Assembly: GCA_028718605.1 (NCBI GenBank)
Contig: JAQULM010000001.1
Location: forward strand, 160,785-193,698
DNA: 32,914 bases
Origin: Patescibacteria group bacterium
Lineage (GTDB): Bacteria > Patescibacteriota > Patescibacteriia > UBA10025 > JAHIVO01
Direction of reading: 5' to 3'
The notes below the pieces were generated by a model. The model saw nothing but the letters and a program-made list of their open reading frames with translations. It ran no database searches and was not told the origin of the DNA. A program made the position numbers and the translations under genes. Shown piece by piece: positions 1-32,914 of this stretch (position 1 is its first letter; every line of letters starts with the position of its first letter).

Positions 1-468
1 CGATGACAAGGCAACGTACCACTGGCCAGTCGTATTCTTGTGCAATCCGACGTCGTCCTTGCCGTCACCATTGAAGTCGCCAACGAGGGGAACATAGACT
101 TCCCCGGTGCCGAACAGAGTGGTCCAGGCAGACCCCGTCGGCACGAAGCTACTGCCCGATGACAAGGCAACGTACCACTGGCCAGTCGTATTCTTGTGCA
201 ATCCGACGTCGTCCTTGCCGTCACCATTGAAGTCGCCAACGAGGGGAACATAGGCAGAGGAAGTCCCGAACTGGCTTGTCCAGGCAGACCCCGTTGGCTC
301 GAAGCTGCTGCCCGATGACAAGGCAACGTACCACTGGCCAGTCGTATTCTTGTGCAATCCGACGTCGTCCTTGCCGTCACCATTGAAGTCGCCAACGAGG
401 GGAACATAGACTTCCCCGGTGCCGAACAGAGTGGTCCAGCAGTAGCCGTACAGCGTGAAATCGCTCCC
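1..468 (-). repeat. Three in-frame 156-bp tandem repeats inside the M23 gene, plus a diverged fourth
   Basis: Units begin at 1, 157 and 313 (cgatgacaag each time), so the period is exactly 156 bp or 52 codons. A more diverged unit, lacking the full calcium loop (NSGSRSD instead of NGDGKDD), follows at about 469-560. Units 1 and 3 are almost identical in DNA, which points to recent expansion. The array probably continues beyond the window. Confidence 0.95.
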
Positions 469-1470
469 GGTCGAAAGTGCAACGTACCAGTCTCCCCCGT
501 TATAGTTGTGCAGCGTGACATCCGACCTGCTACCGCTGTTGAAGTTCCCGACCAATTCGGTAAAACTTGAGCTCGGTGGCTCGGACTCGACGACCTGGAC
601 GGTAAAACTGACATTGGAACCCATTCCAGTGATGAAAGTACCGGAATGGGGGTGATACACGCGCGTGCGAAGCGTATACGTCCCCGGTGTTGACGGGGCG
701 GTTATCGTAAAACCAAACCGCGCTACGCCATTTGGATCGGCCGTGCTGCCGTCATCATCAAGCAGATTGCTGGTCCCTGCGATTACCGGCGAGTCTTCCA
801 TATCCGTCCAATTGCTGGCGACCGAGTGCAGGGCGACGTAGTGCGAGCTGTTCTCGTCGCATGACCAGTAGAACGGCGGGTTGCAACGGAAATCAATCCA
901 GCAGTTAGCCGTCGAACCGGGCGTCAGAACAAGAGTGCTGCCATGGGACTTGCCGACGTATGTGCCGGAGTACGAGAGCTGAGAATAGAGCTGAGGCGGG
1001 CTGGTGCACCAAAGCCAGTGATTCGTGTTGTACGGATCAACCGGAGTTCCGTTTTGACGTACTTCGAAGTGAAGGTGGTATCCTGGGTCTCCAATAACCC
1101 ACCCAGTATTACCGGCCTTTCCGATAATACTTCCTTGCGCCACAAACTGGCCATTGGATACAAGTATTTCACTTAGGTGGGCATAGATAGTTTGGTAACT
1201 ATAGTTATGTGATAGGGTAACAAAATTACCAAAGCCATCCTCGTCCCATCCGATAGAGACGATGCCGTCCTCGGCTGCTAAGACATGATCACCTAATCCC
1301 GCGCCATAGTCAGTTCCAGTATGCCCAGCGTAGCAGCCAAATGGACAAGTAATAGAGAATTCTTCCGCCAGGGGATACGAGAACAGCCACGTATCTCCAG
1401 CGAAAACGCTACTTGAAGTTAGCAGTACTATTAATTGTACTACACATGCCGTGAGATTGATTTTATGCAT
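1..1470 (-). CDS. Secreted M23 (LytM-type) peptidase with C-terminal FG-GAP/VCBS-like repeats, partial at its 3' end
   Basis: The frame is open from the ATG at 1470 to the window edge (490 codons, no stop), so the C-terminus lies outside; the ORF track misses it for that reason. An AAGGAGA ribosome-binding site sits 7-8 bases before the ATG. Residues 1-23 are a Sec signal peptide ending in SSVFA. An M23 endopeptidase domain follows (about 30-150) with HTGTD (H49, D53) and GYHLHFEV (H131, H133) as zinc/catalytic motifs, plus H97 in IYAHLSE. Residues 150-300 look like an Ig-like or NBR1-type domain. From about 305 come 52-residue repeats carrying GDFNGDGKDDVG, a calcium-binding loop typical of VCBS/FG-GAP blades. 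The likely role is cleavage of peptidoglycan cross-links outside the cell, of self or of a neighbouring cell; the target is inferred. Confidence is high for the peptidase fold and low for its biological role. Confidence 0.9.
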   Translation of the reverse strand, partial: MHKINLTACVVQLIVLLTSSSVFAGDTWLFSYPLAEEFSITCPFGCYAGHTGTDYGAGLGDHVLAAEDGIVSIGWDEDGFGNFVTLSHNYSYQTIYAHLSEILVSNGQFVAQGSIIGKAGNTGWVIGDPGYHLHFEVRQNGTPVDPYNTNHWLWCTSPPQLYSQLSYSGTYVGKSHGSTLVLTPGSTANCWIDFRCNPPFYWSCDENSSHYVALHSVASNWTDMEDSPVIAGTSNLLDDDGSTADPNGVARFGFTITAPSTPGTYTLRTRVYHPHSGTFITGMGSNVSFTVQVVESEPPSSSFTELVGNFNSGSRSDVTLHNYNGGDWYVALSTGSDFTLYGYCWTTLFGTGEVYVPLVGDFNGDGKDDVGLHKNTTGQWYVALSSGSSFEPTGSAWTSQFGTSSAYVPLVGDFNGDGKDDVGLHKNTTGQWYVALSSGSSFVPTGSAWTTLFGTGEVYVPLVGDFNGDGKDDVGLHKNTTGQWYVALSS

Positions 1471-1559
1471 TTCAATCTCTCCTTTCTTTGAGTTTCTGAG
1501 TTACAGAAATTGTCTACAAGTTTGCTTGGATTGTTAATGTTCTGTTTTCACCTTCTTTA

Positions 1560-2327
1560 CTAGAATATTTGAACTGTGTTGAGGATTTGTTTCATTTCAT
1601 TCTGGCAGTCACTGCTACCATACCCTTCTGAGAGGTAAGCCTCAAGATATAATTCATTCTTATCAGTATTGATTAAGATATATTGACCAATTCCTTGCAT
1701 CCCATTTTCGTCGGGAGGCGTGACGGCGACATTAGTGATATAGGCCGTAAAATTATTGACATTAATTTCAGAGATAATATCTCCCTTATAAGAACCTTGA
1801 TTCTTAATCCATTCTATAGGATTTACGACAGGCTCAATGCTTGGCAAATTTGTTGCAGAGGTTAAGGTAAATTCACATATATTAGTCGGAACTACGCATT
1901 CACCGCATTCTAGCTTGGAGAAGATTGCATCTCCATCAACGTGGTCCATGACTAACTCTGTCCCGACAGTCTCTGCGCTCCAATCTGTAGGATATTGTAC
2001 TGAATAATTATAAGTGTCATTCTCATATGTCTTCCACCCACTCGTATCTATGTTGGTGTTGGTAGAGGTATTCGTATTAGCGTTAACATTAGCCGTTGAG
2101 TTGGTATTAACGGCTGCGTTCGTATTGGCGGAGGTGTTTGTGCTGGCATTGACACTTGAATTTGTGTTCGCTGACGTATTGGCGTTCTGGTTGGTATTCT
2201 CATTGTCCTGATCAGCGAGATACGCATACACGCCATAACCGGCTGCCGCTAATACCAGAATTAGAAGCACGACCCAGAGTGCTTTACTTGCTGGCTTTGT
2301 TGGTTGGGGGGTTTGGGGGGTGTCCAT
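1560..2327 (-). CDS. Membrane-anchored protein with Asn/Thr-rich linker and PsbP-like C-terminal domain (paralog 1)
   Basis: This 255-residue protein has a short basic cytoplasmic tail, one membrane helix (about 16-36, ALWVVLLILVLAAAGYGVYA), an extracellular linker of about 50 residues made almost only of N, T, S, A and V, and a C-terminal domain from about 100 starting YENDTYNYSVQYPTDW, which resembles PsbP-like/DUF domains of exported bacterial proteins. The function is unknown; the architecture is a tethered extracytoplasmic domain on a flexible spacer. The C-terminal domain has four cysteines in a short stretch (LECGECVVPTNIC), possibly disulfides. No clear Shine-Dalgarno precedes the ATG. 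It lies downstream of its paralog at 2565-3287 on the same strand. Confidence 0.8.
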   Translation of the reverse strand: MDTPQTPQPTKPASKALWVVLLILVLAAAGYGVYAYLADQDNENTNQNANTSANTNSSVNASTNTSANTNAAVNTNSTANVNANTNTSTNTNIDTSGWKTYENDTYNYSVQYPTDWSAETVGTELVMDHVDGDAIFSKLECGECVVPTNICEFTLTSATNLPSIEPVVNPIEWIKNQGSYKGDIISEINVNNFTAYITNVAVTPPDENGMQGIGQYILINTDKNELYLEAYLSEGYGSSDCQNEMKQILNTVQIF

Positions 2328-2359
2328 ATGATTCTTGGTTATTAATAATTCACTGCGCG

Positions 2360-2467
2360 TTACAGTGTTAATATAGCGCGGAATGAAGCATCAATACCAC
2401 TTCTGTCTGGTGACCCGGTAGGCAGTCCGAGTACTACAACCAACACTCAGAACATCGTGTTCTTCAT
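2360..2467 (-). pseudogene. Possible remnant of a secreted-protein gene start, interrupted by TGA
   Basis: A strong AAAGGAGAGG ribosome-binding site stands before an ATG at 2467, but the frame reads MKNTMF, then TGA, then VLVVVLGLPTGSPDR and on to TAA (36 codons in all). Apart from the TGA this looks like an N-terminal signal sequence. The leader (AGAAAGGAGAG) resembles the one before the M23 gene (about 1473-1488). I infer a decayed gene start left between the two paralogs. TGA recoding is unlikely because other genes here end in TGA. It could also be a very short peptide or chance. Confidence 0.35.
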
Positions 2468-2564
2468 CACAACCTCTCCTTTCTTGAATTTCTAGGTTTA
2501 TATCAATAACAATATATGACTGTCATAAATGTCAAAGAGCAACTACAACAAATCCCAAAAATAC

Positions 2565-3287
2565 TTATTTTATTATCGTAAATGAGTTTCCAACGTCTTC
2601 AAAATATTGGCGTGCTTCTCTGCCGGAAATCAAATAGACATAATTGTCACCATCTATCAATAAAGCATCTAGGTCCCAATTGTTGTTATTGGTCATTGAA
2701 GTTTGCGTTGAAGAAAGACCCGAAAGTCTGAACGCTAAAGAACCCTTTATCGTTGTATCCTGGGCGGTATTATTTTCAAGGACATAGTTTTGCAAGGCAT
2801 ATTTTTGTAGTTCGAAAGTGGTCGCGGTTTTCGGCATGCTCACAATGGATATTTCAGGAAAACTGCCCTGCTCTTCGGCAAATACGATATCCTCCCCTAC
2901 CCTGTTGAAATTCACCCATAATAATGGATAAATAACCGAGTAACCATATTCTTTATTCTCATACGTCTTCCACTCGGCTGTTTCAACGTTCGTATTTGAG
3001 TTGCCATCTACGTTGCCATTCACCGCAGCATTGACGTTGCTGTTGGAATTTGACTTTGCCGCCGTGTTGATATTCCCCTGGCTATTAGCATTCTGGACAG
3101 AGTTTGAATTGGACACCGCATTCGTATTCTTGTTAGAGACTTCGTTAGAGTTATTCACATTTTCATTGTCCTGATCAGCGAGATACGCATAGACGCCATA
3201 ACCGGCTGCTGCCAAGACGAGGATTAAAAGAACTGCCCAAAGCGCGCGTTTCGATGTGTTCTTAGGCGTTTCCTGTGGATTTTCCAT
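2565..3287 (-). CDS. Membrane-anchored protein with Asn-rich linker and exported C-terminal domain (paralog 2)
   Basis: This 240-residue protein has the same layout as the gene at 1560-2327. The membrane segment (ALWAVLLILVLAAAGYGVYA) and the following YLADQDNEN are nearly identical in protein and DNA. The linker is N/S/V-rich rather than N/T-rich, and the C-terminal domain starts YENKEYGYSVIYP. Beyond that opening the C-terminal domains have diverged strongly. Function is unknown. The conserved anchor with a divergent exported part suggests duplication followed by specialisation. No obvious Shine-Dalgarno precedes the ATG at 3287. Confidence 0.8.
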   Translation of the reverse strand: MENPQETPKNTSKRALWAVLLILVLAAAGYGVYAYLADQDNENVNNSNEVSNKNTNAVSNSNSVQNANSQGNINTAAKSNSNSNVNAAVNGNVDGNSNTNVETAEWKTYENKEYGYSVIYPLLWVNFNRVGEDIVFAEEQGSFPEISIVSMPKTATTFELQKYALQNYVLENNTAQDTTIKGSLAFRLSGLSSTQTSMTNNNNWDLDALLIDGDNYVYLISGREARQYFEDVGNSFTIIK

Positions 3288-3327
3288 AGGTAGTATTGGT
3301 TACTATTCTAATGCCCATATAAAATCG

Positions 3328-3353
3328 CCTTCCCGAAAACTACTTTGGGAAGG
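3328..3353 (-). terminator. Hairpin downstream of murF, possible terminator
   Basis: CCTTCCC (3328-3334) and GGGAAGG (3347-3353) form a perfect 7-bp stem about 80 bases past the murF stop. On the minus strand it is followed by CGATTTTATA, a weak T tract; the plus side reads TTCTTTG. Confidence 0.5.
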
Positions 3354-3407
3354 TTCTTTGCTGACGTAATTGTATTCCCCGGTGTGGCACAGCGTCAATG
3401 CAGGAGG

Positions 3408-3416
3408 TGTGGATAA
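3408..3416 (-). promoter_or_regulatory. Perfect DnaA-box-like 9-mer (TTATCCACA on the minus strand)
   Basis: TGTGGATAA matches the DnaA-box consensus exactly on the complementary strand. It lies in the short gap after murF and shares the 13-mer TGTGGATAAGTAA with the site at 8750. No dnaA gene is in the window, so function is uncertain. Confidence 0.3.
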
Positions 3417-3433
3417 GTAACAAATGGCCGGTA

Positions 3434-4735
3434 CTACTGCCACTCAGGCCCCTGTCGTACCAACATTTCAGCTGCTTTTAACGGTTCTGCCATCAGCTCC
3501 TTGACCACACGCTCCATGCGCGCACCCTGCGATCCTTTCACGAGCACCATGTCGCCCTGCCTGAGCCGGTCCTGGATAAATTTCCCTGCCTCGAGCGTAC
3601 TGCCAAAGTGGAACACGCGATCCTCGGACATGCCGCGCTTCTTTGCCTCGTCCGCAATCATGGCAGCGCGTTCGCCAACGCACACGAGCACGTCAGCAAC
3701 CCCTGCCGCTGCAGCACCGACATCCCGATGGCCCTCCTCGGTATATGCGCCGAGCTCGAGCATATCGCCCAAGGCAATAAACTTTTTGCCGGAAATTTGG
3801 ATATCCTTGACCACCCGCAGCGCTGCTTTTGCGGCCATGGGCGATGAATTATATGAATCATCGATCAGCGACGTTCGTTTGATCCCTGGCAACAGGCGCA
3901 TCCTGCCCGGCGGCGATTTGAAGAGCTTGAGTGCCGCGGAAATATCCGCAAGGTTCATGCCGAGAGAAATCCCGACAGCGATAGCCGCGAGCGCTGAATA
4001 CACCTGGTGTGCGCCCAGTACCGACGGCAGCAGCATCGGGACGACCGAACCCTTGTATTGGAGCTTGAAACTGACGCCCTGCACCTCCCCGGCGACCCAC
4101 GGGTCCGGGCTGGTGCCGGTCGATATGCGCACTTCCGACGCGCGGATGTCTGCGTTCTCGGCATATCCGAACGTCATAACCCGTGCGCGGACCTTGTCCC
4201 GCATCCCCATGACAATCGGATCGTCAACATTCAGCACCGCGATATCATCCTTCTTCAGGTGCGAAACAATGTGCATCTTCTCGCGCGCGACTTTTTCAAT
4301 CGTGCCGAATAACTCCGTATGCACATGGCCGACGGACGTCACCACGCCGACATGGCACGGCGCAAACTGTGTGAGATACTCGATATCCCCAGGCTTGTCG
4401 GCTCCCATCTCAAGCACGAGGTACTCCGGATAGTTGCGTTTGCGGAATAGGAGCAGCCCCAATCCATACAGGAGAATGCCAATCCATGCGAATGGGTTCC
4501 TGAACCCGGACTCTTTGCCGAGAATCGACAGCGGCACGCCGAACTCGTTATTATAATTTTTAATGTTTTTCCAGACGCGGAATTTGGCGCGGAGCACGGT
4601 AAAAATCGCCTCCTTAGTCGAGGTTTTGCCGACGCTGCCGGTTACGCCAATGATCTGCGGTCGATACTTTTTTAACACCAACCGTGCGATCACCCGCAGC
4701 TTCCATTCAATTATTTTTTTCAATCCATTAATCAT
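3434..4735 (-). CDS. murF: MurF-type UDP-N-acetylmuramoyl-tripeptide--D-alanyl-D-alanine ligase, short N-terminus
   Basis: MurF adds D-Ala-D-Ala to the UDP-MurNAc-tripeptide, the last cytoplasmic step of the peptidoglycan precursor. The 433-residue protein has the Mur-ligase ATP loop GVTGSVGKTSTKEA at residues 30-43, the MurF-like block YLVLEMGADKPGDIEYL and VGVVTSVGHVHTELFG, and a C-terminal ligase domain with IDDSYNSSP and FIALGDMLELG. In typical MurF an N-terminal substrate-binding domain puts the P-loop near residue 100; here only about 29 basic, helical residues precede it. A hydrophobic insertion (NPFAWIGILLYGLGLLLF) follows the ATP loop and may touch the membrane. It is the last gene of the mraZ-rsmH-ftsL-pbp2-murF run. 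No Shine-Dalgarno is seen, and in-frame stops lie just upstream of the ATG. Confidence 0.93.
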   Translation of the reverse strand: MINGLKKIIEWKLRVIARLVLKKYRPQIIGVTGSVGKTSTKEAIFTVLRAKFRVWKNIKNYNNEFGVPLSILGKESGFRNPFAWIGILLYGLGLLLFRKRNYPEYLVLEMGADKPGDIEYLTQFAPCHVGVVTSVGHVHTELFGTIEKVAREKMHIVSHLKKDDIAVLNVDDPIVMGMRDKVRARVMTFGYAENADIRASEVRISTGTSPDPWVAGEVQGVSFKLQYKGSVVPMLLPSVLGAHQVYSALAAIAVGISLGMNLADISAALKLFKSPPGRMRLLPGIKRTSLIDDSYNSSPMAAKAALRVVKDIQISGKKFIALGDMLELGAYTEEGHRDVGAAAAGVADVLVCVGERAAMIADEAKKRGMSEDRVFHFGSTLEAGKFIQDRLRQGDMVLVKGSQGARMERVVKELMAEPLKAAEMLVRQGPEWQ

Positions 4736-4748
4736 TGGGAATTGGATA

Positions 4749-4761
4749 TTGGTAATTGGAA
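4749..4761 (+). repeat. Intergenic 13-mer TTGGTAATTGGAA, copy 1
   Basis: This lies in the 62-bp gap between pbp2 and murF, inside a longer A/T/G run of ATTGG-type words. The same 13-mer recurs at 8702-8714. Its role is unknown. Confidence 0.6.
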
Positions 4762-4797
4762 ATTATTAAATACCTACTCTTCGGCTCCCATCCGACC

Positions 4798-6558
4798 TCA
4801 TTCTACCTCCTCCTCAGGCGGGACGCCATAGTAGTTCAGCATAAACTGTGCCAGGTGCCCAAATACCGGCGCGGCTGTCGATTCTGCCCACTGCACGTCG
4901 CGCGGCACGTCAACTTTGACGCACATGACAAACTGCGGATCGTCCACGGGCGCGAACCCGCAAAACGTGCCGATCGTATGGTTCGGATCATAGCCGGGCC
5001 CATCGCTCTTCGGAATCTGCGCGGTGCCAGTTTTCCCGGCAACGAAGTAGCCGGGCACGCCTGCCTGTTTCCCGTGCCCGTTGCGGACGACATTCACCAG
5101 CATGGCGCCCAACGTCGTCGCGGTTTTCTGGGATATCGCTTGGCGGATCAGCTGCGGTTCCGTCACAACAGATGTGCCATCCTCTTTCATCACTTCATCC
5201 ACGATGTACGGCTTCATCAGCTTGCCGCCGTTCGCGATGGCACCGAACGCATTCGTCATCTGGAGCAGCGTGACTGAAATTCCCTGGCCAAACGACGCAG
5301 TAGCCATGTTGAGCTCCTTGTGCGCAGCGAGCTGGGAAATATTTCCCTGTGCCTCTGAATTCAGCTCAATCCCGTACTTCTCCCCGAATCCGAATCGCTT
5401 CACGTAATCCTCGAACGTCTCAGGCCCGATCTGCCGGGCGGCAAAAATTGCGCCGGTATTGAGGGACTTCTCCAGCACCTCCGTCATTGTCTGCACGCCG
5501 TTCGCCTTGCCGTCAGAGTTTTTAATCGTGTATTTACCGATCTCGACGCTGCCAGTGTCGTTATACGTTGTTGTCGGTGCAACAGCGCCGCGGTCGAGTG
5601 CCGCCGCCATCGTGATTGCCTTGAATACCGAACCAGGCTCGTAAATATAAAACGTCGACGGATTGATAAACGTGTTCGCATTTTCAACCTTGTTATATTC
5701 ATTCGGATCAAAATCAGGCGATCCGCACATCGCGAGCACCGCGCTGGTTTTCGGATCCATAATGATGACGCTGCCGCCATCCGCTCCGTGCTTCTGCACT
5801 GCTTCATTGATTGCCTTGCAGGTTTCATACTGAATGGTCCGGTCTACGGTCAGCACCAGATCACTGCCATCTTTTGCCTCCTGGAGAAGTTTGGTGCCAA
5901 AGGTAATCCATCTCCCTTGGGCGTCTTTCTCTGCCTGCAGGTAACCGGCAACTCCCGCAAGCTCTTCTTCCCAGTACCCCTCGAGCCCGTACTGCCCTAC
6001 CTTCGTCTCGCCCTGGTACCCGACGAATCCGAGAATATGTGCGCCAATGTTCTTCTCGGGATAGTAGCGGATGAGTTCTTCCTGGAATTCGATTCCTTTC
6101 AGGTTTTGTTTCTGTATCTCCGTAACGGTTTCCTGGGTGACTTGGTGCTTCAACGGCTCATATAAATCGTTTTCCTTTTTCAACCGCGACAAGATCTCGT
6201 CCTCCTCGAGATCAAGGAGCGGAGCGAGTGCATGGGCGGCGCTATCCGAATTTTCCACCCGTTTCGGCTCGGCATACACGAGAAAATACGCCTTATTCGA
6301 AGCAAGCGGAAAAAGCGCTCCTGGATTATCCGTATCGCGCACCAGAATCTCACCGCGTTTCGGAAACAGCTTCTCATACAGTTCATGCTGGTTTGCGGCC
6401 AAAGCTTCATAAAACCCATGCTGGAATATCTGAATATCAGCAAGCCGGACAATAATAATGCTTGCGGCGCATATCAAAAAAATGCGCAGTATATCCAGCC
6501 GGTCCCATGATCGGCGTTTCTGCTCATTATGCGGTTTTCGCCGCCGTACTATATGCAT
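4798..6558 (-). CDS. ftsI: Class B penicillin-binding protein, FtsI/PBP2-type D,D-transpeptidase
   Basis: This enzyme cross-links peptidoglycan in the periplasm or cell exterior, probably at the septum given its dcw position. From the ATG at 6558 the protein has 586 residues: a basic cytoplasmic tail, one membrane helix (about 22-43), a PBP dimerisation domain, and a transpeptidase domain with the three active-site motifs SVFK (about 309, in EPGSVFKAI), SLN (about 363, in KSLNTGAI) and KTG (about 507, in AGKTGTAQIP). I chose 6558 because GAAAGG lies upstream and the tail MHIVRRRK is typical. An upstream ATG at 6639 would add 27 residues and sit 14 bp after the ftsL stop, so it remains possible. 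FtsI is favoured over other class B types by context only. Confidence 0.92.
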   Translation of the reverse strand: MHIVRRRKPHNEQKRRSWDRLDILRIFLICAASIIIVRLADIQIFQHGFYEALAANQHELYEKLFPKRGEILVRDTDNPGALFPLASNKAYFLVYAEPKRVENSDSAAHALAPLLDLEEDEILSRLKKENDLYEPLKHQVTQETVTEIQKQNLKGIEFQEELIRYYPEKNIGAHILGFVGYQGETKVGQYGLEGYWEEELAGVAGYLQAEKDAQGRWITFGTKLLQEAKDGSDLVLTVDRTIQYETCKAINEAVQKHGADGGSVIIMDPKTSAVLAMCGSPDFDPNEYNKVENANTFINPSTFYIYEPGSVFKAITMAAALDRGAVAPTTTYNDTGSVEIGKYTIKNSDGKANGVQTMTEVLEKSLNTGAIFAARQIGPETFEDYVKRFGFGEKYGIELNSEAQGNISQLAAHKELNMATASFGQGISVTLLQMTNAFGAIANGGKLMKPYIVDEVMKEDGTSVVTEPQLIRQAISQKTATTLGAMLVNVVRNGHGKQAGVPGYFVAGKTGTAQIPKSDGPGYDPNHTIGTFCGFAPVDDPQFVMCVKVDVPRDVQWAESTAAPVFGHLAQFMLNYYGVPPEEEVE

Positions 6559-6653
6559 GAGATATGATGCCTTTCTTCGTAGCCCTAAAAACGCACCTCG
6601 TGCCGTGCCCTGGAAGCCCGTATGTACCAACGCATACAAAACCGACCCCCTGC

Positions 6654-7046
6654 TTACCGAGCTGCGACCGAGGACCCTTGCGCTGGCAGGTACTGGATGC
6701 TCGTTGTCGCGACGAGATCGAGACTCGCGCTGGCCTCTTCGAGGCGGGAAAGTGATTGCAGTTCGGCTGCCTGCAGGTCCAGCTGCACATTCTGCTTTTC
6801 GAGGGCGGTAATCTGATTTTCAATTCCTTTGATATCAAATCCGCCTGTCGCTGTCTGGTTGATGTAGTAGAGGTAGGAAAAACCCGCGAACACGATCAGG
6901 AAAAATAATACAACGGTGAGGTTAATCCGGCGGAATGCTGCCAGTGTCTGCCGAGCGCCTTTCTCGCGGCTGCGTTCACGGTTGCAGAAATTTCGGACGG
7001 CGAATTTGGTCATTGCGTATTGATGTTTATATTTTTTCAGCGACAC
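6654..7046 (-). CDS. ftsL: FtsL-like cell division membrane protein
   Basis: This small bitopic protein has a basic N-terminus rich in R and K, one membrane helix (about 45-63, LTVVLFFLIVFAGFSYLYY) and a heptad-like coiled coil after it (GIENQITALEKQNVQLDLQ, about 72-90). This is the FtsL/DivIC plan. FtsL connects FtsB/FtsQ to FtsI-FtsW in the divisome. Sequence similarity is weak, so the name rests on topology, size and position between rsmH and the class B PBP. A GTG at 7046 with AGGAG upstream overlaps the rsmH end by 20 bp; an ATG at 7013 without Shine-Dalgarno is the alternative. Confidence 0.72.
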   Translation of the reverse strand: MSLKKYKHQYAMTKFAVRNFCNRERSREKGARQTLAAFRRINLTVVLFFLIVFAGFSYLYYINQTATGGFDIKGIENQITALEKQNVQLDLQAAELQSLSRLEEASASLDLVATTSIQYLPAQGSSVAAR

Positions 7047-7986
7047 GGAGCTGTGCGCTCCTGCTGCGCGGGTTTCGGTTTAGCTCCTCGCTCGTGGGCC
7101 TGATTGCTTTCTTGGAAACGAGACGTACTGTTGCATGGTGTCCGCACGTGCACGTCGGCTGTTCCGGCGGACAGATGCAGTCGTGGGATTCGCGGCGGAA
7201 GAAATTCTTTACGATACGGTCTTCGAGCGAATGGAATGTGATGACCGCGATTCTGCGCCCGGCTCCGATAATCTCGACGGCCTGCGGCAGTGCGCTTTCA
7301 ATATTTCCAAGTTCGCCGTTAACGGCGATGCGGAGCGCCTGGAATGTCTTTGTCGCTGGGTGTATGCCCCCGATCCAGGGAACTTCTTTCGTGCTCTTAA
7401 GTATTTTTCGAAAGGCCGGGAGTACGGCCTCGACAAGATCTTTTGTTTTTGTTAATGGCCTCTGTTGGCGAGCACGGATGATCGTGCGTGTGATTTCATT
7501 CGCCAGAGGCTCATCGCCATACTCCCGGATTACCTTTTGTAGTTTATAGTCTGGCCAGGTGTTGACGATATCCGCGGCTGTCAGCGCGGTTCGCGCATCA
7601 AACCGCATATCCAGCGGGGCGTTTATTGAAAATGAAAATCCTCGAGATTGATCTTCGAGCTCAAGAGTAGATAGCCCAAGGTCAAATAGAATGCCATCAA
7701 TTTTATGTAGTGCGAACCGTTCATTGTATATTTGTTTGAGATTTTTGAAATTATCGTGGATGAATGTAACGCGAGACTGGAACTGTTCGAGCCGCTTGCG
7801 GCTCGCATCGAGCGCTGTACTATCCATGTCGAGAGCAAGGAGCTTACCGTCCGGCGCAGTTGCCCGGAGAATCGCCTCTGCGTGCCCGCCGCCGCCGATG
7901 GTACAGTCGATAGCGGTATCGTGCGGATGGAGATTGAGCGCCGCCACTGCTTCTTCGAGAAGAACGGGAATATGCGTTGCTTGCAT
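7027..7986 (-). CDS. rsmH: 16S rRNA (cytosine1402-N4)-methyltransferase RsmH (MraW)
   Basis: RsmH methylates N4 of C1402 in the ribosomal P site using S-adenosylmethionine. At 319 residues it has full family length. The N-terminus HIPVLLEEAVAAL, the SAM-binding motif DCTIGGGGHAEAIL (about 27-40), GILFDLGLSTLELEDQSRGFSF and DMRFD, and the C-terminal VKNFFRRES and FHSLEDRIVK blocks are all classic. It follows mraZ by 9 bp and overlaps ftsL, so the three are almost certainly co-transcribed. Confidence 0.97.
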   Translation of the reverse strand: MQATHIPVLLEEAVAALNLHPHDTAIDCTIGGGGHAEAILRATAPDGKLLALDMDSTALDASRKRLEQFQSRVTFIHDNFKNLKQIYNERFALHKIDGILFDLGLSTLELEDQSRGFSFSINAPLDMRFDARTALTAADIVNTWPDYKLQKVIREYGDEPLANEITRTIIRARQQRPLTKTKDLVEAVLPAFRKILKSTKEVPWIGGIHPATKTFQALRIAVNGELGNIESALPQAVEIIGAGRRIAVITFHSLEDRIVKNFFRRESHDCICPPEQPTCTCGHHATVRLVSKKAIRPTSEELNRNPRSRSAQLRVAEKI

Positions 7987-7995
7987 ATGCGCGGA

Positions 7996-8427
7996 CTACA
8001 CGCCGAGCTCTCCGAGCGCTTCGGCGATATCGCCTCCCCGCTTCTCAGTGCCGGCGCGGTACTTCTCCCACGCTTCCTCATCCCAGATCTCGAGCCGGTT
8101 GTATAATCCGGCGACAACAACTCGCTTTTTTACATTTGCATATTTCCGCAGGTAGTCTGGCAGCATGATGCGGCCCTGTTTGTCGATATCGCAGTCCATT
8201 GCACCAGCAAGCATGAGCCTGGCGAATGCGCGAGTATTCGCTTTTGAAATTGGTAATGATGCTAATTTTTTTGCGAGCTCTTCCCAATCTTTCTGTGGGT
8301 ACAGAAAAAGGCAATTGTCCAATCCTCTTGTGACAACCGCGCCTTTTGCGAGCTCACTCCGAAATTTGACAGGAACCGCGAGCCTGCCTTTCTCATCTAT
8401 TGAGTGATAATATTCCCCGATGAACAT
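7996..8427 (-). CDS. mraZ: MraZ, transcriptional regulator of the dcw cluster
   Basis: From the ATG at 8427 the protein is 143 residues and starts MFIGEYYHSIDEKGRLAVP, the standard MraZ opening; the ORF-track start at 8484 adds 19 residues that do not fit the family. Two SpoVT/AbrB-like halves are visible: DEKGRLAVPVKFR near the start and DIDKQGRIMLPDYLR in the middle. MraZ is a DNA-binding protein that represses its own operon by binding TGGGN-type direct repeats upstream. Matching boxes are found at 8477-8517, inside the likely 5' leader. No close Shine-Dalgarno is seen. Confidence 0.95.
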   Translation of the reverse strand: MFIGEYYHSIDEKGRLAVPVKFRSELAKGAVVTRGLDNCLFLYPQKDWEELAKKLASLPISKANTRAFARLMLAGAMDCDIDKQGRIMLPDYLRKYANVKKRVVVAGLYNRLEIWDEEAWEKYRAGTEKRGGDIAEALGELGV

Positions 8428-8476
8428 AGTTATATATTGAGTAACGAAACCCTCGTATCGTGGATGGCATATGGCC

Positions 8477-8517
8477 TTATCCACAAAACTGATGACTTAT
8501 CCCCACTTTTATCCACT
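8477..8517 (-). promoter_or_regulatory. Cluster of three TGG(G)GATAA boxes: MraZ operator and/or DnaA boxes
   Basis: On the minus strand the boxes read GTGGATAA, GTGGGGATAA and TGTGGATAA, with TGG starts at 8515, 8505 and 8483. The first two are 10 bp apart, the spacing known for MraZ direct repeats (TGGGN-N5). The last is also a perfect DnaA box. They lie just downstream of the predicted start of transcription, before mraZ. Confidence 0.55.
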
Positions 8518-8534
8518 TCTTACCCTGTAACTCC

Positions 8535-8563
8535 ATTTTACTCCATTTTTTGGCATTCGTCAA
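8535..8563 (-). promoter_or_regulatory. mraZ promoter, TTGACG-N17-TAAAAT
   Basis: The -35 TTGACG (8558-8563) and -10 TAAAAT (8535-8540) are separated by exactly 17 bp on the minus strand. The predicted start near 8528 would give a leader of about 100 nt containing the operator boxes. Confidence 0.65.
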
Positions 8564-8701
8564 CGCAAGCATATATTCCCCTATACCAGGATACGGCAGA
8601 ACTCCATTGTCAATATTTGAAAAAATTTTAAATAGCACATTTAGTAGCACAAACCGAATCCAGACCACAAGATGTTGGTTTTGTACGATTTTGGCCCTTT
8701 C

Positions 8702-8714
8702 TTGGTAATTGGAA
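8702..8714 (+). repeat. Intergenic 13-mer TTGGTAATTGGAA, copy 2
   Basis: Identical to the copy at 4749-4761, again in non-coding DNA next to the dcw cluster. Confidence 0.6.
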
Positions 8715-8749
8715 TAAGCCGCTCTCGTTACTATTCATATTCATTGAAC

Positions 8750-8758
8750 TGTGGATAA
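8750..8758 (-). promoter_or_regulatory. Perfect DnaA-box-like 9-mer
   Basis: TGTGGATAA on the plus strand, in the same TGTGGATAAGTAA context as at 3408. It directly abuts the T tract of the terminator at 8760-8797. Function is unknown. Confidence 0.3.
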
Positions 8759-8759
8759 G

Positions 8760-8797
8760 TAAAAAAACACCGGGCTGCATGTCAGTCTGCAGTCCGG
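8760..8797 (-). terminator. Intrinsic terminator of the decayed T9SS-domain gene
   Basis: On the minus strand CCGGACTGCA and TGCAGCCCGG form a stem with one mismatch around an 8-nt loop, followed by GTG and a run of seven T. It lies about 20 bp after the remnant's final stop codon. Confidence 0.8.
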
Positions 8798-8818
8798 CGT
8801 CAGAATCGCGGAAAAATA

Positions 8819-8998
8819 CTATTTTATAAGTACCATCTTCTTAGTCTGGACAAACGAATCTGTTGCAAGTCAATAGAAGTAGATGCCTGAAGCGACCCGA
8901 GCCTCCGGAAGCCATGTAACAGTATAGAGTCCGGCTGGCTGCGGCTCATCCACGAGCGTTATGACGCGCTGGCCGAGAATATTAAACACCTCCAATTA
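8819..8998 (-). pseudogene. Decayed C-terminal T9SS sorting / FlgD-Ig-like domain
   Basis: The minus strand reads LEVFNILGQRVITLVDE, PQPAGLYTVTW, VASGIYFY, stop (TGA), then LATDSFVQTKKMVLIK and TAG. This matches, block by block, the C-terminal domain common in secreted proteins of Bacteroidota and several candidate phyla, where xYNxLGQxVxTLVD and ASGIYFYRL are hallmarks. At the TGA the family usually has Arg, so a CGA-to-TGA change would explain it. A TAA stands immediately upstream of the first Leu, so nothing of the parent protein remains. The own terminator is still present at 8760-8797. The fragment is non-functional as protein and probably came from a transferred or lost secreted-protein gene. 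Confidence 0.8.
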
Positions 8999-9014
8999 TG
9001 TATCGATCTGGATG

Positions 9015-9037
9015 AAAAAACAGCCAAATTAGGCTGT
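9015..9037 (-). terminator. Intrinsic terminator of the M50-like gene
   Basis: On the minus strand ACAGCC-TAATTT-GGCTGT is followed by a run of T, 36 bp past the stop codon at 9073. Confidence 0.85.
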
Positions 9038-9072
9038 GAATAACTAATACTTGACTTTCGGTTTTCCTTCGG

Positions 9073-9882
9073 TTATACTGATAGTGTGGCAGACACTCCC
9101 CTTTTCAGCAAACGTGCAACGCCGGCAATCGCCCCAAATACTGCTACTCCTACGGCAGTAAATACAATTCCGTACGTTAAAAAGGATGATAAATAATATA
9201 CCGGTGTAGTTAGCCATTTAATCAGCGTCCAGGTAATCGGGACTGCTAGCCATTGATCAAGATAGTAAAGAATAACGAAGAGAACCCCAAGAATGCCCAA
9301 TCCTGTGAACGTGTGCGTTAAATCAACACGAGACGGTGCGGCATGGGAGCTTGCTGCGAGCATACAATATATAAATACATACGTCTGCCACATCCCCAAA
9401 TCCAGCGTATGCCAGAGTGCTGACACGTGATTCCAATACTGAGCGAAGTAGGTTGTGCTGAAGCGGAAAAAATCGTTGAAGCTCTGAAAATCAGAAACGG
9501 CAACCTGGATCGCCTGAACGTGTTCAAGATACAAACTCGGTACGAGCACTTTGGTGAGCAGCCAGAGCATGCCGGTAACGCCAAAAAGCGGCGCAATCGA
9601 AATAATTATCAGTTTGAGGGGATTCCTCGTTTGCTCATGTTCCACAAATCCTAACGTATCACCTGACGGATGGAATAACTGGACACGATGCACCCTCGTG
9701 AAGGTCAACAGGCAGGCAATAAAATGCGACAGCTCATGCAAAACAACGCCGGGCCACGTCGCGGCGAGATACCATGTCCGGCCAAGCTTTCGCAGAACGA
9801 TTCGGTCAAGCAGGCGCGACAATCCGTATACGACGAGCACTTGCAAAAGCAACGGAAGAATTAAATTTAAAATACCTATCAT
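9073..9882 (-). CDS. Polytopic membrane protein with HELSH motif, M50-like metallopeptidase candidate
   Basis: At 269 residues this protein has about six hydrophobic segments. The motif VVLHELSHF (HExxH at 49-53) lies at the start of a membrane helix, as in site-2-protease-like M50 enzymes and related membrane zinc peptidases. A second block, NPLKLIIISIAPLFGVTG (about 88-105), is where M50 proteins carry their third zinc-ligand region, but I see no clear NxxPxxxxDG motif, so activity is uncertain. The gene is divergent from lexA with a 40-bp gap and ends at a good terminator. The substrate is unknown. A non-enzymatic membrane protein is the alternative. Confidence 0.75.
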   Translation of the reverse strand: MIGILNLILPLLLQVLVVYGLSRLLDRIVLRKLGRTWYLAATWPGVVLHELSHFIACLLTFTRVHRVQLFHPSGDTLGFVEHEQTRNPLKLIIISIAPLFGVTGMLWLLTKVLVPSLYLEHVQAIQVAVSDFQSFNDFFRFSTTYFAQYWNHVSALWHTLDLGMWQTYVFIYCMLAASSHAAPSRVDLTHTFTGLGILGVLFVILYYLDQWLAVPITWTLIKWLTTPVYYLSSFLTYGIVFTAVGVAVFGAIAGVARLLKRGVSATLSV

Positions 9883-9883
9883 A

Positions 9884-9898
9884 TATACTCAGTATACT
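9884..9898. promoter_or_regulatory. Palindrome TATACTCAGTATA overlapping the lexA -10: candidate LexA operator
   Basis: TATACT-C-AGTATA (9884-9896) is a perfect inverted repeat around one base in the 40-bp gap between lexA and the divergent membrane gene. It overlaps TATACT (9893-9898), a likely -10 of lexA. Position and symmetry fit an autoregulatory SOS box, but the binding motif of this LexA is not known. Confidence 0.45.
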
Positions 9899-9922
9899 AC
9901 AATTAATCCATTACAAAAATCT

Positions 9923-10540
9923 ATGGTTACAATCTTGCCGAAAAAGAAACAGGAAATTCTCTCTTTTCTCAAGGAGTATATCACTGAACATGGCTACGCG
10001 CCAACGCTTACCGAAATTGCGCGACAATTTAAGGTATCTTCACTCGCAACCGTGCATGAACACCTGCAGTTCCTGGAGGACGCGGATCTTATTATTCGTG
10101 ATGCAAATGAAAAGCGAGGCATCCGCATTCCCGAAATGGAACGGCATTCCGCAAACCAAGATGCGGTCATGGTCCCGGTCGTCGGGCTTATTACGGCTGG
10201 CGAGCCGATCGAAGCAATCGAGAACCGCGAGCAGGAATTACCGGTGCCGAAAGAACTCGTCAAGAGCAAGAATGCGTACATCCTCAAGGTGCGCGGCGAT
10301 TCGATGATCGAGAGTCTCATCGCTGACGGCGATTTTGTTATCTGTGAAAAAACCGACTACGCGAAGGATGGCGATACGGTCGTCGCAATGCTTGAAGACG
10401 GAACCGCTACTCTTAAAAAATTCTTTAGGACAAAAAGCTTCATCCGCCTCCAGCCTGCGAATAAACAGTACAAGCCCCGGTACGAAAAAAATGTGATTAT
10501 CCAGGGGAAGGTCATGGGGATTATTCGCAGTTTTACATAA
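9923..10540 (+). CDS. lexA: LexA repressor
   Basis: LexA represses SOS genes and cleaves itself when stimulated by RecA filaments. From the ATG at 9923 (MVTILPKKKQEIL) it is 205 residues, the normal size; the longer track ORF from 9551 overlaps the opposite-strand gene. The N-terminal winged helix has the LexA signature GYAPTLTEIARQFKVSSLATVHEHL (about 24-48). The C-terminal S24 peptidase domain has the Ala92-Gly93 cleavage site in LITAGEP, catalytic Ser127 in RGDSMIE and Lys165 in TATLKKF. All residues for autocleavage are present. A palindrome sits over its promoter. Confidence 0.96.
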   Translation: MVTILPKKKQEILSFLKEYITEHGYAPTLTEIARQFKVSSLATVHEHLQFLEDADLIIRDANEKRGIRIPEMERHSANQDAVMVPVVGLITAGEPIEAIENREQELPVPKELVKSKNAYILKVRGDSMIESLIADGDFVICEKTDYAKDGDTVVAMLEDGTATLKKFFRTKSFIRLQPANKQYKPRYEKNVIIQGKVMGIIRSFT

Positions 10541-10572
10541 AAAAGTTATGGGGCGAGCGCAAAGCTCACCCC
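10539..10572 (-). terminator. Terminator between lexA and the convergent unknown gene
   Basis: GGGG-c-GAGC (10550-10558) pairs with GCTC-a-CCCC (10564-10572). On the minus strand the hairpin is followed by ATAAC and a six-T run (10539-10544). The stop codon of the gene at 10566 lies inside the hairpin. The plus side has no T run. Confidence 0.7.
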
Positions 10573-11081
10573 ACGTTGATCCCGAGCGTACCGACCTGGT
10601 ACAAAATTGATCTGTTTGACAGTTGCCGTTGTATAGCAGCGCCGATAATCTGCGCGAGAAACCGCGCATCGTGGGCGAATGTCGGATCGACATCTGCAAG
10701 CGTGTCCACGAATCGACTGTATGCATTGTACATTTTTAGGAACAATGTGACGAGGTAATCCTCGCCACTGCCAGCAATCGCTTCTCTCCCGGCATCACCG
10801 GCAAAGAGGGTATCAGCAATTTGCTGAGCCGTGCTGAGATCAATTTCTGGCACCGGCCAAACTCCTTCGAGAAACAGCACCATGCAGAGATACAGCTCAT
10901 CCATATTATGCGTGTTCACGAAGGAAAACCGGCGAATTGCCCGGTCAAGCAGCTCATAGAGCAGTGAGTTCTCCTCCCGCAGGACGGTCATCTGCCGCAG
11001 GTAGTATGTACGATGCCCCATCCGAAGCGCATTAACGCATGCTCCCGCAAACTGGCGAAGGCACGGATCTGGATGCTTCAT
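10566..11081 (-). CDS. Unrecognised soluble alpha-helical protein, 171 aa
   Basis: I do not recognise a family. The reading frame is supported by a strong GGGAGGAA ribosome-binding site about 8-9 bases before the ATG at 11081 and by a terminator at its end. The protein looks all-helical and cytoplasmic, with no signal peptide or membrane segment. It has three Cys (two in the first 15 residues), a basic stretch MGHRTYYLRQ, and an acidic middle. It stands between lexA (convergent) and the ImuB-like gene (divergent, 144 bp away); the shared gap holds TGTATATGTACA, an inverted repeat of TGTA/TACA. A role in the DNA-damage response is a guess from position only. Confidence 0.7.
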   Translation of the reverse strand: MKHPDPCLRQFAGACVNALRMGHRTYYLRQMTVLREENSLLYELLDRAIRRFSFVNTHNMDELYLCMVLFLEGVWPVPEIDLSTAQQIADTLFAGDAGREAIAGSGEDYLVTLFLKMYNAYSRFVDTLADVDPTFAHDARFLAQIIGAAIQRQLSNRSILYQVGTLGINVG

Positions 11082-11225
11082 GGGTCAGTTCCTCCCTGTA
11101 CGATAGGTTTGTATTTCTAATGTCCTCTATTGTATATGTACACTACGATAGCCGACAGCCTCCGTCAATATTTTTTTGCCAATAATATTCGGTTTTTATT
11201 CGGCTAACAAATAACGCCTCACCCT

Positions 11226-12488
11226 ATGAAATCAAATGCGAACAAATTCCGTACAATAGCTCATATTCGGTTACCAGACTTCTGCTCATCCGTTGAGGAA
11301 GCGCTGCGCCCAGCATTGCGTACGCGCCCATTCGCAGTATGCGGGTATACCAAAAATCGTTATGTGGTAACATGCGCAAATGGTTTTGCTCGCATGGATG
11401 GTATACACAATGGCATGACGCTCGATGAAGCAGCTTACTATAGCCCGAACACTACTTTTCTTCACGGATCGATACGCATCTATGAATCGTTTTCGCGTGA
11501 ATTTTTTTCTGTTCTTCGACAATTTAGCAAAAAGATTGAACCAACGTCTGTTTCAAGCGCTTTTATCGAACTTGAGGGATTCGAGCAACGATGGATTTCT
11601 GCTGAACGAGCGTGCCGCGAGATTGTGCGTATCATTGCGCGCGAATTGGAAATAAACGCTTCGATCGGCGTTGCTGGCAACAAGGTCACCGCGGAGGTTG
11701 CATCCAAGACTACCGCCCCTGGGTCAGTGACATCCGTTGCGTTCGGCACTGAGCGCGCATTCCTCGCTCCCCTCCCACTCAACCTTTTACCGGGAATTGG
11801 CGGGCATACGGCAAAAGCATTGAACTATTGTGGGTTGCGTGCAATCGGCGATTTGACTCGCGTCCCATACCGGGAACTTACGGATTCCCTCGGTACATAC
11901 GGGCTTGCCATTTGGCAGCTCGCACATGCCCTTGACGGACGGCCTGTCAAAGGACACCAAGGAACACATTCTATATCGAGTTCATTAACGCTCAGCGCGC
12001 GTGCGTATGAATTCAACACTACCCAACAGATTATATGCGACCGGCTTCGTACTGTTTATCGAAGGATGAAGTCTCAAAAAACAACCGGAAAAACGGCCTT
12101 CCTCCGTATTCAGTGCGCGGACGGATCGTTTGCAACACGCCAAAAGACATTCCCCTATTTCAGTAATGACTATGCTGGATTACGCACTTTCGTTTTGGAC
12201 GCATTAAACTCGCTCGTTCCGCTCAGAGCGCCCATTCAGTCAATATGCGTCGGTTTGAAAAACCTCGAACACGGTTCCGCGTGCATCCAAAACTTTGAAC
12301 GTCACATCCGCTCAGCGGCATGCGTCCGGCAATCCTTCAAGCATATGGAACAAACGCTTGGCATGTCTACGGTGCTTCGAAAAAGCAAATTGCTGCGCCC
12401 CGAATCACAAAAAAAGTACACAGCAGTTACGCAACCGTATATGCCGTCACCCCAGTTCCGTCCAGTTGCCTTATTACTCCCAAGCTAA
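11226..12488 (+). CDS. ImuB-like Y-family DNA polymerase homolog with lost catalytic residues
   Basis: This 420-residue protein has the Y-family layout: palm/fingers start FRTIAHIRLPDFCSSVEEAL, the block INASIGVAGNKVTAEVASKTTAPG (about 147-170), the helix-hairpin-helix LLPGIGGHTAKALNYCGLRAIGDL (about 185-208), and a little-finger region after about 240. In active DinB/Dpo4 enzymes the first motif has Asp (xVDxDxF) and the second SxDE; here they read IRLPDF (Arg15, Pro17) and SVSSAF (Ser110, Ser111). All the metal-binding acids are thus replaced. This is the pattern of ImuB, a non-catalytic partner in a lesion-bypass complex with ImuA and DnaE2. No clear beta-clamp motif is seen at the C-terminus. 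Proximity to lexA supports SOS control. Calling it ImuB rather than another inactive Y-family protein is inference. Confidence 0.85.
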   Translation: MKSNANKFRTIAHIRLPDFCSSVEEALRPALRTRPFAVCGYTKNRYVVTCANGFARMDGIHNGMTLDEAAYYSPNTTFLHGSIRIYESFSREFFSVLRQFSKKIEPTSVSSAFIELEGFEQRWISAERACREIVRIIARELEINASIGVAGNKVTAEVASKTTAPGSVTSVAFGTERAFLAPLPLNLLPGIGGHTAKALNYCGLRAIGDLTRVPYRELTDSLGTYGLAIWQLAHALDGRPVKGHQGTHSISSSLTLSARAYEFNTTQQIICDRLRTVYRRMKSQKTTGKTAFLRIQCADGSFATRQKTFPYFSNDYAGLRTFVLDALNSLVPLRAPIQSICVGLKNLEHGSACIQNFERHIRSAACVRQSFKHMEQTLGMSTVLRKSKLLRPESQKKYTAVTQPYMPSPQFRPVALLLPS

Positions 12489-12512
12489 AAAATACATCCC
12501 GAGGAAATCGGG
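12487..12512 (-). terminator. Terminator of the tsaB transcript
   Basis: On the minus strand CCCGA-TTTCC-TCGGG (12498-12512) is followed by ATGTA and six T. It lies 15 bp past the tsaB stop, at the end of the convergent ImuB-like gene. Confidence 0.6.
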
Positions 12513-12527
12513 GGCACGAAAAAATTC

Positions 12528-12953
12528 TCATTCGCCTAGATGTTTTCGTGGTGTGGTAATAGTTGGAGGCCGGCCATACTGTGGCTGGACAGGCGTACGG
12601 GATTTTTGCTTTCGCAACTGCGCTGCACCGCGTTTTGTGAGCTCTTCGAGTGGCATTTCTGCCATACCCAACATGCCTACGATCGGTATCTGCAACCCAT
12701 AACTGAGCGCGTTCGCGGTGCTGATGCCTGCGCGAAGTGAAGTAAACCCTCCTGGTCCGATAGCAACAATAATTCCCTGCACATTCCGGAGGGCTCCCTG
12801 CGCAGCCGCGAGAACAGTTTTAATTTCAGGCAAAAGACGCTCTGATTGCACGCGCCTTTCTTGTACGAGCGATGACCGAATCAGAGATCCATTGGGACGT
12901 GCGACGCCGATTCGGAACGAATCATCGTGGCTCGTATCAATAATAAGTATCAT
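12528..12953 (-). CDS. tsaB: TsaB, tRNA t6A37 biosynthesis protein, short form
   Basis: TsaB is the inactive ASKHA-fold partner of TsaD in the complex that makes the universal t6A modification next to the anticodon. The 141 residues contain MILIIDTSHDDSFRIGV at the start, the family motif GPGGFTSLRAGISTANALSYG (about 67-87) and PIVGMLGMAEM. Usual TsaB is about 220-230 residues with a second ASKHA subdomain; here the sequence after about 110 is a basic, Pro-rich tail (RKQKSRTPVQPQYGRPP). Short forms are common in reduced genomes, so this is probably functional. It starts 3 bp after the stop of the regulator at 12957. Confidence 0.88.
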   Translation of the reverse strand: MILIIDTSHDDSFRIGVARPNGSLIRSSLVQERRVQSERLLPEIKTVLAAAQGALRNVQGIIVAIGPGGFTSLRAGISTANALSYGLQIPIVGMLGMAEMPLEELTKRGAAQLRKQKSRTPVQPQYGRPPTITTPRKHLGE

Positions 12954-12956
12954 GAA

Positions 12957-13547
12957 TTACTTTGAGAATATTTTGTCGGTGATAACGATCTTTTTGTTTT
13001 CCAGAATTGTGTACAAGAACTTATCAGTCAGGTCGTTTCGATACTCAAATTCCTGGCGTGTCATTACAGTATAGCGGATTTTTTTATCAAGGTCTTTTTG
13101 AAAGTTCGAAACGAGCCGCTTTAGTTTTAAGCGATTAACTTTACCGACGATTAAAATATCAGTCGGGGTGTCGGATACTCCGGTGAATATGCCGGTTAAT
13201 GCAAGATACGATACCTGGCCGACCTGCTGAATTCGCTTGCCAAGATTCCGCTCAACGGTCATTTGTGATTTCAAAATAAGCGAACGGAGCTCTGGAAACA
13301 GGATAAAGTTCTGATCAACACGGTAATATTTTCTCAATTTGCCTTCGTGAGTCGTGATAAGGCCGATCTCCTCAAGATTATCGAGCTCACGCCGCACGGA
13401 ATTAATTCGTTCCCGAATTTTCCTAGTTAATTCACGAACGAAGTAATCAGTTTCAGGATTCGTCAAAAAAATCCGTAGAAGCTTTACGCGGGTTCGTGAA
13501 CCAAATATTTGCTCAAGCATATGCTGTAGGGCTTCTTTACTATTCAC
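12957..13547 (-). CDS. Winged-helix protein with a C-terminal nucleotidyltransferase-like domain
   Basis: This 196-residue protein opens with a winged helix-turn-helix (about 14-75: SRTRVKLLRIFL, YFVRELTRKI, INSVRRELDNLEEIGLI, GKLRKYYRVD). The part after about 100 (LTGIFTGVSDTPTDILIVGKV) resembles a minimal nucleotidyltransferase fold with a D-x-D/I strand, as in many small regulators of CPR bacteria. It is co-transcribed with tsaB (3-bp gap) and divergent from the PP2C-like gene. DNA binding is likely. Targets are unknown, and nucleotidyltransferase activity is doubtful because the usual GSxxxG motif is not clear. Confidence 0.75.
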   Translation of the reverse strand: MNSKEALQHMLEQIFGSRTRVKLLRIFLTNPETDYFVRELTRKIRERINSVRRELDNLEEIGLITTHEGKLRKYYRVDQNFILFPELRSLILKSQMTVERNLGKRIQQVGQVSYLALTGIFTGVSDTPTDILIVGKVNRLKLKRLVSNFQKDLDKKIRYTVMTRQEFEYRNDLTDKFLYTILENKKIVITDKIFSK

Positions 13548-13564
13548 ACTGCCTGTAGTATACT
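13536..13564 (+). promoter_or_regulatory. Promoter of the PP2C-like gene, TTTACT-N17-TATACT
   Basis: TTTACT (13536-13541) and TATACT (13559-13564) are 17 bp apart. The start of transcription near 13571 would exclude the ATG at 13565 and supports translation from 13602. Confidence 0.5.
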
Positions 13565-13601
13565 ATGACCGAGAAAATCAAGCAAGAAATCATTTCGCCG
13601 C

Positions 13602-15884
13602 ATGCCACAGCTGTCACTTTCATTTGGCAAACTCGTCCTCTACGATCCCAGCAAGAGCAGATCGACGTGCAATATTTACGTTTCACGCCCATCCCCGGTC
13701 GAAGAACAAAACCTCGGGCGGCTTTTTTTATGCACCGAAATCAATTCGCGAAGCGGAGTAAATCTCGATATCGTCAGCGCAATCCAGGACGAACTGCAGT
13801 TAAGCTACTACGGCACCGATGATCTCAATATTGAAACTGCGTTTGAGAAAGCGCTTGAGCAAGTCAACCAGAAAATTGCTGACATGGTTGGTGACTACGA
13901 TACAAATTGGCTTGATAAACTCAATGCCGTTGCCCTGCTGGTGAGGGGAACCGCGTTGCATCTCAGTTCGATCGGTACAACATATGCATTCTTGATCCGC
14001 AACAATCGTATTACGAATATCGTCGAATCAGCGACACACGATGATCAGGCGACCCAACATGTTAACCCGTTGAAGGCATTTTCGAATATCATCAGCGGAA
14101 CACTCGAGCCTGATGATTCCGTTCTCGTATGCACGTCCTCAGTGCTCGATTACCTTTCCCAGGAAAAACTAAAGAGAACCGTCTCCGAGCAATCAGCTGA
14201 GCAATCAATGCATTCGATCGAAACGATACTGACGGCCGATGAAACGAACTCCGCGTTCAGCGCACTCACGATAAAACTTACGCCAGCCCCTGAAGCAACA
14301 GCGGAGGCGTCCCAGCCGGTTCTCGCGGCGACGCATGCCGCTCCCCTCCAAAGTGCCGCCCCATATTCTTCGATGGATAACCTGTTCCAAAAACAAGCCG
14401 ATACGTCGAATATCCTCTCGCCGTCTCTCATGCGGTACATACGCGATGTGTTCCAGCGAACATATTTTCGCGTAACTGATTTTATTAAATTAAAAGTACT
14501 GCGCCTCTCCCCACGCCGGGTGAAAATGGAGCAAGAACTGCGATACTACCGCCCCGCCTCCCAGCGTACAATGTCAGAACCGAGCACCCTCGGATCATTT
14601 TTTTCAGCGCTCCTTCGCGGGTTGCGATGGCTCGGGCGGGTTGTTGGCGCCGGCTTCCGCGCAGTCCTGAACCTCTTCAGAAAACGCCGGGAAATTATGG
14701 AGCAGGTTTCAGCAACTCCTGCAGTTGCATCCAAGAAAACAGCATCTCTGATAATCGCGATTAAACGGCTTCCACGTGTCAGTAAAATTATCCTTGCTGT
14801 CGCTGTCGTTGTCGCATTCCTCCTGGCGCAAAGCCTGTATTCAAGCATCCAGTCGAATGCGAATGAACAGGAACAAGTCGAATTCGAACGGCTGATCTCG
14901 GACATTTCCCAGAATATTTCTCGAGCTGAAGCGGATCTCTCGTACGGCAACGAGGATGGCGCTCGCGAGGAAATCGCACAAGCACAAGCTTCAATAAAAA
15001 CTATTACCGATGCTACCGATGAGTTCAATGGCACGATCGAAACATACACGCGCGACATCACTGCGCAGCTCGAAAAGCTTCGGCATGTCGTTGATATTCT
15101 GGCGCCGCGTGAAGTCGCGACGGTGAGCTCTCCCGACACACCAATTTCAGCGAGCGGATTAGCGCTACTCGGAAACGCCCTCTATACCATCGATCCGACA
15201 AGCAAAACAATCTTCCGCGCTGACATTGCGACAGGAACTACCGCAAGCTTCCGAGGAGAATCCGCGGACGGATCATTGCTCTATGGTATTCCGGTTACGA
15301 ACACAGCGATGCTTTTTCTCACGACAAAAAATCAGCTTGGTGAATTTAGCACAACGAATGAAAAATTCCAGACAGCGGCCTTCACGATGCCGAATCCTGA
15401 CGTCAACATCATGGGAATCGGTTCCTACGAAGGAAAACTATACCTTCTCGATATCAATGGCAACCAAATATACCGGTCAAATAAATCCGGCAACGCCTAT
15501 AGCAATCCGGTGGAATGGCTCAAAGATGATACCAATCTGCGTAATGCCGCGTCGATCGCGATCGATGGCTATATTTATATACTCTCAAAAGACGGCTCGC
15601 TTACCCGCCTATTCCGCGGAGCTCGGCAGGAATGGGCGCTTGCGCCGATCGATCCTGCGCTCGACAAAGCAGATGCAGTATGGACCAACGCGGAAATAAA
15701 TAATATTTATATTACCGATAATAACGGAAAACGGATTATTGAATTCACCAAAGACGGAAAACTTGTCAATCAGTACACGTCTCCCGCATTCAAGGATTTG
15801 CGCGGTGTCGCCGTTGACCAGAAAACGAAAAAGTTATACGTACTCAGTGACAATACGATTCTCGAAATAGACCTCATCCAATAA
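13602..15884 (+). CDS. Membrane protein: degenerate PP2C-like domain, membrane helix, beta-propeller
   Basis: This 760-residue protein has four parts. Residues about 1-215 resemble a PPM/PP2C fold (KLNAVALLVRGTALHLSSIGTTYAFLIRNNRI, then LEPDDSVLVCTSSVLDYLS), but the DGxGG metal-binding motif is absent (LFLCTEINS in its place), so phosphatase activity is unlikely. Residues 230-390 are a low-complexity and amphipathic linker. A single membrane helix spans about 394-412 (KIILAVAVVVAFLLAQSLY). An acidic helical segment of about 60 residues follows, then a beta-propeller-like domain (about 505-760) with repeated strands such as LYTIDPTSKTIFRADI and IYITDNNGKRIIEFTKDGK. The plan suggests a cytoplasmic sensor joined to an extracytoplasmic propeller. 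Function is unknown. The gene ends at a bidirectional terminator. Confidence 0.82.
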   Translation: MPQLSLSFGKLVLYDPSKSRSTCNIYVSRPSPVEEQNLGRLFLCTEINSRSGVNLDIVSAIQDELQLSYYGTDDLNIETAFEKALEQVNQKIADMVGDYDTNWLDKLNAVALLVRGTALHLSSIGTTYAFLIRNNRITNIVESATHDDQATQHVNPLKAFSNIISGTLEPDDSVLVCTSSVLDYLSQEKLKRTVSEQSAEQSMHSIETILTADETNSAFSALTIKLTPAPEATAEASQPVLAATHAAPLQSAAPYSSMDNLFQKQADTSNILSPSLMRYIRDVFQRTYFRVTDFIKLKVLRLSPRRVKMEQELRYYRPASQRTMSEPSTLGSFFSALLRGLRWLGRVVGAGFRAVLNLFRKRREIMEQVSATPAVASKKTASLIIAIKRLPRVSKIILAVAVVVAFLLAQSLYSSIQSNANEQEQVEFERLISDISQNISRAEADLSYGNEDGAREEIAQAQASIKTITDATDEFNGTIETYTRDITAQLEKLRHVVDILAPREVATVSSPDTPISASGLALLGNALYTIDPTSKTIFRADIATGTTASFRGESADGSLLYGIPVTNTAMLFLTTKNQLGEFSTTNEKFQTAAFTMPNPDVNIMGIGSYEGKLYLLDINGNQIYRSNKSGNAYSNPVEWLKDDTNLRNAASIAIDGYIYILSKDGSLTRLFRGARQEWALAPIDPALDKADAVWTNAEINNIYITDNNGKRIIEFTKDGKLVNQYTSPAFKDLRGVAVDQKTKKLYVLSDNTILEIDLIQ

Positions 15885-15918
15885 AAAACAGCTCCGGGGA
15901 TTCCCGAAGCCGTTTTTT
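15883..15918. terminator. Bidirectional terminator between the PP2C-like gene and rplL
   Basis: AAAAAAC pairs with GTTTTTT, then GCT with AGC and CGGG with CCCG around a GATT loop, with two single mismatches. A and T tracts on both sides make it work for both convergent transcripts. Confidence 0.9.
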
Positions 15919-15926
15919 GTAATCTA

Positions 15927-16343
15927 TTATTTCAATGCGACCGAGCCGCCAGCTGCTTCGATCTTTTTCTTCAGTTCTTCCGCTTCTTCCTTGCCGACTC
16001 CTTCTTTGATGACCTTCGGCGCACCGTCAACCAGATCCTTCGCATCCTTCAGTCCTTTCTGGGTTATCTCGCGCACAACTTTGATAACCGCTATCTTGTT
16101 TGAACCAGCGCCCGTGAGCTCAACGTTGAATGTTGATTGTTCATCCGCGCCAGCTGCTTCGCCTGCGCCAGCCGCTGTTGCAACCGCAACCGGTGCCTGG
16201 GCTGAGACGCCAAACTTCGCCTCGAGAACTTTCACGAGCTCCGCGAGCTCCATGACCGAAAGCTTCTCGATTTTTTCGACGAGGTCTTTGAATTTTTCCG
16301 GAACCTCGACCGGTTTCTCTTCCTTCTGTTGTTCGTCTGCCAT
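15927..16343 (-). CDS. rplL: 50S ribosomal protein L7/L12
   Basis: L7/L12 forms the ribosomal stalk that recruits translation factors. From the ATG at 16343 ([11 protein letters not shown]) it is 138 residues, with AAGGGAA upstream; the track start at 16403 adds an unlikely basic tail. An N-terminal dimerisation helix ([23 protein letters not shown]), an Ala/Gly-rich hinge and the C-terminal domain ([45 protein letters not shown]) are all present. It is slightly longer than E. coli L7/L12 because of a charged N-terminal extension. It follows rplJ by 40 bp in the usual order. Confidence 0.97.
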
Positions 16344-16383
16344 ACGATTATTCCCTTTTAAATTAATAGTAAATATGTTCCTG

Positions 16384-16908
16384 CTACGCTTTCTTTTCTT
16401 CAATCGCTTTCAATGCGTACACGAGGCTTCGGAGAGTACCGGACAGTACCTGTACAAATCCGCCGATTGGGTACTGGATGAGCCATACGACTTTTGCCGT
16501 AAGCTCTTGTTTGGACGGCAATGAGGCAAGCTGAGCCACTTCGGCTGCTGCCGCAAACCGGCCGCCGATAATGCCACCGATTAATTTCAGTGCCGGATGC
16601 TTCTTGGCGAAAATACTGAGTGTCTTCGCGGGGAGAACTTCGTCATCATACCCCGCTGCCATTCCAAGGCTGCCGGTCAGCTTATCAACATCCATGCCTT
16701 CAACGGGCGCATTTTTGAATGCAAGTTTCAGCAATGTTTTTTTGGCGACGGTATAATCAATCCCCGCCTCGCGAAGGTGGGACCTCATTTCATTCACTTC
16801 TTTCACGGTTAAACCATCAAAGTTCGTGAATACAACAGCGTTAGTCCTCTTCAGGCGGTCAGTGAGCATGGATAAGGCCTCCTTCTTCTGGGCTTTCGTT
16901 TTTGGCAT
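16384..16908 (-). CDS. rplJ: 50S ribosomal protein L10
   Basis: L10 is the base of the L7/L12 stalk on 23S rRNA. The 174-residue protein starts [15 protein letters not shown], and has [37 protein letters not shown], typical of bacterial L10, plus the C-terminal helix for L12 binding ([23 protein letters not shown]). It is expressed from its own promoter (17049-17076) through a leader that L10 can bind to regulate translation. Confidence 0.98.
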
Positions 16909-16945
16909 AGTAATAATTCGTGTTTAAAAAAAACTGCAGCGGAAT

Positions 16946-17030
16946 GCCACAGACACCATACACGGTTTGAACCGGTTCGCCTCGGCGGGAGATTAAGCCT
17001 ACACATGGGCAGGCGCCCGCTGTCTGTGGC
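16946..17030 (-). ncRNA. L10 leader, autoregulatory ribosomal protein leader
   Basis: On the minus strand GCCACAGACA (17021-17030) and TGTCTGTGGC (16946-16955) form a perfect 10-bp outer stem. Inside are the GCCTGC/GTAGGC hairpin, the conserved single-stranded TTAATCTCCCGCCGAGGCG stretch, and a small CGGTT/AACCG hairpin. This matches the known L10 leader that binds L10 (with L12) and reduces synthesis of rplJ-rplL. A run of eight T (16926-16933) follows about 12 nt past the outer stem, so attenuation is also possible. It lies 38 bp before the rplJ start. Confidence 0.88.
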
Positions 17031-17048
17031 AAAAATGATTGTACACAC

Positions 17049-17076
17049 AGTATACCAGCACGAAAAAACTTGTCAA
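17049..17076 (-). promoter_or_regulatory. Strong rplJ promoter, TTGACA-N16-TATACT with extended -10
   Basis: TTGACA (17071-17076) and TATACT (17049-17054) are 16 bp apart on the minus strand, with TGG directly before the -10. The expected start is near 17042, just before the L10 leader. Confidence 0.85.
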
Positions 17077-17086
17077 CTGCCAGCAT

Positions 17087-17779
17087 TTATGGGCAAACGA
17101 TCGTGCCGATAAATGACTTTCCCCGGAGAGCACGAGCGAGGTTCCCGATGCGTGTTCCATTCACGATGAGCACGGTGAGTTTGAACTTCTCAGCAAGCTT
17201 CGCAGCAACAGGGTCGAACGGGACATTTGCCCCTGGATCCCAATGGCTCCCGACAATACGCCGAAAAACAGGCCACGTGACTTGTGAGAGCGGTTTCGCA
17301 TTCCGAAACCGCCTCGGATCCCTGTCGTATACGTAGTCAATGTTCGTGAGATTGATAACGGTACGAGCTCCGTATGTTTTTGCCAGGAGGACGGCATCTT
17401 TGTCCGACGATGACCCAGGTACGAACCCGGCGCCGATTAAAATACGCTTTGCGGTCCGCACGCGTTCAGTCGGATTTGGCAGGACCCGCTCGTATGCGTA
17501 CTCACCAAACATCACTCGGACCAATTCAGCGTTGAGCTTCGTCGCCGCTATTCCGAGCCAGTCGAGATCTGCATTTGAAACGCGAGGGACGATGCCCCGT
17601 GCCGCAGCATTGTAGCGCCGGCAGACTTTTCCGCCACCGCAAACGACGACCACCCGATTGCCGCGCCGCACGTGCGACAACACAAATGCCCGCAAGTGCT
17701 TCAGCAGCCGAATATTGACTTCATTCGGTACGATGAGCGATCCGCCAAGTGAAAAAACAATTGTGCGTCCAATTCTCAT
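17087..17779 (-). CDS. pyrH: UMP kinase, archaeal-type amino acid kinase family
   Basis: UMP kinase phosphorylates UMP to UDP in pyrimidine nucleotide synthesis. The 230-residue protein has the amino-acid-kinase fold: FSLGGSLIVP (about 9-18), VVVVCGGGKVCRRY (about 43-56), LIGAGFVPGSSSDKDAVLLA (about 114-133) and NLTNIDYVYDRDPRRF. The short GGGK loop and the order of motifs match the archaeal PyrH subgroup more than the classic bacterial hexameric enzyme. It overlaps mltG by 4 bp (ATGA), so translation is probably coupled. The rplJ promoter begins right after its stop. Confidence 0.88.
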   Translation of the reverse strand: MRIGRTIVFSLGGSLIVPNEVNIRLLKHLRAFVLSHVRRGNRVVVVCGGGKVCRRYNAAARGIVPRVSNADLDWLGIAATKLNAELVRVMFGEYAYERVLPNPTERVRTAKRILIGAGFVPGSSSDKDAVLLAKTYGARTVINLTNIDYVYDRDPRRFRNAKPLSQVTWPVFRRIVGSHWDPGANVPFDPVAAKLAEKFKLTVLIVNGTRIGNLARALRGKSFIGTIVCP

Positions 17780-18801
17780 TGAAGGTATTTTTGTTTGTTC
17801 AGGAGATGCTCATCGTACGTTTTGCTGAAAACTGTCGTGCCGTCTGGTTTTGTCAGGAAGTACAAGTAATCAGTTTTTTCGGGATTCAGGGCTGCCTGGA
17901 TGGCATCGAGCGACGGATTGCAGATCGGGCCAGGCGGTAATCCGCGATTCTGATACGTGTTGTACGGATTATCAACTTCAGTATCATCACGTGACGGCTG
18001 GATCGTATTCTTCCCGGTTATATAATTTACCGTTGCGTCCGACTGCAATGGTATTCCTTGGTTCATGCGGGAATAAAATATCCCAGCAGCAATCTGGCGG
18101 TCCTCATATGAACGAACCTCCTTCTCCAAGATTGATGCGAGCGTAATTATCTGGAATACGCTCATATCGCCCGTACGAGCGGCATTATACATTTCAGCGG
18201 TGAACTTTACCTCCATGTTATCGAGCATTCGTTCGATAATATCAGCAGCTGTGGCATCCTTAAACACCCGATAACTGTCCGGGAAGAGATACCCCTCCAA
18301 CCCCATGCTCGACGGTTTGTCAGCGAGAACCGCGTACTGTTTTTCTGGGATCAATGTGCTTATATCGGTTTGTGCCGAAGCCGACAAAAACTCACTCTGA
18401 TTGACGATCCCCAGTGACTCAAGGTATACGGCGATTTCTTTCGCGGTCCAACCCTCGGTAATCTTTATCCATTCCTCCGGTGCCTGGGTATTGCTCGTCA
18501 GTACGCGAACGACGTCCCGCATGCTCATATCGCGTTCCAAGAGATAGTTTCCGGCAATAAACTTCGAACCGGATCTCTTCAAATATACGTATGCTTCGAA
18601 CCAAAATTGACTGCGTATATACCCCCCCTGTTCGAGCTGTGCAGCGATTTCCTTCACTCCAACCCCCGAGGGTATCATAAATAAAAGCTCGCCCTTGTCC
18701 TTCGACACAGGAATGTTAACCTGGTTCCAAAGGTAGAGAAAACCCAGCGCGGCTGCTGATAGTATGAGCAGGAAAATAATTAGCAATGCCTTTTTTATCA
18801 T
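17776..18801 (-). CDS. mltG: MltG, endolytic murein transglycosylase (YceG-like)
   Basis: MltG cuts nascent glycan strands at the membrane and is thought to set glycan length. The 341 residues begin with a membrane helix (about 4-25), then a LysM-like region (FMIPSGVGVKEIAAQLEQGGYI) and the YceG domain with LEGYLFPDSY (169-177), catalytic Glu226 in ASILEKEV, SDATVNY and the C-terminal NPYNTYQNRGLPPGPICNPS. All hallmark motifs are intact. The gene lies 6 bp after manC and overlaps pyrH by 4 bp. Confidence 0.96.
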   Translation of the reverse strand: MIKKALLIIFLLILSAAALGFLYLWNQVNIPVSKDKGELLFMIPSGVGVKEIAAQLEQGGYIRSQFWFEAYVYLKRSGSKFIAGNYLLERDMSMRDVVRVLTSNTQAPEEWIKITEGWTAKEIAVYLESLGIVNQSEFLSASAQTDISTLIPEKQYAVLADKPSSMGLEGYLFPDSYRVFKDATAADIIERMLDNMEVKFTAEMYNAARTGDMSVFQIITLASILEKEVRSYEDRQIAAGIFYSRMNQGIPLQSDATVNYITGKNTIQPSRDDTEVDNPYNTYQNRGLPPGPICNPSLDAIQAALNPEKTDYLYFLTKPDGTTVFSKTYDEHLLNKQKYLQ

Positions 18802-18807
18802 ATGAAA

Positions 18808-19884
18808 TTAAAGTAATGAGTTGAGCTTACGCCGTTTCAGTTCATCAACTATTTTCTTCACGTCTTGCGCGTGTTCCTTCGGGCAAACGAGCAAACAGTC
18901 TTCCATATCAATAATAATCATCCCGTGCAGCCCCGCCGTTGCGATAGTCCGGCCAGTATAACTATATATCAGATTGTCCTTGGAATCTATTGCTACGTGC
19001 TTGCCGCGAACAATATTTTCATCCGCAGTCTTCGCAAGAATATCCTTAACCGCGCGCCAGTGCCCGATATCCGCCCACCCGTACGCGGCTGGGATGACGA
19101 TAATTTTCCTTGTATGTTCCATGATACCATAATCAATCGATACGGGCTTCAAGCGTTTGAATTCACGCCGGATAACATGTTTTTCGGCCGGCGTTCCGAT
19201 TGCGCCCTGGATACGAATCAAAGCCTTGTAGTGCGCGGGCATATACTGTTCAAAAAGATGGAGCAGGTTATCAACGCGCCAGCAAAACATATTGGTATTC
19301 CACAGGTAATCCCATGATTTTACATACCGGAGAGCAGTCTTGAAGTCTGGTTTTTCAATAAAGCGTTGGCCATAAAAAATCTCATCATTGCCGATCTGGC
19401 GATACAATTTATTAATTTTAATATACCCATATCCTGTTTCCGGATACGTCGGGCGGATACCGACCAGCAATGTCTGGCGCGGATCATGGCGGATTGTCGC
19501 TTCGGCGAGCCGAATCAGGCGAATATATTCCCGCTCATTTTTCACGAAATGGTCAGACCCGACAGTCATCATGATTTCATGCGGATTGCGCTTCGCGATG
19601 GCTACCGCAGCGAGGCCGATTGCCGCGGCAGTGTCGCGCTTTATCGGTTCCAGGATAATATTTCGGGCAGGGACGTGCGGCAATTGGCGCCGGATTAATC
19701 CTGCCGAATTTTCATTTGCAGAAATAAAAATATCTTCGGCTTTAAATCCCCTGCGCTGCCGCGTGTACGTATTCTGCAGCAAGGTCTTGTTCCCGACAAA
19801 CGGTTGGATCTGCTTCGGATTCGTTTTTCGGGACACTGGCCATAACCTGGTTCCTCCTCCGCCGGCAAGAATGACTATCTTCAT
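18808..19884 (-). CDS. manC: Mannose-1-phosphate guanylyltransferase, monofunctional
   Basis: It makes GDP-mannose from mannose-1-phosphate and GTP, a precursor for exopolysaccharide, glycans or glycoproteins. The 358-residue protein has the nucleotidyltransferase start VILAGGGGTRLWPVSRKTNPKQ cut here to its core GGGGTRLWPVSR (8-19), then EPIKRDTAAAIGLAA (about 79-93), the GSDHF metal site (about 109-113) and FIEKPD. The C-terminal phosphomannose isomerase domain of bifunctional ManC is absent. It lies between pcm and mltG in one operon with gaps of 27 and 6 bp. Surface glycosylation of the large adhesin is a possible use, but this is speculation. Confidence 0.92.
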   Translation of the reverse strand: MKIVILAGGGGTRLWPVSRKTNPKQIQPFVGNKTLLQNTYTRQRRGFKAEDIFISANENSAGLIRRQLPHVPARNIILEPIKRDTAAAIGLAAVAIAKRNPHEIMMTVGSDHFVKNEREYIRLIRLAEATIRHDPRQTLLVGIRPTYPETGYGYIKINKLYRQIGNDEIFYGQRFIEKPDFKTALRYVKSWDYLWNTNMFCWRVDNLLHLFEQYMPAHYKALIRIQGAIGTPAEKHVIRREFKRLKPVSIDYGIMEHTRKIIVIPAAYGWADIGHWRAVKDILAKTADENIVRGKHVAIDSKDNLIYSYTGRTIATAGLHGMIIIDMEDCLLVCPKEHAQDVKKIVDELKRRKLNSLL

Positions 19885-19911
19885 AGAGCTCGCTTGAAAG
19901 TTACGTAGTGT

Positions 19912-20544
19912 TTATTCGCCCCATTCCTTGGGTACGAGCGGAACAAACTGAAACCCGGGGTGCCGCTCCTCCTTCAAATCAGTATCAGTAATTTTATCGA
20001 TGACAACCATGCTCTGCTCATATTTTCCGACGGGAATGACGAGACGGCCACCCACTTTCAGCTGATTAATGAATACGTCCGGAACGCCGATTTCCGCAGC
20101 TGCAGCGACAACAATCTTATCAAACGGTGCTGCCTTCCTGTATCCTTTAGTGCCGTCCGCACAAATAAACTGGACGTTTGAATAATGGTATGTTGAAACA
20201 TTTTTCTTGCCAAAGCGAAAAAGTTCGGGTATCCGCTCAATCGCATAGACAGTGCCCGCCGGCCCAGCGAGTTCAGCAAGAAGCGCGGTTTGCCAGCCGG
20301 ATCCCGAACCGACGTCCAAAATTCGTTCGCCAGCTTTTGGCTGCAGCAATTCCAACATGAATGCCACGGTAAGCGGCTGGGAAATTGTTTGCCCATGGCT
20401 TATCGGGAGCGGAATGTTCAGCGCTGCGTCTGCTTTCAGATTATCAGGGAGAAAATCCTTACGCTGAACTTTTCGAAACGCATTTATGATGCGCTCGGTT
20501 TTCAGGTATCCCTCCTTAATTAAATCGCCTATCAGCTGTTCCAT
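19912..20544 (-). CDS. pcm: Protein-L-isoaspartate O-methyltransferase
   Basis: Pcm repairs aged proteins by methylating isoaspartyl residues with S-adenosylmethionine. From the ATG at 20544 it has 210 residues, the usual size. The PCMT motifs are clear: RKDFLPDNLKADAALN, ISHGQTISQPLTVAFMLELL and the SAM site ILDVGSGSGWQTALLA. A GTG 6 bp upstream (20550, the track start) is an alternative. It is the first gene of the pcm-manC-mltG-pyrH operon, with an extended -10 (TGG-TATACT) at 20580-20588. Confidence 0.95.
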   Translation of the reverse strand: MEQLIGDLIKEGYLKTERIINAFRKVQRKDFLPDNLKADAALNIPLPISHGQTISQPLTVAFMLELLQPKAGERILDVGSGSGWQTALLAELAGPAGTVYAIERIPELFRFGKKNVSTYHYSNVQFICADGTKGYRKAAPFDKIVVAAAAEIGVPDVFINQLKVGGRLVIPVGKYEQSMVVIDKITDTDLKEERHPGFQFVPLVPKEWGE

Positions 20545-20555
20545 ATACACTATGA

Positions 20556-20783
20556 AGTGCGCCGTACATATCAGGTACTAGTATACCAGATTTTACCGTT
20601 TCTGAATACCCTAGGGATTTCTGCGGGAGAAACCACGCATGCCAGCGGTCGTGCGACTTCGCTTTCAAAAACGCAGCTGACGGTTGCCGCGACGCGAACC
20701 ATTATACGATCAAGGAAACCTACGCTGGCTACCGCACACTCTCGCTCTACGATATCATGAAAATTGTTGGATTCGAACAGTAG
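20556..20783 (+). pseudogene. 5'-truncated gene remnant, Cys-rich C-terminus followed by a terminator
   Basis: A frame open from 20556 to a TAG at 20781-20783 (75 codons) has no usable start codon near its beginning. It encodes a protein-like sequence ending DANHYTIKETYAGYRTLSLY and IMKIVGFEQ, with four Cys (CGRNHACQRSC and GCRDANHY). A good plus-strand terminator follows 50 bp later (20833-20861). I infer the tail of a deleted gene; the family was not recognised. The 67-residue track ORF (20557-20760) is in another frame and reads as low-quality sequence. The stretch also contains the pcm promoter on the opposite strand. Confidence 0.5.
20580..20588 (-). promoter_or_regulatory. Extended -10 (TGG-TATACT) of the pcm operon
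   Basis: This is the same nonamer TGGTATACT as in the rplJ promoter, placed about 36 bp before the pcm start codon. No good -35 is seen. Confidence 0.5.
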
Positions 20784-20832
20784 CCAAAATCTCTGCCAAA
20801 CCTCGTTTCATCTGATAGTAAGCGATAGAAAA

Positions 20833-20861
20833 AGAGGGCTCAACCACTCGTTGGGCTCTCT
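20833..20861 (+). terminator. Intrinsic terminator
   Basis: AGAGGGCTCAAC pairs with GTTGGGCTCTCT (12 bp, two wobble pairs) around a CACTC loop, then TTATTAAC. It ends the plus-strand remnant and insulates the pilus operon. Confidence 0.8.
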
Positions 20862-20942
20862 TTATTAACTTTGAATTCCCGACAAACTCGCCGCAACGCG
20901 AATCCAACTTTCGATCAATCATTCAATGAAGTCCATTGCCCC

Positions 20943-20971
20943 TTGACAATATTCTACGTTCTCATTAAGAT
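20943..20971 (+). promoter_or_regulatory. Pilus operon promoter, TTGACA-N17-TAAGAT
   Basis: A perfect -35 (20943-20948) and TAAGAT (20966-20971) are 17 bp apart, giving a leader of about 160 nt before pilB. The leader contains GGTATACC (near 21077) and the inverted words GTAC/GTAC around 21112-21127. I see no gene in 20862-21138. Confidence 0.75.
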
Positions 20972-21138
20972 GTCGTGATATTTAAAGGCGAATCCAGTAG
21001 GATTCTATGTTTTCACTTCCTATTTATATGTGTATAAATTGTGATTTACTTTTTCTTCAACATTCAGCCTCTTTATGGTATACCGTATGCACATAAAAGA
21101 GGGAGTTTTGTGTACTTTTTAAGGTACAAATCATCATT

Positions 21139-22884
21139 ATGATCAGCTTTTTAAGTCGGGACGAAAAACACAACAATCTCTGGAAACTGCTTGAGCAAAA
21201 GCACCGGCTTCCAAAGGAAAGCTACCGCCAAGCCCTTCAGGCAGCAAAAGAAGGCAATCGACACATTGCTGAAGTTTTATTTGAGATTGCAGAGATTCCC
21301 CATGATAAACTTCTCGAGACTGTCGCAAAGTATTTTAATCTTCCCCCGGTGCTGTTGCGAAAAAAAATCATCGTCCCGTACGTATTGAAATTAATACCAA
21401 AGGAGGTAGCCGAGCAGCACTCCGTGATTATTTTTAAAAAAATTGGCAAGGACATCTACGTCGCTCTCACGAACCCGGATAACGAGCAAACGATCAACTT
21501 CATTAAGAAAAAAACCGGCCTCAACCCAAAGCTATTTATCACCAGCCCCCAAGAGATCCAGCGAGCGGTTAAAAAATATCGAGAAGAGATTGTCACGGAA
21601 TTTTCCAAGATCATCGAGAATGCGATCGAGAATACACTCGAGCACGAAGAGCCAGCCGAAAAACTCGCCCAGAACGTCCCGATCATCAAGATGGTTGATG
21701 CGATTCTCGAACATGCGCTCCAAAAAAAATCATCCGACATCCACATCGAACCGACCTCAGAAGATATCGTCATCCGCTTCCGCATTGACGGCCTCCTCAA
21801 TCGCGTCCTCACCCTGCCGCTTGAAATTCTTCCGCCGCTCATCACGAGAATTAAAATCATGGCGCAGCTCAAGATTGACGAACACCGCGTTCCGCAAGAC
21901 GGACGTTTCAAATACTTCTTCCAGGACCGCGACGTCGCTATCCGGACCTCGGTTATCCCGACCCTGAATGGGCCGAAGCTGGTACTCCGCCTCCTCGATA
22001 TTAAAGAACGTGATTTTACCCTGGCCCGCCTCGGTCTCAATCCGATCCATTCCCAGATCATGAAACAGGAAATATTGAAGCCGCAGGGTATGATCCTCGT
22101 CACCGGGCCGACCGGCTCCGGCAAAACCACCACCCTCTATGCACTCCTCCGCATGCTCAACAAAGAAGAGATCAATATCTCCACGATTGAAGACCCGATC
22201 GAGTATGGCATTGAGGGCATCAACCAGACCCAGATCAATCCTGTCGCAGGCCTCACTTTCGCGAACGGCCTGCGTTCGCTCCTCCGCCAGGACCCGAACG
22301 TCCTCATGGTGGGAGAAATCCGCGATTCCGACACCGCGAACATCTCCCTCAATGCAGCGCTGACCGGCCACCTCGTCCTCTCGACGCTCCATACCAACAA
22401 CGCCTTCCAGGCGATCCAGCGTCTCACCGAGATGGGCGTGCAACCTTACCTGGCGGCAACGGTAACGAACGCCATCATTGGCCAGCGCCTGGTCAGAAAA
22501 ATATGTCCCTTCTGTAAAGTGCGAACGAGCTCAACCCCGAAACTCATCGAACAGTTCAGCGCACTCCTCCCGCTTGAAAAAATATTCCAGAAACTGAAAC
22601 ACCTCGGGCTCACCAAAACCGCTGCGATCAACGAGATTAATTTCTACCGTGGCCAGGGCTGCGAGCGGTGCAACAACTACGGCTACCTCGGGCGTCTCGG
22701 CATTTACGAAATCCTGCCGATCAATAAACAAATGCGCGACCTCATCCTGGAAAACCCCACTGCTGATAAAATTTACAACCAGGCAATGGCACAGGGAATT
22801 CTGACAATGGCTGAGGACGGCGTCCTGAAAGTGCTCGAGGGTGAAACAACCTTCGATGAGGTACTGAGGGTAACAAAAGAATAA
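21139..22884 (+). CDS. pilB: PilB, type IV pilus assembly ATPase (GspE/PulE family)
   Basis: PilB powers pilus extension from the cytoplasmic side. The 581-residue protein has an N-terminal GspE/MshEN-type region (1-150), the N2 domain with SSDIHIEPTSEDIVIRFRIDG, the Walker A loop GPTGSGKTTTLYAL (about 323-336), an Asp box (STIEDPIEY), Walker B LMVGEIRDSDTA (about 388-399), a His box (TGHLVLSTLHTN) and a four-cysteine zinc motif CPFC...CERC (about 456 and 508). All are intact. It is first in the operon, 4 bp before pilC. No clear Shine-Dalgarno is seen. Confidence 0.97.
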   Translation: MISFLSRDEKHNNLWKLLEQKHRLPKESYRQALQAAKEGNRHIAEVLFEIAEIPHDKLLETVAKYFNLPPVLLRKKIIVPYVLKLIPKEVAEQHSVIIFKKIGKDIYVALTNPDNEQTINFIKKKTGLNPKLFITSPQEIQRAVKKYREEIVTEFSKIIENAIENTLEHEEPAEKLAQNVPIIKMVDAILEHALQKKSSDIHIEPTSEDIVIRFRIDGLLNRVLTLPLEILPPLITRIKIMAQLKIDEHRVPQDGRFKYFFQDRDVAIRTSVIPTLNGPKLVLRLLDIKERDFTLARLGLNPIHSQIMKQEILKPQGMILVTGPTGSGKTTTLYALLRMLNKEEINISTIEDPIEYGIEGINQTQINPVAGLTFANGLRSLLRQDPNVLMVGEIRDSDTANISLNAALTGHLVLSTLHTNNAFQAIQRLTEMGVQPYLAATVTNAIIGQRLVRKICPFCKVRTSSTPKLIEQFSALLPLEKIFQKLKHLGLTKTAAINEINFYRGQGCERCNNYGYLGRLGIYEILPINKQMRDLILENPTADKIYNQAMAQGILTMAEDGVLKVLEGETTFDEVLRVTKE

Positions 22885-22888
22885 CGCA

Positions 22889-24097
22889 ATGCCACTCTTT
22901 AACTACACGGCGCTCGATAAAACCGACTCCTTCGTCCGCGGACAGCTTGAGGCGAAGAGCAGCAAGCGTGCCATTGCTACGCTCGAGGGCGAGGGTTTCA
23001 TGATTATTAACATTACTGAAGAAAAACGTACCAGATATTCAAAGCTTAACAATATTTTTAATAACGTCACCCGGGTTGATAAAATTTTCTTCACCCGGCA
23101 CCTCTACACGATGCTCGAGTCCGGCATCGCGCTCGATCAGGCGGTTAAAATCACTGCGGAGCAAACGACCCAAGAAAAGTTCAAGGTTGTTCTCTTCGAC
23201 ATTCACCAGCAGTTACTCCAGGGCCGCTCGTTCCACGAGTGCCTCAACCGGCACAAACGCTACTTCGACAATTTCTATATCAGCATGGTCAGGGTCGGTG
23301 AGAAGAGCGGCAAGCTCGACGAAGTCCTCTCCTACCTCCTCGAACAGCAGGAAAGCGACTACGAGGTCATCACCAAGTCACGAAGTGCGATGATTTACCC
23401 CTCCGTCATTATTTCTGCCCTCGTGGTGATGGTCACCTTCATGATGCTCTTCGTCATCCCGAAAATTACAGAAATCCTAACGGAATATGAGGTTACGCTG
23501 CCGTTGGCGACCCGCGTCCTGATCGGCTTAAGTGGGTTCCTTTCGAATTACGGCCTCTATTTAATTCCCGTACTTGGCGTGATCGTCTACCTGTTCCTCA
23601 AGTGGAAAAAATCGCCTCGGGGCAAGTGGCGCTGGGACGGCCTTATTCTGAAACTTCCTGGCATTAAAAAAATTGTTATCGAATTCAATCTCGCCCGTTT
23701 TACCCGTTCCCTGAGTTCGCTCTTGAAGAGCGGTATGCAGCTCGACCAGGCCCTCGAGCTGGCTGCTGAGGTTTCCAACAACAGCCATTATCAGAAATCC
23801 CTACGCGCCAGTATCAACTTTGTCCAGAAAGGCATCCCGCTCGTTGAAGTACTCAAGGGCAACACCGTCCTCTTCCCGCAAATCACCACCCGCATGATCG
23901 AGGTCGGTGAAAAAACGGGCAAGCTCGACCACATGCTCCAGCGCCTCGCCGTTTTCTACGAAAAAGCCCTCACCACGACGATTGCGAATATTTCTTCAAT
24001 CATTGAGCCGGCACTCCTGATCACCATTGGCCTCGCCGTCGCTTTTGTCGCAATTGCAGTGCTGACGCCTGTCTGGAGCTACTCACAAACAGTCTAG
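22889..24097 (+). CDS. pilC: PilC, type IV pilus inner-membrane platform protein (GspF family)
   Basis: PilC is the membrane platform on which PilB turns to extend the pilus. The 402 residues have two T2SSF domains, each with GSGIAL/ LDQA-type starts (LYTMLESGIALDQAVKI and LSSLLKSGMQLDQALELA), the motif MVRVGEKSGKLDEVL and its second copy MIEVGEKTGKLDHML, and three hydrophobic segments (about 170-195, 215-235, 370-395). It has full length and lies 3 bp before the first pilin gene. Confidence 0.97.
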   Translation: MPLFNYTALDKTDSFVRGQLEAKSSKRAIATLEGEGFMIINITEEKRTRYSKLNNIFNNVTRVDKIFFTRHLYTMLESGIALDQAVKITAEQTTQEKFKVVLFDIHQQLLQGRSFHECLNRHKRYFDNFYISMVRVGEKSGKLDEVLSYLLEQQESDYEVITKSRSAMIYPSVIISALVVMVTFMMLFVIPKITEILTEYEVTLPLATRVLIGLSGFLSNYGLYLIPVLGVIVYLFLKWKKSPRGKWRWDGLILKLPGIKKIVIEFNLARFTRSLSSLLKSGMQLDQALELAAEVSNNSHYQKSLRASINFVQKGIPLVEVLKGNTVLFPQITTRMIEVGEKTGKLDHMLQRLAVFYEKALTTTIANISSIIEPALLITIGLAVAFVAIAVLTPVWSYSQTV

Positions 24098-24100
24098 CCT

Positions 24101-24541
24101 ATGAAAAAAACTTTCATCAACAACGGATTTACACTCATAGAATTGCTCACCGTCCTCGGTATCATCGGCATCCTCACCGCAGCAGCTTTTCCCGTGGTCG
24201 CGATTATCCGCAATAACTCGACATTCAATAACGCAGTCGAGGAAGTCGCCAACACCCTGCGGGTAGCGCAGAATGACTCGCTCTCCTCCCAGGGCGGAGC
24301 AACGTGGGGTGTTGATTTCGATCCGGCGAATCACCAGTACATGCTCTTCAGCGAATTGGGCGCAGTACGGACGTACCAAAAAGTCTCTGCAGTGCCTGAG
24401 TCAATCACGTTCTCCGACACCGAGGTATTATTCAGGCGCCTGTATGGTACGACCGACGCGCCGATTACCATTTCAATAACATCCTCCGGCAAGGAAAAAA
24501 CAATCGACGTGCAGCCATCCGGCTCAATTACTTTGGAATAG
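24101..24541 (+). CDS. Type IV pilin-like protein (GspH/FimT-type)
   Basis: At 146 residues it has a class III signal: MKKTFINNG then FTLIELLTVLGIIGILTAAA, so prepilin peptidase would cut after Gly9 and leave Phe1 with Glu at +5. A hydrophobic alpha-1 helix follows, then a small beta-rich globular domain with one long strand region. The length and order (first after pilC) suit a GspH/FimT-like minor pilin, but it could be the main pilin, since no other candidate is present. The prepilin peptidase itself is outside the window. Confidence 0.9.
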   Translation: MKKTFINNGFTLIELLTVLGIIGILTAAAFPVVAIIRNNSTFNNAVEEVANTLRVAQNDSLSSQGGATWGVDFDPANHQYMLFSELGAVRTYQKVSAVPESITFSDTEVLFRRLYGTTDAPITISITSSGKEKTIDVQPSGSITLE

Positions 24542-24543
24542 GT

Positions 24544-25023
24544 ATGAATATATTGAACAATAAAAAAGGAATCAGCGCGGTTGAGGTACTCATCAGTATC
24601 GGCATGGCTGGCGTGATGATCGTGTCGATCGGCATGGCGATGAGTGCCATTCACCGGCTCAATACATCAAGTTCGAATAAGGAACAAGCGCTTGCCTATG
24701 CCAAGGAATCTATCGAAATAATAACTGAGAACCAACAAGCTCTCTTCGGCTGCCGGCCGGCGAGTGGAACGTGTACCTGCCCCCATCAGATTACCGGCTA
24801 TGACAGTTGCTGGGTCGAGACCTCCAACTCCCCGGTAGCAGGGACGGAAACAATCACCGATACTGAATTTTCCAGGATGATAGCCATTGAAAACCTTGGT
24901 GGCGACGCTAATCGAAAAAAAATTACTGCCCAAGTCAATTGGATAGAAAAAGGCAACACAAAATCGACAAGCCTCACGACAACATTAACGGCATGGAAAG
25001 AAATACCCCCGCCTTCACCATAA
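24544..25023 (+). CDS. Minor pilin, PilV/GspI-like
   Basis: This 159-residue protein has a prepilin start MNILNNKKG then ISAVEVLISIGMAGVMIVSIG; Glu is at +5 after the Gly. The globular part contains four Cys close together (FGCRPASGTCTCPHQITGYDSC), probably two disulfides. It starts 2 bp after the preceding pilin gene. The assignment to PilV/GspI rests on order and size. Confidence 0.85.
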   Translation: MNILNNKKGISAVEVLISIGMAGVMIVSIGMAMSAIHRLNTSSSNKEQALAYAKESIEIITENQQALFGCRPASGTCTCPHQITGYDSCWVETSNSPVAGTETITDTEFSRMIAIENLGGDANRKKITAQVNWIEKGNTKSTSLTTTLTAWKEIPPPSP

Positions 25024-25027
25024 AAAT

Positions 25028-25549
25028 ATGTTCACGAAAGATTTATCTCATACCATCAGCAAGAAAATGAATAAACATCAGCAGGAAGGTTACACACTGA
25101 TTGAGCTTTTAATTTACATCAGCATTACCACGTTGATCATGGTTACCTTGACGAGCTTTGTCGCGGATGTAACCAAACAGGCGACTCGGACGAAAGTCTC
25201 AAAAGAAGTCCAACAGAACGCTCGCCTCATCATCACCAAAATCACGCAGGACATCCGAACTGCAGATGATGGCACAATATCCATTAGCCCCGACAACTCC
25301 CAAATCAATCTCGGTTTAAAAACATACAGCTGGGACAGCGCTGCCAAGACGGTAACCTACAATGACGGAACAGGCGACGATCCCCTCTCAAATCAGAAGG
25401 TCAGTGTTACGAACCTCCGGTTCTCCAGAAACGGTGATGGGATTAATGTTGCACTGGAAGTCCAACAAAAAAATCCTGCAGCAAAAGCAGCTGCGAGGAG
25501 CGATATTTCACTCTCCACCACCGTCGTCCCGCGATCAATCCTCTATTAA
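25028..25549 (+). CDS. Minor pilin, PilW/GspJ-like
   Basis: The 173-residue ORF contains the prepilin signal HQQEG then YTLIELLIYISITTLIMVTL. Translation may start at the ATG at 25067 (MNKHQQEG), giving a normal short leader of 160 residues; the track start adds 13. The middle (VQQNARLIITKITQDIRTAD) and SISPDNSQINL resemble PilW/GspJ, a minor pilin that joins the tip complex. Confidence 0.85.
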   Translation: MFTKDLSHTISKKMNKHQQEGYTLIELLIYISITTLIMVTLTSFVADVTKQATRTKVSKEVQQNARLIITKITQDIRTADDGTISISPDNSQINLGLKTYSWDSAAKTVTYNDGTGDDPLSNQKVSVTNLRFSRNGDGINVALEVQQKNPAAKAAARSDISLSTTVVPRSILY

Positions 25550-25555
25550 GAGAAA

Positions 25556-27325
25556 ATGAAGACCTCCCCTCTACAAAATAACGACGGCGCCATTGCTATC
25601 ATCGCCCTGATGGCGATTTCGGTTTTTGCGCTGATCACGCTGACCACATTAAGCGTACTCGCCACGAGCGAGCTGAAGATGGCTGCCGCAGAAACGAAAG
25701 CTGAGACAACTTTTTACGCTGCAGAGTCAGGAATCAACGAGGCGCTCTACCAGCTTACTACCAACCCTGTACCACAGCCCCTCTCGTTTAACCAGGACGG
25801 CACGACTGTTGCCGTCTTAGTATTGCCGGACCCAAGCAATCCCTACCAGCGCATCATCGAATCGCAAGCCTCGGATCCGACCGGAAAGGTGCGTACGCTC
25901 AGAATCACTGCAAACACACACTCGTATTCCGGTAGTTTTGACTATGCCGTGCAAACCGGCGAGGGTGGATTTGAAATTCTTAATAACAGCAAGGTGGTTG
26001 GGGACGTCTACACAAATGGCAGCATATTTGGCGGCACCGGTGCCGCAATCCAAGCGCTCGTGGACGGTGACGCCTGGGTTGCTCGTGGAACAGCCGAGAC
26101 GCTCGGCCCGGTTCAGGAAAATGCTGATGTCAACTATGCTGTCGCGAATGCCGCGGATACAACCGACGTCAGCCAGAGCTTCGTAACTGCTATCGATTCC
26201 CCATTGAAGAAAGTCGGCTTCTATATTAAACGCAATGGAACACTGCCAGGAAATGTAACCTTGCGAATTGTCCGCGATCAAGCAGGATCGCCGAGTACTG
26301 ACACCATTGTCTCAAAAATTATTCAAAAAAATACCTTCCCTACCGCCATGCAATGGTTAGAGATTTCATTCGACATCGGCCCAGTACTCTCTGCGGGTGT
26401 CCCCTACTGGATCGTGCTTGATTCACCATCATTTAATGCTTCAAAATATCTCGTCTGGGATTTGAATACAAACCCTGCGAGTTACGCGGACGGGGAAGCA
26501 AAAAAAAGTTCCGATTTCGAAACAGAGGCATGGAGCGCGCTCAACAACGATTTTAAATTCAGGACGTACCTCGGCTATGGCAATACGTTTGTCCGACAAA
26601 TTGAAACAAACGGCGACCTTCATGCGAACACGATCGAGAAGTCAGAAATCCACGGCGATGCGTACTACCAGACTATCGTCGATACCGATCCGGATGGCGC
26701 GTCATACCCCGGTACTACTGACCCCGACCCAAAGCCCTACCCGATCACCGACGTCCACATTAACAATTGGAAGAATGATGCTCTGGCAGGTGGTACGATT
26801 ACTGGAGATCAGACTATCAGCGGCACAGCCACGCTCGGTCCAAAAAAAATTGAGGGCAACCTTACCTTGAGCGGCAATGCACACCTGATCGTCAATGGAA
26901 CTCTCTGGGTAACGGGCACAATAACGTTTACCAATCCCGGCATCAGCATCTCGCTCGATCCAAGCTTCGGCCCGGCGTCATCAGTAATTATTGCCGACGG
27001 TAAAATTGAGCTCAACAATAACGCCACCATTTCCGGTTCCGGAGATCCGAAAAGCTACCTGCTTATACTTTCGACAAATAATTCGCTCAATCCAGCGAGC
27101 CCGGCAATCAATGCCGCGAACAACTCCACCGCCGTGGTCTACTTTGCTAAAAATGGGATGATACGTATTTATAATGGCAGCCACCTCCACGGCACGACCG
27201 GCTACTACCTGACACTGGAGGAAGGCAGCACCGTTGAGTACGACCCCAACCTCGCTGAATTTACCATACCTGCTGGCGAGACCGACGTGATCGGTGCGGT
27301 AAGCGGAAGCTGGGGCGAGTATTAA
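25556..27325 (+). CDS. Very large PilX/GspK-like minor pilin with beta-sandwich and beta-helix domains
   Basis: The 589-residue protein opens with MKTSPLQNNDG then AIAIIALMAISVFALITLTT and AAAETKAETTFYAAESGINEA, the PilX/GspK N-terminus. As in GspK, +5 is not Glu. PilX is usually about 150-200 residues, and GspK about 300. Here residues about 195-345 look like a choice-of-anchor or lectin-like beta-sandwich (VGFYIKRNGTLPGNVTLRIV, SAGVPYWIVLDSP), and about 350-589 like a right-handed beta-helix or polymer-forming region (ISGTATLGPKKIEGNLTLSG, IELNNNATISGSGD). It is the last gene before a strong terminator. A tip adhesin role is inferred from position and size. Confidence 0.85.
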   Translation: MKTSPLQNNDGAIAIIALMAISVFALITLTTLSVLATSELKMAAAETKAETTFYAAESGINEALYQLTTNPVPQPLSFNQDGTTVAVLVLPDPSNPYQRIIESQASDPTGKVRTLRITANTHSYSGSFDYAVQTGEGGFEILNNSKVVGDVYTNGSIFGGTGAAIQALVDGDAWVARGTAETLGPVQENADVNYAVANAADTTDVSQSFVTAIDSPLKKVGFYIKRNGTLPGNVTLRIVRDQAGSPSTDTIVSKIIQKNTFPTAMQWLEISFDIGPVLSAGVPYWIVLDSPSFNASKYLVWDLNTNPASYADGEAKKSSDFETEAWSALNNDFKFRTYLGYGNTFVRQIETNGDLHANTIEKSEIHGDAYYQTIVDTDPDGASYPGTTDPDPKPYPITDVHINNWKNDALAGGTITGDQTISGTATLGPKKIEGNLTLSGNAHLIVNGTLWVTGTITFTNPGISISLDPSFGPASSVIIADGKIELNNNATISGSGDPKSYLLILSTNNSLNPASPAINAANNSTAVVYFAKNGMIRIYNGSHLHGTTGYYLTLEEGSTVEYDPNLAEFTIPAGETDVIGAVSGSWGEY

Positions 27326-27345
27326 TATTCACATAAGTTTTAGAT

Positions 27346-27377
27346 ACCCCCGCAACAACTTACGGGGTGTTTCTTTT
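27346..27377 (+). terminator. Intrinsic terminator of the pilus operon
   Basis: ACCCC(C)G pairs with CGGGGT around a 10-nt loop, then GTTTCTTTT. It lies 21 bp past the last pilin gene. Confidence 0.85.
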
Positions 27378-27446
27378 AATAAAATAAAAATTCCCTTTAT
27401 TGTCAAACGACTACCTCATCACACCCGAAAATGAAAATATTGCGCT

Positions 27447-27455
27447 TGTGGATAA
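27447..27455 (-). promoter_or_regulatory. Perfect DnaA-box-like 9-mer
   Basis: TGTGGATAA on the plus strand, 155 bp from the second box at 27602. No dnaA or other origin gene is visible. Confidence 0.3.
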
Positions 27456-27540
27456 CTCAGAGCAACCCAGCCACAACCCCGCCCTCCATCCGCTGCTCCT
27501 AACCAGCTGACTCCGACGCTATTGGTACCGTAACCGCGAA

Positions 27541-27618
27541 ATGAGGAAAAGTCATATGCCTCCTAGTATCGAATTTATTGGGAAATCAAGTGTCGCTAAA
27601 TTTATCCACATCTTCTAG
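27541..27618 (+). other. 25-codon ORF, possibly a gene remnant
   Basis: ATG to TAG reads MRKSHMPPSIEFIGKSSVAK plus five more residues. The IEFIGKSSVAK part faintly recalls the G1 loop region of EngB-type GTPases (xFxGRSNVGKS), but it is too short to be sure. No Shine-Dalgarno is present. Confidence 0.2.
27602..27610 (+). promoter_or_regulatory. Perfect DnaA-box-like 9-mer TTATCCACA
   Basis: An exact consensus match, inside the 25-codon ORF at 27541. Origin function is unproven. Confidence 0.3.
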
Positions 27619-27711
27619 CTCCGATTTAGTAAGCCATCTAAAAGCACCTTTTTTCTGGATTGACCAATCCACCCCCCTGTTTTAATATTAAGCAACCGCT
27701 TGCGGGGGGGC

Positions 27712-27740
27712 TTGACAGGAAATCGAATCTGTACTAAGAT
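27712..27740 (+). promoter_or_regulatory. Promoter upstream of the giant adhesin, TTGACA-N17-TAAGAT
   Basis: TTGACA (27712-27717) and TAAGAT (27735-27740) are 17 bp apart, the same hexamers and spacing as the pilus operon promoter at 20943. The expected start near 27747 gives a leader of about 430 nt before the ATG at 28181. Confidence 0.75.
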
Positions 27741-27974
27741 GCCATATTACGTAAGTTTATACATTGCTCTTTACTTTTTACCTCTTTCAAAGGAGGTTTG
27801 AGGAGGAAAACACGCTCTTTCTACAAAATGCATCTCTGGAGGGAATGCAAGAAGACCAATTACAGGCTATAAAACCAAAAAGAAAAGTACGCAGAAAATC
27901 GAGTTAACTGATAGTGCTTATCGATAATCGCCATTCAACGTGGCGAAAAATTATAGCTTGTCATTGGTTTTTTT

Positions 27975-28094
27975 GTTTGCTTGGCAAAATTTTCAAGCCA
28001 GACGAACTTCAATAGATTAAAAACTGGCGCAGAAAATTTGGACAAGCAAACAACCCTGACGAATCCGCGACCAGAGTCGCGGATGAGGAAGGGT
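27975..28094 (+). ncRNA. Candidate structured leader RNA: two adjacent hairpins with tandem G.A internal loops
   Basis: Hairpin 1: GTTTGCTTG (27975-27983) pairs with CAAGCAAAC (28043-28051); a GCA/GGA loop follows; AAATTTTC (27987-27994) pairs with GAAAATTT (28032-28039); then GCCAG (27997-28001) pairs with CTGGC (28024-28028). Hairpin 2 begins two bases after the first: ACCCT (28053-28057) pairs with AGGGT (28090-28094), a GACGA/GAGGA loop follows, then ATCCGCGAC (28063-28071) pairs with GTCGCGGAT (28076-28084) around a CAGA tetraloop. In both internal loops the opposed bases can form G.A pairs on each side of a C-G pair. No U tract follows, so it is not a simple terminator. It does not match any riboswitch class I know. 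Function is unknown. Confidence 0.6.
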
Positions 28095-28180
28095 CTCAAA
28101 ACGTTAAAATCAACCCTCCTTTCTATATATACATTTAATAAACCATCTTAAGTAACCAAAGAATCAACTAAGTAAAACAT

Positions 28181-31100
28181 ATGGACATGGCAATCTTCCC
28201 AAAACGAAGTTGGAAACAAAAAGTCTGGAAAGCAATTAATATCGTTTCGTCAGCCGCCCTCGTCTTTAACATGACGATGGTCGGCGTGTTCCTGACGCCG
28301 AAAGTTGCCGAGGCAACCGTCGTCTGGCCGTCAGATGGCCAATGGAATATTCCTATCTGCAATGATGACATTGCGGACGACGAAAACCCTGATTCTGCGG
28401 ATCTCTACTCTGTTGGTACGTCACAGTATGGCGCAGCGTATTACATCGATGCGAACAACCTATACGTCCGCGAACGAATTAAGGGAAATCCCGGCGCACC
28501 AGGAAGCCTGGACCAGTACGCATGGGTTTTTATGATCCAGAAAGATGCAGCGACCACTGACTACGATTTTCTCGTCTCGGTGCGCGGAAGCGGCAGTGGC
28601 GAAAATGTTGAGCTCTGGCAGAACACCTCGCCTGATGGTCCGATTGACTGGAGCCCGATCTTCAATGACCCGGCTGATACGCAGCTCAAGACATGGAACA
28701 CAAGTTCTAATGTGCGTCGCGTAGGCGTCGGCAGCAATTACTATATTGATTGGCAGATCCCGATCTCCGAATTAACATCACGGGGCGTTGTGGTAAACAA
28801 CGGCAAGTTCAGCACCAACCACGGTTTATTCTGGGCAACTTCGACGAACGCGAACAATTACAACAAAGACCACCTGAACTGTTACGATGCACCTGACCTG
28901 AGAATCTTGAAGGAAGTCCGCAAGAATAATACAGGCACCTGGTTCACTGACGGCCGAACCGCTGGCGTCACTGCTAATGCAGGCGATACGCTCAATTACC
29001 GCGTCACCGTCACGAACGTGGGCGGCCCGACTCAGGGCGCAACGAGCGTTGTCGATGAACTTGGCAAGAATTATAACGATGGCGATGGGGACGCTGCCCA
29101 TAACGTTGACCCCGCAACCCAGTACTCGATCTGGACCGCATCGAACAACCTCAATAGTGACGGCAATGCGAATCCTTTCACGGGCAGCTGGGGCAATGGC
29201 TCAGCAGACGGGCAGGCTAATGATACGCTTTCGCTCTCGATTCCCCTCATCTCGGGCGGCGGTGCGCAAGAGCAATTCAACTTTGACGGCATATCACGGA
29301 ATGACCTGGCTGTCGGTACGTATTTGTTTGAAAATGTCGCTACCTTTACCCATGTCGTCACCCCGGACCTGACGCTGACCGGTTCTGCTGAAACCGACAT
29401 CAAGGTAAAAAAGACAGGGGCCTGCCAATTGACAATCACCAAAACTGTCGACAAGGCAAACGCAGTGCCTGGCGATACGCTCCTGTACACATTGACGTTC
29501 AAAAATACCGGAACCATTGACTGCACCGGTGGCGGTGTCCGTGTCGACGATACGGTACCTGCCGGTGTTACGTATACGACTTGGCACGACCAATCATCGA
29601 ATGTTAATTTCGGATATGGTTATAACGAATTCGGAACAATCAATAGGGATGGTTTCGATGAAACCAAGAACCTCCTCAGCTGGAACGCCGGTGTATTGAA
29701 TCCTAACGAAGAGGGTTGGGTAAAATGGAAAGCAACAGTTAACACAATTGATTACTGCACCGAGAAAGACATCAAGAATGTCGGCAAGATCTACGCCGAC
29801 CAAATCCCAGCAGGTGTCACTTCAAACGAAGTCGTGACCCACGTCACTGCCCCCTGCTACGGCAAGCTGAAAGTTCTGAAGTACGTGGACAGCGGCAGCG
29901 CAACGCCTGACCAGTGGAGCTTTACGCTCGGTGCGCAAACAAAATCACCGGCTGCAGGCCAGAACTGGGTACTCTTCGACAATCTTGTTCCCGGCGATTA
30001 TACGGTGACCGAAAGCTCGATTGCAGACTACCACCAGGTGTCTTCAACGTGCGACAACGTAACCGTTTCTCCGAACCAAACAGCAACGTGTGAATTCCAC
30101 AACACGCGCGATACTGGCAACCTGAAGGTCAATAAAGCTGTCGATACCGACGGCGACGGAAAAGTTGACCAGACGAATCCCGCTGGCTGGACCTGGGACC
30201 TCAACGCAGGCAACCAGAACTATGCCATGGGTTCAACGCAAAATGTTGTTACCGGTTCATACACCGTTTCAGAGGACCAACATACCAATTTCCATTCAAC
30301 CGGCTGGGCGTGCACTGACGGCACATCGGGTACTGGCGAACAGCTCACGGTGAATGTACCGACAACGGGCGTCTCCTGCACCTTCACGAACGCTCGTGAC
30401 ATGGGCACGCTTATCGTCAAGAAGCACGTGGTCAATGACAACGGCGGCACTGCTGACGCATCTGCATTTAATGTTCACGTGAAACAAGCAACGGATGTTG
30501 CTGGCAGCCCTGCTTCCGGCAGTGAAACCGGCACATCATATTACCTCCCGACCGGCACGTATGTCGTGAGCGAAGACGCGCCGATATACGGATACGCGCA
30601 GACAAGCATCGTGTGCGACGGCCAAACAACCGACACGGTGAATGTCGCGTACGGTGAAACCAAGTATTGCACGATTACCAATGACGATATCCAGCCCAAA
30701 CTGACCGTGACCAAGGTTGTCATCAATGACAACGGCGGCACCGCAGTTGTGGCTGACTTCCCGCTGTTCGTTGATACGACCAGCGTAACCTCAGGCATTC
30801 AGAACGGCTTCAATGCCGGCAGCTACGTCGTGTCTGAGACGAACAAGCCCGGGTACAGCGCTTCAATCACCGGCGATTGCGATGCGAACGGCAACGTTAC
30901 CCTCGCTGTCGGTGACGTGAAGTCATGCACGATCACGAATGACGACCAGGGCGCGAAGCTCGTCGTCACCAAGCACGTCGTGAACGACAATGGCGGCACC
31001 AAAGTCGCCGCTGACTTCACGATCAACGTGACTGGCACCAACGCTTCCCCTGCTTCTTTCGCGGGCGATGAGGCTGGTACTGACGTGGCGCTTGACGCCG

Positions 31101-32914
31101 GCTCATACAGTGCGGATGAAATCGAGCTCGCTGGCTATGCCAAGACGCTCGGCGCTGACTGCAGCGGCACAATTTCAGTTGGCCAAACCAAGTATTGCAC
31201 CATTACGAACGACGATATTGCGCCAAAGTTGAAACTCGTGAAGACCGTCGTGAATACCTACGGCGGAACCAAGCAGGTTTCCGACTTCCCGCTGTTTATC
31301 AATGGCAACCCGGTTACCAGTGGCGCATGGAATACGCTCACCGCGAATGTTCCGTACACGGCGTCTGAAACAAACCTGTATGGATATGAAGCGTCGGCAT
31401 GGGGCGGTGATTGCGGCCGCGATGGTTCAATTACCCTTTTGCCTGGTGATCAGAAAATTTGCACCATTACAAACTCTGACATCCAGCCAAAACTCACCGT
31501 CACCAAGGTTGTCAACAATGACAATGGCGGTAATGCGGTCGTGGCTGACTTCCCGCTGTTCGTTGACACGACCAGCGTCACCTCAGGCGTACAGAACGGC
31601 TTCAATGCCGGCAGTTACGTCATCTCTGAGACGAACAAGGCTGGCTATAGCGCTTCAATCACCGGCGATTGCGACGTGAACGGCAACGTTACCCTCGCTG
31701 TCGGTGACGTGAAATCATGCACCATCACGAATGACGACATTGCGCCAAAACTGAAACTTATCAAATATGTTACCAACGATGATGGCGGCACCAAACAGGT
31801 CGCTGACTTCCCGCTGTTCATCAACGGCAATGGTGTCACCAGCGGCCAGTGGAACACCCTGACAGCAGGCGTCCCGTACACTGCGTCAGAAACATCTGAC
31901 CAGGGCTACACAGCGTCAGCATGGGGCGGTGATTGCGGCCGTGACGGCACGATCACATTACAACCTGGCGACCAAAAAACCTGCACGATTACCAACGATG
32001 ACATTCCAGGAAAAATCTGGGGTTACAAGTACAATGACGTGAATGGCAACGGCCAGCTCGATGCGGAAGACCAGCCCTTGGACGGATGGCAAATCTGCTA
32101 CAGCGTAAACGATTGCGTTACCACGGGCGATGGCGCATGGGACGCGGGATACTACGAATTCACCGATCTGCCGGCAGCGACGTACACCCTGTACGAAACG
32201 CTCATACCGGGCTGGATCATGACCTACCCGGTAGCGAGCCATACGGTCAACCTCGCCAACAACGGCAATCTCCACCTCGACTTCTTCAATTTCCAGCTCG
32301 GAAAAATTTGGGGGTATAAGTTCAACGACATGAACGGCAACAGTTCATGGGACAACGGAGAACTCGCGCTTGGCGGTTGGACGATCGCCCTCGGTGGCGC
32401 GTCATCGAATTCCGCGGTTACAGCGCCCAACGGGTACTACGAGTTCACCGGCTTGACCGCTGGTACGTACTCGCTATCCGAAGTGCAGCAAGACGGCTGG
32501 GTCCAAACAACTGCGAACCCTGCCAACGTTACGATCACTTCGGGAAAAGTCAGCGAGAACAATAACTTCGGCAACTTCAAGACCGGGAAAATCGCGGGCC
32601 ATAAGTGGAACGACCTGAACGGCAACGGCGCATGGGATGGCGGCGAACCAGCGCTTGCTGGATGGGAAATCAAGGCCACGAACGGCACAGCGGTGAAAAC
32701 CACAACTACTGATGCAAATGGCGAATATGCATTCTCCTTCCAGCCGCTGGAAGCGGGCGTATGGACCATTTCAGAAACGCTGCAAGCAGGCTGGACACAG
32801 ACAGCACCGGCAGCCCATACCTACTCAGTCGGCGTGCATTCAGGCACCAACGTCAGCAACAAGGACTTCGGCAACTTCAAGGATGTCCGCATCAAGGCGT
32901 TCAAGTACAATGAC
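28181..32914 (+). CDS. Giant secreted adhesin-like protein: DUF11-like, prealbumin-like and SdrD-B-like repeats, partial at its 3' end
   Basis: The frame is open from the ATG at 28181 to the window edge (1578 codons, no stop), so the ORF track misses it. Residues 1-46 are a long signal peptide (KRSWKQKVWKAINIVSS, hydrophobic core, then PKVAEA). About 47-240 is a domain resembling CBM9/DOMON folds (YYIDANNLYVRERI). About 245-560 contains two DUF11-like domains (NAGDTLNYRVTVTNVGG and VPGDTLLYTLTFKNTG). About 561-1274 has eight prealbumin/SpaA-like domains ending CTITNDD or similar. From 1275 come SdrD-B-like units starting GKIWGYKYNDVNGNG with calcium-type loops; the fourth is cut by the edge. 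Such proteins build cell-surface fibres or S-layer-like coats and bind other cells. No Shine-Dalgarno is seen; ATG at 28187 is an alternative start. The anchor lies outside the window. Confidence 0.9.
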   Translation, partial: MDMAIFPKRSWKQKVWKAINIVSSAALVFNMTMVGVFLTPKVAEATVVWPSDGQWNIPICNDDIADDENPDSADLYSVGTSQYGAAYYIDANNLYVRERIKGNPGAPGSLDQYAWVFMIQKDAATTDYDFLVSVRGSGSGENVELWQNTSPDGPIDWSPIFNDPADTQLKTWNTSSNVRRVGVGSNYYIDWQIPISELTSRGVVVNNGKFSTNHGLFWATSTNANNYNKDHLNCYDAPDLRILKEVRKNNTGTWFTDGRTAGVTANAGDTLNYRVTVTNVGGPTQGATSVVDELGKNYNDGDGDAAHNVDPATQYSIWTASNNLNSDGNANPFTGSWGNGSADGQANDTLSLSIPLISGGGAQEQFNFDGISRNDLAVGTYLFENVATFTHVVTPDLTLTGSAETDIKVKKTGACQLTITKTVDKANAVPGDTLLYTLTFKNTGTIDCTGGGVRVDDTVPAGVTYTTWHDQSSNVNFGYGYNEFGTINRDGFDETKNLLSWNAGVLNPNEEGWVKWKATVNTIDYCTEKDIKNVGKIYADQIPAGVTSNEVVTHVTAPCYGKLKVLKYVDSGSATPDQWSFTLGAQTKSPAAGQNWVLFDNLVPGDYTVTESSIADYHQVSSTCDNVTVSPNQTATCEFHNTRDTGNLKVNKAVDTDGDGKVDQTNPAGWTWDLNAGNQNYAMGSTQNVVTGSYTVSEDQHTNFHSTGWACTDGTSGTGEQLTVNVPTTGVSCTFTNARDMGTLIVKKHVVNDNGGTADASAFNVHVKQATDVAGSPASGSETGTSYYLPTGTYVVSEDAPIYGYAQTSIVCDGQTTDTVNVAYGETKYCTITNDDIQPKLTVTKVVINDNGGTAVVADFPLFVDTTSVTSGIQNGFNAGSYVVSETNKPGYSASITGDCDANGNVTLAVGDVKSCTITNDDQGAKLVVTKHVVNDNGGTKVAADFTINVTGTNASPASFAGDEAGTDVALDAGSYSADEIELAGYAKTLGADCSGTISVGQTKYCTITNDDIAPKLKLVKTVVNTYGGTKQVSDFPLFINGNPVTSGAWNTLTANVPYTASETNLYGYEASAWGGDCGRDGSITLLPGDQKICTITNSDIQPKLTVTKVVNNDNGGNAVVADFPLFVDTTSVTSGVQNGFNAGSYVISETNKAGYSASITGDCDVNGNVTLAVGDVKSCTITNDDIAPKLKLIKYVTNDDGGTKQVADFPLFINGNGVTSGQWNTLTAGVPYTASETSDQGYTASAWGGDCGRDGTITLQPGDQKTCTITNDDIPGKIWGYKYNDVNGNGQLDAEDQPLDGWQICYSVNDCVTTGDGAWDAGYYEFTDLPAATYTLYETLIPGWIMTYPVASHTVNLANNGNLHLDFFNFQLGKIWGYKFNDMNGNSSWDNGELALGGWTIALGGASSNSAVTAPNGYYEFTGLTAGTYSLSEVQQDGWVQTTANPANVTITSGKVSENNNFGNFKTGKIAGHKWNDLNGNGAWDGGEPALAGWEIKATNGTAVKTTTTDANGEYAFSFQPLEAGVWTISETLQAGWTQTAPAAHTYSVGVHSGTNVSNKDFGNFKDVRIKAFKYND
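30689..32002 (+). repeat. Interleaved prealbumin-like repeat units A1-C-B1-A2-B2 in the adhesin
   Basis: A1 (30689-30946) and A2 (31481-31738) are both exactly 258 bp and nearly identical. B1 (31217-31480) and B2 (31739-32002) are both 264 bp and closely related. The single unit C (30947-31216) separates A1 from B1. The order indicates that a B-A-type block was duplicated or recombined in one step. Confidence 0.9.
32003..32914 (+). repeat. SdrD-B-like repeat units at the adhesin C-terminal part
   Basis: Units of about 96-98 residues start GKIWGYKYNDVNGNGQLD, GKIWGYKFNDMNGNSSWD, GKIAGHKWNDLNGNGAWD, and a last one VRIKAFKYND at the window edge. The DxNGN loops are calcium-site-like. Confidence 0.9.

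Follow-up and report, generated by a model that had tools for sequence, protein, structure and literature searches.

The window, that is, the whole stretch of 32,914 nucleotides analysed here, comes from a Patescibacteria group bacterium (genome G000) and ends within an 8.5-kb gene that encodes a giant surface protein of 2842 aa; the C-terminus of the protein, LPVTGG followed by a membrane helix, lies outside the window. A consensus promoter and a leader of about 430 nt precede the gene. The leader contains two octamers of the pattern YGCWCNTT, a small hairpin (P2), a long-range stem of 21 bp that ends in a U-run (P3) and, directly 3' of the P3 stem and its U-run, two interrupted hairpins (P-A and P-B) (Table 1). 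No Shine-Dalgarno sequence is visible at the giant gene (28160-28181), nor at its counterparts in f1 and f2. A first-pass annotation of this DNA had proposed the two hairpins as a regulatory RNA for the adhesin and had reported neither the promoter nor P2 or P3. A small ORF ending at 27907 (MQEDQLQ..) was considered as a leader peptide and discarded, as it is not conserved in the related genomes G004 and G005.

Table 1. Features of the leader and of the gene downstream, in window coordinates
Feature	Position	Strand	Remarks
Sigma-70 promoter, TTGACA-17-TAAGAT	27712-27740	+	predicted transcription start about 27747
boxA-like motif TGCTCTTTA	27765-27773	+	YGCWCNTT pattern
Second boxA-like motif CGCTCTTT	27813-27820	+	43 nt 5' of the CCAA of P3
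Hairpin P2, TGCAT/ATGCA	27829-27849	+	GGAGG in loop at 27838-27842
P3, 5' arm	27852-27872	+	covariation over 12 sequences
P3, 3' arm	27951-27971	+	covariation
U-run closing P3, terminator-like	27968-27974	+	pyrimidine run, mostly U, in 15/15 homologues
Hairpin P-A	27975-28051	+	first of the two hairpins annotated earlier; folding, covariation with G038, repeat in G028
Hairpin P-B, tandem G.A, REP-like	28053-28094	+	second of the two; folding, palindrome similarity
Surface protein gene, 5' part	28181-32914	+	signal peptide, SpaA_2, SdrD_B, DUF11

Distribution and conservation of the leader

With the N-terminus of the protein as query, one clear orthologue was found (G005, same order, 60% identity), and the leader of G004 was located via the upstream pilin-like gene. 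The leaders of the window, G005 and G004 have in common a promoter with the -10 box TAAGAT, the GGAGG hairpin P2 and P3. At the DNA level, searches of relatives gave chance matches only, so structure models were needed, and homologues were sought with three covariance models of P3 (R1, R2 and R3). R1 found one strong locus per genome in all six genomes of the window's order examined, and the three models together added nine genomes in four other families (f53: G140, G193 and G066; f23: G026, G159, G095 and G207; f35: G038; f66: G121). Four R3 matches (L116-L119) and one R2 match (L107), with other genes nearby and high E values, were set aside as chance. No additional credible P3 match came from 287 genomes drawn across the phylum, and the viral contigs searched with the P-A and P3 patterns gave none. 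Rfam 15 held nothing above the gathering threshold for the leader or for the hairpins, which had been thought undescribed from the start; the matches below threshold are noise from eukaryotic miRNA, IRES and lncRNA families, and the G005 leader (L016) had no match.

All 15 P3 copies lie 49-311 nt upstream of the same type of gene. The product of the next gene downstream shares in every case a signal peptide of roughly the form MxINLxPrKxWrx...NMSMVGxxxxPxxAxA (G121 being the most divergent), followed in most of the 15 by adhesin-like or von Willebrand A-like sequence. In G079, a gene with the same type of signal peptide lacks P3 and has a short hairpin, GACCACG/CGTGGTT, then AGTTTTG, before its start codon (L017, about 1417-1445), which is perhaps a replacement of P3. 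The leader as far as the P3 U-run, about 220 nt, has its own promoter and a terminator-like end, as would an independent small RNA that acts in trans and leaves the adhesin gene to be reached by read-through. However, it stays in cis in all 15 genomes, upstream of one gene type, with no credible P3 copy outside that position, and we regard a role in trans as highly improbable.

The elements between promoter and U-run recur in the same arrangement. Of the 15 leaders, 14 have TTGAC-N-TAnnnT boxes 119-222 nt upstream of the 5' arm of P3, and nine have the -10 box TAAGRT. The octamer YGCWCNTT occurs 27 times in the 15 leaders against a shuffled mean of 0.64 (maximum 4), a contrast made optimistic by the generalisation of the pattern after the leaders had been read; its density in the leaders, 12 per kb, is about 40 times that found over 782 kb of G000, where it is about 0.3 per kb. 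The stem sequences of P2 differ, while its pairing and GGAGG are kept in seven leaders; those of f53 have no clear P2 and differ in detail. GGAGG itself is present in 10/15 leaders (shuffled mean 1.1), 14-18 nt before P3 in 8/15. Between P-B and the start codon, G005 has a further promoter-like site with TTGACA (L016, about 1412-1440); this site, ATAGCTCTTGACAAAAAAAC, is nearly identical to one upstream of P3 in G002.

The strongest conservation of structure is that of P3. Double changes were already seen in 5 of the 21 pairs in a first alignment of three sequences; with 12 sequences, 10 of the 21 pairs show double compensatory changes, a number that none of 500 shuffles reached, and 92.5% of cells are paired in the true register as against 38-56% in slid registers. 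The sequence kept in P3 (CCAACAAAA) exceeds what termination requires. On the plus strand, G.U-only sites outnumber A.C-only sites (10 against 2), from which we infer that the molecule under selection at P3 is probably the plus-strand RNA; the four differences in the G002 arms are all G.U-compatible. The arms are asymmetric (the 5' arm has AAAAA or AAAAG where the reverse-complemented 3' arm has AGAAA), in one and the same orientation wherever the asymmetry is present. The loop, about 45-130 nt across homologues, is poorly conserved between families. Three f53 genomes, which also carry the upstream promoter, have a promoter-like site within it (TTGAC[AT]-17-TA(T/C)GGT or TAGGTT; L073, L074 reverse, L099 reverse), and transcripts from this site would bypass the P3 stem. 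A promoter between inverted repeats would suit a DNA element, either a promoter segment that can invert or a pair of operators. This is the least probable of the explanations we considered, since the P3 loop holds no promoter in the window's order and both the constant orientation of the arms and the G.U pattern argue against it; on the latter two we rejected an invertible promoter.

Comparison of the 15 loci shows that the predicted promoter, octamers, P2, and P3 with its U-run are conserved, and follow one another in this order, upstream of genes for giant surface proteins in several family-level groups. We conclude that these genes are almost certainly preceded by a conserved structured leader RNA. 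Judged from its sequence, it is an undescribed element, with no Rfam family, that natural selection has preserved in ultra-small bacteria of several families.

The hairpins P-A and P-B

P-A begins with GTTTGCTTG (27975-27983), followed by the symmetric loop GCA/GGA, the middle helix AAATTTTC/GAAAATTT, a third internal loop (AA/GCA) missing from the earlier list and the terminal helix GCCAG/CTGGC. P-B is made up of ACCCT, the loop GACGA/GAGGA and the helix ATCCGCGAC/GTCGCGGAT. Both interrupted stems fold as they had been drawn: the plus-strand RNA reaches -56.2 kcal/mol as against -29.3 +/- 3.8 kcal/mol for dinucleotide shuffles (z = -7.1; 0/200), with z = -7.3 when folded as DNA and z = -5.8 as minus-strand RNA. 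On the plus strand, each of the six mismatches in the symmetric loops is a G.A or an A.G, again as the first-pass annotation had it. Within the final 12.4 kb of the window, no inverted repeats (at most 120 nt apart) are longer than P-A and P-B, and the P-A/P-B element is single copy in G000.

After the U-run, P-A/P-B are found in four of the 15 leaders, those of the window, G005 and G038 and, shortened or degenerate, that of G004; they are absent from the leaders of G001, G002, G003, f23 and f53. Between the window and G038, 25 columns of pairing are kept in P-A with seven double changes and none broken, so the covariation of P-A is real; in the GCA/GGA loop, the A.G is retained and the G.A has become G-C. 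The tandem G.A of P-B is present in the window, G005 and G038. In the G038 leader, P-A, P-B and a second, partial P-A stand in tandem (L114 reverse complement, about 1620-1860). We tried P-A as an attC-like site and rejected it: G038 fits the attC core by chance and the window does not.

The P-A/P-B unit also occurs in G028 (f25), where it is repeated around a Fic gene and follows the U-run of a phosphatase terminator. The latter copy sits directly 3' of an ordinary terminator U-run, the same placement as after P3. Two G028 copies, not three, are certain, because those at the ends of contigs C13 and C62 share 99 nt without a difference and may represent a single physical copy. In the same genome, direct repeats of a palindromic element of 130 nt stand on either side of the Fic-domain gene (L132, L166, L167).

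P-B is similar to CATYCTGAGC..GAAGRATCT palindromes of its own and related genomes, which have the same tandem G.A plus a TGTC tag; G000 has two canonical copies and G005 five. It has the ATCCT-GA...GA-AGGAT plan and the CTC tail of these palindromes, and in this and in the pairing of palindromes it is like the CGTC/TGTC-tagged REPs (Di Nocera 2013, PMC3733652). G005 and G004 come close to the REP-type plan AT-CCT..AGG-AT plus tail, and the window has ACCCT/AGGGT. Unlike those REPs, P-B in the window has no CGTC/TGTC tag at its end (AACA precedes it), P-A is of another kind, and the high copy number expected of REPs was found neither for P-A/P-B nor for the canonical palindromes. Because palindromes of this REP-like type themselves contain tandem G.A, the G.A loops need not signal a ligand- or protein-binding RNA, as had been supposed. 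We think it rather likely from all this that P-A/P-B derive from a repeat that favours terminator U-runs and has been kept as structure in some leaders.

The earlier proposal of a regulatory RNA for the adhesin thus stands in part. A conserved cis-acting leader is strongly supported and its plus-strand sense is supported, but the gene-linked conserved part (27765-27974) lies upstream of 27975-28094, and the hairpins are absent from most homologous leaders. That P-A/P-B are themselves an adhesin-specific protein- or ligand-binding regulator could draw on the covariation of P-A and the shared tandem G.A of P-B. We nevertheless consider this improbable, given the many leaders that lack the hairpins, the unrelated genes that adjoin the G028 copies and the likeness of P-B to genome-wide palindromes.

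A candidate attenuator and its relatives

A cis-regulatory role for the leader is probable. The stem, the U-run directly after it (15/15) and their position between promoter (14/15) and gene form the layout of a terminator or attenuator. The location in cis, the promoter, the repeated signals, and a stem with a U-run before a very long gene are best fitted by attenuation or antitermination, and we tentatively propose, at somewhat less than even odds, that the leader is a transcription attenuator. P3 and its U-run would act as a conditional intrinsic terminator, and a factor bound to the octamers or to P2 of the nascent transcript would let RNA polymerase continue into the gene, Nus-type antitermination being one candidate for its action. 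P-A/P-B are the 3', variable part of the long leader of the adhesin mRNA. In this model, REP-like palindromes placed right after the U-run in some lineages would be carried in the 5' UTR whenever polymerase reads through, perhaps with no effect, perhaps as a shield for the 5' end of the mRNA. The length of the P3 loop, long for an intrinsic terminator, the surplus of kept stem sequence and the promoter-like site inside the f53 loops count against attenuation, and a non-systematic look at the leader found no antiterminator pairing.

In the main rival reading, the leader is a 5' stabiliser and translation element without termination, in which P2 and P3 (with P-A/P-B where present) block 5' decay and GGAGG holds 30S subunits. 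The fixed distance of GGAGG without a conserved ORF, the very stable folds, the tolerance of variable hairpins downstream and the single strongly promoted surface-protein gene per genome all fit such an element. It leaves unexplained, however, the conserved U-run right after P3 and the repeated octamers, and we find it rather unlikely.

In the attenuator, the octamers are one place where a factor may bind. TGCTCTTTA is identical to the core of the E. coli rrn boxA. The genome encodes NusB (E = 2e-17) next to RNase III. The boxA consensus used for comparison is GYTCTTTAANA (PMC5725501). The leader of the own 16S gene has no YGCWCNTT, so the octamers are putative boxA sites. That rRNA leader has a terminator-like stem, CCCGTTATAGCATCGGG then ATTTTTTG, between promoter and 16S (L206, about 10104-10129, G000 C1), a layout that speaks for the attenuator. 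We regard as unlikely a more specific form of the attenuator, Nus-type processive antitermination, in which the boxA-like repeats would load a complex that carries polymerase past the terminator stem and through the 8.5-kb gene, with REP-like palindromes settled at the U-run in some lineages.

Almost nothing is known of how Patescibacteria regulate their genes, and surface adhesins are believed to determine how these cells attach to hosts. A conserved leader at a single giant surface-protein gene in each genome gives direct access to that regulation: the P3 U-run is its predicted switch point, and the octamers and the GGAGG hairpin are its predicted signals. It also carries a caution, for a hairpin with tandem G.A can, in these genomes, be a repeat element and not a riboregulator.

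Among known systems, the rrn and lambda boxA, suhB boxA, ops/RfaH and LoaP leaders are alike in having a promoter, short signals in the nascent leader, and a stem with a U-run before a long gene, and NusB is encoded here. The likeness is one of sequence. The octamers differ in being repeated and variable and in not occurring before the 16S gene of the same genome, and neither a boxB nor an ops element was found. The STAB-SD of Bacillus thuringiensis cry3A (PMC4113751) and surface-layer leaders likewise have an SD-like GGAGG, without an ORF, before a protein that is probably made in bulk; in contrast, GGAGG here is in a hairpin loop far upstream, and its stabilising role is that of a candidate. 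The protein downstream resembles fibrillar adhesins in its domain make-up (DUF11/SdrD_B stalks) and its sorting-like, LPxTG-type C-terminus, and what is new at this locus is the leader, not the protein.
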